Below are positions 1 through 64,000 of a stretch of 64,000 nucleotides of DNA, piece after piece. The notes under the pieces were generated by a model. It was not told where the DNA came from. It saw only the letters and a list, made by a program, of their open reading frames with translations, and ran no database searches. The stretch is from Natrononativus amylolyticus (lineage in GTDB: Archaea; Halobacteriota; Halobacteria; Halobacteriales; Natrialbaceae), in assembly GCF_024362525.1 (NCBI RefSeq), contig NZ_CP101458.1, positions 1,736,001-1,800,000 on the forward strand, in the 5' to 3' direction. The position numbers and the translations under genes were made by a program. The stretch's first letter is position 1; each line of letters starts with the position of its first letter.

Positions 1-2
1 GA

Positions 3-986
3 GCGGTCGCCGAGAACCTCTCCGTTCCGTGGCGCTTCGTCGACTACCGGCCGGCGGACTGGCGTTCGCTCGTCCGCTCCGCAGAGTACCAGCGGTACTT
101 CTCGAGAGCGTTCAACGACGACCGACTGCCGGGGATCGTTCACATGAACTGGCTGGCCGTGCGGCGGCTCACGCGAAACGACGTCGTCGACGACGATTGC
201 CTCTTCCTTCCGGGTCACACCGCCGCCACGATGGCTGAACACCTCACGGGGGCGTACGAATCCCGCGAGCGGATTCCCCGAGATCGGGTCGTCGATGACC
301 TCTTCGAGATGAACGTCTGGCTGTGGGATCTCGACGACGAGCTGACGACGATGTTCAGATCGCAGCTGAGCGAACGACTCTCCGTCGACGGAGAACGGCT
401 GACCCCGACCGAGGCGGCGACCGCCTACGAGCGCTGGGAGTGGCTCGAGCGAGAGTCGAAGTGGATCCATGCTGACCTCGACGTCTACCGCCACTTCGAC
501 GTCGAGTACCGGGTTCCGTTCTGGGATCGAACGTTCGTCGACTTCTGGCAGACGGTGCCCCTTGCATCGCGCATCGACAAGCGACTCCTCCGGGCGTACA
601 CGGACGAACTCTACGTGAGATACGGCGGCGTCGATCCCTCCGAGGCGACCGCCACGGAACTCGACTCGGTCGTTCGACGCGGATATTACGCGCTCAGGGA
701 CACCCCGGTGTTCGACCTTATCCGACCGCTCAACAGCTACCTCCGCTACCGAAAAGACCCGTCCGGGTGGCCGGTCGCTCTCCCGGAGTCGACGTTCGCG
801 AGGATCTACACCGGGACCGAGAACCGCCACTCGTTTTTCACCCTCGAGGCGCTGGGGCTCCTCGATTTCGCCAGCGGCGACGTGACGATGGCTCCCATCG
901 GCGGCACGCTCGGGCGGGAATTCGTCGACCGGAGCCGTACCGCAGCCGATCGAACCGCGAAGTGGCGACTCGACGGGAGCCGGTGA
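3..986 (+). CDS. Asparagine synthase-like amidotransferase, C-terminal part (5' end outside window)
   Basis: The frame is open from the first bases of the window, so at least the N-terminus is missing; 327 residues are visible. The segment RVPFWDRTFVDFWQTVP followed by K matches the R-x-PF-x-D and downstream lysine region of the ATP-dependent synthetase domain of asparagine synthase (family knowledge). Such proteins transfer amide nitrogen to aspartate or, in polysaccharide clusters, to sugar acids or other acceptors. The neighbours are glycosyltransferases and a flippase, so a role in modifying a surface glycan is more likely than free asparagine synthesis, but that is inference. I cannot see whether a glutaminase domain lies upstream. 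Confidence 0.75.
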   Translation, partial: AVAENLSVPWRFVDYRPADWRSLVRSAEYQRYFSRAFNDDRLPGIVHMNWLAVRRLTRNDVVDDDCLFLPGHTAATMAEHLTGAYESRERIPRDRVVDDLFEMNVWLWDLDDELTTMFRSQLSERLSVDGERLTPTEAATAYERWEWLERESKWIHADLDVYRHFDVEYRVPFWDRTFVDFWQTVPLASRIDKRLLRAYTDELYVRYGGVDPSEATATELDSVVRRGYYALRDTPVFDLIRPLNSYLRYRKDPSGWPVALPESTFARIYTGTENRHSFFTLEALGLLDFASGDVTMAPIGGTLGREFVDRSRTAADRTAKWRLDGSR

Positions 987-1013
987 GGCTGGCCCGCCGT
1001 GAGAACGGCTGCG

Positions 1014-1928
1014 TTAGGAGAGCAGCGACCGAAGCCGAACCAGCGACGATCGGGGGAGCAGACGACTGAGGGCGGTCAGCGTGGGGTACGCCGCGAGGCT
1101 GCGAGCGACGTAGGGGAAGCGTCTGGCCGAACCGGCGCGAGCGTACTTGTCCGCGATCGCGCTGTAGCGATACGCTCTGATTCGTCGACGCGTCCGCCGG
1201 TCGAGCGTGGCGATCCTGTCCGCGTGCTTCTCCTCGAGGCGAGCGACCGCGCGGACGTACCGCTCGGGCTCGCCGGTCATCTGGTCGCCGGGGTTGGCGT
1301 GTGTCGTCCACTCGACGGTGTGTTCGGGATCGACTCCGACCGCCGTCTTCTGGCAGAGTCGAATCCACAGCTCCCAGTCCTGAAGCGCCGGCATCGACGG
1401 ATCGAACCCGCCCACGGCGTCGAACAGGGGCGCGCGAACCGCGACGCAGGACGTCGTCCCGATGTGGTTTCGCAGTAGGATCTGATCGGCTAGCACCCCC
1501 TCTTTGCTCGCGTCAATCCGATAGAGTTCGGTTCCGTCCTCGTCGACGGCGACTCGAGCCGAGTAGACGAGACCGACGGTCGGCTCTCGCTCGAGAATTC
1601 GAAGCTGGCGTTCTACCTTCCGTGGTCGCCACCGGTCGTCGTCGTCGAGGAACATGTACACCGACCCGCTCGCTGCCTCGGCGCCGATGTTTCGTGCTCT
1701 GGCCGCTCCACCGGAACTCGAGCACTCGATGTAGTTGAGATCGAACGTCTCGCCCGGGAGCCGATCGACCGCGTCGCCGTACTCGACGTCCGAGCCGTCG
1801 TTCACGACGACGACTTCCGTCGGCGTCACGGTCTGTGCCGCGACGCTTTCGACGGCACCCACGAGCCGTTCCGGACGATTGTGCGTCGGGATGATCACGG
1901 ACGCTTCCGGACCGCCGGAACTTGACAT
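1014..1928 (-). CDS. Family 2 glycosyltransferase (GT-A fold)
   Basis: 304 residues from ATG at 1928. The N-terminal half is a GT-A nucleotide-sugar transferase: VIIPTHNR at residues ~10-17, VVVNDGS in the nucleotide-binding region, and MFLDDDD as the DXD metal/nucleotide motif near residue 90. A later QDWELWIR matches the conserved acidic catalytic region of the family. The C-terminal ~80 residues are basic and lack clear membrane helices, so the enzyme is probably cytoplasmic or peripheral. It probably adds one sugar to a lipid-linked glycan; donor and acceptor cannot be read from sequence. The frame remains open upstream of 1928, but that part does not resemble a GT2 domain and overlaps the next gene. 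Confidence 0.88.
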   Translation of the reverse strand: MSSSGGPEASVIIPTHNRPERLVGAVESVAAQTVTPTEVVVVNDGSDVEYGDAVDRLPGETFDLNYIECSSSGGAARARNIGAEAASGSVYMFLDDDDRWRPRKVERQLRILEREPTVGLVYSARVAVDEDGTELYRIDASKEGVLADQILLRNHIGTTSCVAVRAPLFDAVGGFDPSMPALQDWELWIRLCQKTAVGVDPEHTVEWTTHANPGDQMTGEPERYVRAVARLEEKHADRIATLDRRTRRRIRAYRYSAIADKYARAGSARRFPYVARSLAAYPTLTALSRLLPRSSLVRLRSLLS

Positions 1929-2073
1929 ACCATAACTGCACCCGTTCGACCTCAAATAACTGCCGTCCTGAAAATTTCGATCGACGAGCTGACCCAGCAG
2001 CATTCGGGCGTGGGCGGCCGTCGTTCCACCGTTTTCGGTCGGCAAACACGGCAGGTCACACAGAGCGGACAGA

Positions 2074-2958
2074 TCAGCGGGGGTGCCGGCGGGACCGGCG
2101 CTCGAGAATCCGCCCCGCGAGCAGGTGGAGTTTGTAGACGTACGACAGGAGGTAGAACGCGAGATACCGGTCGGGTGAGTGCGACCCCGAGAGCCGCTTT
2201 CGGAACCGCCCTGGATGTGGCGGCAGAACGTTTCTGGGATCGGCGATCGGCCGCGAGTCGCCGCGGCTCTCGTACAGCTGCTCGTGGCCGCGGCCGACGC
2301 GAATCGCCTTCGACCGGAGTTCACCGAAGCGCTTGCGAGCGGGATGATACACCGTAATATCGCGTGCGAACCGCTGCGTGTAGCCGGCGGCGGCGACCCG
2401 CTGGCCGAACTCCAGGTCGCCGCTCGAGACGAGCGTCGCGTCGAACGGACCGACGTCGTCGATGACTGCCCTGCGGACGGCGAGACAGCAGGTCGGTGCG
2501 AAGCGTTGCTCCGTGAGGTAGTACTCGACGGGAAATCCGGTTGCGACGTTGTACTCCGCCGTTATCGTCGGCGCCCCCTCGACGTAGAGTTCGACGTTGC
2601 AGCCGACGTAGTCGACGTCCCGGTCGTCGAACAGAGACGCGAGATCCTCGAGCCAGGTCGGCGGAACGGTCATGTCGGCGTCGACGAACGCGATGAGCGA
2701 GCCGGCGGCGTGTTCTACCCCGGTGTTTCGCGCCGCGTACGAGCTCTGGACGTCGGTTTCGTCGACGACGGTAACGTTCTCGGAGCGGTCTGCGACGTCC
2801 GCAGCCGCTTTTCGCGTCGTATCGGTCGAGTCGTTGTCGACGACGATCACTTCGTAGTCGGCGACCGGATACGTCTGCTTTCTGAGGGACGTCAGCGTCT
2901 CTACGACCCCGTCCGGGTCGTTGTACACGGGAATCACCACGGAGACGGTGACGCTCAC
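2074..2958 (-). CDS. Family 2 glycosyltransferase
   Basis: 294 residues from GTG at 2958, which overlaps the stop of the upstream P-loop gene as GTGA; this tight coupling decides the start. VVIPVYND opens the GT-A domain, VIVVDNDSTD is the nucleotide-binding loop, and AFVDADM is the DXD motif. GPFDATLVSSGDLEFGQR matches the acceptor/catalytic segment of GT2 enzymes. The C-terminus is basic with a short hydrophobic stretch (YLAFYLLSYVYKL) that may touch the membrane. It is translated with the P-loop protein and probably acts in the same glycan pathway as the neighbouring transferase and flippase. Sugar specificity is unknown. Confidence 0.88.
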   Translation of the reverse strand: MSVTVSVVIPVYNDPDGVVETLTSLRKQTYPVADYEVIVVDNDSTDTTRKAAADVADRSENVTVVDETDVQSSYAARNTGVEHAAGSLIAFVDADMTVPPTWLEDLASLFDDRDVDYVGCNVELYVEGAPTITAEYNVATGFPVEYYLTEQRFAPTCCLAVRRAVIDDVGPFDATLVSSGDLEFGQRVAAAGYTQRFARDITVYHPARKRFGELRSKAIRVGRGHEQLYESRGDSRPIADPRNVLPPHPGRFRKRLSGSHSPDRYLAFYLLSYVYKLHLLAGRILERRSRRHPR

Positions 2959-3737
2959 CGGTCGCACACCTCTGAGTCGACGAACTCGTCGACGGCCCGT
3001 TTCGTCTCCGTCAACTCGGTACCCGTGTCGAACTCGACGACGGTCACCTCCGTCTCCTCGAGAATCGAGCGAATCGTCTCCATCGTTCGGTCGGTTCGCT
3101 CGAGAAACCGATCGAACTCGGAGTCGGCGAGGTGGCTGTACTGTCCCGGGCGGCCCTTCTCCCGCCGATCCATACGCCGTTTGCAAACGTCGATCGGGGC
3201 GGTGACGAAGAGGCACGTCTCCGGGAGGGGAATCGCCTCGAGGTACGACTCGAGATCGGCGTTCGAGACGGGTTTTCGGGGGCGTGGCGGACAGGTGAGC
3301 GAGAGTCCGCAGTGTACGAACCCCTCGTCGAAGAGTACGGATTCGGTCGGGCGGAGTCGCCGTTGGGCGCTCTGGTAGTGGGCCTCGAGCTCGAGCGTCT
3401 TTTTGACCAGCCAGTTGTACCGGTTCCGGCTGGTAGCGTACTCGGTTATCAACTCGCTCGTACGCTCGTGTGACCGCGGATAGTTCGTCTGGAACGCGAG
3501 TTGCGTATCCGCGCGCCACCCGCTCCACCGAGAGAGCGCCCGAACCGCTCGAGGTGGAACGCGTTTTCCGAACCGGGCGGCTGGACGCGGCAGGTACGCT
3601 CGCAGAACCGCTGTCGTGTACGCTTCCCGGTCGTCGTACACCGCTTCGTCCCTGCGGGCAGCCGCGTCTCGGACCATCGCTGACAGCGTCGATTTTCCGC
3701 TTCCGGGTAGACCGACGAGTTCGACGTGAGCGTTCAT
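2955..3737 (-). CDS. P-loop kinase-like protein in glycan cluster
   Basis: 260 residues. The N-terminus carries a clean Walker A motif, GLPGSGKST, at residues ~9-17. A possible Walker B aspartate lies in VLFDEGF near residue 140, and a basic lid-like stretch (CKRRMDRREKGRPGQ) follows. This layout resembles small nucleoside, adenylylsulfate or sugar kinases of the P-loop NTPase fold, but no family signature fixes the substrate. The gene sits between a flippase and a GT2 gene and overlaps the latter by four bases, so it probably phosphorylates a glycan precursor or lipid carrier, or is a regulatory NTPase; this is inference. No signal peptide or membrane helix is visible. Confidence 0.7.
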   Translation of the reverse strand: MNAHVELVGLPGSGKSTLSAMVRDAAARRDEAVYDDREAYTTAVLRAYLPRPAARFGKRVPPRAVRALSRWSGWRADTQLAFQTNYPRSHERTSELITEYATSRNRYNWLVKKTLELEAHYQSAQRRLRPTESVLFDEGFVHCGLSLTCPPRPRKPVSNADLESYLEAIPLPETCLFVTAPIDVCKRRMDRREKGRPGQYSHLADSEFDRFLERTDRTMETIRSILEETEVTVVEFDTGTELTETKRAVDEFVDSEVCDR

Positions 3738-3752
3738 CTGTACTGTTCGGTG

Positions 3753-5219
3753 TTAGCCACTACTGGCGAGTTTCTTGAGTTGGTTCATATCGATGACGTT
3801 CGTGTAGACGCCGAGCAGACCGTATGCGACGACGGCAGTCGCAACGACGAGAAAGAGGGTGACGAGCCCGGTAACCAGCGGCAGGAGGCTGTAGACGGCG
3901 GCACCCATCAGAAGCGAAAGCGGGACGATTTTCGCGATCATACGGAGCAACTCCGCGTGCGAAATAGAGAGGAGGCGACACATCATGTAGACGTTCCCGA
4001 GCGCGTAAATCCCATACGTTACGACCGTCGGAATCGCGGCCCCGAGAACACCGATCGTCGGGATCAACAGAATCCCGAGCGTTGCGTTCGAAATCGCCAT
4101 CGTCCCCTTCAGCACACCCCGAAACTTGGCTTTGCCCAGGTAGTCGAGACCGCTTCCGGTCACGTTCGTAATCGAGTCGGCGAGCAGGTAGATCGACAGC
4201 ACCTGAACGATGGGGACGGCACCCATATACTCCGCACCGAAGATGTAGCGAACCGTCGGCTCCGCGACGAGGATCAGACCCACCACCGCCGGTACGTACA
4301 GCACGAACATCGACCGAAGAGCGCCCTTGTACAGCTCAGCGGCGCGAGAGACGTCCCCGGCGGAGTACTCGCTCGAGTAGTGGGGCGAAATCGAGAAGCC
4401 GAGCGAACTGGAAGGGTTCGACGCGAAGCTGATGAGTTGCTTGCTCACCGTATAGTATCCCACCGCGACCGGGGTCAAGAAGAAGCCGAGAAGGACGATA
4501 TCGACGCGCTTCATCAGTATATTGCTGCTACTGGTAACGGTTAGCGGCAGGCTGTACTCGAACAGCCGTCGCCGAAGTCCCGGTTCGATCGGCGCTGCGG
4601 TGTACTCTCGAGCGGTTGAGTAGAGCATGACGGCTCCGACGAGCGACGCGACCGCCAGTCCGACGACGTACCCCAGCAACGCACCGGCGACGCTGTAGCC
4701 GAGCACGACGAGCGAGATCGCGGCGACGAATTTAGTGATCGTGAATACGCCCGGAAGCGACGCGCTCCACTCGACGCGCTTGAACCCCTGGAGAAACCGT
4801 CTGCAGAGCTCCATCGCGTTCTCGAAGATCACGTACAGGATCCCGAGAAGCAACAGCGTCTCCAGAGCTGGTTCACCGAACCAGACCGCGATCTGGCCGC
4901 GGAACAGAAACAGCAACGTGAGGCCGACGCCGACGGTAATCGCGTTGATTCCGAGGGCGGTTTTGAGGATGTTCGGAATCTGGCCGGGATCTTTCTCCTC
5001 GTACTCGGTTATGTACCGGGCACCGGCGCGAGGGATCCCGAGGTTACTGAGTAACACGACGATCGAACAGAGGTAGATCGTCAGGTGGAGTATCCCGTAC
5101 TGTTCGGCCGTCAGCAGTCGCGCGAGGACGACGATCAGGAGCCCACCGGCGAGGATCTTGATCACCTGCATCGCGAACTCGGCTTTGAAACCCGAGACGA
5201 TCCGCTCCTCAACGCCCAT
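3753..5219 (-). CDS. Wzx/MATE-type oligosaccharide flippase
   Basis: 488 residues, strongly hydrophobic throughout with roughly a dozen or more predicted membrane spans by eye. The length and the N-terminal pattern (amphipathic start, then KILAGGLLIVVLARLLTAEQYG) are typical of the polysaccharide-export flippase family, which moves lipid-linked oligosaccharides across the cytoplasmic membrane. It ends 15 nt before the P-loop kinase-like gene, so it heads the glycan operon that runs down to position 1014. TAGTATC, about 25 nt upstream of the ATG, is a possible TATA box. The likely cargo is the dolichol-linked glycan built by the neighbouring transferases. Confidence 0.9.
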   Translation of the reverse strand: MGVEERIVSGFKAEFAMQVIKILAGGLLIVVLARLLTAEQYGILHLTIYLCSIVVLLSNLGIPRAGARYITEYEEKDPGQIPNILKTALGINAITVGVGLTLLFLFRGQIAVWFGEPALETLLLLGILYVIFENAMELCRRFLQGFKRVEWSASLPGVFTITKFVAAISLVVLGYSVAGALLGYVVGLAVASLVGAVMLYSTAREYTAAPIEPGLRRRLFEYSLPLTVTSSSNILMKRVDIVLLGFFLTPVAVGYYTVSKQLISFASNPSSSLGFSISPHYSSEYSAGDVSRAAELYKGALRSMFVLYVPAVVGLILVAEPTVRYIFGAEYMGAVPIVQVLSIYLLADSITNVTGSGLDYLGKAKFRGVLKGTMAISNATLGILLIPTIGVLGAAIPTVVTYGIYALGNVYMMCRLLSISHAELLRMIAKIVPLSLLMGAAVYSLLPLVTGLVTLFLVVATAVVAYGLLGVYTNVIDMNQLKKLASSG

Positions 5220-5411
5220 TACAGCCCCCGAAGATTCCGGATACTACGGCCATACCTGACCAGGAGATACCGGTACTACACTGGCAGATCCATAAAACTC
5301 GTTCGATACGACCGATGTGCGTTTCTACAGGGAGGGACCGTCTCGGTATAACTGATGGTCTTCTTAACCAGTACATCTACATAGATTGTTTCCGTATACG
5401 GCCGTATCGAG

Positions 5412-5747
5412 ATGAGCAACGAAACCGACGTCGAACTCGAGCTAACGCGGTGCATCTGGTGTTGTCGTACCCTCCACGGCGCCGAACAGTCCATCACCGT
5501 CCGGCCCCCGCAGGGAACCGGGTCCTCGTTCTACGAGTGGGACCTCCACCTCGAGTGCGCCCAGGAGTGGACCGAAACGATCGACAGGATCGCCCGCCTG
5601 AGACGCCTCGGGGCGGGAGCGACGCTGCTGACGGCCGCCGAACACGACGGGGTAGACTCCCTGCTCTCGGACGACGACCGGGAGCGTCTCGAGGGCGACC
5701 GTCCCCAGTCGACCGACTCGAAACGCAGCGAACTGCCCTCGCAGTAG
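5412..5747 (+). CDS. Small CxxC protein, function unknown
   Basis: 111 residues, acidic, no membrane helix. It has CIWC at residues ~14-17 followed by a His (LHGAE), then HLEC near residue 50, so a small zinc site made of C-x2-C and H/C ligands is plausible. The second half is charged and probably disordered. It stands alone between the flippase gene, transcribed away from it, and the Bat-like sensor operon. An inverted repeat TACGGCCGTA lies about ten bases before the ATG and could be a regulator site. I do not recognise the family; haloarchaeal small zinc-finger proteins of this size are common regulators or adaptors. Confidence 0.6.
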   Translation: MSNETDVELELTRCIWCCRTLHGAEQSITVRPPQGTGSSFYEWDLHLECAQEWTETIDRIARLRRLGAGATLLTAAEHDGVDSLLSDDDRERLEGDRPQSTDSKRSELPSQ

Positions 5748-5895
5748 GTCGCCGTCTCGAGACGCCGCTTCTCGAGTCCCGCAGGGAATATGCCGGCGTA
5801 TCGCCAACGCGTATCCGATCCGGACAGTCCGTTCTCGCGGGTTGTCGGAGTCGTTGACGCCCTACCTTATTGTTCTCTCTCGTGGTACGCTCGCT

Positions 5896-6132
5896 ATGAC
5901 GACGGCACCCTCGCTGTCGGACCCGCCGACCGCGATCGAGGGGCACTCCCGGAGCGGTTGGCCGCTCGCCACCGTTGGGGGCGCCGAGCGCCCCTTCTGT
6001 TCGGTGCGAGTTACTCGCCGTGATCGGAACCGCTCCGTCGACGGACGCTCGAGGGCGCTGCTGGACGGGGCCCGGTCGTGGTGGCAGACCGTGTCGGAAT
6101 CGTTCGGGCGACGGACCGAGAGGCTGCCGTGA
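5896..6132 (+). CDS. Possible short ORF translationally coupled to the Bat-like regulator
   Basis: 78 residues if it starts at ATG 5896. The stop TGA at 6130-6132 overlaps GTG at 6129, the likely start of the sensor-regulator, in the GTGA arrangement used by other operon pairs in this window. A TATA-like stretch (CTTATTGTT) lies about 25-30 nt upstream of the ATG. The protein is mixed polar with no recognisable domain and no membrane segment. The alternative is that the region is an untranslated leader and the regulator starts at 6078. Coding status rests on the overlap signature alone. Confidence 0.35.
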   Translation: MTTAPSLSDPPTAIEGHSRSGWPLATVGGAERPFCSVRVTRRDRNRSVDGRSRALLDGARSWWQTVSESFGRRTERLP

Positions 6133-8093
6133 GCGAGCACGAACGGACGTGTCGGCGGCTCCTCGACAGGCTGCCGGGGATAATCTACCGCCGGCGATCC
6201 GAACGAGGTGGTTCGATGCTGTTCGTGAGCGATGGCTGTCTCGGCCTCACGGGATACGATCCGATCTCCCTGGAGGCGAACGAGGTGAACTACGAGGCGG
6301 ACATCGTCCACCCGGACGACACCGAAACGGTCGCCGACGCCGTCGAAGAGAGCGTTCGAACAGGGGATTCGTTCACGCTCGAGTACCGAATCCGAACGAA
6401 CGAGGGGAAGATACGCTGGGTGTGGGAGCGGGGCTACCCCGTACCTGGCGACGACGAACCGGCCGCCCGTATCGAGGGACTGGTGCTCGATATCACCGCC
6501 AGGAAGCGACTGGAACGCGCGCTCCGCGAGGAAATTGTGTTCACGAGGCGACTGCTGGACGTCCAGCGCGATATCGTCTACACTATCGGCCACAACGGGC
6601 GGATGCTCCGGTGGAACGACCGGCTGGTCGACGTCACCGGGTACGACGACCCGGAGATCGCGGAGATGTCCCTCCAGGACTTCTTTCCCGGCGCCGGAGA
6701 CGGAGCGGGGACGACGGTCGTCCACGAGATTACCGGCCGTGGGGCGGGCGTGACGACCGAACTGACGCTGGTGACCGCTTCGGGGGATCGTATTCCTTAC
6801 GAGATCAGCGGCGACCCGGTCGTCGACGCCGCCGGTGAGACGATCGGGGCGACCGGCGTCTGTCGGGACATCAGCGAGCGAAAGCGGCGGGAGCGCGCGC
6901 TCGAGCGACAGCGCGACGAATTGTCGCGTCTCAATCGGATCAACGCGCTCATCGACGAGATCATCGAGGCACTGGTGACCGCTTCGACGCGCGAGACGAT
7001 CGAAACGACCATCTGTGATCGGTTCACACAGTCGCGGTTCTACCGCGGCGCGTGGGTCGCAGAGCGACGCTCCGAGGCTGGTGTCGCTGCCGCGAGCGGG
7101 ACCGAATCCGAGAGGTGCGAGGAGGGCGTCCGATCCGAGATCGGGCGAGCGTTTCGGGAGAACGTGGTCTCGGTCGTCCGTCCTGCGGCGGGGGAGACCG
7201 CACCGGCAGGCTCCGACCGACCGACGGTTCTGGTTCCGCTGTCCTATGGCGACACCGTCTACGGCGTACTGGTCGTCGAGGGGGCGCGAAGCGACTCGCC
7301 CGGGGAGGCGGAGCGACACGCCTTCGAGGTGCTCGGCGAGGTGGTCGGGTTCGCGATCAACGCCACCACCAACCGCAAGCTGTTGCTCTCCGACGTCGCG
7401 ACCGAACTCACGATCTCGCTCACCGGCACGAACGCGGTCTTCGTTTCGCTCTCCGAGCGACTCGAGTGCTCGCTCACTCTCGAGGGGATCGTACCGATCG
7501 ACGGACAGCGGCTGCTCTGTTATCTCTCCGTAGAGGGGACGACTCCGGAGGCGATACGCGAGGCGGTCGCAACCGATCCGACCGTCAGCGAGCCCAGGGT
7601 CATCAGCCGCTGTCCCGAGCAGTCGTTTCTCGAGTTCACCGTCAGCGCTGGCTCGGAGGCACTCCGGCTTGTCGAGTACGGCGCGACGGTCCAGTCGATG
7701 TACTGCGAGCAGGGAGCGGGAGAGGTCGTCGTCCGGCTCCCGCCCGACGGTGACGTCCGCGAAGCCGTAACGATCTTCCGGGAAGCGTTTCCGGGGGCGG
7801 CACTGGTCGCCCGACGCACGGTTACGCTCCCGGCCCAACCGGTGGTCGATACGCGCCGCGCGGTGACCGAGTCCCTGACCGAGAGACAGCGGTCGATCCT
7901 TCAGGCCGCATACTTCGCCGGCTACTACGACTCCCCGCGGAAAACGACCGCACAGGAGCTGGCGGACTCGCTCGGAATCGCCTCCTCGACGCTCCACCAG
8001 CACCTTCAGGCGGCCCACTCCAAGGTGCTCGGTATCGTTCTGACGGAGGGTACCCCCTCTTCGCAGATCGCCGATACCGAGATACCACGGTAG
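6129..8093 (+). CDS. Bat-like PAS-PAS-GAF sensor with HTH-10 domain
   Basis: 654 residues from GTG 6129 (671 if from ATG 6078). Order by eye: PAS with PAC (~1-115, ending LDITARKR), second PAS (~120-245, ending CRDISERKR), GAF-like region (~270-410), the bacterio-opsin-activator linker domain (~420-570), and a C-terminal HTH-10 domain (~590-640) with LTERQRSILQAAYFAGYYD and ELADSLGIASSTLHQHL. This is the architecture of Halobacterium Bat, a cytoplasmic sensor that activates target promoters in response to light or oxygen. The signal and target here are unknown; no opsin or carotenoid gene is nearby, so it should not be called Bat outright. Confidence 0.88.
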   Translation: MSEHERTCRRLLDRLPGIIYRRRSERGGSMLFVSDGCLGLTGYDPISLEANEVNYEADIVHPDDTETVADAVEESVRTGDSFTLEYRIRTNEGKIRWVWERGYPVPGDDEPAARIEGLVLDITARKRLERALREEIVFTRRLLDVQRDIVYTIGHNGRMLRWNDRLVDVTGYDDPEIAEMSLQDFFPGAGDGAGTTVVHEITGRGAGVTTELTLVTASGDRIPYEISGDPVVDAAGETIGATGVCRDISERKRRERALERQRDELSRLNRINALIDEIIEALVTASTRETIETTICDRFTQSRFYRGAWVAERRSEAGVAAASGTESERCEEGVRSEIGRAFRENVVSVVRPAAGETAPAGSDRPTVLVPLSYGDTVYGVLVVEGARSDSPGEAERHAFEVLGEVVGFAINATTNRKLLLSDVATELTISLTGTNAVFVSLSERLECSLTLEGIVPIDGQRLLCYLSVEGTTPEAIREAVATDPTVSEPRVISRCPEQSFLEFTVSAGSEALRLVEYGATVQSMYCEQGAGEVVVRLPPDGDVREAVTIFREAFPGAALVARRTVTLPAQPVVDTRRAVTESLTERQRSILQAAYFAGYYDSPRKTTAQELADSLGIASSTLHQHLQAAHSKVLGIVLTEGTPSSQIADTEIPR

Positions 8094-8117
8094 TGCGGTA
8101 TTACCGCTCTTGCCCCT

Positions 8118-9203
8118 GTGTTCCCCATGGAGAGTTTCCTCGAGGCGAGAGTTCTACGGGCGGCAGCGAACGGGGATCGGGGGGCGGTCGCCGGCACCGA
8201 GTCAGAACGGAGTGTCGAATCGAACCGTTCGGCTGGCGGCACGTCACTGACGACGGTCGGTGACCGCGTCGGACCGGGCGTCGACGACCTCGGGCCGGTC
8301 GTCGTCGGCATCCCCGCGTACAACGAGGCAGCGTCGATCGGCGCCGTCGTGCAGAGCGCCGACCGGTACGCGGACCTGGTCGCCGTCGTCGACGACGGGA
8401 GTAGCGACGAGACCGCGGCCCGCGCTCGAAACGCGGGTGCAGTCGTGATCGAACACGGCTACAACCGGGGCTACGGCGCGGCGCTCAAGTCGCTGTTTCG
8501 AGAGGCGGCGGCCCGGAACGCAGCGCACCTCGTGACGCTGGACGGAGACGGCCAGCACACGGCGGCAGACGTTCCGACCCTCGTCGAGACCCAGCGCGAG
8601 ACCGACGCGGCGATCGTCATCGGCAGTCGCTTCGTCGACGGCGCCTCAGAGAATATGCCCGCCGGAAGGCGCCTCGGTGTGATGATCGTGAACGCGCTGA
8701 CGAACGCCAGTGTCGGCACGGCCCGCCGGTCTCGCCGGATCTCGGACACCCAGAGCGGGTTCCGCGCGTACAGTCGCAAGGCGATCAACTCGCTGGCGGC
8801 AGACGACCGAATCCACGGCGGAATGTCCGCGAGCACGGATATCCTCTACCACGCCCACCGACGGAAGTACGCGATCGCGGAGGCGAGGATCGCGGCCAGA
8901 TACGACGTCGAAAACCCGAACACCGAGCGCCCGTTCGCACACGGCTACTCGCTCGTCAGCCACATCGTAACGAGCGTCCAGAGTGCCCACCCGCTGTTGA
9001 GCCTCGGACTGTTCGGCGTCGTGAGCCTGCTCCTCGCCACCGCCGCCGGCTACTGGCTGACGACGGCGTACCTCGGAACGGGGTCGGTCTCGTTGGGCCT
9101 CGCTGCGCTTACGGTCCTGTTCGGCGTCTCCGGATTCGTCGCCTGTGTCGGTGCGATTTTCCTTCACACGCTCAACGTGTCCCGTACCGCCTATCCGTCG
9201 TGA
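8118..9203 (+). CDS. Membrane-anchored family 2 glycosyltransferase (DPM1/GtrB-like)
   Basis: 361 residues from ATG 8118, or 358 from ATG 8127. A polar extension of ~55 residues precedes the GT-A domain: VVGIPAYNEAASIG, AVVDDGSSDET, then TLDGDGQH as the DXD motif. DTQSGFRAY is a hallmark of dolichyl-phosphate glycosyltransferase-type GT2 proteins. Two or more C-terminal membrane helices (~290-355) anchor it. It probably charges a dolichol-phosphate sugar or extends a lipid-linked glycan. It follows the Bat-like gene by 24 nt on the same strand and could be co-transcribed. It converges with the receiver gene at 9233. Confidence 0.85.
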   Translation: MFPMESFLEARVLRAAANGDRGAVAGTESERSVESNRSAGGTSLTTVGDRVGPGVDDLGPVVVGIPAYNEAASIGAVVQSADRYADLVAVVDDGSSDETAARARNAGAVVIEHGYNRGYGAALKSLFREAAARNAAHLVTLDGDGQHTAADVPTLVETQRETDAAIVIGSRFVDGASENMPAGRRLGVMIVNALTNASVGTARRSRRISDTQSGFRAYSRKAINSLAADDRIHGGMSASTDILYHAHRRKYAIAEARIAARYDVENPNTERPFAHGYSLVSHIVTSVQSAHPLLSLGLFGVVSLLLATAAGYWLTTAYLGTGSVSLGLAALTVLFGVSGFVACVGAIFLHTLNVSRTAYPS

Positions 9204-9232
9204 CCGCCCGACCCGACGGGGACCCAGACGGC

Positions 9233-9610
9233 TCACATGGCCTGTATCGTGCGTTCGATTCGCACAACCACCTCGCTCGGACTGAACGGTTTGGTCACGT
9301 AATCGGTGGCGCCGCGTTCGAATCCCTCGACGACGTCGCCTTCGCGAGAACGCGCGGTGAGCATCAACACCGGGAGATCCGCGAGCGATTCGTCCTCGCG
9401 GATCCGTTCGAGCACCTGGAACCCGTCCAACTCGGGCATCATCACGTCGAGTATGACGGCCGCTGGCGGCTCGTCGGTGTCCCGGAGGTACTCGAGACAC
9501 GTTCGCCCGTCTCCGAACGCCTGTACGTCGAATCCGCTGGCCTGCAGTTTGAACGTCAGTAGCTGCTGAATGTCTTCGTCGTCTTCGGCGAGTACGATCG
9601 ATCGAGTCAT
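9233..9610 (-). CDS. Single-domain response regulator receiver
   Basis: 125 residues from ATG 9610, whose ATGA overlaps the stop of the upstream HisKA gene. It is a complete receiver domain: acidic pair D10/D11, phosphoacceptor D55 in ILDVMMPELDG, T85 in MLTARS, and K107 in VTKPFSP. There is no output domain, so it should work by protein interaction or as a relay intermediate, like CheY or Spo0F. It is the last gene of a three-gene signalling operon and is the only member with a full set of receiver residues, making it the likely phosphate sink of the pathway. Confidence 0.93.
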   Translation of the reverse strand: MTRSIVLAEDDEDIQQLLTFKLQASGFDVQAFGDGRTCLEYLRDTDEPPAAVILDVMMPELDGFQVLERIREDESLADLPVLMLTARSREGDVVEGFERGATDYVTKPFSPSEVVVRIERTIQAM

Positions 9611-11133
9611 TTGTTGAGTGTTCCTGGTCGAGTACGGTCGTCGCACGATTTCGCTGTGGACGTCACCGACGTCGCGATCAGTGCCGACACTATATCGGAA
9701 ACGGTGAGCGGTCGCTGAACGAACAGCGTTCCGCCGACAGTGAACTGCGGCTCTCTCTGGGAGCCGGACCGGTCGACGAGTACGACCGGCAGTCGGCGCC
9801 CGTCTCGTCGCTCGCGGAGCGCGCGCACTACGCGCTTTTCGGTGTCGCTCGCGTCGAAACCGTCCGTTCGAACGATCGCGATGTTGTAGCCGTCGGAGAG
9901 ATCCGGAACCGACTCGAGATCCGTGACGGTCGTCACGTCCCACGAGTCGGGGACGCCCTCTACCGGCTCGTCCACGGCGGTTGCGTCGAACAGCAGCGCG
10001 CGGACGGAGCCCTGGCCGTCGGCGCCGAGTAGCGTTTCGACCGTGGTGGCGAGCGCCAGCTCGTTCTCGGCGAGGTACGCCGAGACCCCGAGCAGGGGAA
10101 CGCCGGTCGCCTCCTCACGAACGATGGAGAGTACGGCGATTTTCGTCCCAGGTCGTGTGTTTTCGTGCCACACCACGTCCAGGGGTACGTTCGCCGCGAA
10201 CGCGTCGACGACGAGCACGGACGACGGGTCGGCACTCATCGCTTCTCGAGCGGCGGTCAGATCGTCGACGATGGTAACGGCGTAGCCGACGTTCTGGAGC
10301 TGTTCGGTGAGGTAGTTCGCAAACTCGGCTTCGAGCCCGAGCAGGACCACCGGTCTGTCGACGACACCGAGTACGTTCGACCTGTCGTCGGTTGACTCGA
10401 GCGTCGACCCGCCGCGAATGGGTCGTCCGTCGACCGCCGACGTCAGCGTTTCGAGCGTCGCGTCCAGTTCCGTCGCCTTCCGAAGAACGAGCTGTACGGC
10501 CGCCCGCTGGTCCGGAGAGAGCGCACCGAGCTCCTCGTCGACCAGCATCTCCGTATAGCCGAGGACCGTCGTCAGCGGGGTGCGAAGCTCGTGAGAGGCG
10601 AGCTCGAGCACGCCGCGCTGGAACTCGGAAAACGCGTCGCAATCGCCCGCCGCGACGGCGCCCGCTGCGATCGGCCGAGCGAGCTGAGCGCTGACGACTT
10701 CCCCGAGGAGTTCGGCGTATCGAACGTCTTCGTCGTCGAATCCGTCGTCTGCGGTGAGCTGCAACAGTCCCGAATCCCCGAACGGCGTACAGAGCGTCTG
10801 GCTCCCGTCCGGGGGTTTGTAGCCGTCGTTCGGCCCGTCGACGACGACCGTCCCGCCGCGTTCGATCACCCGCTCTCGTCGGTCGACCGGTATCGAGCCC
10901 GCTCCCGATTTCGATCGGTCGGAGTCCTCTCCCCGTATCGTGACCGTGTGATCGTCACGCCGGATCGTGATCGCGGCGTCGCGGACGTCGAACAGGTCGG
11001 GGAGACCGGCGAGTACGACGTCGTAGAGGGCGGTTTCGGTCGGGCTCTCGAGGACGCGTCGGGCGACGCGGAGCAGTGACTCGAGGCGAGAGCGGTCATC
11101 GTCGGTCTCCGAGTCGTCTGGTAGGTCGGTCAT
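9607..11133 (-). CDS. GAF-HisKA protein lacking an ATPase domain, with degenerate receiver-like domains
   Basis: 508 residues, ATGA overlaps at both ends. A GAF-like region (~20-155) precedes a good HisKA helix with H181 in ASHELRTPLTTV. No N, G1 or G2 box of a HATPase domain follows. Instead there are two alpha/beta segments (~260-375 and ~385-490) that look like receiver folds but lack the N-terminal acidic pair; the first keeps an aspartate in VLVVDAF, the second has threonine/aspartate in VRTDG. It therefore cannot autophosphorylate alone and may act as a histidine phosphotransfer scaffold, or as a substrate of the neighbouring kinase. That role is inference from domain content and operon position. 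Confidence 0.8.
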   Translation of the reverse strand: MTDLPDDSETDDDRSRLESLLRVARRVLESPTETALYDVVLAGLPDLFDVRDAAITIRRDDHTVTIRGEDSDRSKSGAGSIPVDRRERVIERGGTVVVDGPNDGYKPPDGSQTLCTPFGDSGLLQLTADDGFDDEDVRYAELLGEVVSAQLARPIAAGAVAAGDCDAFSEFQRGVLELASHELRTPLTTVLGYTEMLVDEELGALSPDQRAAVQLVLRKATELDATLETLTSAVDGRPIRGGSTLESTDDRSNVLGVVDRPVVLLGLEAEFANYLTEQLQNVGYAVTIVDDLTAAREAMSADPSSVLVVDAFAANVPLDVVWHENTRPGTKIAVLSIVREEATGVPLLGVSAYLAENELALATTVETLLGADGQGSVRALLFDATAVDEPVEGVPDSWDVTTVTDLESVPDLSDGYNIAIVRTDGFDASDTEKRVVRALRERRDGRRLPVVLVDRSGSQREPQFTVGGTLFVQRPLTVSDIVSALIATSVTSTAKSCDDRTRPGTLNK

Positions 11134-13379
11134 TGTGTGTGGTACGGGTACGCGCCGGCCGTGTTGTCGGAGGCGGTCAGGACTTCGAATCGCGCGCCGC
11201 CGCTCGCGCTCTCGGTAACGGAGAGTCGCCAGTCGTGGGCCTCGACGATGTCGGTAACGATCGCCAGACCGAACCGACGCGCGCCGTCCCGGTCTTCGGT
11301 CGGCTGTTCCGTGAACAGCCGCTCGCGTCGGTCGCGCGGAATACCGGGGCCGTCGTCCTCGACGTAGAAGCCGGCGTCGCCGTCGAGGACGCCGACGCGA
11401 ACGGTAACGTCGGTGCCACCGTGCTCGATCGCGTTTCGGAACAGGTTCTCGAACAGCTGCGTCAGTCGCAGTCGATCTCCCTCGACGACCCGTGTTCCGT
11501 CGAACAGAATTCGCGCCTCGGATGCCCCTACGGTCGACCAGGCCTGTCTGGCGATCCGGTCGATCTCGACGCGTTCGGTCGTTCCGATTCGCTCGCCGGC
11601 TCGCGCGAGTACGAGCAGGTTCTCGACGATTTCGGTCACTCGCTCGAGTCCGTGTTCGATGCCGTCGAGATGACGGCTCGCGGCGCCTTCTCGCTCCCGC
11701 TCTATCTCGAGGTACCCCTTCGCGACCGTCAGGGGGTTTCTGACGTCGTGAGCCACGACGTTCGCGAACTCCTCAAGTCGGGCGTTCTTTCGCTCGAGTT
11801 CGCGCTCTCGACGCTTGAGCGCCATCTCTCGATCAGCGCGGGTGAGCGCTCCCGCCGTCGCAGCCGCGAGGATGGTGCCGAACTCGCGGTCGTACTCGGT
11901 GAATCGCCGATCCCGCACCGACCCGCAGATCAACACCCCGTGTTCGCCGAGCGGGAGGACCAGCTCGCTTCGTACCGGCGTTTCGCCGTCGGACGTGCTG
12001 ATCACGTCGCTGACGACCGTCGAGTTGCCGGTTTCGAAGGCCCCCCACACGGAGCTCTGACCGGGGTGAAAGGCCGGCTGGTCGTCGACTTCGTCGACGC
12101 CGTCCGCCGTCGTGAACGGCCGGAGCGTCTCCGACTCGTCGTCGTACAGCCAGGCGCCGGTTATCGGTCGATCGAGTACGTCGCGCGCAGTTTCGACGGC
12201 GAGTCGTGTGATCTCGGCGTGGGTACTCGCGTTCATCAACCGGGGCGCGGTGTCGTTGAGCGATTTCAGGGCGCGCTCGCGCTCTTTGATTCCCGTGATG
12301 TCACGGACACCACAGACCAGTCCGCCGGACGCTAACGTCGTGAGCGTGAGATCCTGGCTGAACTGCGTCCCGTCGGTCCGGGTTCCGATCGCTTCCCCGC
12401 GCCACTCTCCCTCGCGCTCGAGTTCCGGGAGGATCTGCGTTCGGAAGCGCTCGAGTTCCTCGTCGTCGTACAGCATCTGCCAGCCCCGTCCGATCATCGC
12501 CTCGGGGTCGTCGAACCCGTAGATGTCCGCGTGGGCTTCGTTCACGTAGACGTACTCGCCCGCCTCGTCGAGGATCGCGATCCCGTCGACGGTGCTCTCG
12601 ATCGCCGCGTAGAGTCGGCGCGCCTCGCGTTCGGCGGCGACCTGTTCGGTGACGTCGAGCGAGAGGCCGACAACCCCGTCGACGGACGTGCCGTCGGTTA
12701 TCGGTGCGAACGTCGTCTCGATCGCTCGCCCGCCGACGTCGACCGAGGTCGTTACGAGGTCGCCCTCCAGTGCGGTCTCGACGCCGTGGATCGCCTCCGG
12801 AAGGTCACCGTACAGCTCGTACACAGACTCGCCGACGACTTCGTCCGGCTCGAGACCGATGTTCGCGAGGCCTCGCCCTCGCGAGTGCGTTACGACCCCT
12901 TGCGCGTCGATCGTGTACAGCATGATCGGGAGCGAGTTCACGGGAACGTCCGCCAGCATCGCAGCCTCGTGATCGTCTCGCCGCGCACTCACGACCGTTT
13001 CGGAAACGACGTCGACGAGCTCCCGATAGGCCCCCCGATCTCCGCTCCGGCGGACGTACTCGTCGACGCCCGCAGAGATCGCCTCGCTCGCGATCGCCTC
13101 ACTGCCGTCTTCGACGAACAGGACGACCGGCACGTCGACCTCTCGAGCCAGCGCCGTCCCCGGTGCGTCGTCGAGATGGTACTCGCTGACGATACAGTCG
13201 ACCGGCCGTTCCTCGAGAAACGCAACCGCTGACTCGACGGAATCGACGGCAAACGTCTGCGGCTCGTACGAGTCGATTCCTTCGAAGCTCGCAGCGATTC
13301 GATCCCGGTCACGACGCTCGTATCCGACGCAGAGAAGCGTTACGCATCGCGCGCGTTCTGTGGGTTCGCTGCTTGTCAT
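11130..13379 (-). CDS. Receiver-like/PAS/PAS/GAF sensor histidine kinase
   Basis: 749 residues. Domains by eye: receiver-like (~10-130), PAS (~145-265), PAS with PAC (~268-385), GAF (~390-520), HisKA (~535-600) with FANVVAHDVRNPLT, and HATPase (~630-740) with NAIEHGG and DDGPGIPRDRRERLF. At the receiver phosphoacceptor position there is Glu66 (CIVSEYHL) instead of aspartate, so this domain should not be phosphorylated and could mimic a permanently phosphorylated state. No transmembrane helix is seen; it senses cytoplasmic signals. It heads the operon with the HisKA scaffold and the single receiver. A possible promoter is TTTTATC on the minus strand near 13480. Confidence 0.9.
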   Translation of the reverse strand: MTSSEPTERARCVTLLCVGYERRDRDRIAASFEGIDSYEPQTFAVDSVESAVAFLEERPVDCIVSEYHLDDAPGTALAREVDVPVVLFVEDGSEAIASEAISAGVDEYVRRSGDRGAYRELVDVVSETVVSARRDDHEAAMLADVPVNSLPIMLYTIDAQGVVTHSRGRGLANIGLEPDEVVGESVYELYGDLPEAIHGVETALEGDLVTTSVDVGGRAIETTFAPITDGTSVDGVVGLSLDVTEQVAAEREARRLYAAIESTVDGIAILDEAGEYVYVNEAHADIYGFDDPEAMIGRGWQMLYDDEELERFRTQILPELEREGEWRGEAIGTRTDGTQFSQDLTLTTLASGGLVCGVRDITGIKERERALKSLNDTAPRLMNASTHAEITRLAVETARDVLDRPITGAWLYDDESETLRPFTTADGVDEVDDQPAFHPGQSSVWGAFETGNSTVVSDVISTSDGETPVRSELVLPLGEHGVLICGSVRDRRFTEYDREFGTILAAATAGALTRADREMALKRRERELERKNARLEEFANVVAHDVRNPLTVAKGYLEIEREREGAASRHLDGIEHGLERVTEIVENLLVLARAGERIGTTERVEIDRIARQAWSTVGASEARILFDGTRVVEGDRLRLTQLFENLFRNAIEHGGTDVTVRVGVLDGDAGFYVEDDGPGIPRDRRERLFTEQPTEDRDGARRFGLAIVTDIVEAHDWRLSVTESASGGARFEVLTASDNTAGAYPYHTQ

Positions 13380-13841
13380 GGGCCCGTCGATCCTTGATTA
13401 CGAGTGGTTTACCGACGAACGGGCGACCGCCCCGAGCCCGGTCGTTCGACTGTAAGAGAACGTCAGCAGCGAAACAGATAAAACCATCCCGCTCCCGGGG
13501 GGTTCGCTCTCCTGCGAACCAACTGACCTGCCGATAGACCGCGTTTATGATGTTTGTTAGACCGACGTATCACAATCCATAACTAGTAATAACTCGAGAA
13601 GGCCGTTCTCTGGTGTGAGTGTGACCGCTCGAGAGCGTGGTCACCGTGACGGGAACAGTGGTCTCGTCACCGTCCTCGCCGCCGGCGGCATCACGAACCG
13701 AAGGTCGGTCTGAGATGCATCGACGATCTCCGAGGGTCGCGTTGTCGAACTCACATTCGGCAGGATCGAAACGCCGGGGTACCTCTGTGACCGGTCAAGA
13801 ACCGGGGCACTGTTCGCCGAGAAAAACTTCGGAAAGAGGAG
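13380..13841. other. 462-nt intergenic region without a convincing gene
   Basis: Between the sensor kinase and tRNA-Glu. The first ~200 nt are relatively AT-rich for this genome, with AGATAAAACC near 13478 and GTTTATGATG near 13546, which on the minus strand could be TATA boxes for the signalling operon. Two overlapping frames of 76 and 80 codons exist on opposite strands but both run into the tRNA gene and resemble nothing known. The segment may also hold the tRNA-Glu 3' flank and terminator. No repeat or mobile element was found. Confidence 0.5.
13822..13826 (-). terminator. T-tract terminator after tRNA-Glu
   Basis: Five T residues on the minus strand begin 16 nt after the end of tRNA-Glu, the usual archaeal U-tract termination signal for a monocistronic tRNA. 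Confidence 0.5.
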
Positions 13842-13916
13842 TGCTCCGTCAGGGATTCGAACCCTGGTCATTGCCGTGAGAGGGCAATATGATTGGCCGG
13901 ACTACACCAACGGAGC
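13842..13916 (-). tRNA. tRNA-Glu (anticodon CTC)
   Basis: The minus strand folds as a standard cloverleaf: acceptor GCTCCGT/ACGGAGC, anticodon stem TTGCC/GGCAA with loop CTCTCAC, so anticodon CTC reads GAG codons. The T arm CCAGG-GTTCGAATC-CCTG is intact, with discriminator A and no encoded CCA. No intron is seen. CCTTAAAC lies about 40 nt upstream as a TATA box. It supplies the dominant Glu codon of an acidic, GC-rich proteome and is the substrate for GltX encoded 10 kb away. Confidence 0.96.
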
Positions 13917-13953
13917 GATCCGACGTCTGCAGTTATCCGTTGCGCGCAGTTGT

Positions 13954-13961
13954 GTTTAAGG
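13954..13961 (-). promoter_or_regulatory. TATA box of tRNA-Glu
   Basis: Minus-strand CCTTAAAC lies 38-45 nt before the mature tRNA 5' end, leaving room for a short leader removed by RNase P. Confidence 0.5.
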
Positions 13962-14006
13962 ATTCCGTTTCCGGCCGAGAGTGTCTCGTTTTCACACAGC
14001 AGTCCG

Positions 14007-15233
14007 TTACTCCTCGAACGGCGACTTGGTCGCTTCGGGCTCGAAGCCTTCGAGACTGATGATGTTCTCACGGCCGACGCGGAGTTTGCTGATAGTACCA
14101 TCCTCCTCCATATCCGAAAGCAGCATACTGACCTTCGACTTCGACCAGCCGGTTTCGTCGACGATGTTGACCTGCTTCATCCGGCCGCCGTTGTTACGGA
14201 TGAGTGTGACGACGCGGTCCTCGTCGGTCAGCAGGTCCTCGTCGGGAACGGTGTCCGGTTCGGAACCGATCGCCGCCGCACCCGCCGCTGCGGGATCGCC
14301 ACCGGCTGCACCCTCCGTCGCCCCCGCGGTGCCCGCGTCTGGTGGTCCGCCGTTCGTGGACGATCGTCCGAACCGGTGCCAGACGAACGCGCCGCCGAGA
14401 CCGAGTGCGGCGACGAGAAGGCCGGCGACGACCAGCCAGGACGAAGACTCCTCTTCCGGCTCCGTGGTCTGGGACTCCTCGTCGGAGTCGTCGGCCCCGT
14501 CGCCCTCCTCCGTCGGCTGTTCGAACACGATGTGGGGGTGGCCGTCGAGGAACTCGTAGTCGCCGCTCCAGGAGACGGAGTCGCTCTCTTCGACCGAGGG
14601 ACCGGTGTACTCGGCCTCGGGCTGAACGCTCGCGAACACGAGATCGTCGCCGGGCTGGACGACGAGTGTCTGACCGGAACCGATGTAGAATCCGCCGTCG
14701 AACACGTCGCCGACGGTGACGGTCCCGTTGTCGACCTCCGCAAACTCCGTCCAGGTGAACGTCATCTCGACGACGCCGATCGAGTTGAGCTGGCGCTCGA
14801 TTCCGGCCGATCGATCGAAGTTCGTCGCTTCCATCTCCCGGTCGGTTTCGTCGCTCCCGGTTCCCGTCAGCGCTTGCGCCTGCTCGGTGAAGCGGACGTA
14901 GAGATCGGTCTCCTCCTCCTCGAACTCCTCGGCGAACTCCTCGAACTCGGCTTCCTCCGAGCTACTCGAGAGCAGCCGGTCGTGACGGAACGTCCAGGTC
15001 GCGGTGCCGTTCTCGTAGACGGTGATCTCGAAGGTCGTGCTGTCGAACTCCTGTGAGGAAGAGCCACTGAAATTCTCCTGTGCGTCCGTCGTCTGCTGGA
15101 CCGTGTCGGTGGCCGGCGCCCGGTCCTGCGAATCGACCTGTGCGCCCGTGTCGGCCACGATCGATCCACTCACCCCGGCGAGCGCGACGACGATGACGAG
15201 GACGACGAGTCCAACGGGGGCCGCCCGATTCAT
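14007..15233 (-). CDS. Membrane-anchored winged-helix regulator with exported sensor domain
   Basis: 408 residues. A signal-anchor or signal peptide (VGLVVLVIVVALAGVSGSIVA) is followed by an acidic extracellular beta-rich region (~30-250), one membrane helix (WLVVAGLLVAALGLGGAFVW, ~275-294), a Gly/Ala-rich linker, and a C-terminal winged helix (~335-395) with LIRNNGGRMKQVNIVDETGW and SKSKVSMLLSDMEEDG. This matches the haloarchaeal layout I know as DUF7345 plus DUF7343 (recalled, not searched). It should transmit an envelope signal directly to DNA or be released by proteolysis. It stands alone, with the amidohydrolase 63 nt upstream on the far side ending towards it. Confidence 0.82.
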   Translation of the reverse strand: MNRAAPVGLVVLVIVVALAGVSGSIVADTGAQVDSQDRAPATDTVQQTTDAQENFSGSSSQEFDSTTFEITVYENGTATWTFRHDRLLSSSSEEAEFEEFAEEFEEEETDLYVRFTEQAQALTGTGSDETDREMEATNFDRSAGIERQLNSIGVVEMTFTWTEFAEVDNGTVTVGDVFDGGFYIGSGQTLVVQPGDDLVFASVQPEAEYTGPSVEESDSVSWSGDYEFLDGHPHIVFEQPTEEGDGADDSDEESQTTEPEEESSSWLVVAGLLVAALGLGGAFVWHRFGRSSTNGGPPDAGTAGATEGAAGGDPAAAGAAAIGSEPDTVPDEDLLTDEDRVVTLIRNNGGRMKQVNIVDETGWSKSKVSMLLSDMEEDGTISKLRVGRENIISLEGFEPEATKSPFEE

Positions 15234-15296
15234 TCGTCTATCACTACGTGCGCCCGTTAAAAGAGTTTGTGAATGGAACCGACGACGCGACCGGAT

Positions 15297-16448
15297 TCAG
15301 ACGAGACGGCCGTCCGAGAGAACGCGGTCGACGTGCTGCCACGCGCTCGGATCCTCGAGCGGATCGTTCTCGAGAACCAGTAGATCCGCCCGGTACCCCT
15401 CCCGGACGAGACCGAGGTCGTCGAAGCCGAGCAGCGACGCCGACCCGACGGTCGCCGCCTCGAGTGCGGCCGCCGGCGTGAGACCGTGATCGACGAGACG
15501 GACGAGTTCCCGGGGGATCTCGGAGAACTCGTTGAACGGCGTGCCGGCGTCGGTCCCCATCGCGATCGGAACGTCGGCGGCGAGTGCGTGGTCGAAGGCG
15601 TCGTCGAACGCTTCGAGCGCCGCGTCGGCTTTCGCGACGGTTTCGGCGGGGATACCGCCCTCGGCCCCGGCGTCGCAGATTCCGTGAACGGCGTTCGCCG
15701 TGGGGACCCAGTACGTCCCTCGCTCCGCCATGCGGGTGGCCACGTCGCGGTCCATGAACGTCCCGTGTTCGACGCTGTCGAACCCTGCCTCGACGGCGTT
15801 TTCGATCCCCTCCCGCCCGTGAGCGTGGGCGGCGGCGGTTCGTCCCGCCGCGTGGGCGACCGCCGCCGCGGCCGCGAGTTCCTCCCTGGTGAGTTCGGGG
15901 ACGCCGGTCCGGGTTCCCTCGGTGAGGACCCCGCCGGTCGCCATGCACTTGACGACCTCGGCGCCGCGCTTGAGCTGTTCGCGTGCCGCCGCGCGCACGT
16001 TGTCGGCCCCGTCGGCCTCCCGACCGAGCCAGTGGCTGTGGCCGCCGGTCATCGTGATCACCTCGCCGGACGCGACGACGCGAGGACCGGCGACGACCCC
16101 CGCGTCGACGGCCCGCGCCGCGTCGATCGCCATCGTTCCGCGAGCGCCCAGATCTCGAACCGTCGTCACGCCCGCCTCGAGCGCCGCCTCCAGGTTCGCC
16201 GCCGCGCGGTAGGCGCCGTCGTACGTATTCTCGAGTTGTAACGTCGCGATGTCCGGCCGGCCGTCGAGGCCGAGGTGGACGTGGGCGTCGACCAGCCCGG
16301 GCGTCACGAACCGGCCCGAAACGTCGAGTTCCGCCCCCGGCGCGTCGACGTCGTCCCCCACGGCCACGATCCGCCCGTCTTCGACCGCAACGTCTGCGAC
16401 GCGGCTCCCGTCCGCGTCGACGACCGTCCCACCGACAAGTACAACCAT
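15297..16448 (-). CDS. Metal-dependent amidohydrolase (imidazolonepropionase/prolidase-like)
   Basis: 383 residues from ATG 16448; the longer upstream frame is antisense to the MBL gene and is rejected. The amidohydrolase signature is complete: a small N-terminal beta domain, then PGLVDAHVHLG (metal HxH), a carboxylated-lysine candidate in EVVKCMATGG, H in AHAHG, H in VEHGTFMD, and MGTDAGTP with the metal Asp. This set is typical of the subgroup of peptidase-like cyclic amidases such as Xaa-Pro dipeptidases and imidazolonepropionase. The true substrate cannot be set; no histidine-degradation genes adjoin it. It is divergent from the MBL-fold gene across 93 nt. Confidence 0.88.
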   Translation of the reverse strand: MVVLVGGTVVDADGSRVADVAVEDGRIVAVGDDVDAPGAELDVSGRFVTPGLVDAHVHLGLDGRPDIATLQLENTYDGAYRAAANLEAALEAGVTTVRDLGARGTMAIDAARAVDAGVVAGPRVVASGEVITMTGGHSHWLGREADGADNVRAAAREQLKRGAEVVKCMATGGVLTEGTRTGVPELTREELAAAAAVAHAAGRTAAAHAHGREGIENAVEAGFDSVEHGTFMDRDVATRMAERGTYWVPTANAVHGICDAGAEGGIPAETVAKADAALEAFDDAFDHALAADVPIAMGTDAGTPFNEFSEIPRELVRLVDHGLTPAAALEAATVGSASLLGFDDLGLVREGYRADLLVLENDPLEDPSAWQHVDRVLSDGRLV

Positions 16449-16541
16449 AGTGAACGTCGCCGGGGGCGGAATATAAACTCTGCCGGTCGCCTTCGGCGCG
16501 GTGTCGACACGCACAAACCGTCCGCGTTCGTACCGCCACGC

Positions 16542-17120
16542 ATGATCGTAAACCTCGCAGCGGGCGTACAGGCGTTCACCAGTAACGCCTTTCTCGTCGC
16601 CGGCGAACGAACGGTTCTCGTCGATACGGGCGCGAACTTCGACGTCGTCGAACGCATCCGCGAACACACCGACGACCTCGACGCGGTCGTCTTGACCCAC
16701 ACCCACCCCGATCACGTGGGGAATCTCGAGGCGGTGAAGGCTGCCTTCGACGTCGACGCCTGGGGGTACGACACCGCCGTCGAGGGCGTCGACCACGCGA
16801 TCGAAGACGGGGACACGGTCGTCCTCGGCGACCACGAGTACGTCGCCCTCCACACGCCGGGGCACAAGGACGATCACCTCTGTTTCCTCGCCGAGGAGCC
16901 CGGAATCTGCTTCGCCGGCGACCTCGTGTTCCAGAACGGGAGCTTCGGCCGGACCGACCTGCCGGAGGGGGATCGGGCGACCTTGATCGAGAGTATCGAC
17001 AGCCTGCGCGAGCGGATCGGCGACGACCTCGCGGCGCTGCACACGGGGCACGGACCGAGCGTGACTCGCTCGCCGGCCGATCACGTCGAACTCGCCGGCC
17101 AGATGGCGAGACAGGCGTAG
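16542..17120 (+). CDS. MBL-fold metallo-hydrolase
   Basis: 192 residues from ATG 16542. The metallo-beta-lactamase motifs are in order: VLTHTHPDHVG (HxHxDH), HTPGHKDDH, CFAGDLVF (bridging Asp) and LHTGHG. The compact length with no extra domain places it with glyoxalase-II-like and related thioester or lactone hydrolases acting in the cytoplasm. The substrate is unknown. The start is set by the ATG just after the divergent amidohydrolase promoter region; the in-frame extension to 16275 is antisense to that gene. Shared expression with the amidohydrolase is possible but not shown. Confidence 0.88.
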   Translation: MIVNLAAGVQAFTSNAFLVAGERTVLVDTGANFDVVERIREHTDDLDAVVLTHTHPDHVGNLEAVKAAFDVDAWGYDTAVEGVDHAIEDGDTVVLGDHEYVALHTPGHKDDHLCFLAEEPGICFAGDLVFQNGSFGRTDLPEGDRATLIESIDSLRERIGDDLAALHTGHGPSVTRSPADHVELAGQMARQA

Positions 17121-17160
17121 CCGCCTCGCCACCGGATCGGTTCTCGCTCTCGAGGGCGGC

Positions 17161-17433
17161 TCACTCGTCGGTTTTCAGGCCGTAGTACCCCGGCTCGTCG
17201 TCGCTTCTCGGTTCGGCGACGACGAGGTCGTCGGCGCTGGTCATCACCCAGGGGATCGCCCAGTCGAGCAGGATGTCCTCGGTCTCCCGGTCGATGTCCG
17301 CGTCGGGCTCGAGCCCCTGGAGCAGTCGGGCGATCTCGTAGATCGTGTACATCTGATCCGCCTCGAGCAGCTCCGCGGGCGTGTAGAAGTCACACGGCGG
17401 CAGGCGGTCGAACTCGTCTTTCGGGACTGGCAT
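17161..17433 (-). CDS. Small conserved haloarchaeal protein (DUF5827-like)
   Basis: 90 residues from ATG 17433 (97 from 17454). It starts MPVPKDEFDRLPPCDFYTP, which I recall as the start of a haloarchaeal DUF5827 family; the family name is from memory. It is acidic, with a helical middle (LEADQMYTIYEIARLLQGL) and a WAIPWV segment, no Cys pair and no membrane helix. It lies downstream of superoxide dismutase on the same strand, but a T6 tract separates them. The function is unknown. Confidence 0.7.
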   Translation of the reverse strand: MPVPKDEFDRLPPCDFYTPAELLEADQMYTIYEIARLLQGLEPDADIDRETEDILLDWAIPWVMTSADDLVVAEPRSDDEPGYYGLKTDE

Positions 17434-17515
17434 AGCGTTCGATACCCCCGTCACGGCCTAAACGGTGTTGGGTTCGGGCGTCGATCCGGCGACGTCTCTC
17501 CCTTCGCGGCGGCGC

Positions 17516-17521
17516 AAAAAA
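17516..17521 (-). terminator. T6 terminator after superoxide dismutase
   Basis: Six T residues on the minus strand 26 nt after the dismutase stop codon, preceding GC-rich sequence, as in archaeal U-tract termination. Confidence 0.55.
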
Positions 17522-17546
17522 CGATGTGGATGTACCGGGTCGTCGC

Positions 17547-18149
17547 TTACTCGAAGTGGTCCAGACACTTCTGGTACTCTTCGTCGACCTTGTCCCAGTT
17601 GACGACGTCGAAGAAGCCGTCGATGAAGCTGCCGCGGTCCGGGCCGTAGTCGTAGTAGTACGAGTGTTCCCAGACGTCACACGCGAGGATGGGGTGGGCA
17701 CCCCACAGCGCGTGAAGGTCGTGCTTGTCGACCGCGAGGTTGCGAAGCTGCTTCGCGACGGGGTCGTAGACCAGCAGCGCCCAGCCACCGGCGGCGGAGG
17801 CAGCGGCCTCGAACTCGCCCTTCCAGGCGTCGTAGGAGCCGAAGTCCTCCTCGATCCGGTCGGCGAGGTCGCCCTCGGGTTCGCCGCCGCCGTTTGGCGA
17901 CATGTTCTCCCAGAACAGCGTGTGGAGGTAGTGTCCACAGCCGTTGTGGGTGACGTTCTTCATGGCGCCGGCCGAAGAACCGTAGTCGCCGGACTCGCGG
18001 TTCTCCGCGAGGGTCTCCTCGGCGGAGTTGAGGCCGTTGACGTAGCCCTGGTGGTGCGTGTCGTGATGCCAGGTCACTACCTGCTCTGAGATCGCTGGCT
18101 CGAGTGCGTCGTAGTCGTATGGAAGCTCTGGAAGTTCGTGATCAGTCAT
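17547..18149 (-). CDS. sod: Superoxide dismutase (Fe/Mn family)
   Basis: 200 residues from ATG 18149, the length usual for the family. Metal ligands are visible: His in TWHHDTHHQGYVNGLN, His in CGHYLHTLFWENM, and the D-x-W-E-H signature as DVWEHSYYYDYG. GGAAS-like AAASAAGGWALLVYD and ALWG are also conserved. The enzyme converts superoxide to hydrogen peroxide and oxygen in the cytoplasm; haloarchaeal members are usually manganese enzymes. Its own promoter (AAAATTTAAC, minus strand) and a T6 terminator mark it as monocistronic. A longer frame to 18224 starts upstream of the TATA box and is rejected. Confidence 0.96.
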   Translation of the reverse strand: MTDHELPELPYDYDALEPAISEQVVTWHHDTHHQGYVNGLNSAEETLAENRESGDYGSSAGAMKNVTHNGCGHYLHTLFWENMSPNGGGEPEGDLADRIEEDFGSYDAWKGEFEAAASAAGGWALLVYDPVAKQLRNLAVDKHDLHALWGAHPILACDVWEHSYYYDYGPDRGSFIDGFFDVVNWDKVDEEYQKCLDHFE

Positions 18150-18185
18150 AAGTGAACACCTATGTCCCGTATCGACCGCTCTCCT

Positions 18186-18195
18186 GTTAAATTTT
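18186..18195 (-). promoter_or_regulatory. TATA box of sod
   Basis: Minus-strand AAAATTTAAC centred about 40 nt before the dismutase ATG predicts a transcript with a short leader of roughly 10-15 nt. Confidence 0.55.
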
Positions 18196-18346
18196 GAGGA
18201 GGGGAATGATACCGCGGCACACACGCGATGGTGTCGCGACGACGTTCCCTCCTCACTGGAGACCTCACGACGAGGCCGATGTTAAACCTTTCAGCGGCCG
18301 GTTTGGGAAACGACCCCGCCGACCAGCGTCGCGCCGCTCGCGAGGA

Positions 18347-18709
18347 CTACGAGAGCTCCTTGTGTCGAGCGTGCTCGAGCCACTCCTCGAGGGTCGGCTG
18401 GCTCCAGTACCGCACCGTTTCGCTCCGCGAGTCGTACTCGACGACCCCCAGATCCTCGAGCTTCGGCACGTGGACGTGACGAAGCGCCGTCATCACGTGA
18501 CGGCGATGATCGGCGGGGTCGTGTTCCGAGTTCTCTCTGGCGACGATGTACGAGCTCACATCGTCGATCGTTGCAACACCGTCGGAAACGTCGTGCAGAT
18601 AGTAGAGCGCGTAGCGGCGTCGCCGATCGGCGAGCGTGTCGAACACCACGTCCAGCGACGGCGCGGCCGTCGTCGTGGCGGACGCCGACTGTCGGTCGGT
18701 TTCACGCAT
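18347..18709 (-). CDS. Winged-helix protein (DUF7344-like)
   Basis: 120 residues from ATG 18709 (126 from 18727). The core reads VFDTLADRRRRYALYYLHD, then an acidic turn, RRHVMTALRHVHVPKLEDLGVVEYD and a C-terminal wing. This is the DUF7344 type of haloarchaeal winged helix (recalled family), a small DNA-binding regulator related in layout to ArsR-type repressors. There is no sensor domain or Cys pair. It stands alone between sod and the ribosomal operon on the same strand. The target is unknown; sod is the nearest candidate by position only. Confidence 0.75.
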   Translation of the reverse strand: MRETDRQSASATTTAAPSLDVVFDTLADRRRRYALYYLHDVSDGVATIDDVSSYIVARENSEHDPADHRRHVMTALRHVHVPKLEDLGVVEYDSRSETVRYWSQPTLEEWLEHARHKELS

Positions 18710-18890
18710 CCACTGACCACCTACCATTCGTTACCATTCGAAACCACCACGGGACTATACAGCAGCCGTCGCATTAGATGTTGCGGCTGACTATCATAAT
18801 CTCTCGTCGTCCGCTGCCACACAGCGGTCGCCGGTCGCGGAGGGGTGCAGACCGCAGAAGAAGCCGTCTATCGGAGACGGCGTGTCGACG

Positions 18891-19355
18891 TTACTCGTAC
18901 AGCCAGCCCGCGTCGTGCTGGTCGTAGTCGATCAGTTCGTCCTCGTCGAAGTGAATCGCGATCTCGCGCTCGTTCGCGCCCTCGTCCTCGTGGTCGGCCG
19001 CGTGGACGACGTTCCGACCGAGGTCGAGCGCGTAATCGCCGCGGATCGTTCCGGGGGCGGCCTCGAGCGGATCGGTCGCGCCGATCATCTGGCGGACCTG
19101 CCGCGTCGCATCTTGGCCCTCCCAGACCATCGGGACGACCGGTCCCGAGGTGATAAAGTCGATCAGGCCGTCGAAGAAGGGCTTGTCCTCGTGTTCGGCG
19201 TAGTGCTCTCTGGCCCGCTCCTCGGGCATGTTGATCACTTTGATGGCGACGAGTTTGAGGCCGCGGTCCTCGAGTCGCGAGACGACTTCGCCGACGAGCC
19301 CGCGCGCGAACGCGTCGGGCTTGACCATCACGAAGGTTCGCTCGTGGTCGCTCAT
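18891..19355 (-). CDS. ndk: Nucleoside diphosphate kinase
   Basis: 154 residues. [18 protein letters not shown] opens the ferredoxin-like fold. The active-site histidine is in [12 protein letters not shown], where the usual His-Gly-Ser-Asp becomes His-Ala-Ala-Asp, a form I know from haloarchaea. The enzyme balances nucleoside triphosphates by a ping-pong phospho-His reaction. It is the last gene of the L7Ae-S28e-L24e operon; its ATG overlaps the L24e stop (ATGA), so translation is coupled to ribosomal protein synthesis. Confidence 0.97.
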
Positions 19356-19747
19356 TCTTCGTCGTCCTCGCTCTCGTCGTCAGCCGCCCCCTCGTCCTCG
19401 CGGACCTCGTCCTGTGGCTCGGTTTCGGCTTCGACCTGATCCGAGGTTTCGGATTCTTCGTCCTCGTCGAGTTCGGTCTCCTCGACGAGAGCCTCGTCCT
19501 CGTCAGCCTCGACCTGCTCGTCGACGTCCTGGGACTCCGCTGCGGGCGTCTCCGACTGCGCGGGCGTCTTGCCCCGGCGGCCCTCGGCGGTCCACTCGAG
19601 GTCGCGCGGTTCGCGCCCGAGTTCATAGTTCTTCTCCGCCTTCGAGTCGACGAAGTGGAGCACGGTGCCGTCGTTGCGGACGTACATGATGCCCGTTCCG
19701 GGCTCGATCTCCTCGCCCGTGTAGTCGCAGGTTCGCTTCTCGACCAT
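19352..19747 (-). CDS. rpl24e: Ribosomal protein L24e with acidic tail, zinc ligands mostly lost
   Basis: 131 residues. The first ~60 are the L24e fold ([30 protein letters not shown]). Most archaeal L24e proteins carry four zinc cysteines (C-x2-C and C-x3-C). Here CDYTG keeps one, and FVDSKAEKN replaces the second pair, so three of four are gone and zinc binding is not expected. A ~70-residue tail made mainly of Glu and Asp follows and is probably disordered. The protein belongs to the large ribosomal subunit near L3 and L14. It sits one base after S28e and overlaps ndk. Confidence 0.93.
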
Positions 19748-19748
19748 C

Positions 19749-19973
19749 TTACTGTCCTCCGATGGAGTCGGCCTCGCGGGCGGTCTCGCGCAGCTGGAGG
19801 ATGTCCCCCTCGCGGACCGGCCCGAGGCAGTTCCGGGTGATGATGCGTCCCTGGTTCTCGCCTTCCTTGATCCGGCACTTGACCTGCATGGCTTCGCCGT
19901 GCATGCCGGTCTTGCCGACGACCTCGATGACTTCGGCGGGGGTCGAGCCGCTTTCTCCCTCTTCAGCGCTCAT
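19749..19973 (-). CDS. rps28e: Ribosomal protein S28e
   Basis: 74 residues, an S1-like OB fold of the small subunit. [36 protein letters not shown] and the C-terminal [11 protein letters not shown] are the conserved S28e segments. It sits 11 nt after L7Ae and directly before L24e in the usual archaeal order. GAGGTGA, about 8 nt before the ATG, is a good ribosome binding site within this operon. Confidence 0.97.
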
Positions 19974-19984
19974 CCTGGGTCACC

Positions 19985-20347
19985 TCAGCTCAGGTCCTCG
20001 ACCTTGCTCGCGATGTCCTCGACGTCGTCGGAGGCCTCGCCGGCGTCGACGATCGCGGCCGCCGCGGAGCCGACCTCGAGGCCGGCGGCGTGGCCGACGT
20101 CGTCCTGGGTCTCGACGAAGACGACGGAGATACCCTTCTCCTCTGCCAGCTCGGGGAGGTGCATCACGATCTCCTCGGGCGTGACGTCCTCGGCGACGTA
20201 GACCAGATCGGCGTTGCCGCGCTCGATCGCTTTGGTCGTCTCGTTGGTTCCTTTCTTTACGGTTCCGGTGTCTCGTGCGACCTCGAGGGCCTCGAGGGCG
20301 TCCTCGGCGAGGTCGGCTGGGGTTTCTGTAGTTACGTAAACTGCCAT
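19985..20347 (-). CDS. rpl7ae: Ribosomal protein L7Ae
   Basis: 120 residues. [26 protein letters not shown] is split here by motif: the [12 protein letters not shown]-contact loop and the AEDVTP segment are diagnostic. L7Ae binds kink-turns in 23S rRNA, box C/D and H/ACA guide RNAs and RNase P. GGAGAGGTGAAC precedes the ATG as a strong ribosome binding site. It is the first gene of the L7Ae-S28e-L24e-Ndk operon and follows a leader of about 120 nt. Confidence 0.97.
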
Positions 20348-20664
20348 TGGTTGTTCACCTCTCCTACGCGTGGGCTCGCGCTCCCCTGCCGTCCGGACGG
20401 CGTCCGGGCCGGGCGTTTCCGGCGGAGATCCTGTGAGGCTAGGAGCATCATCAACCCCGCGCAGGGTGTACGACCCAGTAGCGGTGCCCTCCTTAAAAGC
20501 GTGTTCAAATGTGCCCCAGCGTGGGAGCCCGGCACACGCACGCCTGCTTGCGGTGTAACCTGCATGACGACTCGGTTCGGACCCCGCGGCCGGAACGCTC
20601 GGCCGACGGCCCGGTCCCGCCCCGAAACGGGCAGTATTACGGCGACCGTCCCGTAGAACGCGGT
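20348..20664. other. Divergent control region between rpl7ae and tmcA
   Basis: 317 nt with no gene. Minus-strand CTTTTAAGG at ~20491-20500 is the probable TATA box of the L7Ae operon, which implies a ~120-nt leader. That leader contains a perfect 14-nt palindrome GCCGTCCGGACGGC at 20388-20401 and a GC-rich segment beside it. On the plus strand AGTATTAC at 20633-20640 is the tmcA TATA box. A short frame on the plus strand from 20509 continues into tmcA but starts upstream of that box. Confidence 0.55.
20633..20640 (+). promoter_or_regulatory. TATA box of tmcA
   Basis: AGTATTAC lies 25-32 nt before ATG 20665, predicting a leaderless transcript and supporting that start over the longer frame. 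Confidence 0.5.
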
Positions 20665-22950
20665 ATGAACGTCGCCGAACTCGCGGTCACGCTTCGCCGG
20701 GAGGCAGTCACGACCGACGAACGACGGGGGCTCGTTCTCGCCGGCGACCGGGAGCGCGCCTACCGGCGCCTCGAGTCGGCTCTCGAGGCCCTCGAGGTGC
20801 CCATCTCCGCGACGACGCTCGTCGGTCCCGACGACCGGCTTCGCTGCGAACACCTCCCGCAGTCCAGCGCGAGCCGCCTGCTCGGGACGACCCGCGAGGT
20901 CGTCGTCGTCGACGCCCACCGGGAACTGCGCCCGAATGCGCTGGGGAAAGTCGTCGGGAGCGTCGACGGCGGCGGCCTGCTGGTCCTCCTCGTCCCGCCG
21001 CTCGAGTCCTGGCCCGACCGCCGCGACGGGTTCGACGAGTCGCTGGCGGTGCCGCCGTTCTCCCTCGAGGACGTCACCGGCCGGTTCCGGGAGCGGCTGG
21101 TCGAGACGCTCCGCGCCCACCGCGGGGTCGCCGTCGTCGACCTCGAGACCGGAACCGTCGAGGACGACGGGTTGACGCAGCCGGCGCCGGCGTGCCGGCG
21201 CGAAGCCGACCGGTCGTCCGATCGCGCGCGCGGTGCCCGATTTCCGCGGGGCGCCTACGAGGCGTGTTACACCGCCGACCAGGCCGAGGCGGTCGCCGCC
21301 CTCGAGGCGCTGGCTGCCCCCGACGCTCACTCGCGGGCCGTCGTTCTCGAGTCCGACCGCGGGCGCGGCAAGTCGAGCGCGGCGGGGCTGGCAGCGGGCG
21401 CGCTCGCCGCCGCCGGGAGGGACGTGCTCGTCACCGCCCCGAGCGCGCGAAACGCCGCCGAACTGTTCGCCCGCGCCCGCGAACTCCTCGAGACGCTCGA
21501 GACCGACGTCGCGGCCGGAGACCGGACTCACGCGCCGACCCTCGAGACGACGAGCGGCGGGTCGATCCGCTTTCTCGAGCCCGCCGCGGTCGCCGAGCGG
21601 CTGGCGGAGCGCGACGGCGACTCGGACGAGCTCGTCGTCGTCGACGAGGCCGCCGCGCTCCCGGTTCGCGTCCTCGAGTCGTTCCTCTCGGCGCCGCGAA
21701 TCGCCTTCGCCACGACGGTCCACGGCTACGAGGGCGCCGGCCGCGGCTTCTCCGTGCGGTTTCGGGACCGGCTCGTAGAGAGCGACCACGACGTCACGGA
21801 CGTCACGCTCGCCGACCCGATCCGGTACGCCGGCGGTGATCCGCTCGAAGTGTGGGCCTTCCGCGCGCTCCTGCTCGACGCGCGCCCGCCCGTCGACTCG
21901 CTGGTCGCCGACGCCACGCCCGAATCAGTCACCTACCGGCGACTCGAACCGGCCGACCTGCTCGCAGACGAGACCCTGCTCCGGGAGGCGTTCGGTCTGC
22001 TCGTGCTGGCTCACTACCGCACAGAGCCCGCCGACCTCGCACGGCTGCTGGACGCGCCGAACCTCGAGGCTCGGGCGCTCTGTCACGACGGCCGCGTCGC
22101 GAGCGTCGCCCTGCTGGCCCGTGAGGGGAACCTCTCGGCCGAGGACCGCGCGATGATGTACGAGGGCGGGCGCATCCGGGGGAACATGCTCCCGGACGTG
22201 CTCACGAGCCAGCTGCGCGACGAGTCGGCGGGCGAACTCGCCGGATTGCGAATCGTCCGGATCGCGACCCACCACGCGGTACGGTCGCGCGGACTGGGTT
22301 CGCGGCTGCTCGAGGAAATCGCGGAGGAGTTCGCCCCCCAACTCGACTGGCTGGGAACTGGCTTCGGCGCGACGCCCGGCCTCCTCGAGTTCTGGCGCGA
22401 GAACGGCTACGCGACGATCCACGTCTCGACGACGCGAAACGACGCCAGCGGCGAGTACTCCGCGCTCATGTGTCGGCCGACGAGCGACGAGGGCCGCGCC
22501 CTCCGCGACCGCCACGCGAGGTGGTTCGCTGGGCGGTTCGCCGCCGTCAGTTCGGACGCGCTCGCCGACCTCGAGCCCGACGTCGTCCGCGCGGCGCTCC
22601 GGAGCGTCGACGCGCTCCCGCCGCTGTCGCTGTCGGACCGGGAGTGGCGCGTCGTCGCCGGAGCGGCCTACGGCCCCGGACTGTTCGACGTCGACCCGGG
22701 GCCGTTTCGCCGGCTGGTCGTCCGGTTTCTCGTCGAGAGGCCCGGGGGAGTCACGCTCGCAGACCGCGAGCAACGACTGCTCGTCGCCCGCTGTCTCCAG
22801 GGGCGGCCGTGGCCGGCGGTTGCGGACGACCTCGAGTACCACTCCGCGAGCCAGTGCATGCGGTCGTTCGGCGACGCGCTCGTCCCGCTGGTCGACCACT
22901 ACGGCGGTGACGTCGCCCGTGCGGAGCGCGAGCGGTTTTTCGACGGCTGA
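20665..22950 (+). CDS. tmcA: tRNA(Met) cytidine acetyltransferase TmcA
   Basis: 761 residues. Order: N-terminal DUF1726-like domain (~1-190), RNA helicase-like ATPase module with Walker [11 protein letters not shown] (~230) and Walker [12 protein letters not shown], then a GNAT acetyltransferase domain (~470-620) with [20 protein letters not shown] as the acetyl-CoA site, and a C-terminal tRNA-binding region. The family uses acetyl-CoA and ATP to form N4-acetylcytidine, in bacteria at C34 of elongator tRNA-Met; archaeal members can acetylate more widely. It is monocistronic and divergent from the L7Ae operon. Confidence 0.94.
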
Positions 22951-22979
22951 GTCCCCAGAACCGGCTACCGACTCTGCAG

Positions 22980-23714
22980 CTACGTGAACGGTCGCCGGAG
23001 GACTCGCTCAGGTAACAGCGCGAGCAGCCACGCGACGAGCCGCCAGCGCCGCGTGACGTAGACGTGCTCTCGGCGAGCGTCGATCGCCCGAACGATCTGT
23101 TCTGCGGCCGTCTCCGGCGAGCACATCCAGAACTCACCCGCCGCGAGGTCGGTGTCCACGTACCCGGGTTCGACGGTGGTGATCGCGATCTCGCTCTCGC
23201 GGCCGGCCTGACGGTAGCGCAGCCCCTCGAGGTACGTCGAGACGAACGCCTTCGAGGCGTTGTACGCGGGGGCGACGCCGTTTCCGAACACCGAGGCCAC
23301 CGAGGAGATCCCCACGAGGTGGCCCGACCCGCGGCGTTCGAAGTGTGCGAGTGCCGCCGTCGAGATCGCCGCGAAGCCGCAGACGTTGACGGCGATCGTC
23401 TCCCGCTCGGGGCCCCACTCGAGGTCGCGGTTCGCGGGACCGACCCCGGCGCTGATGACGACGAGGTCGACCGAGTCCATCGTTTCGCAGAGATCGTCGA
23501 ACGTCTCGCGCGCCCGCTGGGTGACCGCAACGTCCATCGCCGCGACGTACGCGTCCGTCGGCAGGTCGACCGCGATCTCCCGCAGCCGCTCGACTCGGCG
23601 GGCGGTGAGCCCGACCGCGTACCCCTCATCGGCGAGCGCCCGGGCCACCGCCTCGCCGATCCCGGAGGAGGCGCCGACGACGATCGCCCCGCATCGATCG
23701 GAGTCGTCTTTCAT
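22980..23714 (-). CDS. Short-chain dehydrogenase/reductase
   Basis: 244 residues from ATG 23714. The Rossmann glycine motif is GASSGIGEAVA near residue 14, NAG is replaced by ISAGVG, and the catalytic Ser-x12-Tyr-x3-Lys is met by ISSVAS ... YNASKAF. PGYVDT is the usual segment after the active site. A hydrophobic, basic C-terminus (RLVAWLLALLPERVLRRPF) suggests membrane association, as in SDRs acting on lipids. The substrate is unknown. The frame extends upstream on the minus strand, but that part is antisense to the DUF456 gene. Confidence 0.88.
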   Translation of the reverse strand: MKDDSDRCGAIVVGASSGIGEAVARALADEGYAVGLTARRVERLREIAVDLPTDAYVAAMDVAVTQRARETFDDLCETMDSVDLVVISAGVGPANRDLEWGPERETIAVNVCGFAAISTAALAHFERRGSGHLVGISSVASVFGNGVAPAYNASKAFVSTYLEGLRYRQAGRESEIAITTVEPGYVDTDLAAGEFWMCSPETAAEQIVRAIDARREHVYVTRRWRLVAWLLALLPERVLRRPFT

Positions 23715-23831
23715 GCTCGGTTCGTTCGGCGCCAGGGACGTAACGGTAGGGATCGGGCTCGAACTGACGGAGCGGCGCCCGTCGCCCGCGGAGGCGGTAC
23801 GCCTTTGCTCCGACATACCTTCAGGGCGGGT

Positions 23832-24317
23832 ATGGTCGATGCGATTTCGCTGCTCGCCGTGGCGCTGCTCGTCGGCGGCGTCGCCGGGACCCTGGTGCCG
23901 CTCGTCCCCGGCGGCCTCCTCTCGCTCTCGGGGGTGTACCTCTACTGGTGGCACTCCGGCTTCGCCGAGCCGGGGCTCCTCGCGCTCGCCGTCTTCACCC
24001 TCCTCGGAGTGCTCACGGTCGTCACCGAGTTCTTCGGCGGCGCGGCCTCGGCCCGGTTCGGCGGGGCCTCCTGGCAGACGACCGCGGTCGCCGCCGCCGT
24101 CGGCATCGCGCTCATGCTCGTCACCGGTCCACTCGGGTTGCTCGTCGGCCTGTTCGGAACCGTCTTCGTCCTCGAGTTCGTCCGAAACGGCGACGTCAAC
24201 CAGAGCACCCGGTCTGCGGTGTACGCGACCGTCGGCGTCCTCGCGTCGACGGCCGCGCAGTTCCTGTTCACGGCGACGATCCTCGTCGGGTTCCTCGTCA
24301 CGGTTTTCCTGCTGTAG
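23832..24317 (+). CDS. DUF456 family membrane protein
   Basis: 161 residues, almost entirely hydrophobic with four or five predicted helices. The start MVDAISLLAVALLVGGVAGTLVPLVPGG is split by a conserved LVPLVPGG turn that marks DUF456 proteins. These small membrane proteins are widespread in bacteria and archaea and have no known activity. FFGGAASARFGGASWQT resembles a Gly-rich, glycine-zipper cytoplasmic loop. It lies divergently from the SDR gene, with a short Cys-rich gene 51 nt downstream on the same strand. Confidence 0.85.
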   Translation: MVDAISLLAVALLVGGVAGTLVPLVPGGLLSLSGVYLYWWHSGFAEPGLLALAVFTLLGVLTVVTEFFGGAASARFGGASWQTTAVAAAVGIALMLVTGPLGLLVGLFGTVFVLEFVRNGDVNQSTRSAVYATVGVLASTAAQFLFTATILVGFLVTVFLL

Positions 24318-24368
24318 ATCGCTCGAGGAGCCCAAAAGATTGTATTCCGCGCCGCCGTCGGCTCTCGT

Positions 24369-24545
24369 ATGACCTGTTCGGAGGAGGACTGCGACCGACC
24401 CGCCGCCGTCGAACTCCACATCCCGTGGGACGACAATCGGTTCGTCTGTGCGGCCCACGCCCGCGTTCTCGGCCGACGGGACGGCGTCGTCGCCGATCCG
24501 CTGCCGGACAGCGCCGAGTCGTTGCTCGAGCGCGATCCGGACTGA
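24369..24545 (+). CDS. 58-residue Cys-rich protein, probable zinc site
   Basis: A 59-codon frame, ATG 24369 to TGA 24545, with coding-like third-position GC. The protein reads MTCSEEDCDRPAAVELH at its start and FVCAAHARVLG in the middle. The C-x4-C and C-x2-H pairs, about 25 residues apart, could make a single zinc knuckle. It follows the DUF456 gene by 51 nt on the same strand and converges with gltX. I do not recognise the family; small proteins of this type are common in haloarchaea and often missed in annotation. Confidence 0.65.
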   Translation: MTCSEEDCDRPAAVELHIPWDDNRFVCAAHARVLGRRDGVVADPLPDSAESLLERDPD

Positions 24546-24575
24546 ACACGTCCCAAAACCGCGGAGTCGCCCGAC

Positions 24576-26294
24576 TCAGGGGTGGGCGTAGTAGACGACC
24601 GTCTCGTCGCCCTCGTGGCGGTCTACTCTGACGAATCCGACGCGCTCGAACTGCACGAGGTCGTCGGGTGCAAGGTCGGCCACGCCCGGTTCGGCGCGCC
24701 CGGAGACGTCCCCGTCCATCGTACGCATCCGGACGGGGACGCTCTCCGCAGCCGGAACCCAGTGGACGACGTCGACGTCACCCTCGCGGACGACGTCGAT
24801 GTCGTCGCCGGTGTACTGGAGCGCGTCGCGGGTGTAGAGGAAACAGCCCAGCCCCTTCAACCAGATGCGTGACTCCCGCTGCGGGAGGTCGCCCTCCTCG
24901 AGCCGGACCGCATCGCCGACCGGAATCTCCCGCACGCCGCGTTCCTCGTGGTTGGGGTGCAGCGGCGGGGTCGCCTCCTCGGGCGGGCTCCCCGCCAGCG
25001 CCACCTCGACGCCCTCGCGGACGAAAAAGCGCCGGTCGGTCTCCTCGTCGACGAGGTCGCGGTTGTTCGCGTAGATCGAACTCATCGCCAGGTCGACGTC
25101 GCTGGTCGAGGTGCCGAGACCGACCATCGACTCGGTGATCGCCTCGCCGCGGATCCCCCGCCGCTCGAGACTTGCGAGCGTCGGCGCCCGCGGGTCGTCC
25201 CAGCCGTCGAGTTCGCCCGCGTCGATCAGCTCCTTGATCCGGGAGGTGCTCATCTTCACGTCGTAGGCGTCGATCTGGACGTGGCCCCAGTGGACGACCT
25301 CCGGATACTCCCAGCCGAAGTACTCGTAGAGGAACCGCTGGCGCTTCGCCGAGTCCTGGAGGTCGATGCCGCGGATGATGTGGGTGATCCCCACGAGGTG
25401 GTCGTCGATCGCCGACTGGAAGTCGAGCATCGGCCAGCACCGGAAGTCGGCGGCCTCCTCGCGCGGGTGGGGCGTGTCGATCATCCGGAACGCGACCCAG
25501 TCCCGGAGCGCGGGGTTCTTGTGCTCGATGTCCGTCTTCACCCGCAGCACCATCTCGCCGCTGTCGTAGACGCCCGCGACCATGTTCTCGAACTCGTCGA
25601 GCACCGTCTCCGGGTCCTTCTCGCGGTGCGGGCAGGGCTCGCCGCTGTTTTTCAGCTCGCTAAACTGCTCGCCGGAACACGAGCAGGTGTAGGCCCCGCC
25701 CACGTCGATCAGTTTTCGGGCGTGGTCGTAGTAGATCTCGAGGCGATCGCTCGCTTTGAACGTCGCGTCGGCCTCGAAGCCGAGGTACTCGACGGCGCCG
25801 AGGATCGCGTCGTACGCCTCGAGATCCGGTCGCTTCGTTTCGGGGTCGGTGTCGTCGAACCGGACGCAGAACCAGCCGTCGTAGCGCTCCTTGTACGTGC
25901 CGATCACGGCGGGCATCCGGGCGTGGCCGATGTGCCACGGCCCGTTGGGGTTCGGCGCACAGCGCATCCGGATCTCGTCGTACTCCTCGGCGTTGGGCAG
26001 GTCCGGCAGGTCGTGGTCGTCGCCCTCGTCCTCGGCCTCGAGTTCCGCCAGCGCCTCGGGTGCGAGCGCCGCCAGCCGCTCGCGGCGCTCGAGGTGATCG
26101 AGGTCGTTGACCTCGCCGACGACGCCGCCGACGATTCCCGGCACCGCGTCGGCGTGTTCGCGAAACGCCGGGTTCTCGCCCATCAGCGGCCCCATCACGG
26201 CGCCGACGTCGGCATCGCTCTCGTGTTTGACGGCGTTCAACAGCGCGTGTTTCTCCGCCTCACGCTCGACGCGCTCGCGTAACTCGTCGTTCAT
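24576..26294 (-). CDS. gltX: Glutamyl-tRNA synthetase (archaeal type)
   Basis: 572 residues. An archaeal N-terminal extension (~100 residues) precedes the class I catalytic core. The HIGH motif is PNGPWHIGHAR, the KMSKS motif is VKMSTSRI, and a zinc-like CSCSGEQF ... CPHREK insertion lies between them. A GlnRS-like beta-barrel anticodon-binding region forms the C-terminus. It charges tRNA-Glu, and in archaea usually also tRNA-Gln, with the Gln step then corrected by GatDE (established for the group). It lies downstream of the polyprenyl synthase gene across 80 nt that include a T5 tract. Confidence 0.96.
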   Translation of the reverse strand: MNDELRERVEREAEKHALLNAVKHESDADVGAVMGPLMGENPAFREHADAVPGIVGGVVGEVNDLDHLERRERLAALAPEALAELEAEDEGDDHDLPDLPNAEEYDEIRMRCAPNPNGPWHIGHARMPAVIGTYKERYDGWFCVRFDDTDPETKRPDLEAYDAILGAVEYLGFEADATFKASDRLEIYYDHARKLIDVGGAYTCSCSGEQFSELKNSGEPCPHREKDPETVLDEFENMVAGVYDSGEMVLRVKTDIEHKNPALRDWVAFRMIDTPHPREEAADFRCWPMLDFQSAIDDHLVGITHIIRGIDLQDSAKRQRFLYEYFGWEYPEVVHWGHVQIDAYDVKMSTSRIKELIDAGELDGWDDPRAPTLASLERRGIRGEAITESMVGLGTSTSDVDLAMSSIYANNRDLVDEETDRRFFVREGVEVALAGSPPEEATPPLHPNHEERGVREIPVGDAVRLEEGDLPQRESRIWLKGLGCFLYTRDALQYTGDDIDVVREGDVDVVHWVPAAESVPVRMRTMDGDVSGRAEPGVADLAPDDLVQFERVGFVRVDRHEGDETVVYYAHP

Positions 26295-26374
26295 TGCCGA
26301 GAGCTTTTTCGCGCCCGTTCAAAACTGCCGCGGTGTCGCGCCGGCTCGGTTCCGCAAAAATACCCGTCGTCGGC

Positions 26375-27424
26375 TCAGTAGCCGCGCTCGATCAAGTAGT
26401 CCGCCAGATCGAGCAACAGGTCGTGGGCCTCGTTCTCCGGCAGCACCTCGAGTCGGTCCTTCCCGCGCTCGACCAGCTCTCGAGCGGTCTCGTTGGCGTA
26501 CTCGATCGAGCCGGCGTCCTCGAGTGCGGCGACCGCCTCGTCGATCTCGCTTTCGGTGACGGCGTCGACGTCTTCGGTGTCGATTAACCCCTCGATGTCG
26601 ACGCCCTGCTCGCGGGCGTGGACGGTGATGAGCGTCTGTTTGTTCTCGACCAGGTCGCTGCCGCGCTGTTTGCCGAGTTTGTCGCTCGGAACGGTGAGAT
26701 CGAGGACGTCGTCCTGGATCTGGAACGCCCGGCCGACGTCCAGCCCGTAGCCGTAGAGGGCGTCGACCGTCTCCTCGTCGGCGCCCAGCAGGACCGCCGG
26801 CAGGCAGGCGGAGGCGGCGTACAGTACCGCGGTCTTCTGTTCGACCATCTCGAGGTACTCCTCGGGCGTGACCTCGTCTCGTTCTTCGAAGTCGACGTCG
26901 AGCGCCTGCCCTTCGCAGATCTTCGTACACGTTGTCGCCAGCACTTCGAGCGCGTCGACGGTCCGGTCCGGCTCCGCGCCGGTCTCGAGCATGATCTCGA
27001 AGGCCTTCGAGTAGAGCGTATCACCCGCGAGGATGGCCGTCTCGAGGTCGTACTCCTTGTGGACGGCCGGGACGCCGCGCCGGAGGTCGTCGTCGTCCAT
27101 GATGTCGTCGTGGATCAGCGTGAACGACTGGATGACCTCGACGCTGACGGCGGCGGCCATCGCGTCGATCTCGCCCCCGTCCAGCGTCGGGAACTTCCGG
27201 TACTCTCGCGAGAGGGGTTTGACGTCCGCGAGCGCCTCCGCCGTCGTGAGCAACACCGTCGGGCGCAGACGCTTGCCGCCCGCGTCGAGCAGGTATCGCG
27301 AGGCTTCGTAGAGGCGTTCGGGGCGCTTGATCGGCAGCTCCTCCGGAATCGCCTCGTTGACGAACTCGCGGCGCTCGCGGACGGCCTCGAGCACCGCCTC
27401 CTCTCGTGCCTCGGGGGTCGTCAT
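26375..27424 (-). CDS. idsA: Short-chain polyprenyl (geranylgeranyl-type) diphosphate synthase
   Basis: 349 residues from ATG 27424 (353 from 27436). The first Asp-rich motif is LIHDDIMDDDD and the second FQIQDDVLD; GGKRLRP and KTAVL are also conserved. It condenses IPP with allylic diphosphates to make the C20 (and in some haloarchaea C25) chains of archaeal ether lipids. It begins one base after the RNase J stop, so the two genes are co-transcribed. It belongs to the same lipid pathway as the mevalonate and isopentenyl phosphate kinases at 33-35 kb. Confidence 0.94.
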   Translation of the reverse strand: MTTPEAREEAVLEAVRERREFVNEAIPEELPIKRPERLYEASRYLLDAGGKRLRPTVLLTTAEALADVKPLSREYRKFPTLDGGEIDAMAAAVSVEVIQSFTLIHDDIMDDDDLRRGVPAVHKEYDLETAILAGDTLYSKAFEIMLETGAEPDRTVDALEVLATTCTKICEGQALDVDFEERDEVTPEEYLEMVEQKTAVLYAASACLPAVLLGADEETVDALYGYGLDVGRAFQIQDDVLDLTVPSDKLGKQRGSDLVENKQTLITVHAREQGVDIEGLIDTEDVDAVTESEIDEAVAALEDAGSIEYANETARELVERGKDRLEVLPENEAHDLLLDLADYLIERGY

Positions 27425-27425
27425 G

Positions 27426-28775
27426 TTAGTCGACAAGCTGGATCAGGTTGCCGTTGCGCGAGACGTGGACGTCACGACCCATATGGTATCCCTCGCTCTC
27501 ACAGAGGCCAACGTAGCCCGACAGTCCCTTCAGGTTCTGGTGGGCGGGAATGATGTGCTGGGGCTGGAGCGCGTCGAGCATCTTGTAGTGTCCCTCCTGG
27601 TTCAGGTGCCCCGAGACGTGGATGTCGTCGTAGACGCGGGCGCCCTGCATGCCGAGGAGCTTCTCGGCCTGGTAGCGCTGGCCCTCGTTCGTGGGCTCGG
27701 GGATGACACGGGCCGAGAAGACGACCTTGTCGCCGTCGTCCAGTTCGTACGGCGTCTCGCCGCGGGCCATCCGGGTGAGCATCGCGCGCGGCTCGCCCTG
27801 GTGGCCGGTGACGACCGGCAGGAAGTCCTCCTTGCCCTCGTTCATGATGCGCTTGAACGTGCGGTCGACGGACTTGCGGTGGCCGAACATCCCCAGATCC
27901 GAGGGGAAGTCGACGAAGTCGAGTCGCTCTGCGGTCCCCGAGTACTTCTCCATCGAGCGACCGAGCAGGACGGGCTGGCGCCCGATGTCGTCGGCGAACT
28001 CGACCAGCGACTTCACGCGGGCGATGTGGCTCGAGAACGTCGTGGCGACGATGCCGCCGTCGTAGTCCTGCATGCTGTAGAGGACGTCCCGGAGGTGTTC
28101 GCGCGCGACGTTCTCGGAGGGGGTACGCCCCTTCTTGTTCGCGTTGGTGCAGTCCTCGATGTAACAGAGAACGCCCTGACCTTCGCGGCCGATCTCGCGG
28201 AACCGCTTCATGTCGATCGGGTCGCCGAGGACCGGCGTGTGGTCCATGCGCTTGTCCAGCCCGTAGACGATGGCGCCCTCGGGCGTGTGAAGCACCGGAT
28301 TGATCGCGTCGATGATCGAGTGGGTGACGTTGACGAACTCGAGTTCGACGCCCTCGTTGCCGATCGTCATGGACTCGCCGGGGTCCATCTTGATCAGGTC
28401 GTTCTCGACGCCGAACTTCTGCTCGCCCTCGATCTGCTGTTTGACGAGTTCGATCGTGAACGGCGTCGCGACGATCGGTGCGTTGTACCGGTGGGCCAGC
28501 TTCGAGATGGCGCCGATGTGATCCAGGTGACCGTGCGTCGGCACGATCGCCTGCACGTCGCCCTCGAGGTCGGACATGATCCGGTCGTCCGGAATCGCGC
28601 CCATGTCGATCAGGTCCAGACTGTGCATCCGCTCTGTCTCGACGTTATCGTGGATGAGAACCTGCGAGAGGTTCAGTCCCATGTCGAAGATGACGACGTC
28701 GTTTCCGGCGCGCACGGCAGTCATCTGCCGCCCGACTTCCTCGTAACCGCCAATCGTTGCAATTTCGATTTCCAT
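27426..28775 (-). CDS. rnj: Ribonuclease J
   Basis: 449 residues from ATG 28775. The metallo-beta-lactamase/beta-CASP core shows [11 protein letters not shown], then H, D and H ligands, with beta-CASP segments [11 protein letters not shown] and [12 protein letters not shown] and PAHQNLKG near the end. Archaeal RNase J is a 5'-3' exoribonuclease (established). The conserved archaeal position is next to isopentenyl phosphate kinase and the prenyl synthase; here only the latter is adjacent. A TATA-like GTTTTTAAC at ~28970 implies a leader near 170 nt. A GTG/ATG further upstream at 28805 is less likely. Confidence 0.95.
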
Positions 28776-29191
28776 GATTGTAGCACTGAGTGCCGGTCGT
28801 GGCACTCGTCGAAACGGTCCGCGGACTCCCGGTTCGTCGGCCCCGACGTGTCTGCGTGTTGGCCATCCCGCTATGCGCTCGAGGGCGTCCTACCCCGAAG
28901 ATCGACGCCGCGTCGATCCCGAGCACACTTGCCCGCGGGTTTCGCTAGGGCACCCTACACACCCGGGCGTTAAAAACGCAGTGGGTTGACGATCGACCGA
29001 GAGGATCTCACACACGGGACACAATCTCGGAGGCGATCGGCCGCGCCCCGTCGTTACCGACCGGATGAGAATATCACGCGCGTTTTGACTTTTCCTGTAT
29101 TTCTACGAGGATGTGCCCTACCAGCCATATTTGCCGACACTCGAGGAGGAAATCCGAACGTTTCTAACCCGGCGTCAGGAAAGGGACGGTA
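28776..29191. other. Divergent 416-nt intergenic region between rnj and the APC transporter
   Basis: No gene found. Minus-strand GTTTTTAACG at ~28969-28978 is the best rnj promoter. On the plus strand GTTTCTAACC at ~29160-29169 lies ~25-30 nt before the transporter ATG. The middle contains an AT-richer stretch (29066-29110) unlike the surrounding coding DNA. Frames of 71 and 68 codons here show no family resemblance. The region marks the left edge of the plus-strand block that interrupts the rnj-ipk neighbourhood. Confidence 0.5.
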
Positions 29192-31414
29192 ATGGGTAAA
29201 GATCTCGAGCGAGACCTGGGGCTGTTCGCCGTCATCGCGATCAGTATGGGTGCGATGATCGGAAGTGGGATCTTCATTCTACCGGGGCTCGCGATGGCCG
29301 AAGCCGGCCCGGCCGTGATCCTCGCGTTCGTCATCGCGGCGGTCCTCGTCGTGCCGGCCGCACTCAGCATCGCCGAACTCGGAACCGCGATGCCCGAGGC
29401 CGGCGGCGACTACGTCTTCATCGAGCGCGGCATGGGCCCCGCCGTCGGCACCATCGCGGGGCTCGGAACGTGGCTCATGCTCATGTTCAAGGGCGCGCTC
29501 GCGCTCGTCGGCGGGATGTTCTACCTCGAGTTCGTCGTCAACCTGCCGAGTCTCACGGCGACGGCGGTCGTCATCGCCACCGTTCTCATCCTCGTCAACC
29601 TCTTCGGCGTCAAACAGACCGGCGGGCTCCAGCTGATCATGGTCATCGTGATGCTGATCATCCTCTCGGTGTTCGTCGCCGGTTCGATCATCAGAGTCGA
29701 AGGCGGTAACTACGACCCGTTCTTCACCGAGGGGACCGGCGGCGTCCTCAGCGCGACCGCGCTGGTGCTCGTCTCCTACGCCGGCGTCACGAAGGTCGCG
29801 GCGGTCGCCGAGGAGATCGAGAATCCGGGCCGGAACCTGCCACTCGGTCTCCTTGGATCGCTCGTCGCGACGACGTTCCTGTACGCGCTGCTCGTGTTCG
29901 TCCTCGTCGGCGTCATCGACGGCCCGGCGCTGGCCGCCTCGGGCGCCCCGATGGCCGAGGCCGCCGACGAACTCTTCGGCTACCTGTTTCTCGTCGCGAT
30001 CGTGATCGCGGCGATCCTCGCGCTCGTGAGCACGGCGAACGCCGGCATCCTCACCGCGTCGCGGTACCCGCTGGCGCTCAGCCGCGACGACCTCTTCTTA
30101 GACCAGTTCGAGTACATCCACCCCCGGTTCGCGACTCCGGTCGTCGCCATCCTCGCCACCGGCGGGATCATGATCGCCGTCATCGTCGCGCTCCCGGTCG
30201 AGGACATCGCCAAAACGGCGGGGGCGTTCCAGATCCTCGTCTACATCCTGGTCTGCGCCGCGCTGATAGCCTTCCGCGAGCGCGACCTCGAGTGGTACGA
30301 CCCCGAGTTCTTCACGCCGGGATACCCCTGGGTCCAGCTGTTCGGAATCGTCTCGGGCGTGTTCATCATCACGCAGATGGACTGGCTACCGATCGTCGGC
30401 GCCGTCGGCATCACGATCTTCGGGTTCGTCTGGTACCAGTGGTACGCCAAACAGCGCGTCGAGCGCGAGGGCGTCGCCGTCGGCCTCGCGCGTCGCGAGA
30501 CGGGCAAGCAGTTCGTCCGCGAGACCGAAGAGGAGATCGAGGGCGTCGACCAGTACGAGGTGTTGATCCCGCTGCGACAGGACGTCAGCCGCCAGCAGGA
30601 GGACGCGATCTTGCGACTCGCGGCGCCGCTGGTCCGTCGCCGCGGCGGCCGGATCCGGATCGTGCGCTTCGACGAGGTTCCCGACCAGGTCCCCCTCGAC
30701 ACCGCCGCGGAGTCGCTCACGGAGGCCGACGCCGCGTTCGAGCGGCGAACGGACGACCTGGTCAGGGATCTCGAGGTACCCGTCGAAGTCGGTGAGATCG
30801 TCAGCCACGACACGCGCCACGCGGTCGTCAACTTCGCCGAGCGGATCGACGCGGACCTGATCCTGGCTCGCCGGGAGGCGACCAGCCGTCTCGGGACGCT
30901 GTTCGGCCGCGACACCGACTGGATCATGGAGCACGCCCCCTGTGACGTGGTCTTCGTCCAGCACGAACGCCCCACCGAGATCGACGAGATCGCAATCGTC
31001 ACCGACCGCAGCCCGTTCAACGACCCGCTGAAGGTCGAACTCGCGAACACCATCGCAACCGACTTCGACGCCCGCCTCCGGTTCGTCTTCGCCGTCTCCG
31101 AGGACGCTCCCGACGAACTGTTCGAAACCGTCGAGGACTACCACGCCGAACTCGACGCGCTCTGTACCGCACCCGTCGAGTCGACGATCATCCGCACCGA
31201 CGACGAGATCGGCGATCTCACGCGCCAGCTCGAGTCCGCCGACCTGATCATGGTCAGCACCGTCACCCACCGACGGCTCCCGGACCTGCTGGTCGAGCAG
31301 CGCTCGGATCGGATCGCGGCGGCGATCGACCAGCCCGTCCTGCTCGTCCACTCGAAGAAGACGCGGCGAGGCTCGTTCCTCCGGCCGATCCTCGAGCGCG
31401 TGCTCTTCAACTGA
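29192..31414 (+). CDS. APC-family amino acid permease fused to two UspA-like domains
   Basis: 740 residues. Residues ~1-430 form an APC transporter of about 12 helices; the first helix carries MGAMIGSGIFILPG, the glycine-rich substrate-binding turn of the family. From ~452 two cytoplasmic alpha/beta domains follow (~452-590 and ~590-730), each ending in a universal-stress-like strand (DVVFVQHE, PVLLVHSKK). Typical UspA ATP-binding G-2x-G-9x-G is not complete in either copy (first copy SRLGTLFGRDTDW). The Usp part probably regulates transport by binding nucleotide. The substrate is unknown. Confidence 0.9.
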   Translation: MGKDLERDLGLFAVIAISMGAMIGSGIFILPGLAMAEAGPAVILAFVIAAVLVVPAALSIAELGTAMPEAGGDYVFIERGMGPAVGTIAGLGTWLMLMFKGALALVGGMFYLEFVVNLPSLTATAVVIATVLILVNLFGVKQTGGLQLIMVIVMLIILSVFVAGSIIRVEGGNYDPFFTEGTGGVLSATALVLVSYAGVTKVAAVAEEIENPGRNLPLGLLGSLVATTFLYALLVFVLVGVIDGPALAASGAPMAEAADELFGYLFLVAIVIAAILALVSTANAGILTASRYPLALSRDDLFLDQFEYIHPRFATPVVAILATGGIMIAVIVALPVEDIAKTAGAFQILVYILVCAALIAFRERDLEWYDPEFFTPGYPWVQLFGIVSGVFIITQMDWLPIVGAVGITIFGFVWYQWYAKQRVEREGVAVGLARRETGKQFVRETEEEIEGVDQYEVLIPLRQDVSRQQEDAILRLAAPLVRRRGGRIRIVRFDEVPDQVPLDTAAESLTEADAAFERRTDDLVRDLEVPVEVGEIVSHDTRHAVVNFAERIDADLILARREATSRLGTLFGRDTDWIMEHAPCDVVFVQHERPTEIDEIAIVTDRSPFNDPLKVELANTIATDFDARLRFVFAVSEDAPDELFETVEDYHAELDALCTAPVESTIIRTDDEIGDLTRQLESADLIMVSTVTHRRLPDLLVEQRSDRIAAAIDQPVLLVHSKKTRRGSFLRPILERVLFN

Positions 31415-31481
31415 ACGCCGGTGTCACCAGCCCTCGACCGGTACTATTCCGTGAGTTACACGTTCCCCTAGAGCAATAGCA

Positions 31482-32405
31482 ATGGGCATTACAATTGGTC
31501 ACATGCCACATCGTTCACGAACCGAGAGCGGGTACAGCGTCAGTCGTCGGACCCTCCTGCGGAGTGTGGGGGCCGCGAGCGTCGGCGTCGGTGGGATCGC
31601 CCTCACCACGAGCGGCGCTCGAGCGGGCAAGGGCGACGATTGTGAGAATCCCGACCACGACTTTCCCCGCGTCTCCACGCGCGGGCACTTCGACACCACC
31701 TGGTACGGGAGCGTCACGCTCACCGACGGCAACGACGAGACGAACTTCGAGTACGCCGGCGGCGGGATACCGGGCGTCCACACCGCCGCCGAGGACGAAC
31801 TCCTGGTGTTCGTCCACGGCTGGAACAACAACGACGAGGGGGCGCTGTGTACGTTCGGCGACGCCGCCCCCACCTTCGTCGCCGAGGGCTACGATCAGCC
31901 GGTCGTCGGCTACACCTGGGATTCGGACTTCGGCTGGTACAACGCGACGGAGATCGCCGAGCGAAACGGCGCCAAACTCGCCCACTTCGCCTACGCGTAC
32001 GGACTCGAGAACCCCGACGTCTCGCTGCGGTTCGTCGCCCACTCGCTGGGCGCCCGCGTCGTCCTGATGGCGCTGCGAAACCTGGCTCACTGGGATCGCC
32101 TCGAGGACGTCGACTCCGTCTCGATCCTCGGCGGCGCGGCGGACGACGATTCGGTCTCGATGGAGGGCACCTACGGTTCGGACATCGCCGCAGCGGCGGG
32201 CCGGGTCGACAACTTCTGGATGGAGGACGACGAGGTGCTCAACTGGGCCTACGGCGCCGCCGAGTGGGGTAACGCCATCGGCAACGCGGGCTGCGATGGC
32301 ACGCCGCCGTGGAACTACACGGATCACAACGTCGCCTACGTCCCCGGCCACAGCGACTACTACCGCTCGAACGGCTGTATTCACGAGGTCGTCGCCACCT
32401 TCTGA
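31482..32405 (+). CDS. Tat-exported alpha/beta hydrolase (lipase-like)
   Basis: 307 residues from ATG 31482 (300 from 31503). The N-terminus is a Tat signal: SRRTLLRSVGAASVGVGGIAL, cut here in the middle of the hydrophobic run, ending ARA-G. The mature part has LLVFVHGWNNND as the oxyanion-hole strand, VAHSLGARVV as the nucleophile elbow (G replaced by A before H), and a late PGHSDYY His. This fits extracellular lipase or esterase folds related to DUF900-type hydrolases. Two Cys pairs may form disulfides. It is a single gene exported to the salty medium; no substrate evidence is present. Confidence 0.82.
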   Translation: MGITIGHMPHRSRTESGYSVSRRTLLRSVGAASVGVGGIALTTSGARAGKGDDCENPDHDFPRVSTRGHFDTTWYGSVTLTDGNDETNFEYAGGGIPGVHTAAEDELLVFVHGWNNNDEGALCTFGDAAPTFVAEGYDQPVVGYTWDSDFGWYNATEIAERNGAKLAHFAYAYGLENPDVSLRFVAHSLGARVVLMALRNLAHWDRLEDVDSVSILGGAADDDSVSMEGTYGSDIAAAAGRVDNFWMEDDEVLNWAYGAAEWGNAIGNAGCDGTPPWNYTDHNVAYVPGHSDYYRSNGCIHEVVATF

Positions 32406-32518
32406 ACGCCGTCCAACCGACGCTGTTCGACCGCAGCGGTTCGCCGCCCCGGTCCGCCGCGGACGCGAGCTCACCGCGAACCACCAACGACTAACCGCCT
32501 CGGCGCCCGACTCGGGGC

Positions 32519-33064
32519 ATGATTCGATCCTTCGACGGCCACGTTCCCGAAATCGCCGACTCCGCGTACGTCGACGAGCGCGCGGTCGTCATCGGCGAGG
32601 TGACGCTCGAGACCGAGGCGAGCGTCTGGCCGGGCGCCGTCCTCCGGGGCGACCACGGCGAAATCGTTCTGCGCGAGGGCGCGAACGTCCAGGACAACGC
32701 GACCCTCCACGAGGGCTGTGAGATCGGACCGTACGCAACCGTGGGTCACAACGCGATCGTCCACGCCGCGACCGTCGGCGAGCGAAGTATGATCGGGATG
32801 GGTGCGATCGTGCTCGACCGCGCCGAGATCGGCGCCGAGAGCCTGATCGGCGCGAACAGCGTCGTCACCGAAGACACCGCCATCCCCGACTCCGCCCTCG
32901 CCGTCGGCGCCCCCGCCGAAGTCGTCAGAGAGGTCGAGAACTCGGCCTGGACGGCCGCCGGCGAGCGCTACGTCGACCTGGCCCGAGAACACGCCGAAAC
33001 CTCCGAGGTACTCGAGCGCGGGTCGGCCGGCACCCCACCCGGCGGTAGGAGGAGCGAAGAGTAG
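32519..33064 (+). CDS. Gamma-carbonic anhydrase family protein
   Basis: 181 residues. A left-handed beta-helix built from hexapeptide repeats spans ~15-140 (VIGEVTLETEASVWPGAVLRG is the start of the coil set). The zinc histidines of the family are present as TLHEG, VGHNAIVH. The C-terminal ~40 residues are charged and probably helical, then disordered. Members range from active carbonic anhydrase (Cam) to YrdA-type proteins with weak or no activity; here the loop acids of Cam are not evident, so YrdA-like is the safer label. It converges with ipk 6 nt downstream. Confidence 0.88.
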   Translation: MIRSFDGHVPEIADSAYVDERAVVIGEVTLETEASVWPGAVLRGDHGEIVLREGANVQDNATLHEGCEIGPYATVGHNAIVHAATVGERSMIGMGAIVLDRAEIGAESLIGANSVVTEDTAIPDSALAVGAPAEVVREVENSAWTAAGERYVDLAREHAETSEVLERGSAGTPPGGRRSEE

Positions 33065-33070
33065 GCCCGC

Positions 33071-33814
33071 TCACTCGAGGGTCGTGCCGACCGCCTCGCC
33101 CGCCAGAAACGCCGCCAGTTCGTCGAGACCGAAGATCGACGCCCGGCTCTCGAGAGCGAGCAGCGCCCGCACCTTGGCGGCCATCCCGCCGGTGACGTCG
33201 GTCGACTCGCTCTCACCGAGGACCGCGGCGACCTCCTCGTAGCTTCCGATCCGTTCGACGACCTCGTCGTCGGCGTCGAGCACGCCCGGAACCGTCGAGC
33301 AGAGCCCGATCCGGTCTGCCTCGAGCCCGCGTGCGACCTCGACGACGAGTTCGTCGCCGCTGACGACCGTCGCCCCCGCGCCCGTGTGGGCGACGAGGTC
33401 GCCGTGGAGGACCGGGACGAACCCCTCGGAACACAGCGTCTCGAGCTGACCCGTCGGCAGGTGGAGGGTACCGCGTTCGTCCCGGTGGGCCGCCGAAAAA
33501 GGATGGACGGGAACGGCGGGAACGTTCCGGTCGAGCAGCCGCTGGAGGACGAACCCGTTGAGCGTCTTCATCGCGCCGTGGATGGCGGCGACTGCACCCG
33601 GATCGTGGGTTCCCTCGGTCGTACTCACGCCGTGTTCGCTCGCGTTGACGTGACCGAAGCTGCCGCCGCCGTGGACGAGCACCAGGCTCTCGGTCTCTCC
33701 CGTTCGCCGTGCGTCGGCGACCGCGTCCGCGGCTCGCTCGAGGGCCTCGCCGTCGAGGGTCTCCGCCCGATCCTTGTCCGTAATGACGCTGCCGCCGAGT
33801 TTGAGGACGATCAT
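33071..33814 (-). CDS. Isopentenyl phosphate kinase
   Basis: 247 residues from ATG 33814, overlapping the mevalonate kinase stop as ATGA. Amino-acid-kinase fold: VLKLGGSVITDK at the start, LVHGGGSFGH with the catalytic-site His of IPK, and GDLV and SGDELV in the nucleotide part; VTGGMAAKV closes the site. It phosphorylates isopentenyl phosphate to IPP. In haloarchaea it works after mevalonate kinase and a phosphomevalonate decarboxylase (established in Haloferax). Its common partner rnj is here 4.3 kb away rather than next in line. Confidence 0.95.
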   Translation of the reverse strand: MIVLKLGGSVITDKDRAETLDGEALERAADAVADARRTGETESLVLVHGGGSFGHVNASEHGVSTTEGTHDPGAVAAIHGAMKTLNGFVLQRLLDRNVPAVPVHPFSAAHRDERGTLHLPTGQLETLCSEGFVPVLHGDLVAHTGAGATVVSGDELVVEVARGLEADRIGLCSTVPGVLDADDEVVERIGSYEEVAAVLGESESTDVTGGMAAKVRALLALESRASIFGLDELAAFLAGEAVGTTLE

Positions 33815-34797
33815 TCGAGGCGCTTCACCCCTTCCTCGGCGAGTTCCGCCCGGAACGCCTCCTCGCAGCCGGGCGTGAACTTCAGGGCGGTCTCGGTGGC
33901 CTCGGTGGGGTCGAGTGCGACGATGCAGCCGCCGCCCCCGGCGCCGGTGAGCTTTGCGCCGTAGGCCTCCGCGTCGCGGGCCGCCCACACCATCGCGTCG
34001 AGCGAGCGCGAGGAGACGCCGAGCGCCGACAGTAACCCGTGGTTGAAGTTCATCAGATCGCCGAGCTCCGCGAGGTCGCCGGTCTCGAGCGCCCGTTCGC
34101 CCTGCCGGACGAGGTCGCCGACCGTCTCGACGGTGTCCGCGGCGAAGGCGTACTCCTCGCGGAGCGTCCGGACGCCCGACACCAGGGCGCCGGTGTCGCC
34201 CGCGCCGCCGTCGAAGCCGATCACGAGCGGGAGGTCGGGGGCGTCGATCGTCCGGCAGTCCTCGCCCTCGACGCGGACCGCCCCGCCGGTCGCAGAACAG
34301 AACGTATCCGCCCGCGAGGCCTGACCGTTCTGGACCTCGTACTCGGTCCGGAACGCGCGATCGGCCAGTTCGTCGGTCTCGAGGCGAACCCCCAGTTCCC
34401 GCGTCGCCGCGTCGATGGCGGCGACGACGACTGCGGCGGAGGAGCCGAGGCCGGCACCTAGCGGAATGTCGCTCTCGATGGTGACGTCGAAGCCGGCGTC
34501 GTCCTCGCCGGTCACGTCCCGAACCTGGTCGATCGCGCCGTCGACGTACCCCATTGCGGCGGCGATCAGGCTATCCGAGACGTCGACGTCCGGATGGTCG
34601 TCGGTTCGCCCGCTGTACTCGACGGTGAAACCGTCGAGGCTGAGATCCTCCGCGTGCACCCGTAGCTTGCTGTCCTCGCGTCGCTGCACCCCGACGCGTG
34701 CCCGCCGTTCGATGGCACAGGGCACCGCGGGCTCGCCGTAGACCACCGCGTGCTCCCCGAACAGATACACCTTGCCGGGAGCGCTCGAGAGCGTCAT
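33811..34797 (-). CDS. mvk: Mevalonate kinase
   Basis: 328 residues. GHMP kinase fold: APGKVYLFGEHAVVYG at the N-terminus, PLGAGLGSSAAVVVA as the phosphate-binding loop (~115-130), and KLTGAGGGGCIVAL near the C-terminus. It makes mevalonate-5-phosphate from mevalonate and ATP, feeding isoprenoid lipids, carotenoids and quinones. A minus-strand TATA-like CTATTAC lies ~25-30 nt before the ATG, so it may be transcribed apart from rps2 (117 nt upstream) as well as with it. It is coupled to the isopentenyl phosphate kinase by a 4-nt overlap. Confidence 0.95.
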   Translation of the reverse strand: MTLSSAPGKVYLFGEHAVVYGEPAVPCAIERRARVGVQRREDSKLRVHAEDLSLDGFTVEYSGRTDDHPDVDVSDSLIAAAMGYVDGAIDQVRDVTGEDDAGFDVTIESDIPLGAGLGSSAAVVVAAIDAATRELGVRLETDELADRAFRTEYEVQNGQASRADTFCSATGGAVRVEGEDCRTIDAPDLPLVIGFDGGAGDTGALVSGVRTLREEYAFAADTVETVGDLVRQGERALETGDLAELGDLMNFNHGLLSALGVSSRSLDAMVWAARDAEAYGAKLTGAGGGGCIVALDPTEATETALKFTPGCEEAFRAELAEEGVKRLE

Positions 34798-34914
34798 GGC
34801 CCTTAGTCGTCCGAGGGCGAGTAATAGCTATTCGGTTCCCGGTCGCGCGGTCGAGACGGGCGCCGTCGCTCGCCGGCGGCGGAAAACGGCCGAGAATACG
34901 AACGTTAACGGCGA

Positions 34915-35718
34915 TTACAGCATGCTCTCGAAGTCCTCGAGCGAGTACGACGGCTCGGCGCCGCGCTTGTCGAGGACCTCGTTGGCGAGCAGCCAGTAGA
35001 CGACCGAGAGGGCCTTGCGACCCTTGTTGTTCGTCGGGACGACGAGGTCGACGTTGCTGGTCTGGTTGTTCGAGTCGCACATCGCGATGACCGGGATCCC
35101 CACGGTGATCGCCTCCTTGACGGCCTGGGCGTCGCCGATCGGGTCGGTGACGACGACCACATCGGGTTCGATGTAGCCGTCGTACTTGGGGTTCGTCAAG
35201 GTACCCGGAATGAACCGGCCGGTGCGGGCGCGGGCGCCCACGGCCTCGGCGAACTTCTCGGCCGGGAACCGACCGTACTGGCGGCTCGAGGTGACCAGGA
35301 TCTGCTCGGGCGTGTAGTTCGAGAGGAACTCCGCGGCCGTTCGGATGCGGCCGTCGGTCTTCGAGACGTCGAGGACGTAGAGACCGTCGGTCCGGACGCG
35401 GTGGATGAACCGCTCCATGTCCTTGGTCTTCTGCTGGGTGCCGATGTGGACACCGGCGCCGAGGTAGTCCTCGACGGGGATCAGCAGGTCGGCCTCCTCG
35501 TCGCTCATGACGTCGTCGTCGAGCGCGGGGCCTGCGTCCTCGTCCTCGGTCTCTGCTTCGGCCGGGGCGGCCTCCTCGGTCGCCTCGGCGTCCTGTTCGT
35601 CTGCGGGTTCGACGTCGCCCTCGGGTTCGGCGGCGGGACCCGGCCCCTCGGCCGGCTCCTCGTCGATCTCCTCTTCGGCGGCGTCGAGCCCTTCCTGTTG
35701 AGTATCGTTATCTGTCAT
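34915..35718 (-). CDS. rps2: Ribosomal protein S2 with long acidic N-terminal extension
   Basis: 267 residues. The S2 core starts near residue 75 ([18 protein letters not shown]) and runs to the end with [34 protein letters not shown] and [14 protein letters not shown]. The first ~70 residues are almost only Glu, Asp, Ala and Pro and should be disordered. S2 joins the small subunit late in assembly. The ATG overlaps the enolase stop by four bases. The extension is an addition to the usual archaeal length of ~200-210. Confidence 0.95.
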
Positions 35719-36920
35719 GTCGCGTCGTCTGCGATTCTTACGAGCTCGTTGAGCTTTGCGGTTCGCTCGCCGCCGACGGCGCCCGTCTTGATGAAGGGGG
35801 CGTCGGTCGCGACGGCGAGGTGTGCGATCGTCGTGTCTTCCGTCTCGCCCGAGCGGTGAGAGATCACCGACTCGTAGCCGTTCCGGGTGGCGAGTTCGAC
35901 CGCGTCGAAGGCGTCAGTCAGCGTTCCGATCTGGTTCGGCTTGATCAGGATGCTGTTGGCCGCGCCGCGGTCGATCCCCTCCGCGAGCCGATCGGTGTTG
36001 GTGACGAACAGGTCGTCGCCGCAGATCAGCGTCCGGTCGCCGACCCGGTCCGTGAGGTCGGCGAACCCGTCGAAATCGTTCTCGTCGAGCGGGTCCTCGA
36101 CGTAGACGAGGTCGTACTCCTCGACGAGGTCGGCGACGTACTCGACCTGTTCGGCCGCGTCTCGAGTCGTATCGGAGTACTCGTAGACCTCTGCGTCGGA
36201 GTCGTACAGCTCCGCAGCGGCGACGTCGAGGCCGAAGCCGATCTCGAAGCCGACCTCCGACTCGACGGTCGAGACGGCCTCGTCGACGATCTCGAACGCC
36301 TCGTCGTCGTCGATCGGCGGCGCCCACGCGCCCTCGTCGCCCTTGCCACAAGGGACGCCGCGTTCCTCGAGGAGGTCCGCGACCTCCCCGTGGACGGCGG
36401 CGTTGGCGAAGACGGCGTCGGCGACGTTCGGCGCGCCGACGGGCGCGACGAGAAACTCCTGGATGTCCGTCGCGTCGGCGGCGTGTTCGCCGCCGCCGAC
36501 GACGTTTCCGAGCGGCGTCGGGAAGGTATCGCCGCGGAACGCGCCACCGAGATGCTGGAACAGCGGCGCGCCGAGCACGTCGGCGCCCGCCTTCGCCGCG
36601 GCCATCGAGAGGGCGACGGCGCTGTTGGCGCCGATCTCCGAGAAGTCGTCGGTGCCGTCTGCCCCGCGGAGGATCGAATCGACCTCGCGCTGGTTGCCGG
36701 CGTACGCCTGTCCGACGAGCCGCGGCACGGCGTGTTCGCGGGCCGCCGCGATCGCCTCGTTCGGCGGCCGTTCGATCGCCTCGTACTCGCCCGTGCTGGC
36801 GCCGCTCGGTGCGGCCGCACGGCCGAAGCCGCCGCTTTCGGTGAGGACGTCGGCCTCGACGGTCGGATTCCCTCGAGAGTCGAGCACCTCACGCAACCGG
36901 ATCTCGGCGACGAGCGTCAT
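35715..36920 (-). CDS. eno: Enolase
   Basis: 401 residues. The N-terminal capping domain has [12 protein letters not shown]; the barrel carries the catalytic and metal-binding segments [36 protein letters not shown] and the [17 protein letters not shown] signature loop. It interconverts 2-phosphoglycerate and phosphoenolpyruvate in the cytoplasm. Its place between rpoK and rps2, with 4-nt overlaps to both sides, follows the haloarchaeal S9 operon described for Haloarcula marismortui. Confidence 0.97.
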
Positions 36921-37102
36921 CGTCGATCTCGCCCTCGCTTGACCGTGAAGGGGAGTGCCTCGGCGTCGTACTCTTCGGCCGCGATCAGGATCGGCTCGGT
37001 CTGATCGGTGTCGATCAGCACCGGCGCCCCGTAGGACACCTGAAGCGCCCTGGCGCCGAGGATGCGTGCCTTCTCGTATCGGTTGTGGCGTTTCTGTTGC
37101 AT
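36917..37102 (-). CDS. rpoK: RNA polymerase subunit Rpo6 (K)
   Basis: 61 residues from ATG 37102, or 64 from GTG 37111, which overlaps the rpoN stop as GTGA; either is plausible. [24 protein letters not shown] contains the conserved omega/Rpb6 helix (R-I-L-G-A-R-A-L-Q) followed by PILIAAEEY and a basic end. The subunit stabilises the clamp region of archaeal RNA polymerase. The gene lies between rpoN and enolase. Confidence 0.94.
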
Positions 37103-37107
37103 GGGGA

Positions 37108-37302
37108 TCACTGGTATGGGGAGACGACGTCGACGAGGTCGCGGTGCGAGACGAGCATTCGCCGACAGCAGTAGCGCTCGACGCCGAGTTCGTCGAGAAC
37201 CGCCTGCGGGTCCTCGTCTCCCTCGTTGGCGCGCGCGTTGAACTCCTCCCAGTGTTCGCCCACGACGTTACCGCACGTGAAACACCGGACCGGTACCATC
37301 AT
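37108..37302 (-). CDS. rpoN: RNA polymerase subunit Rpo10 (N)
   Basis: 64 residues (63 if from the second Met). [13 protein letters not shown] holds the first zinc pair and ERYCCRRML the second, the atypical CX2C...CC zinc site of Rpb10/RpoN. It is part of the Rpo3-Rpo11-Rpo10-Rpo12 assembly platform. It sits 12 nt after S9 and runs into rpoK. It is unrelated to bacterial sigma-54, which shares the symbol. Confidence 0.96.
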
Positions 37303-37314
37303 ACTTGAATCACC

Positions 37315-37713
37315 TTAGCGGTAGGACTTCTGGTAGCGGGCCCGCGCACCGGGACCGCCCCACTTCTTGGGTTCGGACTGGCGAACGTCGTTGACCAGCA
37401 GCGAGCGGTCGAACTCCATGAACGCGTCGCGGAGTTCGGCGTCGTTCGTGTGCTGGACGATACCGCGAGCGATCGCGGTCCGAACCGCGTCCGCCTGGCC
37501 GCTGATTCCGCCGCCCTCGACGCGGACGTCGACGTCGACGCCGCCCCGGAGGTCGTCGCCGGCGATGCGGAACGGCTCGAGCATCTTGAGACGCGACATC
37601 TCGGGCTCGACCAGCTCGACCGGCTGGGAGTTGATTCGAATGCGCCCGTCGCCGTCGCGCACGGTGGCGCGAGCGACGGCTGTCTTCTTTTTGCCACTTG
37701 TGTTCGTTACCAT
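37315..37713 (-). CDS. rps9: Ribosomal protein S9
   Basis: 132 residues. [19 protein letters not shown] at the N-terminus, [18 protein letters not shown] in the middle and the basic tail [11 protein letters not shown] that reaches the P-site tRNA are all conserved. Its start overlaps the end of L13 by seven bases. The L13-S9 pair is universal, and in haloarchaea the transcript also carries L18e, polymerase subunits, enolase and S2. Confidence 0.97.
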
Positions 37714-38189
37714 GTAACGTTAGCACCTAACTGTTCTGCGACCTCGTGGAGGTGCACGAAGCGAATGTTCGAGAGCCGGTCCAGCGACGTGTCCTCGAGG
37801 ACTTCTGCTTCGACGGCTTCGCCGTCTCCGTCTCGCTGGCTCGCAGAGCCAGCGCCCCCCTCGTACGGATTGCCGACGTAGACGCGGACGTTCTCGAGCG
37901 CCTCGCGGCCGCGAGGCTTCTTGTACGGGAGCATCCCGCGAACGGACCGCTTGAAGATCGTGTCCGGTCGCTTCGGGTAGTACGGGCCGCGGTCGGAGCC
38001 GAGTTCGAGTCGCTTGCGGTACGTTCCGAACACGTCCTCCCTGTCGCCGGTGATGACGGCGTCTTCGGCGTTGACGATGGCGACGCGCTCGCCGTCTAAG
38101 GCGCGCTGGGCGACCTCGCTTGCGACGCGGCCGAGGATGCAATCGCGGGCGTCGACGACGATGTCGGCGTCGAACTCTGCGACGCTCAT
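37707..38189 (-). CDS. rpl13: Ribosomal protein L13 with in-frame insertion
   Basis: 160 residues, about 15 more than the haloarchaeal L13 I remember from Haloarcula. [35 protein letters not shown] and [16 protein letters not shown] are conserved. The extra residues ([18 protein letters not shown]) lie between VYVGNPYE and EVLEDTSL, on the solvent side of the protein, and are encoded by DNA holding two perfect hairpins at 37812-37826 and 37834-37854. It is an early-assembling large-subunit protein. It overlaps L18e by 4 nt (ATGA). Confidence 0.95.
37812..37854. repeat. Two adjacent perfect hairpins inside rpl13
   Basis: GACGGC-TTC-GCCGTC (6-bp stem) at 37812-37826 and CGCTGGCTC-GCA-GAGCCAGCG (9-bp stem) at 37834-37854. 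Both fall within the insertion specific to this L13. Coding DNA seldom holds a 9-bp stem with a 3-nt loop by chance, so a small palindromic element inserted in frame is possible. Confidence 0.6.
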
Positions 38190-38539
38190 GCGATCACCCG
38201 GACGTCTGCGCCCTCTGGGTTCTGTTCGAGCAGTTGCTCGAGCGGTACGGTCTCGCCGACCTGGTCGATTTTCGTCTGGGCCGACGACGAGAAGTCGACG
38301 GCAGCGACGGTGACGTTCTTCTGCAGTGCGCCCGAACCCAGCACCTTGCCGGGAACGACCACTGTCTCTTCTTCGCGTGCGTACCGTTCGATCCGCCCCA
38401 GGTTCACCTCTGCGTGGCTTGCGCGGGGCTTCTCGAGCCGGTCCGCAACGTCTCGCCAGACGTCGGCGTCCGCGCTGCGGGACGTCGACTTCAGCTCGGC
38501 GATGAGATCGTTGAGCCGTGGATTAGTCTTGCTACTCAT
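38186..38539 (-). CDS. rpl18e: Ribosomal protein L18e
   Basis: 117 residues from ATG 38539, preceded by a GGAGGA ribosome binding site; the longer frame to 38635 enters the tRNA-like relic. [24 protein letters not shown] and [22 protein letters not shown] mark L18e (related to bacterial L15). It is the first protein gene of the S9 operon after tRNA-Leu. Confidence 0.96.
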
Positions 38540-38610
38540 TGGTTTCCTCCAAATACTGCGGTCGAGACCGACGCACCACCCGCTGTGGTCGTCGATCCCG
38601 GAAAGAAGTG

Positions 38611-38696
38611 ATGCAGGGAGCAGGATTTGAACCACCGGAAGACGGTCGGCCTCGCTAGCGCTCGACCGCTACGACTCCCGTAGCTCAAACCTGCAG
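38611..38696 (-). repeat. tRNA-Leu-like relic between tRNA-Leu and rpl18e
   Basis: The 23 nt at 38611-38633 are identical to the 3' end of tRNA-Leu at 38737-38759, including the discriminator. Upstream of it on the minus strand the sequence does not match tRNA-Leu but still starts GCAGG, which pairs with the 3' CCTGC. Inside are GCTAC/GTAGC (7-nt loop) and CGGTCG/CGACCG stems. The unit is ~83 nt, the size of a tRNA, but the T stem is broken and no usable anticodon is present. It may be a decayed tRNA copy, an integration scar or a processing signal. Confidence 0.6.
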
Positions 38697-38737
38697 TTAC
38701 ATTTTCGCGGCTCTCCCGTTCGGTCGAGCCGGAACAA

Positions 38738-38822
38738 TGCAGGGAGCAGGATTTGAACCTGCGGACTCCTACGAGACAGCGCCCTGAACGCTGCGCCGTT
38801 GGCCTGACTTGGCTATCCCTGC
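38738..38822 (-). tRNA. tRNA-Leu (anticodon CAG)
   Basis: 85 nt with acceptor GCAGGGA/TCCCTGC, anticodon stem CAGCG/CGCTG and loop TTCAGGG, so anticodon CAG reads CUG. A long variable arm (type II) and T arm GCAGG-TTCAAAT-CCTGC are present, discriminator A, no encoded CCA. It opens the S9 ribosomal operon; co-transcription of tRNA-Leu with this operon was shown in Haloarcula marismortui. A TATA box lies 28 nt upstream. Its 3' end is repeated 126 nt downstream. Confidence 0.96.
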
Positions 38823-38848
38823 TCGCACTTCCCGGTACTGGTCGCCCC

Positions 38849-38856
38849 GTAAAACC
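38849..38856 (-). promoter_or_regulatory. TATA box of the tRNA-Leu/S9 operon
   Basis: Minus-strand GGTTTTAC lies 27-34 nt before the mature tRNA-Leu 5' end, so transcription should start at or just before the tRNA. Confidence 0.55.
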
Positions 38857-38950
38857 CCTTTCGGTTCGGCTGACCGACCGCGGGCCGGCCTCGGAGCTCA
38901 CGGCGCCGGGCGTGCGGTCGGTCGGGGGTGTGGGGCGTCCAGTTGTCATC

Positions 38951-39700
38951 TTATAGCTGTACTGCCTCTTCGAGTTCCGTCGCGCGCGCCTCGAGCGAGT
39001 CGGCGGCGCGGGTGACCAGCTCCTCGACGGTGAACGAGCCGTCGGTCTCGACGTGGAAGACGAACGCGTTCGGCACGTCCTCGACGTGGACTTCCTTGCC
39101 CGGATACCGTTCCGAGAGGTCGTGGTCGAACTCGCTGGTCGAAATCAGTTCGCCGTCCTCCTCGACGACGCCGCGGACGATGCGGCGCTCCTGGTCTTCG
39201 AACTCCGGCAGGTCGTCGCCGACCTCGATGCGCTGGAGGTGGCGGTAGCCGACGGCCACGCCGCCCTGGTGTTTGGCGTGGGTCTTGCCGCGTTCGATGA
39301 CCGCGTCGGCCTCGGCCTCGAGTCGCTGGCCCTCTTTGAGTTCGATGATCGGCACGTTCTCGTCCGCCGGTCGGACGAGGTCGTCGCTCGAGACGAGGTC
39401 GCCGGAGTAGGCGGTCGCCGGTCCTTCGACGTCGATCGAGAGGGTGACGGTGTCGCCCTCGACGAACTCGCCTTCCGGCGGGGTCGTCAGAGGGACCAGT
39501 CCGAGCCGGAGCGCGATCTGTTCGTCGAACATCACCGACGAGTTCTCGATGAACCGGACGGTGTCGATCGCCATCGTCGGCACGTCGGCGACCATCGCGC
39601 GGCGGATGCCGTTGGCGAACGCCGGCGTGACGCCGCGGACGAGGAACCGCGCTTTGCGATCGTCGCGTTCGACGAACTCGACGTCGTACTCCTCAGTCAT
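38951..39700 (-). CDS. rpoD: RNA polymerase subunit Rpo3 (D)
   Basis: 249 residues. [19 protein letters not shown] is the alpha-subunit dimerisation helix, and [17 protein letters not shown] follows. The central domain that carries an Fe-S cluster in some archaea is present (about residues 160-210) but the protein has no cysteine, so no cluster can form. It pairs with Rpo11 to start polymerase assembly. It ends the S13-S4-S11 operon, 3 nt after S11. It is not the bacterial sigma factor of the same symbol. Confidence 0.96.
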
Positions 39701-39703
39701 GAT

Positions 39704-40090
39704 CTAGTAGCCGCCTTTGCCTTTCGGAGCGCGCGATCCGTCGTGCGGGATCGGGGTTACGTCCTCGATACGACCGATCTCGATCCCCGAGCGCGCGAGC
39801 GCGCGGATCGTCGCCTGCGCGCCGGGACCGGGTGACTTCTGGAGGTTGCCGCCGGGGCCGCGGACCCGCACGTGCAGGCCCGTGATGCCGGCTGCCTTGA
39901 CCTCCTCGGCGACGGACTCGGCCATCTGCATGGCCGCGTACGGCGACGCCTCGTCGCGGTTCTGCTTGACCGCCGTCCCGCCGGAGGACTTGGCGATCGT
40001 CTCCGCGCCCGTGAGGTCGGTCACGGTCATGACGGTGTTGTTAAACGATGCGTGTACGTGGGCAACGCCCCATTTTTCGTCGTCTGCCAT
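39704..40090 (-). CDS. rps11: Ribosomal protein S11
   Basis: 128 residues from ATG 40090. [37 protein letters not shown] and [11 protein letters not shown] are conserved, and the C-terminus [16 protein letters not shown] is the archaeal form. It shapes the small-subunit platform around the E site. It follows S4 by one base. The frame reaching 40450 is antisense-like sequence inside S4 and is rejected. Confidence 0.97.
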
Positions 40091-40091
40091 G

Positions 40092-40613
40092 TTACTGTCC
40101 CTCCGCGCGCTCCGGGTGGAGCTCGTCCGCAAGCGGGCTGTTCTCGTCGAACGCAACGAGATCCTCCTCGTCGACGTCGACGACGTACGACGGGATCCGC
40201 TGGCGCTGGTCGCCGAGGACGATGTGGCCGTGGACGATGAACTGGCGGGCCTGCTGTGGCGTGTGGGCCAGTCCCTTCCGGTAGGCCACCGTCTGGAGCC
40301 GGCGCTCGAGCACCTCCTCGACCTCGAGGCCGAGGACGTCACCGAGCTCGTCGGCCTCGTCGAGGATTCCGACGCGCTTGAGTCGACCGAGGAACTCCTC
40401 GGTCCGGCGCTGGACGGCTTCCTCGTCCTGTGGCTGGGCGAGCAGGTCACGAGCCTCGCGCCGGTAGGAGCGAAGCTGGGACTGTGCGCGCCAGAGCTCT
40501 TCTTTGTTCTTCAGGCCGTAGCGGTCGAGCAGCGAGTGCTCGGAGGCGATTCGCTCGCCCTGGTAGGGGTGGTTCGGCGTCTCGTAGTGTTTGGTGTCGC
40601 TTCCGAGCGCCAT
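40092..40613 (-). CDS. rps4: Ribosomal protein S4
   Basis: 173 residues. The N-terminal helical part ([20 protein letters not shown] contains the archaeal signature) is followed by the S4 RNA-binding fold: [22 protein letters not shown] and [13 protein letters not shown]. An acidic C-terminus ends the protein. It nucleates 16S 5'-domain assembly. Start and S13 stop overlap by one base (TAATG), showing translational coupling. Confidence 0.97.
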
Positions 40614-41128
40614 TATTCGTCACCCTCCTCGGCGGCTTCCTCGGCTTCTTCGCGGATCTCCTCGACGTTGACGCCGATGGTCCCTTCCGTTCGGCCGGTG
40701 GACTTCGTCCGCTGGCCGCGGACCTTCTGGCCGCGCTTGTGACGGACTCCCTTGTAGGAGTCGATCATCTTCATGCGGTTGATGTCGTGCTGGCGGGTCA
40801 ACTGGAGATCGTTGCCGATCTCGTGGGTCGTTTCGCCGGTGTAGAAGTCCCGCTGGCGGTTCGTCAGCCACTCGGGAACGTCTTCGGCGTAGCTCTCTAC
40901 GATGTCGACGACGCGCTCGATGGTCTCCTCGTCGAGGCGGCCGAACGTCGCGGTTCGGTCGACCTCGGCCTTCTCGGCGATGATGCGGGCGGTTCGTCGA
41001 CCGATCCCGTTCATCTCGGAGAGCGAGCGCTCGACGGACTTCGTCCCGTCCAGGTCGGTCTGGCCGATCCGGACGAAGTACTGAAGATCGTCGTCGTCCT
41101 GTTGTTCTTGAGGGTCTTCCTCGCTCAT
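40613..41128 (-). CDS. rps13: Ribosomal protein S13
   Basis: 171 residues from ATG 41128. LQYFVRIGQTDLDGTKSVE, NGIGRRTARIIAEKAEVD (helix-two-turn-helix) and the basic MIDSYKGVRHKRGQKVRGQR end with TKSTGR are conserved. A C-terminal acidic tail of ~25 residues is a halophilic addition. It contacts the P-site tRNA and the subunit bridge. It heads the protein part of the tRNA-Ser operon. Confidence 0.97.
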   Translation of the reverse strand: MSEEDPQEQQDDDDLQYFVRIGQTDLDGTKSVERSLSEMNGIGRRTARIIAEKAEVDRTATFGRLDEETIERVVDIVESYAEDVPEWLTNRQRDFYTGETTHEIGNDLQLTRQHDINRMKMIDSYKGVRHKRGQKVRGQRTKSTGRTEGTIGVNVEEIREEAEEAAEEGDE

Positions 41129-41204
41129 GTGTCGTGTATCTGTGGTTCTGGTCTGCGCGCGATGCGAGTGCTGATGGAACCCCATCAGCGTGGTCTGGAT
41201 CCGA

Positions 41205-41287
41205 CGTCGTGGCGGGGATTCGAACCCCGGAGGCTTGACGCCACATGGTTAGCAACCATGCGCCTTGGGCCGCTTGGCTACCACGAC
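41205..41287 (-). tRNA. tRNA-Ser (anticodon GCT)
   Basis: 83 nt. Acceptor GTCGTGG/CCACGAC, anticodon stem CATGG/CCATG with loop TTGCTAA, so anticodon GCT reads AGC and AGU. Long variable arm as expected for Ser, T arm CGGGG-TTCGAAT-CCCCG, discriminator G, no CCA encoded and no intron. It lies 77 nt upstream of rps13 on the same strand, so it probably leads the S13-S4-S11-Rpo3 transcript. Minus-strand CTTAAGTA near 41366-41373 could be the promoter. Confidence 0.95.
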
Positions 41288-41457
41288 TCGTGTGTTATCG
41301 TCGCCCGGTACGGACTCGGGGGCGGACCCCCTACAGCGTATTGCACTCGAACGTATCCGCGTGGGGTACTTAAGCGCAACGAATCGACCCACGTGACGGG
41401 CGCTTCGGCGGCAGCCGCCGGTCGTGCTATCGGCCGACCAACAGCAAATGCTCCTAG

Positions 41458-41465
41458 CTTATTAT
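41458..41465 (+). promoter_or_regulatory. TATA box of the DUF4129 operon
   Basis: CTTATTAT lies 28-35 nt before GTG 41493, which supports that start and a near-leaderless mRNA. Confidence 0.5.
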
Positions 41466-41492
41466 GGTCGACACGATAGGCGAGCGTAGCAG

Positions 41493-42446
41493 GTGTCCCG
41501 AAACGACTTTCTCGTCCGGGTCGTCGCGGCCGTCGTCGGTATCGTCGCGGTAGCGATCGCTGCGGCTACGGTGCGTTCTCCCGTCGAAGTAGGCGGCGAC
41601 GGCGGCGCGGGCGGCTCCGGAACCGGCGACGGACACGGCCCTCAGGCGCCGGCGAGCGAACCGATCACGGGCGTCGAATCGGTCCCCGCCTTCCTCGAGT
41701 ACCTGGCGTACGCGGTCGTCATCGTGCTCGCGCTCGCGCTCGCGTGGTACCTGATCTTTCACCGTCGGGGGCTGGTCAAGATGCTCGCCGTCTACCTGGC
41801 GGTCGCCCTGATCATCCTGGCGCTGGTCGCCGCGCTGCTTCACTTCGGCGTCGCCGACGATCTCAACATGAGCCAGCAGCCGATCGAAGAACCCCCAGAA
41901 GACGGCGGCGAGGGCGGCCAGCCGGGCGACGGTGACGGGGAGGCGGAGACGATACCGTTCGGCCCGCTGCTCGGCGTGCTCGCGATCATTACGATGATCT
42001 TCGTCGGGGCGCTCGTTCTCAGCACCGAGCGGGGCGGCGACGAGCCCGTCGGGGCGGTCGTCGAAGCCGAACCGGAGGAGAACGCGGGCGATGCGGCAGC
42101 CGTCGCCGCGGCGGCCGGCCGCGCCGCCGAACGCATCGAGGCCGAAGCCGACATCGACAACGAGGTCTACCGGGCCTGGAAGGAGATGACGGACCTCCTC
42201 GAGGTGCCGCGGCCCGAAACGAGCACGCCCGGCGAATTCGCGGCCGCCGCCGTCGACGCGGGCCTCGAGCGCGAACACGTCGACGAGCTCACGCGGCTGT
42301 TCGAGGACGTTCGCTACGGCCACTCGGAGACGACCGACGAGATGGAAGCCCGGGCGGTGGCCGTCCTCCGGCGAATCGAAGACGAGTACGCTCGCGAACA
42401 CGAGACGGAGCGCTCGAGGGCCGGTTCGGGGGGTGTCGACGAGTGA
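41493..42446 (+). CDS. DUF4129-type membrane protein
   Basis: 317 residues from GTG 41493. An N-terminal helix (~8-27), a Gly-rich extracytoplasmic stretch, two helices (~70-90 and ~95-120), a Gly/Glu-rich loop, a further helix (~155-175) and a C-terminal cytoplasmic domain (~205-305) with YRAWKEMTDLLEVP and TPGEFAAAAVDAGL. That last pattern is the DUF4129 domain. Homologues are found with DUF58 and MoxR ATPase genes, thought to act in assembly of surface or membrane complexes. It overlaps the DUF58 gene by GTGA. Confidence 0.85.
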   Translation: MSRNDFLVRVVAAVVGIVAVAIAAATVRSPVEVGGDGGAGGSGTGDGHGPQAPASEPITGVESVPAFLEYLAYAVVIVLALALAWYLIFHRRGLVKMLAVYLAVALIILALVAALLHFGVADDLNMSQQPIEEPPEDGGEGGQPGDGDGEAETIPFGPLLGVLAIITMIFVGALVLSTERGGDEPVGAVVEAEPEENAGDAAAVAAAAGRAAERIEAEADIDNEVYRAWKEMTDLLEVPRPETSTPGEFAAAAVDAGLEREHVDELTRLFEDVRYGHSETTDEMEARAVAVLRRIEDEYAREHETERSRAGSGGVDE

Positions 42447-44401
42447 ACGTTCGTCGCGTCGCGCTGGTTCTCGGCGTCCTCACGTTCGCGGTCGCGCTGG
42501 CGGCCCTGTTCGGGGTCGTGACGATCAACACGACCCAGGGGGTGATCATCCTCGTGGGACTCGTCGCGACCGTCGGTGCGGTTCGACCGCTCTATCGCCG
42601 GCTCGACCGCCGCCAGCACACCGGCACGCCCGATCCCGAACACCGCGTCCAGGTGCCCGTCCCCGGAGCGTCGTTACAGAGCGCCGTCGATCAGTTCCGG
42701 ACGGAGACGGTCGGCTTCACCGTGACGAGCCAGCGGATCACCGACGGGCTCCACGGCGCGGCGGTCGCGGTCCTGACCCGGTTTCGCGGGCTGTCGCCCG
42801 CCGAGGCGCGCCGGCAGGTCGACGCGGGGACGTGGACCGACGACGAGCAGGCCGCCGCGTTCCTCTCGCCGGAGCTCGAGGCGACTCCGGGCTCGCTGCG
42901 CGAGCGTCTCGCTCGCAGGCTCGACCGGCGAACCGGATTCCGCCTCGGCGTCCGTCGAACCGCCGCCGCGGTCGCCGCGGTCGGCTACGCGGGACTCGAC
43001 GACCGGGAGCGTCCCGAGGCGCTTCCGCAGTACGACGCCGAGGACCTCGAGAACGTCGTCCCGCAGACGACGGCCGAACGCGTCGACGACGTTACCGAGC
43101 GGGCGCGGCGGCCGACGGGCTACTGGGCGGGAATCGGCGCGGTGGCCCTGTTCGCCGTCGGCGTCGGTGCCGCGAGCGAGTCGCCCGCCGTCGTCCTCGC
43201 GGGCGTCGTCGCCATCGGCTACGCGGGGTTCGCCTACGCTCTCGACGCTCCGACGCCGAAACTTTCGCTCGAGCGAACCCTCGAGCCGGAATCGCCGGAG
43301 CCCGGCGACGAGGTCGACGTCACGCTCACGATCACCAACGAGTCGGACGCGCTCGTCCCCGATCTCCGCCTCGTCGACGGCGTGCCGTCCGGGCTGGCGG
43401 TCGCCGAGGGCTCGAGCCGGATCGGAACGACGCTTCGCCCGAACGAGACGGTCGCCCTCGAGTACACGGTGGTCGCCCGGCGGGGCCGCCACGAGTTCGA
43501 CCCGGTGCTGGCGTTCACCCGCGACCTCTCGCGGTCGACCGAGCGGGAGTTCCTGCTCGACTGCGAGGGCGCCCTCTCGTGTGAGCCGGTGATGCGCCCG
43601 ACCGCGGTCGCCGTCCCGCTCCGGACGACCGCGGCGACGTTCTCCGGTCGGCTGACGACGACCGACGGGGGCTCCGGAACGCAGTTTCACTCCGTTCGCG
43701 AGTACCGTCGGAACGATCCCCTGAACCGGATCGACTGGAACCGCCACGCCCGGACCGGCGAGCTCGCTACCCTCGAGTTCCACGAGGAGCGGGCCGCCCG
43801 CGTGGTGGTGCTCGTCGACTCCCGGAAGGCGGCGTACCTCGCCCCGGAGCCGGACGCGGCCCACGCCGTCGACCGATCGGTCGACGCGGCCGGACGGATC
43901 GCGGCCTCGCTGCTGGATTCGGGCGACACGGTCGGACTGGCGGCGTTCGGCGCGACGGCTCGTCCCGGCACGGACGACACCTGGGAACCGTGCTGGCTGG
44001 CACCCGCGTCGGGCCACCACCACCGGGTGCAGTTCCAGCGGCTGCTGACGACCCATCCGCAGTTCTCGACGGTGCCGCCGGAGACGACGGCTCGCTGGCT
44101 GTTCCAGCTCAGGGTGCTCCAGCGGCGTCTCTCGGCGGAGACGCAGATCCTGTTTCTCTCGCCGCTGTGTGATTACGTCTCCGCGGAGATCGCTCGCCGC
44201 CTCGACGCGCGCGGACACGCGGTGACGGTCATCAGTCCCGACCCGACCGCCGAGCGGACGACCAGCCAGCAACTGGCCCGCGTCGCCCGCCGGATCAGAC
44301 AGTTCGACCTCCAGCGGGCCGGGATCCCCGTTATCGACTGGCGGGCCGACGAAACGATCGACGAGGCGTTCACGCGGGCCAACGCGGGTGATCGACGGTG
44401 A
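42443..44401 (+). CDS. DUF58 domain protein
   Basis: 652 residues. Two N-terminal helices (~5-45), a cytoplasmic segment, two further helices (~230-270), a beta-rich region resembling a CARDB-like domain (LERTLEPESPEPGDEVDVTL is its start, ~275-370), and the DUF58 core (~400-560) with REYRRNDPLNRIDWNRHARTG, the signature of the family, followed by a von Willebrand A-like fold (VVLVDSRKA). The family is usually paired with a MoxR AAA ATPase as a possible metal- or protein-binding partner. It overlaps both neighbours by four bases. Confidence 0.9.
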   Translation: MNVRRVALVLGVLTFAVALAALFGVVTINTTQGVIILVGLVATVGAVRPLYRRLDRRQHTGTPDPEHRVQVPVPGASLQSAVDQFRTETVGFTVTSQRITDGLHGAAVAVLTRFRGLSPAEARRQVDAGTWTDDEQAAAFLSPELEATPGSLRERLARRLDRRTGFRLGVRRTAAAVAAVGYAGLDDRERPEALPQYDAEDLENVVPQTTAERVDDVTERARRPTGYWAGIGAVALFAVGVGAASESPAVVLAGVVAIGYAGFAYALDAPTPKLSLERTLEPESPEPGDEVDVTLTITNESDALVPDLRLVDGVPSGLAVAEGSSRIGTTLRPNETVALEYTVVARRGRHEFDPVLAFTRDLSRSTEREFLLDCEGALSCEPVMRPTAVAVPLRTTAATFSGRLTTTDGGSGTQFHSVREYRRNDPLNRIDWNRHARTGELATLEFHEERAARVVVLVDSRKAAYLAPEPDAAHAVDRSVDAAGRIAASLLDSGDTVGLAAFGATARPGTDDTWEPCWLAPASGHHHRVQFQRLLTTHPQFSTVPPETTARWLFQLRVLQRRLSAETQILFLSPLCDYVSAEIARRLDARGHAVTVISPDPTAERTTSQQLARVARRIRQFDLQRAGIPVIDWRADETIDEAFTRANAGDRR

Positions 44402-44901
44402 GCGAGATCACGCGACGCCCGACGAGAATCGCGAGCGTCGTCGCCGCCGGCGCGGCCATCGTCGCCGTCGCCGCCGTCGCCATGGGCTCGCTCAACGCGA
44501 CCGCCATCGCCGTCCTCGGCGCGGGTACTCTCGGCGCCGGCCTGATTCGGGGACACCGCCTCGCCGTCGACGTCGGCTCGCTGTTCGTCTTCGGCGGCGT
44601 CGTCGTGAGCGGAATCGGGAGCGAGACGGTCGAACCGACGATGGTCGCGACGGTCGCCACCGTCGTCGCGTGGGACCTGGGCCAGGACAGCATCGACCTG
44701 GGCGATCAGCTCGGACGGGAGGCCGAGACGGCTCGTCTCGAGGCGGTCCACGTCGTCTCGAGTCTGTTCGTCGGGCTGCTCGCCGCGACGCTCGGGTACG
44801 CGGTGTTCGCCTTCGCGGCGGGTGGCCAGCCGGCCGGCGCGGTCGTCCTCCTGTTGCTCGCGGCCTGCTTCGTCGTGATGGGACTCGGCTCGCGCGGCTG
44901 A
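44398..44901 (+). CDS. Small membrane protein (DUF7519-like), third gene of the DUF4129-DUF58 operon
   Basis: 167 residues from GTG 44398, which overlaps the DUF58 stop. Four to five hydrophobic helices are visible, with a short charged segment near residue 100 (LGDQLGREAETARLEAVH). I recall it as the haloarchaeal family that follows DUF58 (DUF7519); name from memory. The activity is unknown. The operon ends here: the next gene, moaA, is on the other strand 10 nt away, so no MoxR ATPase is present. Confidence 0.75.
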   Translation: MSEITRRPTRIASVVAAGAAIVAVAAVAMGSLNATAIAVLGAGTLGAGLIRGHRLAVDVGSLFVFGGVVVSGIGSETVEPTMVATVATVVAWDLGQDSIDLGDQLGREAETARLEAVHVVSSLFVGLLAATLGYAVFAFAAGGQPAGAVVLLLLAACFVVMGLGSRG

Positions 44902-44911
44902 AACGACGGTC

Positions 44912-45871
44912 TCAGACGCCGATGTACTCCTCGTTGAACTCCCACTCCCCGTGCTCGTTTCGGACCATGTACTCGCCGTAGTACGGAACTCTGTTCGCGA
45001 CGACCTCGCGGAACGCCTCACGGATCTCGGTTTTGGTCATCTCGCCCATCGAGCGGAGGTCGTCGTTGCGGTTGAGACAGCCCTTGAGGTAGCCCTGGTG
45101 GGTGACCCGGACGCGGTGGCAGTTCGCACAGAAGGTGGGGTTCTCGACGGGATCGACGATCTCGACCATCCCACCGTCGATCCAGTAGCGCTTGCGGTCG
45201 TGCATCTCCCGGTGTTCGATCTCGTCGGCCTGCTCGGCGAGCCAGCCGTGGACGCGCTCGATCTCGACGTTCCACTCGGGCTTTCCGGTCAGTTCGGGCA
45301 TGTACTCGATCAGCTGGAGCTGAAGGCCGTCGTTCGCGGCGACGTGGTCGACCATCTCCGGGACGTAGCCCGCCGTGTGCTCGAAGACGACCATGTTGAG
45401 CTTGACGGGGTCGAGCCCGGCCTCGAGGGCCGCCTCGACGCCCTCCATCACCGCGTCGTAGCCGCCGCTTTTGGTGATCTCGGCGAACGCCTCCCGGTCG
45501 AGGGCGTCCTGGGAGACGTTGACCCGCGAGAGGCCGGCGTCGACGAGCGCCTCGGCACGACCCGGCAGGAAGGTGCCGTTGGTCGTCAGCGACGTTTCCA
45601 TCGAGTCAGGCGTGCGCTCGATGATCTCCTCGAGATCCTGCCGGAGCATCGGCTCGCCGCCGGTGAACTTCACCGCGTCGACGTCGAACTCGGCGGCGAC
45701 CTCGAGAAAGCGAACGACGTCGTCGGCGCTCATCTCGTCGTCCTGGGGCGCCATCGGCCCGCGCGTGTCCCCGAGGCCCTCGTTGTGACAGTAGACGCAG
45801 TCGAAGTTACACCGATCGGTGAGCGAAACGCGAACCCCCGTCACCCCGCGCCCGAAGTCGTCGGTGAGCAT
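44912..45871 (-). CDS. moaA: GTP 3',8-cyclase MoaA
   Basis: 319 residues. Radical-SAM motif [12 protein letters not shown] gives the first [4Fe-4S] cluster; [19 protein letters not shown] near the C-terminus gives the second, substrate-binding cluster. [11 protein letters not shown] and TTNGTFL are family segments. It converts GTP to 3',8-cyclo-GTP, the first step of molybdopterin synthesis. It is alone here; no moaC, moaE or moeA lies in the window. A TATA box GCTTAAGC is 25-32 nt upstream of the ATG. The C-terminal Gly-Gly of bacterial MoaA is replaced by EEYIGV. Confidence 0.95.
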
Positions 45872-45895
45872 CGTTCCCCAGTTGCAGACGAATCC

Positions 45896-45903
45896 GCTTA
45901 AGC
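45896..45903 (-). promoter_or_regulatory. TATA box of moaA
   Basis: Palindromic GCTTAAGC lies 25-32 nt before the moaA ATG, predicting a leaderless transcript. It sits ~90 nt from the divergent TATA box of the Bat-like gene. Confidence 0.5.
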
Positions 45904-45992
45904 GCGCCGACGTTCCCGCCGATACGTAACCGATTTCGGTTACCAGAGTCGACGAAAACGTCCGGAACCGAGTGACTTTCCGGAGGACATCA

Positions 45993-46001
45993 CTCTTAAC
46001 C
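45993..46001 (+). promoter_or_regulatory. TATA box of the Bat-like regulator
   Basis: CTCTTAACC lies 23-31 nt before ATG 46024. Confidence 0.5.
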
Positions 46002-46023
46002 GTCGGCGTACTGGTATTCTACA

Positions 46024-46707
46024 ATGAGCACGATCGCCGAACTCACGATTCCTGCCGACGAGTTCGCCCTCTCGCAGACCCTCGACGAGACCGACGGCCT
46101 CGAGGTCGAAATCGAACGGGTCGTCGCCTACGATCCGGACCAGGTGATGCCGTACATCTGGTTCACCGGCGAGTCGGATCGGCTACAAACGCTCGACGAC
46201 GCGCTCGCAGACGACCCGAGCGTCGAGGCGGCCGAACTCCTCACGGATCTCGACGACGAGCGACTCTACCGGATGAACTGGATCGACGACGTCACCGTCA
46301 TGATCCACCTTCTGACCGAGGAGAAGGCGACGATTCTCAAAGCTCGCGGGGAGGACAACCGGTGGCGGCTGCGAATCCTGTTTCCCGAGCGGGAGTCCCT
46401 CGCCCGAACCTACGACTTCGCGAGCGACAACGGGCTCTCGATCAACGTCGAGAAGATCCACCAGCTCGACGACGACCGCCACGGTCGCCACGGGCTGACC
46501 GACGCCCAACACGAGACGCTCGTCACCGCCCTCGACCGCGGCTACTACGAGATCCCCCGGGCGGCGGATATGGAGGCGCTCTCTGACGAACTCGGCATCT
46601 CTCACCAGGCGCTCTCCGAGCGCCTTCGACGCGCCCACCGCTCGCTCGTCGAGGACGCCGTCGCGATCGGGACCGAGGAGACGCCCGAGTCGGACGGGTC
46701 GACCTGA
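46024..46707 (+). CDS. Bat-like HTH-10 regulator
   Basis: 227 residues. The N-terminal ~150 residues form the Bat-type ligand or partner domain (IAELTIPADEFALSQTL at the start), with no PAS or GAF. The C-terminal HTH-10 has LTDAQHETLVTALDRGYYEIPR and ELGISHQALSERLRRAH. Such one-component regulators are abundant in haloarchaea; targets vary. It is divergent from moaA with two facing TATA boxes 90 nt apart, so control of moaA or of itself is possible. A small acidic gene follows 45 nt downstream. Confidence 0.88.
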   Translation: MSTIAELTIPADEFALSQTLDETDGLEVEIERVVAYDPDQVMPYIWFTGESDRLQTLDDALADDPSVEAAELLTDLDDERLYRMNWIDDVTVMIHLLTEEKATILKARGEDNRWRLRILFPERESLARTYDFASDNGLSINVEKIHQLDDDRHGRHGLTDAQHETLVTALDRGYYEIPRAADMEALSDELGISHQALSERLRRAHRSLVEDAVAIGTEETPESDGST

Positions 46708-46752
46708 CGTATCCGGCACAATAGCTACCCGACTGGCCCGCGAGGCCAACGC

Positions 46753-46986
46753 ATGGACGACGAGATGCTCCGCGACCAGCGGCGGCTGGTCGAACTGCTC
46801 GAGGAGGAAGGGTGGGACGTTACGGACGTCGAACTCACCGCCTACGACAGCCCGTGGGCCGACGAGGACGATCCGGAGGCGACGGTGACGCTGACGGCGC
46901 GAAAGGCCTACGGCGACGGCGACAGCCGCTCCGGAGAGCGAGGGCGGGACGCCGACGGGGACGACAACCCGTTTCGGCTCAAGTGA
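46753..46986 (+). CDS. Small acidic protein, function unknown
   Basis: 77 residues. The N-terminal ~55 residues look folded: QRRLVELLEEEGWDVTDVE as a helix-strand unit, then VTLTARKAY as a strand. The remaining tail is Asp/Gly/Arg-rich and probably disordered. It follows the Bat-like gene by 45 nt on the same strand and converges with rtcB, 11 nt away. I do not recognise a family or see any catalytic motif. Confidence 0.6.
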   Translation: MDDEMLRDQRRLVELLEEEGWDVTDVELTAYDSPWADEDDPEATVTLTARKAYGDGDSRSGERGRDADGDDNPFRLK

Positions 46987-46997
46987 GCGACGGCCCC

Positions 46998-48458
46998 TCA
47001 GCCCTTGATGTTACAGACCGGGAAGGTCCGGGCGACCCTGTCGCCGATGCCGAGGGCGTCGGAGACGCGAACCACCTCGTCGACGTCCTTGTAGACGCCG
47101 GGGGCCTCCTCCGCGACCGTCGCCCCCGACTGGGCCTTGACGTAGATCTGCTGTTGGTCCCGTAGCTCCTGCTGGACGTCGCCGCCCCAGTAGTCCTTCT
47201 TGGCCTGCGTGCGGCTCATGACCCGACCGGCACCGTGGGCGGTCGAACCGAAGGTGAGCTCCATCGAGCGCTCGCCCCCGCACAGCACGTAGCTGCCGGC
47301 GCCCATGCTGCCCGGGATGATCACCGGCTGGCCGACGTCGCGGTACGCGCTCGGCACTTCGGGGTGGCCCGCCGGGAACGCCCGCGTCGCGCCCTTTCGG
47401 TGGACGTAGAGTTCGCGTTCCTCCCCATCCACTGTGTGCGTCTCCTTCTTCGCGATGTTGTGAGCGACGTCGTACAGCAGCTCCATCTCCATCTCCTCCC
47501 AGGGGCGGTCGAACACCCGCTCGAACACCTGCCGGGTGCGGTGCATGATCAGCTGGCGGTTGACCCACGCGAAGTTGATCGCCGCGTTCATCGCCCCGTA
47601 GTAGTCCCCGGCGAGCTGCGAGCCCGCGGGCGCCGCCGCCAGCTCCCTGTCCGGTAGCTGATCGAGGAGGCCCTGGTGGTGCTGTTCGATCTTCCGCAGG
47701 TAGTCGTTACACGTCTGGTGGCCAAGCCCCCGCGAGCCGCAGTGGATCAGGACGACGATCTGGTCCTCCTCGAGTCCGTACGCCTCGCCGACCCCCGCAT
47801 CGAAGACGTCGGTCACCCGCTGGACCTCGAGGAAGTGGTTGCCCGAACCCAGCGAGCCGATCTGGTTCTTGCCGCGGTCCTTCGCCTTCTGGCTCACCTT
47901 GGAGGGGTCGGCCCCCTCGCGCATCCCCTCGTCCTCGCAGTGCAGTAGATCCTCCTCGACCGCGTGGCCGTGCTCGAGCGCCCAGTCCACCCCGCGAGCG
48001 AGGATCTCGTCGACGGTGTCGACGCCGGCCTCGACGACCCCGCCGCCGCCGAGTCCCGACGGAACGTTGGCGAACAGCGAGTCGACGAGCTCCTCCTCAC
48101 GGCCCCGGAGGTCGTCGTAGGTGAGGTTCGTTCGCATCATCCGGACGCCGCAATTAATGTCGTAGCCGACCGCTCCGGGCGAGATACAGCCGTCTTCGGC
48201 GTCGAGCGCGCCGACGCCGCCGACGGGGAAACCGTAGCCCTGGTGGCCGTCGGGCATACACAGCGCGTACTTCGTGATCCCGGGCAGGTGGGTCGTGTTT
48301 TTGAGCTGTTCGAGCGTCTTGTCCCCGCTGATCTCCTCGAGGAGCGCTTCGCTCGCGAGCACTCGGGCGGGCGTCCGCATGTCTCCCTCCTGTGGGATCT
48401 CCCAGACGAACTCTCGAACGCGCTCGAGCGTGATGCCGTCCGCGTCGAACGTGGTCAT
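46998..48458 (-). CDS. rtcB: RNA-splicing ligase RtcB
   Basis: 486 residues from ATG 48458. Metal and nucleotide ligands of the family are in place: YDINCGVRM (Cys), GSGNHFLEV, HCGSRGLGHQ and YDVAHNIAK; the GMP-accepting His is in GSTAHGAGRVMSR. PDGHQGYGFPVGG is also diagnostic. RtcB joins 2',3'-cyclic phosphate and 5'-OH ends, completing tRNA splicing after the endonuclease. Archease, its activator, is encoded upstream on the same strand, with a DoxX-like gene between. No tRNA in this window has an intron. Confidence 0.97.
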   Translation of the reverse strand: MTTFDADGITLERVREFVWEIPQEGDMRTPARVLASEALLEEISGDKTLEQLKNTTHLPGITKYALCMPDGHQGYGFPVGGVGALDAEDGCISPGAVGYDINCGVRMMRTNLTYDDLRGREEELVDSLFANVPSGLGGGGVVEAGVDTVDEILARGVDWALEHGHAVEEDLLHCEDEGMREGADPSKVSQKAKDRGKNQIGSLGSGNHFLEVQRVTDVFDAGVGEAYGLEEDQIVVLIHCGSRGLGHQTCNDYLRKIEQHHQGLLDQLPDRELAAAPAGSQLAGDYYGAMNAAINFAWVNRQLIMHRTRQVFERVFDRPWEEMEMELLYDVAHNIAKKETHTVDGEERELYVHRKGATRAFPAGHPEVPSAYRDVGQPVIIPGSMGAGSYVLCGGERSMELTFGSTAHGAGRVMSRTQAKKDYWGGDVQQELRDQQQIYVKAQSGATVAEEAPGVYKDVDEVVRVSDALGIGDRVARTFPVCNIKG

Positions 48459-48513
48459 ACTCGAGGGTTCGACGCCGGGCGTGAAAGCACCTGCGCTCGG
48501 CGGGGACGCCGGA

Positions 48514-49614
48514 CTACGGTTCGGTCGTCGGCGTCGGGGCAACCTCCTCGAGTCCGTCCTCGACGGCCTCCGTTCGATTGTCGACGGCGTAGGGGCCGCC
48601 GCCGGTGATGAGCAACACGGAGGCCATCCCGAACAGCGCCACGTGGGCGAGGACGGGGTCGTCGGGTAACGCGAACAGTGTGAGCGTGAACATACCGATC
48701 GCCGTCGCCGCGCCGGCGCGAGTGAAGACGCCGACGATGAGCGCGAGGCCGAGGGCGGTCTCGGCGACCCCGGCACCGAGCACCCAGAGCTCGGGACTCG
48801 CGGGGATTACCGCCGTCAGGTCGTACCGATCGACCACCGCGAGAGCGAGCCCCGGCTGGAGCAGCTTCTGGGTGACGCCCAGGTAGACGAACGTGGCGCC
48901 GAGGCCGACCCGGACGACCGTCGGCAGGAACCGTTCGTAGGGCTCGACTCGTGCCCGAAACCGGCGGCCACGGTCGTAGACGACGTCGACCCGGCCGTAC
49001 AGCGTTCCCGGACCGCCGGCGACCCGTCCGAGGACGTGGTCGGCGCTCGGCTTTCCGCTTCCGACCAGCGCGACGGCGAGTAGCCCGCCGACGAACTCGA
49101 GCTGTAACAGCAGGGTCGGCCAGACGGCGGCGCCGACGAGGTAGACGGCGAGCGAGGCGAGTGCGACGAGCCGCGTCGCCAGCCCGAACAGCAGGAGGAA
49201 GCCGAGGGTCACCTGGAGCAGCCGGAGCTGAACGTCGACGGCCGGACTGACGAAGTAGCCGCCGAAGCCCGCGCCGATCAGTGGGATACCGAACGAGATC
49301 CGAAGCAGCCAGGGGACGTACTCGGTGTACTCGCGCATGGCGAGGCGGAACGCGGCGACGTCCCGCGGGGCCGGTCTGAAGCGCAGGTAGCCGACCGCGC
49401 CCGCGAGCACGGCGAGCCCACCCGCCAGCAGCGGGCCGACGACGGCCGGGTCCGACAGCGCCTCCCCGACGAACTCGGCGACGCCGACGTCGTACTCCTC
49501 GTCGACGACGTACTCCTCGTGTGCGCTCGCGGCGCCGACCGCGACGACGAACAGTGCGGCCGTCGTGAGCAGCGTCAGCGAGAGGCGTCGCCGGACGGAC
49601 ACGCCGCGGAACAT
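48514..49614 (-). CDS. DoxX-like membrane protein
   Basis: 366 residues from ATG 49614 (382 from 49662). A signal peptide (LTLLTTAALFVVAVGAASA) is followed by a short acidic exposed stretch and about eight hydrophobic helices in two similar halves; VVRVGLGATFVYLGVTQKL and ELWVLGAGVAETALGLALIVGVF, split by the loop, are DoxX-type. DoxX is a subunit of thiosulfate:quinone oxidoreductase in Acidianus, but most family members have no known role and no oxidase genes are near. It lies between archease and rtcB with gaps of 57 and 55 nt. Confidence 0.8.
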   Translation of the reverse strand: MFRGVSVRRRLSLTLLTTAALFVVAVGAASAHEEYVVDEEYDVGVAEFVGEALSDPAVVGPLLAGGLAVLAGAVGYLRFRPAPRDVAAFRLAMREYTEYVPWLLRISFGIPLIGAGFGGYFVSPAVDVQLRLLQVTLGFLLLFGLATRLVALASLAVYLVGAAVWPTLLLQLEFVGGLLAVALVGSGKPSADHVLGRVAGGPGTLYGRVDVVYDRGRRFRARVEPYERFLPTVVRVGLGATFVYLGVTQKLLQPGLALAVVDRYDLTAVIPASPELWVLGAGVAETALGLALIVGVFTRAGAATAIGMFTLTLFALPDDPVLAHVALFGMASVLLITGGGPYAVDNRTEAVEDGLEEVAPTPTTEP

Positions 49615-49671
49615 AGCCGCTCGGTACGACGACCGCGGATAAAACGCTCCCGTCCGGGACAACCTTGCCCG

Positions 49672-50109
49672 CTACACGTCGAAGACGACGTACGCCTCCC
49701 ACTCGCCGTCTCGGTCCTCGAGACGCATCTCGGAGTAGGTCACCGCCTTGATCTCCCTGGCGGTGATCTCCTCGAGCGGGACCCCCCTGGCGCGGCCCTC
49801 GAGGCACCACTCGTCGCCCTCGGTACGGATCGTCACCGCGTTGTCGGCGGGGAGCTCGAGGCGAACGTCGCGCAGGTAGATCAGCTCGTCGAGGTAGTCG
49901 AACAGCAGCGCCTCGCGGCTCTCGGCGGCGACGGAGAGTTCGAACGGCTCGGCCGACGCGTCGGTCTCCGAAGACGAGGGGGCCGCGGGAACCTCATCAC
50001 ACGAGGCGGCCGCCAGTCCGTCGGCCACGGCGGCGAACGCCGACTCGAGGCTGTCCCCCGTCGCGGCGACGCCGATGTCGGCGGTGTGGTCCCGGAGCTC
50101 GAACGACAT
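49672..50109 (-). CDS. Archease (RtcB activator)
   Basis: 145 residues. MSFELRDHTADIGVAATGDSL contains the conserved HTADIG, and EALLFDYLDELIYL, AVTYSEM and YVVFDV complete the family pattern. Acidic residues that bind metal in archease (D in HTADIG, C-terminal D) are present. It helps RtcB guanylylate and turn over. A ~15-residue Ser/Ala/Pro insertion near residue 45 is disordered-looking. It is the first gene of the archease-DoxX-rtcB row. Confidence 0.93.
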   Translation of the reverse strand: MSFELRDHTADIGVAATGDSLESAFAAVADGLAAASCDEVPAAPSSSETDASAEPFELSVAAESREALLFDYLDELIYLRDVRLELPADNAVTIRTEGDEWCLEGRARGVPLEEITAREIKAVTYSEMRLEDRDGEWEAYVVFDV

Positions 50110-50208
50110 TCGACCGACGGTTCGGTCGCCGCGGCCGTATGTCCGTCGGTTTCCGGCAGTTAGAAAACTGTCAACGAGCCGCTGGTCCAGCGGCCGCCGC
50201 CGGTGGAA

Positions 50209-50215
50209 TTATATT
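50209..50215 (+). promoter_or_regulatory. TATA box of the acetyltransferase gene
   Basis: TTATATT lies 24-30 nt before GTG 50239. Because it sits inside the longer frame starting at 50203, it argues for the downstream start and a leaderless mRNA. Confidence 0.6.
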
Positions 50216-50238
50216 GCCGGTGCTGCTACGGTGTGGTA

Positions 50239-50715
50239 GTGAGCGTCAACATCGATAGTCGCGTCGTTCCGCCGGGCAGCGACGAGTTCGTCGACGAGGC
50301 CTGGCTGCTCAAAGAGCAGATCCACGACCGGGAGGGTGTGCTCAAACAGCGATGGGACTTCTTTGCGGACGCCTACCGGCGCTCGACGGTCCACTGTTAC
50401 CTCCACGACCGCAAACTGGTCGGCTTCGCTGCCGTCCGCCGCGACGGTTACATCCTGTTTCTGGCGGTCTCTCCGGCCCACCGCGGGGAGGGTATCGGCA
50501 AACGGCTCGTCGCTCGGGTCGCGGAGGACCACCGGACGGTTACCTGTCACGCCCGAACGACCAACGAGAACGCCCTCCAGTTCTACGAGCACCTCGGCTT
50601 CGAGATCAAGCGCCGCATCGACAACTACTACGAGGATCGCGGCGACGCCTACTACCTCAAACTCGGCTCCGACACCGGCCTCACCGACCGGCTCTCGGAG
50701 TTCGTGCGGCGGTAG
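50239..50715 (+). CDS. GNAT-family N-acetyltransferase
   Basis: 158 residues from GTG 50239; a TATA box just upstream excludes the 50203 start. GNAT core: YILFLAVSPAHRGEGIGKRLV is the acetyl-CoA pyrophosphate loop (R/Q-x2-G-x-G/A), and NENALQFYEHLGFEI the C-terminal alpha/beta unit. The family acetylates protein N-termini, amines or small molecules; RimI-like activity is possible but unproven. It precedes priS by 74 nt on the same strand, though priS has its own TATA-like box. Confidence 0.88.
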   Translation: MSVNIDSRVVPPGSDEFVDEAWLLKEQIHDREGVLKQRWDFFADAYRRSTVHCYLHDRKLVGFAAVRRDGYILFLAVSPAHRGEGIGKRLVARVAEDHRTVTCHARTTNENALQFYEHLGFEIKRRIDNYYEDRGDAYYLKLGSDTGLTDRLSEFVRR

Positions 50716-50789
50716 GTCTCCCGGAAACCGTCGCGCGACCGGCACACTCCGGCAAGATTATACCGCCCCACGGACGAGTACTCGAGGAA

Positions 50790-51965
50790 ATGGAGGAGCG
50801 AACGAGGGCGTACCTTCGCGGCCGGTTTCGCGACCACTACCGTCGGACGGAGATCACCCCGCCACCCGCGGCGAACGAGCGCGAGTGGGGGTTCATCCCG
50901 TGGACGGAGGGTCCCGGCACGACCATGGTTCGTCACCGCTCGCTGCTCGAACTGGGCGACCTCGAGTCGTTCCTCGAGCGAAAACGGCCGCGTCACGTCT
51001 ACTTCTCCGCGGGCCGGTACCGCGACCCCGGCGCGGGGTCGATGAGCGAGAAGGACTGGCGCTGCTCGGACCTGATCTTCGACCTCGACGCCGACCACCT
51101 CCCGCGGGTCACGCTGGGCGAGGACTCCTACGCCGAGATGCTCGCGACCTGCAAGGGCGCGCTCCTGCGGCTGCTCGACTTCCTCGAGGACGACTTTGCC
51201 TTCGAGGACCTCGAGGTCGTCTTCTCCGGCGGCCGGGGCTACCACGTCCACGTCCGCGACGAGTCGATTCTCGAACTGGATCGCGAACACCGCCGGGAGA
51301 TCGTCGACTACGTTCGCGGCATCGGCCTCGAGTACGAGCAGCTGATCGAGGAGGAGACGGTCGCCGGCCTCGGGCGGAAGACGCCGACTCAGCGGCGCAC
51401 CCTGCGGACGGAAGGGGGGTGGGGCGCCCGTACCCACCGCGAGCTGATGGCGTTTCTGGACGAGCTGCTCGAACTGGACGACGAGGAGGCCGTCGAGCGC
51501 CTCAAGGCGTTCGACGGCATCGGCGAGGGGAAGGCGACGGCGACGTTGAACGCCGCGCGAAACAACCGCGCGGAGATCGAAGCGGGCAACGTGACCGTCC
51601 ACACTGCAGTCTCGCAGCTCGCAGAGCGGTTCGCCGCCCGCGCCGTCGAGTCGGACAACGCGCCGATCGACGAACCGGTGACCACCGACACGAACCGCCT
51701 CATCCGCCTGCCGGGAAGCCTCCACGGTGGCAGCGCCCTCGAGACGAAACGCATTCCTCGAGACGAGATCGACGCGTTCGACCCGTTGGTCGACGCCGTT
51801 CCCGAGACGTTCACCGGCCACGAGATCGCAGTCGACGTCACCGCCGGCGGAACGGTCGAGGTCGGCGGCACCGCTCGCGAGGTTTCATCGGGCGTCCAGC
51901 GGCTGCCCGAGCACGTCGCCATGTTCCTCATGGCCCGCGGACGGGCCGAGAAGGAAAAGGAGTGA
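50790..51965 (+). CDS. priS: DNA primase small (catalytic) subunit
   Basis: 391 residues from ATG 50790. Catalytic acids are in CSDLIFDLDADHL, the D-x-D pair of the archaeal/eukaryotic primase fold, followed by VFSGGRGYHVHV, and RLIRLPGSLHGGSALET near the C-terminus, both conserved nucleotide-binding segments. It makes RNA (or mixed) primers with the large subunit PriL, which is not encoded here. ATTATAC lies 28-33 nt upstream. The GINS gene follows by 121 nt, a common archaeal pairing of primase and helicase factor. Confidence 0.95.
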   Translation: MEERTRAYLRGRFRDHYRRTEITPPPAANEREWGFIPWTEGPGTTMVRHRSLLELGDLESFLERKRPRHVYFSAGRYRDPGAGSMSEKDWRCSDLIFDLDADHLPRVTLGEDSYAEMLATCKGALLRLLDFLEDDFAFEDLEVVFSGGRGYHVHVRDESILELDREHRREIVDYVRGIGLEYEQLIEEETVAGLGRKTPTQRRTLRTEGGWGARTHRELMAFLDELLELDDEEAVERLKAFDGIGEGKATATLNAARNNRAEIEAGNVTVHTAVSQLAERFAARAVESDNAPIDEPVTTDTNRLIRLPGSLHGGSALETKRIPRDEIDAFDPLVDAVPETFTGHEIAVDVTAGGTVEVGGTAREVSSGVQRLPEHVAMFLMARGRAEKEKE

Positions 51966-52086
51966 GTCGGCAGTCGCTCCGAAATTCCAGGACGATATAT
52001 TTACAACCCCGGGCGATGTTCACTCAGTTCAGGAGTTCACTCCGGCCGTCCTGACAGGGTGGCAACCGGTGGTGGGTACACAGACG

Positions 52087-52965
52087 ATGAATCTCGACGA
52101 GTTGCGCACGGTCCAGAGCAAGGAGCGCCAGAAAGACAGCCTCCAGCACCTGCGCCCGTCGTTCTACCAGGAGGTCGGCGAGTACATCGCGAACCTCGAG
52201 GCCGAGCGCGAGCGCGTCGCCGACGCCGCCGACGACCCCTTCTCGTCGCCGGAGGTCGGTCGACTCACCGACGAGATCGAGACGGCGAAAGACGTCGTCG
52301 AGGCGATCTACGAGCGGCGGATGGGCAAACTCGTCAAGCAGGCCAGCCTCTCCGCCGCGGGGATGGCCGCGGACGACGAGGGGCTGACCGCCGAGGAGGC
52401 GGACCTCTTCGAGGACCTCGTCGACCGCATCCGAACGAACAAGGGTCGCGTGCTCGACGTCCTCGAGGGGGCCGACCCCGAGACGGCCGCGAGTTCGGAG
52501 GCCGCTCGAGCGGACCCACCCGCGGACGATGCGCCGCCGACCCCGCCGGATCAGCCGGCGGCCGATCGCGCCGACCCCGCGGCCGACGGCGTCAGCGTCG
52601 CCGACGCGATGGGCGGCGATCTCCCCGCCGCGTCCGAACCGGACCTCGAACCCGAGTCCTCGAGCACTGACGCGCCGACGCCGCCCTCCGACGCACCCGA
52701 TCCGGAAGGGGGGTCGACCGGGAGCGCGACGCCTGAGCCGGCGGCCGACGACTCCGGCGCGGACGACACCCAGCCGGCCCCGGAAACCGGCGGCGGGACG
52801 GGGGCGGACGTCGACCGCGTCACCGTCCGGATCACCAGGGACGTCGGCTCGATTCTCGGCGTCGACGATCGGGAGTACACCCTCTCGAGCGACGACGTCG
52901 TCACCCTGCCCGAGCAGAACGCGACGCCGCTGGTCGACCGCGACGCGGCGACGCCCCTGGAGTAG
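52087..52965 (+). CDS. GINS replication factor (Gins51-like)
   Basis: 292 residues from ATG 52087. The alpha-helical A domain (~1-125) has MNLDELRTVQSKERQ, LRPSFYQEVGEYIANLE and a long helix-forming middle. A linker of ~110 residues rich in Asp, Pro, Ala, Ser and Thr follows. The small B domain (~240-292) has VRITRDVGSILGVDDREYTL and VVTLPEQNATPLV. The A-then-B order is that of Gins51. GINS joins MCM and the Cdc45/GAN-like protein in the replicative helicase. The frame upstream of 52087 is out of the family. Confidence 0.9.
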   Translation: MNLDELRTVQSKERQKDSLQHLRPSFYQEVGEYIANLEAERERVADAADDPFSSPEVGRLTDEIETAKDVVEAIYERRMGKLVKQASLSAAGMAADDEGLTAEEADLFEDLVDRIRTNKGRVLDVLEGADPETAASSEAARADPPADDAPPTPPDQPAADRADPAADGVSVADAMGGDLPAASEPDLEPESSSTDAPTPPSDAPDPEGGSTGSATPEPAADDSGADDTQPAPETGGGTGADVDRVTVRITRDVGSILGVDDREYTLSSDDVVTLPEQNATPLVDRDAATPLE

Positions 52966-53025
52966 CGACGCGAGGCCCGCGAGCGCAACCGACAGACGTA
53001 CCTTCGAACGGTCGAACCCACGGGT

Positions 53026-53496
53026 ATGCTCACTGTCGGTGAGGAGGCACCCGAGTTCGAACTGCAGAACCAACACGGCGAGACGGTTCGCCGCTCCGAC
53101 TTCGAGGGCCAGCGCCTCGTCGTCTACTTCTACCCGCGGGCGAACACCGAGGGCTGTACGATCGAGGCCTGCGCGTTCGAGGACCACCGGCCGGATTTCG
53201 AGGCCGAGAACGCGGCGATCGTCGGAATCAGCGACGACCCGGTCGAGGACCTCGCGGCGTTCGCCGAGGAGTACGACCTCGAGTTCGACCTGCTCGCAGA
53301 CGAGAACGGCGAGGTGTCGACGCTGTACGAGTCCTACGGCGAGAAGCAGATGTTCGGCAACACCTTCGACGGCGTCTTCCGCAACACGTACGTCGTCGGA
53401 CCGGACGGCGCGGTCGAGGCAGTGTACGAGGGCGTTTCGCCGGAGGGACACGCCGAAAAGGTGCTGGAGGAACTCGCGACCGGCGGGGACGCGTAG
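53026..53496 (+). CDS. Peroxiredoxin (Bcp/PrxQ type)
   Basis: 156 residues. Thioredoxin fold with YFYPRANTEGCTIEACAFED; the peroxidatic Cys is the first Cys and a second Cys five residues later is the PrxQ-type resolving Cys. The usual P-x3-T-x2-C is present as P-R-A-N-T-E-G-C. It reduces hydrogen peroxide or organic peroxides with electrons from a thioredoxin-like partner. It follows GINS by 60 nt on the same strand. Confidence 0.95.
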   Translation: MLTVGEEAPEFELQNQHGETVRRSDFEGQRLVVYFYPRANTEGCTIEACAFEDHRPDFEAENAAIVGISDDPVEDLAAFAEEYDLEFDLLADENGEVSTLYESYGEKQMFGNTFDGVFRNTYVVGPDGAVEAVYEGVSPEGHAEKVLEELATGGDA

Positions 53497-53670
53497 TCGT
53501 CGGAACCGGTACGGTAACGACTGAAACGATCGGTACGTCGCCCGCAGGAACGCAGCGCGACCCCCGCGCCGGATACGGATTCCCGAGCGGGTGTTGGGTA
53601 GCCGTCAGTCTAGAGAGGCGCTCGTCCGGTAGTCGACGCCCGCGCGGGTTGCTCGGCTGAGTGGCTGGCG

Positions 53671-53973
53671 CTACGGTGCCGTCTGCACCTCCGCGATCGC
53701 GTCCAGCACACCGTTCAGCGCCGGACGCTTCCGTCGCCTGACGATCCGGTTGCGGGGATCGTATTCGACGTACCCGGCGTCGTCGAGTCGGGGGAGCGTC
53801 GAGTGGTGATACAGTATCTTCAGCCGCGCGTTCTTCGAGGGCGATCCGGCGGCGGCCGCGTACTCGACCAGTTCGTCGATCGTCGCCTCGCCGCCGTCGA
53901 CGGTGTAGAGATACTGGAGAACCGATCGGCGGTGTTCGTCGGCTATGACGGCGAACGTATCGTTTCCGGTCAT
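53671..53973 (-). CDS. Winged-helix protein (DUF7344-like)
   Basis: 100 residues from ATG 53973 (127 from 54054, which would run over the divergent promoter). TFAVIADEHRRSVLQYLYTVD, LKILYHHSTLPRLDDAGYVEYD and RIVRRRKRP show the same haloarchaeal winged-helix layout as the gene at 18347. It has no sensor domain. It is divergent from a Bat-like regulator, so the two may control each other. 174 nt without a gene separate its end from the peroxiredoxin. Confidence 0.75.
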   Translation of the reverse strand: MTGNDTFAVIADEHRRSVLQYLYTVDGGEATIDELVEYAAAAGSPSKNARLKILYHHSTLPRLDDAGYVEYDPRNRIVRRRKRPALNGVLDAIAEVQTAP

Positions 53974-54071
53974 CGTCTGGCGTATCCTCTCCGGACGCAA
54001 CCGTCTACCGCCGGAGTTCTCCGCCAGTTTATATGCACTCGTCGCCTCTGCCACACGACGAACGAACCGCT

Positions 54072-54713
54072 ATGATCATCGCCGAGTACACGCTCGATCA
54101 CCCCATACTTCGGCAAACGTTACGGGACGTGCCCGGCCTCGAGGTCCGCTGGGAGGACTCGTACGCCGATTCGGATGGCCGGATGCGCATGCTCGCCTGG
54201 TTCGATTGCGACGACGTCGAGGCGGCGGCCGCGGCGCTCGAGGCGGACTCGACGGTCGCTCAACCCACCGTTCTCGCGGAGGCTGGCGGACGGCGACTGT
54301 ATCGGTTCGAGTTAGTCGGCGAGGGGGCGCAGTCGAGCATCATGCCGGTCCTGGTCGAAGGGGGCGGCGTCCACCAGGAGCTCGTGGGCACTCGAGACGG
54401 GTGGCGCAATCGAACGCGGTTTCCCGACCGGGAGGCGTTCGAGCGAGTGTTTCAGTTCTGTCAGACCAACGAGATCGGGTTTACGTTCGATCGAATCTAC
54501 GAGCTGTCGAACTGGCCCGAAGCGAGCGCGACCGGCTTATCCGACGCGCAACTCGAGACGCTCGTCGAGGCGGTCAGGTGCGGCTATCTCGACATCCCGC
54601 GCCGGTCGTCCCTGGCCGAACTCGGCGAGCTGCTCGGGATCTCCGAGAGCGCCGCCTCGGAGCGGTTCAGGAGGGGCGTAAAAACGCTAATTCAGGAGAC
54701 GGTCGACGGGTAG
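54072..54713 (+). CDS. Bat-like HTH-10 regulator
   Basis: 213 residues from ATG 54072. N-terminal ~150-residue Bat-type domain (MIIAEYTLDHPILRQTL at the start), then HTH-10 with LSDAQLETLVEAVRCGYLDIPR and ELLGISESAASERFRRG. TTTATATG, ~40 nt upstream, is a TATA box for a short-leader transcript. It pairs head-to-head with the DUF7344-like gene. The target is unknown; it converges with cdc48 at its 3' end. Confidence 0.87.
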   Translation: MIIAEYTLDHPILRQTLRDVPGLEVRWEDSYADSDGRMRMLAWFDCDDVEAAAAALEADSTVAQPTVLAEAGGRRLYRFELVGEGAQSSIMPVLVEGGGVHQELVGTRDGWRNRTRFPDREAFERVFQFCQTNEIGFTFDRIYELSNWPEASATGLSDAQLETLVEAVRCGYLDIPRRSSLAELGELLGISESAASERFRRGVKTLIQETVDG

Positions 54714-54748
54714 TCCCGGGATACGCTCTGAGTCTCCCGTTCGGCGAC

Positions 54749-57010
54749 CTACTGGAAGGTCCGTCCGACGTCCTTGCTCGCCTCGGGTTCGGAGGTCTGG
54801 AACTGCTCTTCGATCTCCTCGTAGCGTTCGCGCGTCTCGGCGGTCACGCTCGGCTGGACCTCCTCTAAGGCGTGCTCGAAGTGGTCCATGCTGATGCGGA
54901 CGTTCCCGACGGTGTCGGCCATCTCCTCGGAGGAGACGGACTCGATGAACTCCCGCGTGGCGGCCATCGAGGCCTCCCGGCAGACGGCCTCGATGTCGGC
55001 GCCGACGTACCCCTCGGTGCGCGAGGCGAGGTCGTCGAGGTCGACCGCTTCGGCCAGCGGCTTGTTGCGCGTGTGAACCTCGAAGATCTTCCGGCGGCCG
55101 TCCTCTTCGGGAACCGGAACGTGGACGTGGCGGTCGAGCCGCCCCGGGCGGAGTAGCGCCTTGTCGATCAGGTCCGGGCGGTTGGTCGTGGCGATCACGA
55201 CGACGTCCTCGAGCTCCTCGAGGCCGTCTAGCTCCGTGAGCAGCTGGCTGACGACGCGCTCGCCGACGCCGGAGTCGCCGGTGCGCTGACCGCGTTCGGT
55301 CGCGATCGAGTCGATCTCGTCGAAGAAGATCACGGTCGGGGCGTTCGAGCGGGCCTTCTCGAAGACCTCGCGGACGCCCTTCTCGCTCTCTCCGACGTAC
55401 TTGTTCAGCAGCTCGGGGCCCTTGATCGAGATGAAGTTCGACTGGGCCTCGTTCGCCACCGCTTTGGCGAGCAGCGTCTTCCCGGTGCCCGGCGGGCCGA
55501 ACATGAGCACGCCCTTGGCGGCCTGCATATCCATCGCCTCGAACACCTCGGGGTAGTCGAGGGGCCACTGAATCGTCTCGCGCAGGCGTTCTTTGGTGTC
55601 CGAGAGGCCGCCGACGTCCTCCCAGGTGACGTCGGGCACCTCGACGAACACCTCGCGGAGCGCGGAGGGCTGGATGCCCTTTAACGCCTCCTTGAAGTCC
55701 CGCTCGGTCACGCGAAGCGACTCGAGGACGTCCGCGTCGATCTCCTCGGACTCGAGGTCGAGTTCGGGGCGGATGCGACGCAGGGCGTTCATCGCGCTCT
55801 CGCGGGCGAGGCTCTCGAGGTCGGCGCCGACGAAGCCGTGGGTGTTCTCGGCGTACTGCTCTAAGTTCACGGAGTCAGAGAGCGGCATCCCGCGGGTGTG
55901 GACCTGCAGGATCTCCTTTCGACCCTCCTTGTCGGGGACGCCGATCTCGATCTCGCGATCGAAGCGACCGCCCCGGCGAAGCGCGGGGTCGATCGCGTCG
56001 ACGCGGTTCGTCGCGGCGATGACGGTGACCCGGCCGCGCTCCTCGAGGCCGTCCATCAGCGAGAGGAGCTGGGCGACGACGCGGCGCTCGACGTCGCCGC
56101 CGGCGTCCTCGCGCTTGGCCGCGATGGAGTCGAGTTCGTCGATGAAGACGATCGCCGGGGCGTTCTCCTCGGCCTCCTCGAAGACCTCGCGAAGCTGCTC
56201 CTCGCTCTCGCCGTAGTACTTCGACATGATCTCCGGCCCGGAGATCGTCTGGAAGTCGGCGTCGATCTCGTTGGCGACCGCCTTCGCCATCAGCGTCTTC
56301 CCGGTGCCCGGCGGACCGTGCAGGAGGACGCCCTTCGGCGGCTCGATGCCGAGCTGCTGGAACAGCTCCGGGTGGCGCATCGGCAGCTCGATCATCTCGC
56401 GGACCTGGTCGAGTTCGTCGTCCAGTCCGCCGATGTCCTCGTAGGTAACGTTCGGGACGCCCTCGGTCGAGCCGCCCGGGCCCGCCGAGATCTGCTCGGC
56501 CGGCGTTTCGGAGATCTGGATGCTCGTCGAGTCAGTGATGACGACCATCCCGCTCGGCTGCGTGCTGGCGATCTTCAGCGGCACGGACTGGCCCGAACTC
56601 GCCATCGGACCGAACGAGAGCGAGAACGGCACCGTCTGGCCCTCCGTGACGGCCTGACCGCTCAGCTTGTCGCGCACGAGCGGGCCGATGTCGCCCCGGA
56701 TTCGGAGGTTCTGTGGCAGCGCCACGGTCACCGACGAGGCGGCGGAGACGTCCGCGGCCTCGACGGTCACGCGATCGTCGATCCCGACGTTGGCCTCCTG
56801 GCGCAGGCGGCCGTCGATCCGGATGACGGTTCGTCCCTCATCCTCGGGGTACCCCGGCCAGACGCGGGCGACGGTCTGGGCGTCGCCCTTGCCCTGGATG
56901 AGGATGTAATCCCCGTTCTCGAGGTCGAGCTCGCGCATCGACGCGCGGTCGATCGCGGCGAGTCCGCGCCCTGCGTCCTTCTGTTTGAGTGGTTTGACGG
57001 TGAGTCTCAT
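54749..57010 (-). CDS. cdc48: CDC48/p97-type AAA ATPase
   Basis: 753 residues from ATG 57010. N domain (~1-180) with the double-psi barrel, then two AAA modules: D1 with [17 protein letters not shown] (~230) and FIDELDSIA, and D2 with [17 protein letters not shown] (~505) and FFDEIDSIA. Arg fingers and second region of homology are intact ([34 protein letters not shown]). It unfolds proteins for the proteasome and other processes. The start overlaps the stop of the preceding small gene (ATGA). The C-terminal tail ends GRTF-Q, not the HbYX motif. Confidence 0.96.
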
Positions 57011-57249
57011 GCGTCTGCCTCCATCTCGATAGTGAGCACGCCGTTTTTGATAAACGTGTGCGCGTCGGTCGCGTGGTCGGGGAGGTCGAACTCGTACTGG
57101 TCGTCCGCCGTGACGACGATGACCGTTCCGTCGGCGACGTCCACGGCCGCATCGCTGCCGCCGAAGTCGATCGCCAGCACGGTTTCGTCGTCGTACTGGT
57201 ACTGCCGAACCATGTGCCCGTCGTCGCGGGCGAGTTGTTCGAGAGTCAT
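57007..57249 (-). CDS. Small beta-rich protein co-transcribed with cdc48 (DUF7127-like)
   Basis: 80 residues from ATG 57249. The strands [22 protein letters not shown] and [26 protein letters not shown] (shown in parts) resemble the C-terminal half of Hsp20/alpha-crystallin domains, where L-P-x-x-V and NGVL are typical. I recall the haloarchaeal family as DUF7127 (from memory). It overlaps cdc48 by four bases and shares its strong promoter, so it is likely an adaptor or chaperone for CDC48; that is inference. Confidence 0.75.
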
Positions 57250-57271
57250 TATAACTAACCCAAGGTAAGCC

Positions 57272-57285
57272 ATATAAGTATATAA
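57272..57285 (-). promoter_or_regulatory. Strong TATA region of the DUF7127/cdc48 operon
   Basis: Minus-strand TTATATACTTATAT lies ~23-36 nt before ATG 57249, the most AT-rich promoter in the window. Two overlapping TATA boxes could give two closely spaced starts. Confidence 0.6.
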
Positions 57286-57425
57286 CCCTTTCGTCCATAA
57301 AACGCCATACTGCGTCGTGATCACCCGTTTACGATTGTTCGCGGTTCAGGACACCTGTCCGGGGCTGGATCGACGAACCGTCTCGGAACTCGAGGCTTTA
57401 TGAGCCGATCAAGCGTGTAGCGCGT

Positions 57426-58202
57426 ATGGAGACGGTTGTGAACCTCGGGCGCGACATCGCCTACGACCACGCCGACCGCGGAGGGGACGCGGCGGGGCTC
57501 TGTTGTATCCACGGCAGCGGCGGCTCGCGAACGGTCTGGAAGTCCCAGCGGCGACTCGCGGACAGCCGCCCCGTGACCGCACTCGACCTGAGCGGCCACG
57601 GCGCGTCCGAAGATATCGAGGCCGAACCCGGCTACACGACCCTCTCGGCGTACGCCGACGACGTGCTCGCGGTCGTCGCGGAGACGGAGTCGCGGGTACT
57701 CGTCGGGAACTCCCTCGGCGGTGCGATCGTCCTTCACATCCTGCTGGAGCGGGAGTTCGAGCCGGACGCCGCCGTTCTCGCCGGGAGCGGTGCGCGCCTC
57801 GGCGTCCTGCAGGATCTCCTCGAGTGGCTCGAGACGGACTTCGAGCGCGCGATCGAGTTCCTTCACGGCGAGGACCGGTTCTTCCACGACCCGGACCCCC
57901 GCCTGCGCGAGCTCTCGATCGAGGCGATGCGCGAGTGCGACCGGGCGGTGACCAGTCGTGACTTTCACACCTGCCACGAGTTCGACGTCCGCGACCGGTT
58001 AGGCGAGATCGACGTCCCCGTCCTCGCCGTCTGCGGCGAGTACGATCAGCTCACGCCGCCGCGATTCCACGAGTACCTCGCGACCGAGATCGACGATGCC
58101 GCGCTCTACGAGATCGAGGACGCGGCCCACCTGGCGATGCTCGAGCAACCCGAGGCGTTCAACCACGCCGTCGCCGCATTTCTGGACGCACACGACCTGT
58201 AG
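57426..58202 (+). CDS. Alpha/beta hydrolase
   Basis: 258 residues. CCIHGSGGSRTVW is the oxyanion-hole segment, LVGNSLGGAIV the nucleophile elbow with Ser near residue 100, CGEYDQLTPP the acid, and EDAAHLAMLEQP the catalytic His. A cap domain lies at ~130-190. It resembles esterases, C-C hydrolases and haloperoxidase-like enzymes of this fold; the substrate is unknown. GCTTTATGA, 23-31 nt upstream, serves as TATA box. It is divergent from the cdc48 operon and converges with panB. Confidence 0.88.
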   Translation: METVVNLGRDIAYDHADRGGDAAGLCCIHGSGGSRTVWKSQRRLADSRPVTALDLSGHGASEDIEAEPGYTTLSAYADDVLAVVAETESRVLVGNSLGGAIVLHILLEREFEPDAAVLAGSGARLGVLQDLLEWLETDFERAIEFLHGEDRFFHDPDPRLRELSIEAMRECDRAVTSRDFHTCHEFDVRDRLGEIDVPVLAVCGEYDQLTPPRFHEYLATEIDDAALYEIEDAAHLAMLEQPEAFNHAVAAFLDAHDL

Positions 58203-58271
58203 GAGCCGACGTCTCCGGTAGAGTGCGTCGGTGGCGGGAGGCGAAAAGCGGCGCTCGTGCGCGTAGAAGAA

Positions 58272-58316
58272 CTGGGTGGGGGTCAGCGGGTCTCAATGCT
58301 GAGTGGGGGTCAGCGG
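58272..58316. repeat. Two-copy 18-nt direct repeat after panB
   Basis: CTGGGTGGGGGTCAGCGG at 58272-58289 and CTGAGTGGGGGTCAGCGG at 58299-58316, one mismatch, 27-nt period. It lies between the 3' ends of the hydrolase and panB. The copies could act in termination or be a slippage duplication. Confidence 0.7.
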
Positions 58317-58319
58317 CCC

Positions 58320-59132
58320 TCAGTAGATGTCGTCGAGCTCCGCCTGCTCGTGGCTGTGCTCTTCGGCCGGGAACTCGCCGTCGTCGACGGCCGAGACGTA
58401 GGCTCCGACCGCGGACTCCATCTCCGCGCGGACGTCCCCGAACTGCTTCGAGAACGACGGGCTCCACTCGCTGAGCCCGACGACGTCGTGGAAGACGAGC
58501 ACCTGGCCGTCGCAGTCCGGCCCCGCGCCGATCCCGATCGTCGGGATCTCGAGCGCCTCGGTCACCTGGGCGGCGACGTTCGAGGGAACGTGCTCGAGCA
58601 CCAGCGAGAACGCCCCGGCGTCCTCGTGGGCGCGCGCCAGCTCGAGGATCCGTTTGGCCGACTCCTCGTCGGTCCCCTGGCGAGGGAACCCGCCGTACTG
58701 GTTGACGTGCTGTGGGGTGAGCCCGAGGTGGGCCATCACCGGAATGCCCAGCTGGACCATCCGCTCGGTGAGCGAGACGGTGTGGGGACCGCACTCGAGT
58801 TTGACGGCCTGGGCGCCCTCCTCTTTGAGCATCCGGCCGGCGTTCTCGAGGCTCTCCCGTTCGTCGACGCCGAACGAGAGAAACGGCATATCGGCGACGA
58901 CGAGGGCCTCCTCGGTCGCACGGGAGACGGCGCCGACGTGTCTGGCCACGTCGTCGACCGTGAGGGGGACGGTCGTCTCGTAGCCGAGGGTGGTGTTGGC
59001 GACGCTGTCGCCGACGAGGATGATATCCGTCCCCGCGGCGTCGACGATCGCCGCCGTCGGCGCGTCGTAGGCCGTCAGCATGGTGATCGGTTCCTCCCCC
59101 GCCTTCGCTCGCACGTCCCGTACGGTGGGCAT
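58320..59132 (-). CDS. panB: Ketopantoate hydroxymethyltransferase
   Basis: 270 residues. MLTAYDAPTAAIVDAAG, GDSVANTTLGYETT, VVADMPFLSFG, KLECGPHTV and PVMAHLGLTPQHVNQYGG are in the family order, with metal-binding Asp and Glu visible. It adds a hydroxymethyl group from methylene-tetrahydrofolate (or a pterin analogue in archaea) to 2-oxoisovalerate, toward coenzyme A. Only this pathway gene is in the window. Minus-strand TTTACT at ~59156-59161 lies 24-29 nt upstream. Confidence 0.95.
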   Translation of the reverse strand: MPTVRDVRAKAGEEPITMLTAYDAPTAAIVDAAGTDIILVGDSVANTTLGYETTVPLTVDDVARHVGAVSRATEEALVVADMPFLSFGVDERESLENAGRMLKEEGAQAVKLECGPHTVSLTERMVQLGIPVMAHLGLTPQHVNQYGGFPRQGTDEESAKRILELARAHEDAGAFSLVLEHVPSNVAAQVTEALEIPTIGIGAGPDCDGQVLVFHDVVGLSEWSPSFSKQFGDVRAEMESAVGAYVSAVDDGEFPAEEHSHEQAELDDIY

Positions 59133-59211
59133 ACCGGTACGGTACGCTCGAGGACAGTAAACGCCACCGTTTAGCGACGATGTCGGGGGATCGACTCACG
59201 CAAACGGCGGG

Positions 59212-59219
59212 CTTAATAC
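59212..59219 (+). promoter_or_regulatory. TATA box of the small membrane protein gene
   Basis: CTTAATAC lies 23-30 nt before GTG 59242 and partly meets the longer start at 59221, favouring the later start. Confidence 0.5.
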
Positions 59220-59241
59220 GGTGCCGCAGCGAACGACGTGC

Positions 59242-59475
59242 GTGCCAGAACCCGTTGAGACGGCAACGCCCGAGGGGGTCGACTACGGCTGGGTGATGCA
59301 GGTGACGTTCGTGACGACGATCCTCCTCGGCGCCCCGTTCGTCGCGCTCCTCTCGACGACCGTCGAGCTGTCGACGTGGTCGGCCCGCGCGGAGTTCGCG
59401 ATCCGCGTCGGTGCCGTCGTCTGGATCGTCGTCGCGCTGGCCGTCTTCGCCTACGCGAAACGGACCCAGGAGTAA
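59242..59475 (+). CDS. Small two-helix membrane protein (DUF5822-like)
   Basis: 77 residues from GTG 59242. A polar start with ATPEGVDYGWVMQ, a first helix (VTFVTTILLGAPFVALLS), a short linker with TWSARAEF and a second helix (VGAVVWIVVALAVFAYA) ending in basic KRTQE. I recall it as the haloarchaeal DUF5822 family, by memory. The function is unknown. It is divergent from panB across 109 nt and converges with the HAD gene. Confidence 0.7.
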   Translation: MPEPVETATPEGVDYGWVMQVTFVTTILLGAPFVALLSTTVELSTWSARAEFAIRVGAVVWIVVALAVFAYAKRTQE

Positions 59476-59494
59476 CGCGGCACAGCAAACCGTC

Positions 59495-60034
59495 TCAGTA
59501 CCCCGAGGGGCCGTCGCCGACGTAGGAGAACGCCGTTCCGGCCCGTTCTGCCGTCCGCTCGTCTCGAGCCGAGTCGCCGATGAACAGCGTCCGATCGGGG
59601 GTCGCCGACAGCTCCCTGACCGTCGCCAGCAGCGGCTCCGGGTCCGGTTTCCGCGTTCCGACGGAATCGCGCCCGACGATCGCGTCGACGGCCTCGAGCA
59701 GTCCGTGTTTCTCGAGGGCGATCCGGCAGGCGTCCTCGCAGTTCAGCGAGCAGACGCCGATCGGAACCGGCCGCTCTCTGAGTTCGTCGGCGTGTGCGAG
59801 CCGCCTCGAGGTCCGGGCGCCCTCCCGCTCGTGGGCGGCGATCGCCGACTCGACTTCCGGGCCGAGACCGTTCTCGCTCGAGGCGGCGAGTAGCTCCCAG
59901 AGGTCCTCGCTCGGGGGGCTGGCGCCGGCGCCGGCGTACAGCTCCAGTACGTCGAGCGCGACGGAGGTCCAGTCGACGTCCAGGTCGACGAGCGTTCCAT
60001 CCAGATCGTAGACGACGGCATCGTACTCGGTCAC
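59495..60034 (-). CDS. HAD-family phosphatase
   Basis: 179 residues from GTG 60034 (189 from ATG 60064). Motif I is VYDLDGTLVD, motif II lies in GVCSLNCED, a conserved Lys in GTRKPDPEPLL and motif IV in LFIGDSARDE. A short helical cap sits at ~20-85. These subfamily I enzymes hydrolyse small phosphate esters such as phosphoglycolate. Cys-x3-Cys (CSLNCEDAC) near motif II is unusual but may be chance. The substrate is unknown. It is divergent from the six-PAS kinase. Confidence 0.87.
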   Translation of the reverse strand: MTEYDAVVYDLDGTLVDLDVDWTSVALDVLELYAGAGASPPSEDLWELLAASSENGLGPEVESAIAAHEREGARTSRRLAHADELRERPVPIGVCSLNCEDACRIALEKHGLLEAVDAIVGRDSVGTRKPDPEPLLATVRELSATPDRTLFIGDSARDERTAERAGTAFSYVGDGPSGY

Positions 60035-60126
60035 GACCGAAGGGACGGCCGACCGATGAATCAATACTTCGGTGATCGCGCCGGGGCGTCTCGGCGGATC
60101 GGTTCATCGAGGCGGACGGTCCGCGG

Positions 60127-60135
60127 ATTTTATCT
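60127..60135 (+). promoter_or_regulatory. TATA box of the six-PAS kinase
   Basis: ATTTTATCT lies 25-33 nt before ATG 60160. Confidence 0.55.
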
Positions 60136-60159
60136 ACACCGAGGTCTAGCCCCCCGATA

Positions 60160-63099
60160 ATGGACGAGCGACCGGAGCCAACGGGGTCACACGAGGATCC
60201 GGGCGACGGGAGCGAGGCGCTGTCACAGTTTCACGCAGTCGCCGGAGCGGTCTCCGACGCGGTCGGCCAACTCGACGCCGACGGCCGTTTCGTCGCCGTC
60301 AGTGACGACCTCCTCGAGCGGACCGGCTACGCCCGCGAGGAGCTTCTGGGGGCGCACGTCTCCGCGCTGTTCGACGACGAGACGGCAGCGTTGCTCGAGA
60401 GCGACGACGGAGCGAGCGCCGAAGCGGGCAGCGTGACGGCGGTAGAGGGAACCTTGCGAACCGCCTCGGGACGCCCCGTCGGGTGCGAACTGCGCCGGGC
60501 GCCGATCACGGTCGACGGGACGGGGGGCAGTTCGGTTCTCGCTGTCAGCGCGTCGCCGGATCGACCCGGAGAGCCTCCCGTCCCCCAGGACACCTACGAG
60601 GCGATCGCCGGCGTCCTCGACGAGGCCGATGTCGGCGTCTTCGTCCTCGATTCGGAGTTCGAGGTCGCCTGGATCAACGAGACCACGGAGGAGTACTTCG
60701 ACCTCGAGCGCACGGACGTGCTGGGGCGCAACAAGCGCCGCCTCATCGACGAGGCGATACGGGACGTCGTCGTCGAACCCGCCTCGTTCGCGGATACCGT
60801 CCTCTCGACGTACGAAGACAACAGCCACGTCACGCGGTTCGAGTGTCGGTTGCGGCCCGAGGGCGGAACCGAGCGGTGGGTCGAACACCGGAGCAGGCCG
60901 ATCACCACCGGCCGGTACGCCGGCGGCCGGATCGAACTCTACTACGACATCACGGAGCGAAAGCGCTCCGAGCGACATCTGAACGAGCGCGAACAGCAGC
61001 TGGCGTCGATCATCGACGCGGTCAGCGAGTACGCGATCTTCATGCTCGAGCCCGACGGGACCGTCGCGACGTGGAACGAGGGCGCCAGACGGATCAAGGG
61101 CTACGACGCCGAGGAGATCATCGGCGAACACTTCTCGACGTTCTACACCGACGGGGACACCGAAGACGGAACGCCGACCCGGAACCTGGCGACGGCCGCG
61201 CGGTCGGGCTCCATCGAGGACGAGGGCTGGCGCGTCCGCAAGGACGGCACCCGGTTCTGGGCGGACGTCGTGATCACCGCGATCCACGGCGAAGACGGCT
61301 CACTCGAGGGGTTCGCGAAGGTCACCCGCGACCTGACCGGACGCCGGGAGTACGAAGAACAGCTCAAACGCGAACGCGACCAGACACAGCAGCTGCTCGA
61401 GACGTCACCGATCGCGATCTCGGTCCGGGACGGGGACGGCACGCTGCTCACGACCAACGAACGCGCCCAGGAGCTGCTCGGACTGAGCGAGCGCGAGATC
61501 GCCGAACAGCCGGACGACATCGACGAGTGGACGGTGTTCGACGCGGACGGGGAGCCGATCACTCCCGACCAACGGCCCTGGGCCCGTGTCCGCGAAACGG
61601 GCGAGCGGGTCGTCGACGAGGAGTTCGGGCTCGAACGACCCAGCGGCGAGCGGACGTGGCTCTCGGTGAACGCCGCGCCGCTGTTCGGCCCCGACGGCGA
61701 ACTCGACCGCATCATCACCGCCGCCGAGGACATCACCGTACTCAAAGAACACGAGCGCGAACTCGAGACCGAACTGAGCGAGATCCTCGGGCGCGTCTCC
61801 GACGCGTTCTACGCGCTCGACCGCGAGTTCCGCTTTACCCACGTCAACGACCGCGCCGAGAAACTGCTGCAGCACACCGAAGAAGAGCTGCTCGGGGAGT
61901 GTCTCTGGGACGTCTTCCCGGAGGCCGCCGACCAGGAGGCGGTCTGGGACAGCTTCCACACGGCACTCGAGACGCAAGAACAGACGAGCTACGAACTCTA
62001 CTTCTCGCCGCTCGGCTTCTGGGTCGAAGCGAACATCTACCCCTCCGAGACCGGCGTCTCGGTGTACTTCCGCGACGTCTCCGATCGAATCGAGCGCGAA
62101 CGGGAGCTCGAAGCGTCCGAGCGGCGCTACAGGACCCTCGCAGAGCAGTTCCCGAACGGGATCGTGGCGCTTTACGACGACGACCTCACGTTCACGCTCG
62201 CGGCGGGTCGGGCGTTCGAGAAACTCGAGTACGACGCCTGCGACCTCGAGGGCGAACGGCTGGAGACCGCGTTCGACGATGTCGCCGACGTCCTCGAGCC
62301 CGTCTACCGGGACGCCCTCGCGGGCGAACCGCAGTCGATCGAGATCGAACACGCGGATCGACAGTGGCTCATTCACACCACGCCGGTCACCGACGAGCAC
62401 GGCGAACCGTTCGCCGGAATGGTGATGTCTCAGGACATCACCGAGCGAAAGGAGCGCGAGCAAAAACTCGAGAACTTCGCGAGCGTCGTCTCCCACGGCC
62501 TGCGTAATCCGCTGGGAATCGCCCAGGTCTACCTGAACATGGCCCGAGAGGACGGCGATCCCGAGAGCTTCGAGCAGGTCGAGCAGGCCCTCGACCGGAT
62601 GGAAACGATCATCGACAACCTGCTGACGACCGCCCTCGAGGGACGAACCGTCTCGGAACCGGCGCCGATCTCGCTGGCGGCGACCGTCGAGGCCGCCTGG
62701 CAGAACGTCGAAACGGCCGACGCCACCCTCGAGGTGACGGCCACGGATACGATTCTCGCCGACGGTGATCAGCTACAGTCGGCCCTCGAGAACGTGTTGC
62801 GAAACGCGATCTCCTACGGCGGCGACGACGTCGAGGTCCGCGTCGGCCCCCTCGAAGGCGGCTTCTACGTCGAGGACTCCGGACCGGGTATCCCCCCGGA
62901 AGACCGCACCGACGTCTTCGAGTACGGCTACTCCTCACAGAGCGGCACCGGGATCGGCCTCGCGGTCGTCCGCGACATCGTCGAGGCCCACGGCTGGACG
63001 GTTTCGGTGACTGAGGGAAGCGACGGCGGCGCAAGGTTCGAGATCCGCGGCGTCGAGCGTCACGACGCGTCCGACGGGGACGGCGAGCGATCCGACTGA
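60160..63099 (+). CDS. Sensor histidine kinase with six PAS domains
   Basis: 979 residues, no membrane helix. Six PAS units can be traced: ~20-140, 150-275 (ends ITERKR), 285-410 (contains GYDAEEIIGEHFSTFYTD), 415-530, 540-655, 660-775 (ends DITERKE). HisKA (~780-840) has FASVVSHGLRNPLGIAQ; HATPase (~865-970) has NVLRNAISYGG, VEDSGPGIPPEDR and GTGIGLAVV. It senses several cytoplasmic cues, perhaps redox or small ligands, and phosphorylates an unknown receiver. No response regulator adjoins it, as is common for haloarchaeal orphan kinases. Confidence 0.92.
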   Translation: MDERPEPTGSHEDPGDGSEALSQFHAVAGAVSDAVGQLDADGRFVAVSDDLLERTGYAREELLGAHVSALFDDETAALLESDDGASAEAGSVTAVEGTLRTASGRPVGCELRRAPITVDGTGGSSVLAVSASPDRPGEPPVPQDTYEAIAGVLDEADVGVFVLDSEFEVAWINETTEEYFDLERTDVLGRNKRRLIDEAIRDVVVEPASFADTVLSTYEDNSHVTRFECRLRPEGGTERWVEHRSRPITTGRYAGGRIELYYDITERKRSERHLNEREQQLASIIDAVSEYAIFMLEPDGTVATWNEGARRIKGYDAEEIIGEHFSTFYTDGDTEDGTPTRNLATAARSGSIEDEGWRVRKDGTRFWADVVITAIHGEDGSLEGFAKVTRDLTGRREYEEQLKRERDQTQQLLETSPIAISVRDGDGTLLTTNERAQELLGLSEREIAEQPDDIDEWTVFDADGEPITPDQRPWARVRETGERVVDEEFGLERPSGERTWLSVNAAPLFGPDGELDRIITAAEDITVLKEHERELETELSEILGRVSDAFYALDREFRFTHVNDRAEKLLQHTEEELLGECLWDVFPEAADQEAVWDSFHTALETQEQTSYELYFSPLGFWVEANIYPSETGVSVYFRDVSDRIERERELEASERRYRTLAEQFPNGIVALYDDDLTFTLAAGRAFEKLEYDACDLEGERLETAFDDVADVLEPVYRDALAGEPQSIEIEHADRQWLIHTTPVTDEHGEPFAGMVMSQDITERKEREQKLENFASVVSHGLRNPLGIAQVYLNMAREDGDPESFEQVEQALDRMETIIDNLLTTALEGRTVSEPAPISLAATVEAAWQNVETADATLEVTATDTILADGDQLQSALENVLRNAISYGGDDVEVRVGPLEGGFYVEDSGPGIPPEDRTDVFEYGYSSQSGTGIGLAVVRDIVEAHGWTVSVTEGSDGGARFEIRGVERHDASDGDGERSD

Positions 63100-63117
63100 A
63101 CGCGGACCGCGCTCGTC

Positions 63118-64000
63118 TCACCCGAGCAAGTGCCGGGCGATCACCTTCTTCTGGATCTCGGTCGTCCCCTCGTAGATCTCGGTGATCTTCGCGTCCCGGT
63201 AGAGCCGTTCGACCTCCCCTTCGGTGACGTAGCCGTAGCCCCCGTGGATCTGGACCGCCTCGTTGGTGACGTGCATCGCCGCCTCGCTCGCGAGGTACTT
63301 CGCCATGCTCGCCTCGAGGGCGCCGTCGCCGTCGGCTCGTCTGCGGGCGGCGTAGCGGGTGAGCTGGCGGGCGGCCTCGGTTCGCGTCGCCATCTCGGCG
63401 AGCTTGTGCCGGATCGTCTGGATCTCCGCGATCGGTTCGCCGAACTGCTCGCGCTCCTGGCTGTACGCGAGCGCCTCCTCGAGGGCGCACTGGGCGAGGC
63501 CGACCGACTGTGAGGCGATGCCGATCCGGCCGCCGGTGAGGATGTGAAACGCCGCCGAGAGTCCCCGCCCCTCCTCGGTGAGGCGGTTCTCCGCGGGAAT
63601 GCGGACGTCGTCGAACGTCAGCGCGGTCGTGTCGCTCGCCCGGAGCCCGAGCTTGTCCTCCTTCTCGCCGACGGTGAGTCCGTCGGCGTCGGCCGGGACG
63701 ACGAACTGGGTGATCGTCGACGGGTCAGTTCGGTCGGTCTTCGCGAAGAGGATGATCACGCCGGCGCGCTGGCCGTTGGTGATCCACTGCTTCTCGCCGT
63801 TGATCACGTACTCGTCTCCCTCCCGGACCGCCTCGGTCGTCATCTCCGCGGGGTTCGAGCCGGCGTGGGGTTCCGAGAGCCCGAACGCGCCGACCGGCCG
63901 CCCCGCGGCCATCTCGGGGAGCCAGCGCGCTTTCTGCTCGTCGCCGCCGAACTCGGCGATACAGGAGGTCGCGAGACAGTGGACCGACAGCGCGGTCGCC
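63118..64000 (-). CDS. Acyl-CoA dehydrogenase (5' end outside window)
   Basis: The frame runs from the stop at 63118 to the window end, about 294 residues; the N-terminal third lies beyond the window. FGLSEPHAGSNPAEM and NGEKQWITNGQ are FAD/substrate-loop segments, and YGYVTEGEVERLYRDAKI with EIYEGTTEIQKKVIAR form the C-terminal signature with the catalytic Glu. The order fits short/medium-chain acyl-CoA dehydrogenases. It oxidises acyl-CoA to enoyl-CoA, passing electrons to ETF. The chain length is not readable here. Confidence 0.93.
   Translation of the reverse strand, partial: ATALSVHCLATSCIAEFGGDEQKARWLPEMAAGRPVGAFGLSEPHAGSNPAEMTTEAVREGDEYVINGEKQWITNGQRAGVIILFAKTDRTDPSTITQFVVPADADGLTVGEKEDKLGLRASDTTALTFDDVRIPAENRLTEEGRGLSAAFHILTGGRIGIASQSVGLAQCALEEALAYSQEREQFGEPIAEIQTIRHKLAEMATRTEAARQLTRYAARRRADGDGALEASMAKYLASEAAMHVTNEAVQIHGGYGYVTEGEVERLYRDAKITEIYEGTTEIQKKVIARHLLG

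Follow-up and report, generated by a model that had tools for sequence, protein, structure and literature searches.

What is the 126-nt segment that lies between tRNA-Leu(CAG) and rpl18e in Natrononativus amylolyticus, and how did it come to end in a second copy of the tRNA's own 3' end? The window, meaning the whole 64,000-nt stretch of DNA that was analysed, carries on its minus strand, in this order, tRNA-Leu(CAG) as the anchor of the array (38822-38738; ARAGORN; Rfam RF00005, 47.7 bits), the 126-nt unit, and the leader of rpl18e (38186-38539), which has its start codon at 38539(-) and, as the next gene downstream, lies outside the element. An initial annotation of this DNA had reported a 23-nt exact copy of the tRNA-Leu 3' end 126 nt downstream of the gene, and this copy is real: GGTTCAAATCCTGCTCCCTGCA, the last 22 nt of the tRNA, recurs there exactly, together with the T that follows it, and the excess of own-tail copies behind tRNAs (see below) rules out chance.

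Anatomy and distribution of the tRNA-Leu(CAG) unit

The whole unit occupies 38612-38737(-) and follows the order T(tRNA)-h-T'-c-T, its parts being assigned from the sequence and, for h, T' and c, also from the predicted fold. T0 comprises tRNA positions T54-N73, from the T-loop to the discriminator (TTCAAATCCTGCTCCCTGCA, 38738-38757). It is followed on the same strand by the h module (38696-38737), consisting of a T-rich start and a first hairpin with a GA/GA internal loop (CCGGCTC-GA-CCGAACGG-GA-GAGCCG); by T' (38684-38695), an inverted copy of the tRNA tail that has eroded to TGCAGGTTTGAG (expected TGCAGGGAGCAGGATTTGAA); by the c module (38632-38683), which is the core hairpin CTACGGGAGTCGTAGC...GACCGTCTTCCGGTGG; and by T1 (38612-38631), a direct copy of the tail matching at 20/20 positions (22-23 nt including flanking bases). 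The extent of ~83 nt originally assigned to the element was too short, taking in only T'-c-T1 and overlooking the first hairpin (38697-38737). The region 38611-38700 has a predicted fold of -44.1 kcal/mol versus -29.7 ± 3.3 for shuffled sequences (z = -4.33; 0/200 shuffles as good). The retained fold and the GCAGG start proposed for it both stand (the start reads TGCAGG), while the proposed outer helix with two internal stems gives way to one long imperfect hairpin, in which the copied tRNA tail forms the 3' arm and its eroded inverted counterpart the 5' arm.

A decayed tandem tRNA-Leu gene, one of the origins first suggested, is excluded for practical purposes. Tail identity and tRNA size would fit it at this one locus only, whereas the fold is a hairpin and not a cloverleaf, the same h and c modules stand behind many unrelated tRNAs, and a covariance-model scan of the region with Rfam returned the real tRNA alone above threshold, the unit matching neither a tRNA nor any other model even at E <= 10.

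Among 81 tRNA-Leu(CAG) loci in relatives, the unit is full in 14 (window included) and partial in 4, the rest being clean sites. A clean empty site is seen on comparing Natrinema mahii (L018) with N. thermotolerans (L020), which have a common flank and differ by the unit plus one tail copy, and a tree of the rpl18e region gives at least 14 gains or losses of the unit. The h hairpin of the tRNA-Leu(CAG) unit also occurs in Natrialbaceae and Halobellus relatives, and since the same h is found in both, the unit at this locus looks old, and either T x T deletion would have removed it repeatedly or lateral exchange would have spread it; the h/c pair shared by the two likewise looks to argue against a fresh insertion here. 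Alignment of this interval had been proposed as the place to look for compensatory changes; the unit is present in some of the 81 relatives and cleanly absent in most, and such changes are seen across 106 units of the family. A link to the separation of the tRNA from ribosomal mRNA, also part of the first reading, is not supported, since most relatives lack the unit here and most copies lie behind tRNAs elsewhere. A functional element specific to the single locus between tRNA and rpl18e is ruled out by the genome-wide census.

A family of structured units in Halobacteria

In the census, a 16-nt tail was required to recur with <=2 mismatches and <=400 nt from its tRNA. An own-tail copy was found within 400 nt downstream of 21/43 and 22/45 tRNAs of the source genome in two census runs, against 5/1718 and 6/1874 tests with the tails of other tRNAs; own-tail copies were absent from the interval 500-900 nt downstream, and the opposite strand gave 0-1. 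Four more genomes from two families gave own-tail copies at 15/29 (G043), 15/28 (G100), 12/30 (G049) and 17/30 (G078) tRNAs, with 0.2-0.5% in controls using other tRNAs' tails. The units of the family are ~85-160 nt long and non-coding, and a blastn-type search of the source genome returned a second version that is specific to tRNA-Ser(TGA).

Several tRNAs show particular arrangements. At tRNA-Ala(ggc) (L093, L211, L241) there is a second class of unit, which duplicates just the final ~13-14 nt of the tRNA around different hairpins (CTTCTTTCGCTTCGTT...GGGTTTGCTCA). Behind tRNA-Pro(cgg) (L126, source genome C1:1155392-1155639) lie two almost identical 122-nt tandem units, and a GGAGCGAAGCGACGAG hairpin is nested as an insert in their h. 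tRNA-Ser(GCT) (window 41205-41287), which immediately precedes rps13 within the same run of ribosomal genes, has no unit behind it, and none was found behind this tRNA in G043, G049 or G078.

A covariance model, R1, built from 13 units of the source genome, matches 142/145 Halobacteria genomes and 57/58 genera, often with 10 to >=25 copies per genome; the genomes lacking any match are G014, G018 and G128. The element that was first taken for a single relic is therefore one member of a pan-haloarchaeal family. In a phylum-wide sample at E <= 1e-4, R1 matched 50 Halobacteria genomes and 0 of about 240 non-Halobacteria genomes, and the family is thus restricted to Halobacteria among the genomes searched. 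R1 also matched 26/26 named genomes, among them Haloferax elongans (16 copies), larsenii (18), massiliensis (11), denitrificans (10), gibbonsii (8) and sulfurifontis (8). For the best 30 R1 loci of the named genomes, 27/30 lie downstream of a same-strand tRNA, with own-tail copies in 27/27. Searches with exact core patterns found no copies in IMG/VR viral contigs, and blastn with one unit found none in plasmid and phage records; this lack of copies counts against a mobile family. An apparent island in G056, between paired matches 14.5 kb apart, was set aside as a coincidence involving two different tRNAs.

The common fold is supported by an alignment of 106 distinct units, in which 90.4% of pair cells hold standard pairs versus 74.9% after shuffling; fitting to R1 biases this percentage toward the model, and the contrasts with slid and shuffled controls remain large. 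Double-sided changes number 417 versus a shuffled mean of 124 and at most 96 in slid controls, and the covariation score is 0.458 versus <=0.087 with the partners slid. These counts and alignment A2 use natural sequences only, and in alignment A1 the Met row had an internal hairpin insert cut out. The fold is a property of the tRNA-sense strand: among the 2x2 internal loops predicted in h, 106 are GA/GA and none is TC/TC, and h is predicted to be more stable as sense than as antisense in 86/114 unique h modules. Since ordinary palindrome correction would remove the GA/GA mismatches, the sense strand is probably used in folded form, as RNA or as ssDNA. A reading of the tandem GA hairpins as candidate K-turns or k-loops (L7Ae) is plausible.

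This strand-specific, covarying fold is also what speaks for the main rival to a mobile origin, namely a functional structured RNA, in which h-T'-c-T would share a transcript with the tRNA and be freed by tRNase Z cuts behind the two discriminators, perhaps with RNase P acting before T'. The predicted cleavage at both N73 positions is possible, as each unit begins and ends where tRNase Z would cut (after N73), and Haloferax has established examples of tRNA-like elements that RNase P and tRNase Z process (PMC4946936). We nevertheless regard such an RNA as unlikely, and view with similar reserve the roles that it might have as a small RNA, trailer or protein-binding RNA (through the tandem G.A hairpins) with its fold kept by selection. 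Presence, copy number and module type vary freely among congeners at the same tRNA, clean losses are common, distal tails decay, and an RNA would have no need for identity with the acceptor strand of that particular tRNA.

Module exchange, array dynamics and proposed routes of entry

Both T and T' derive from the adjacent tRNA. In a specificity test anchored at the T-loop complement, T' arms were complementary to the T-stem of their own tRNA at 3.27 of 5 positions versus 2.36 for other tRNAs (p = 3e-15), and the acceptor part gave a weak yet significant own-tRNA match (p = 5e-5). Because c borders both T' and T at position 54 and h borders them at position 73, the arrays can be written as T-(h-T'-c-T)n. 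Within this grammar, h and c modules recombine independently: 8 pairs of units have the same h with different c and 24 pairs the same c with different h, including identical h with unrelated c within one array (Thr-cgt in G100, Asp in G043) and identical c with different h (Asn, G049/G078). The nearest core is at another tRNA in 50/66 comparable units, one core is exactly identical at 4 tRNAs of the source genome, and its tRNA-Trp unit (L127, C1:551471-551571) has the core in reversed orientation between T' and T. About 7 kb from L127 stands another Trp-like unit (L128, source genome C1:544319-544427), the downstream flank of which is similar, and the pair suggests an insertion or duplication in between.

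Arrays contain 1-4 units, and at the same tRNA in congeneric species the presence, number and module type of the units differ, sometimes despite nearly identical upstream DNA, as in the Gly-gcc array, which differs between congeners at an upstream similarity of 0.93. Among 39 arrays with at least two copies, the distal tail is the more diverged in 20 and the proximal tail in 0 (p = 1.9e-6). Shared units can also be shifted by one position, unit 2 of Gly(gcc) in G049 corresponding to unit 1 in its congener G078 (similarity 1.0). The shift and the distal divergence together fit addition at the tRNA-proximal end; alternatively, they could result from loss of the proximal unit and gene conversion of the proximal tail.

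R1 matches away from tRNAs are units split from their own tRNA by insertions, measuring ~20 kb at tRNA-Tyr, 8 kb at tRNA-Ala(cgc), 7 kb at tRNA-Trp and 2.7 kb at tRNA-Met. The first two encode tyrosine recombinases, with Phage_integrase/SAM domains in L267 and L269: the ~20-kb element behind tRNA-Tyr (L266-L267, source genome C1:2291381-2311136) near its distal end (L267:10024-11073), and the ~8-kb insertion behind tRNA-Ala(cgc) (L269, source genome C1:2466218-2474534) as a Phage_integrase protein (L269:650-1681). Several tail copies are found at the far end of L269. At the other end of the tRNA-Tyr insertion from its tRNA, the junction (attR, L129) is a bare ~14-nt tail copy (GGGGAGGGCGGAC) with no h, T' or c, and a pre-existing unit with the tRNA-Tyr tail lies just outside; since the insertion's own bare junction precedes this unit, the unit is not the att site of that insertion. 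The early suggestion of a scar left by an integrated element thus keeps its idea of an inserted element, but a simple scar of a large element is unlikely, because the large integrase-bearing insertions here sit between tRNA and unit and the tRNA-Tyr junction is hairpin-less.

The same observations bear on a broader proposal, that tyrosine-integrase elements (SNJ2-like and others) gave rise to the units, either as solo att scars or as miniature satellites, i.e. cargo-less attL/attR pairs mobilised by resident integrases. The direct repeat of the tRNA 3' end and the integrase-bearing insertions at the same tRNAs (L267, L269) are in keeping with it, as is the status of the T-loop and 3' end as known archaeal att regions (PMC8371274), and partial tRNAs stand beside full ones in Hfx. 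gibbonsii (PMC7921747). We consider it quite unlikely, given the bare tRNA-Tyr junction with the unit outside it; moreover, no report was found of att sites of this kind that have conserved hairpins or an inverted tail, and integrase exchange cannot itself yield tRNA-specific T' arms at >20 tRNAs. Very little credence is given to a further proposal, in which the units are host-made decoy attachment sites that divert integrating elements from the tRNA, or templates for repair of its 3' end. Additional exact tail copies behind many tRNAs would serve such a purpose, and several large insertions do lie between tRNA and unit, but the tRNA-Tyr insertion went into the tRNA end and not into the decoy, the distal copies decay, and the hairpins and T' are left unexplained.

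The reading that we favour, and consider reasonably probable, is that of a haloarchaea-specific family of non-coding, tRNA-3'-end-anchored modules, T-(h-T'-c-T)n, which are inserted with duplication of T and reshuffled by recombination. The combination of direct and inverted copies of the tRNA's own end points to insertion machinery. Units would enter at the tRNA 3' end, probably at the tRNA-proximal end of the array and by active mobility, with T being duplicated. A putative recombinase or transposase acting in trans would probably recognise the hairpins of the sense strand and drive entry, with strand exchange presumably at the T-loop (TTCRAAT). Of the possible enzyme classes, a T-loop recombinase would be the most economical choice, as TTCRAAT occurs almost universally and belongs to the att regions known from archaea (PMC8371274). 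Arrays might then grow and reshuffle via recombination at T and T', and shrink through T x T deletion, by which the bare tRNA would be restored.

An ordinary integrase would not readily produce T' arms matched to >20 tRNAs, so that correction of imperfect palindromes or a copying mechanism is needed in addition, and hairpin-primed copying would account for T' directly. Carried further, this leads to a more speculative and on balance doubtful proposal, in which a dedicated, still active haloarchaeal writing system adds hairpin-capped units at tRNA genes, copying the local 20-nt end in both inverted and direct form, for example by hairpin-primed snap-back synthesis or by joining of hairpin-capped staggered ends. 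If true, such a system would produce ordered tRNA-specific arrays, and would represent a new form of array growth outside CRISPR, integrons and transposition by known enzymes.

Significance and relation to known systems

Hairpin units behind about half of the tRNA genes in nearly all sampled haloarchaea apparently form an undescribed family. No description of such tRNA-anchored arrays was found in open-licence PMC, where the search covered main texts only and the novelty is accordingly provisional. The closest report concerns Haloferax gibbonsii LR2-5, in which 11 partial tRNAs were noted, several directly beside a full copy (PMC7921747). Some of these 'tRNA remnants' are probably hairpin units, although the main text of that paper treats them as remnants only and mentions no hairpins or inverted tail, nor any array grammar, exchange of modules or family. 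A structured, multi-copy element thus seems to have gone unrecognised under the label 'tRNA remnants'. If it is mobile, an entire archaeal class would have a new mechanism of mobility or array writing at its most conserved genes; if an RNA, it would be a class-wide RNA family absent from Rfam. Either reading bears on tRNA 3' ends as integration hot spots and on the annotation of archaeal partial tRNAs, and the Haloferax species with 8-18 R1 copies belong to a genus with good genetics.

Two known systems share features of the tRNA context. In Methanopyrus kandleri, a palindromic motif likewise lies behind about half of the tRNA genes (~10 bp downstream; PMC5217627), but it is a short single motif with no tail copy, reported only there. 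The Haloferax t-element is also a haloarchaeal tRNA-like structure and is cut by RNase P and tRNase Z (PMC4946936), but it is an engineered processing cassette in that study, whereas the units are a repeated array family with tail-specific arms, known from sequence.

Among mobile elements, archaeal tyrosine-recombinase elements (SNJ2/pleolipovirus, PMC8371274) resemble the units in the direct repeat of the tRNA 3' end, restoration of the tRNA, the clean empty site and the T-loop/3'-end target. They differ in their size of kilobases, their integrase gene, and their lack of conserved hairpins and inverted tail; no integrase gene lies between the repeats of the units, which at ~85-160 nt are too short to encode one. 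The Haloquadratum PATEs and SMRs (PMC3119063), which are non-autonomous and IS200/IS605-like or orphan, are similarly short and non-coding, with strong palindromes and described repeat-mediated deletion. PATE/IS200-IS605 systems are characterised by strand-specific terminal palindromes recognised by TnpA; the units carry sense-strand imperfect hairpins. However, the descriptions of PATEs and SMRs mention no attachment to tRNA 3' ends, SMRs are said to cause no target duplication, and neither has host-derived inverted and direct copies of the target, whereas a 20-nt target copy flanks each unit, contrary to duplication-free PATE/IS200-IS605 insertion. Casposons, which have TIRs, Cas1/PolB cargo and a 1-27 nt TSD, do not correspond to ~100-nt units that lack cargo and have T54/N73 borders without casposon-type TIRs. 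Integron attC cassettes have G^TTRRRY/RYYYAAC boxes and come with an IntI gene; in the units the boxes read GTTCRAA/TTYGAAC, not GTTRRRY.

With CRISPR arrays, the unit arrays share the alternation of repeats and intervals, an anchor at one end and decayed distal repeats. CRISPR arrays consist of identical direct repeats and unique spacers, and the units are set apart from them by T and T' repeats that derive from the tRNA and alternate in orientation, and by intervals that are recurrent hairpin modules.
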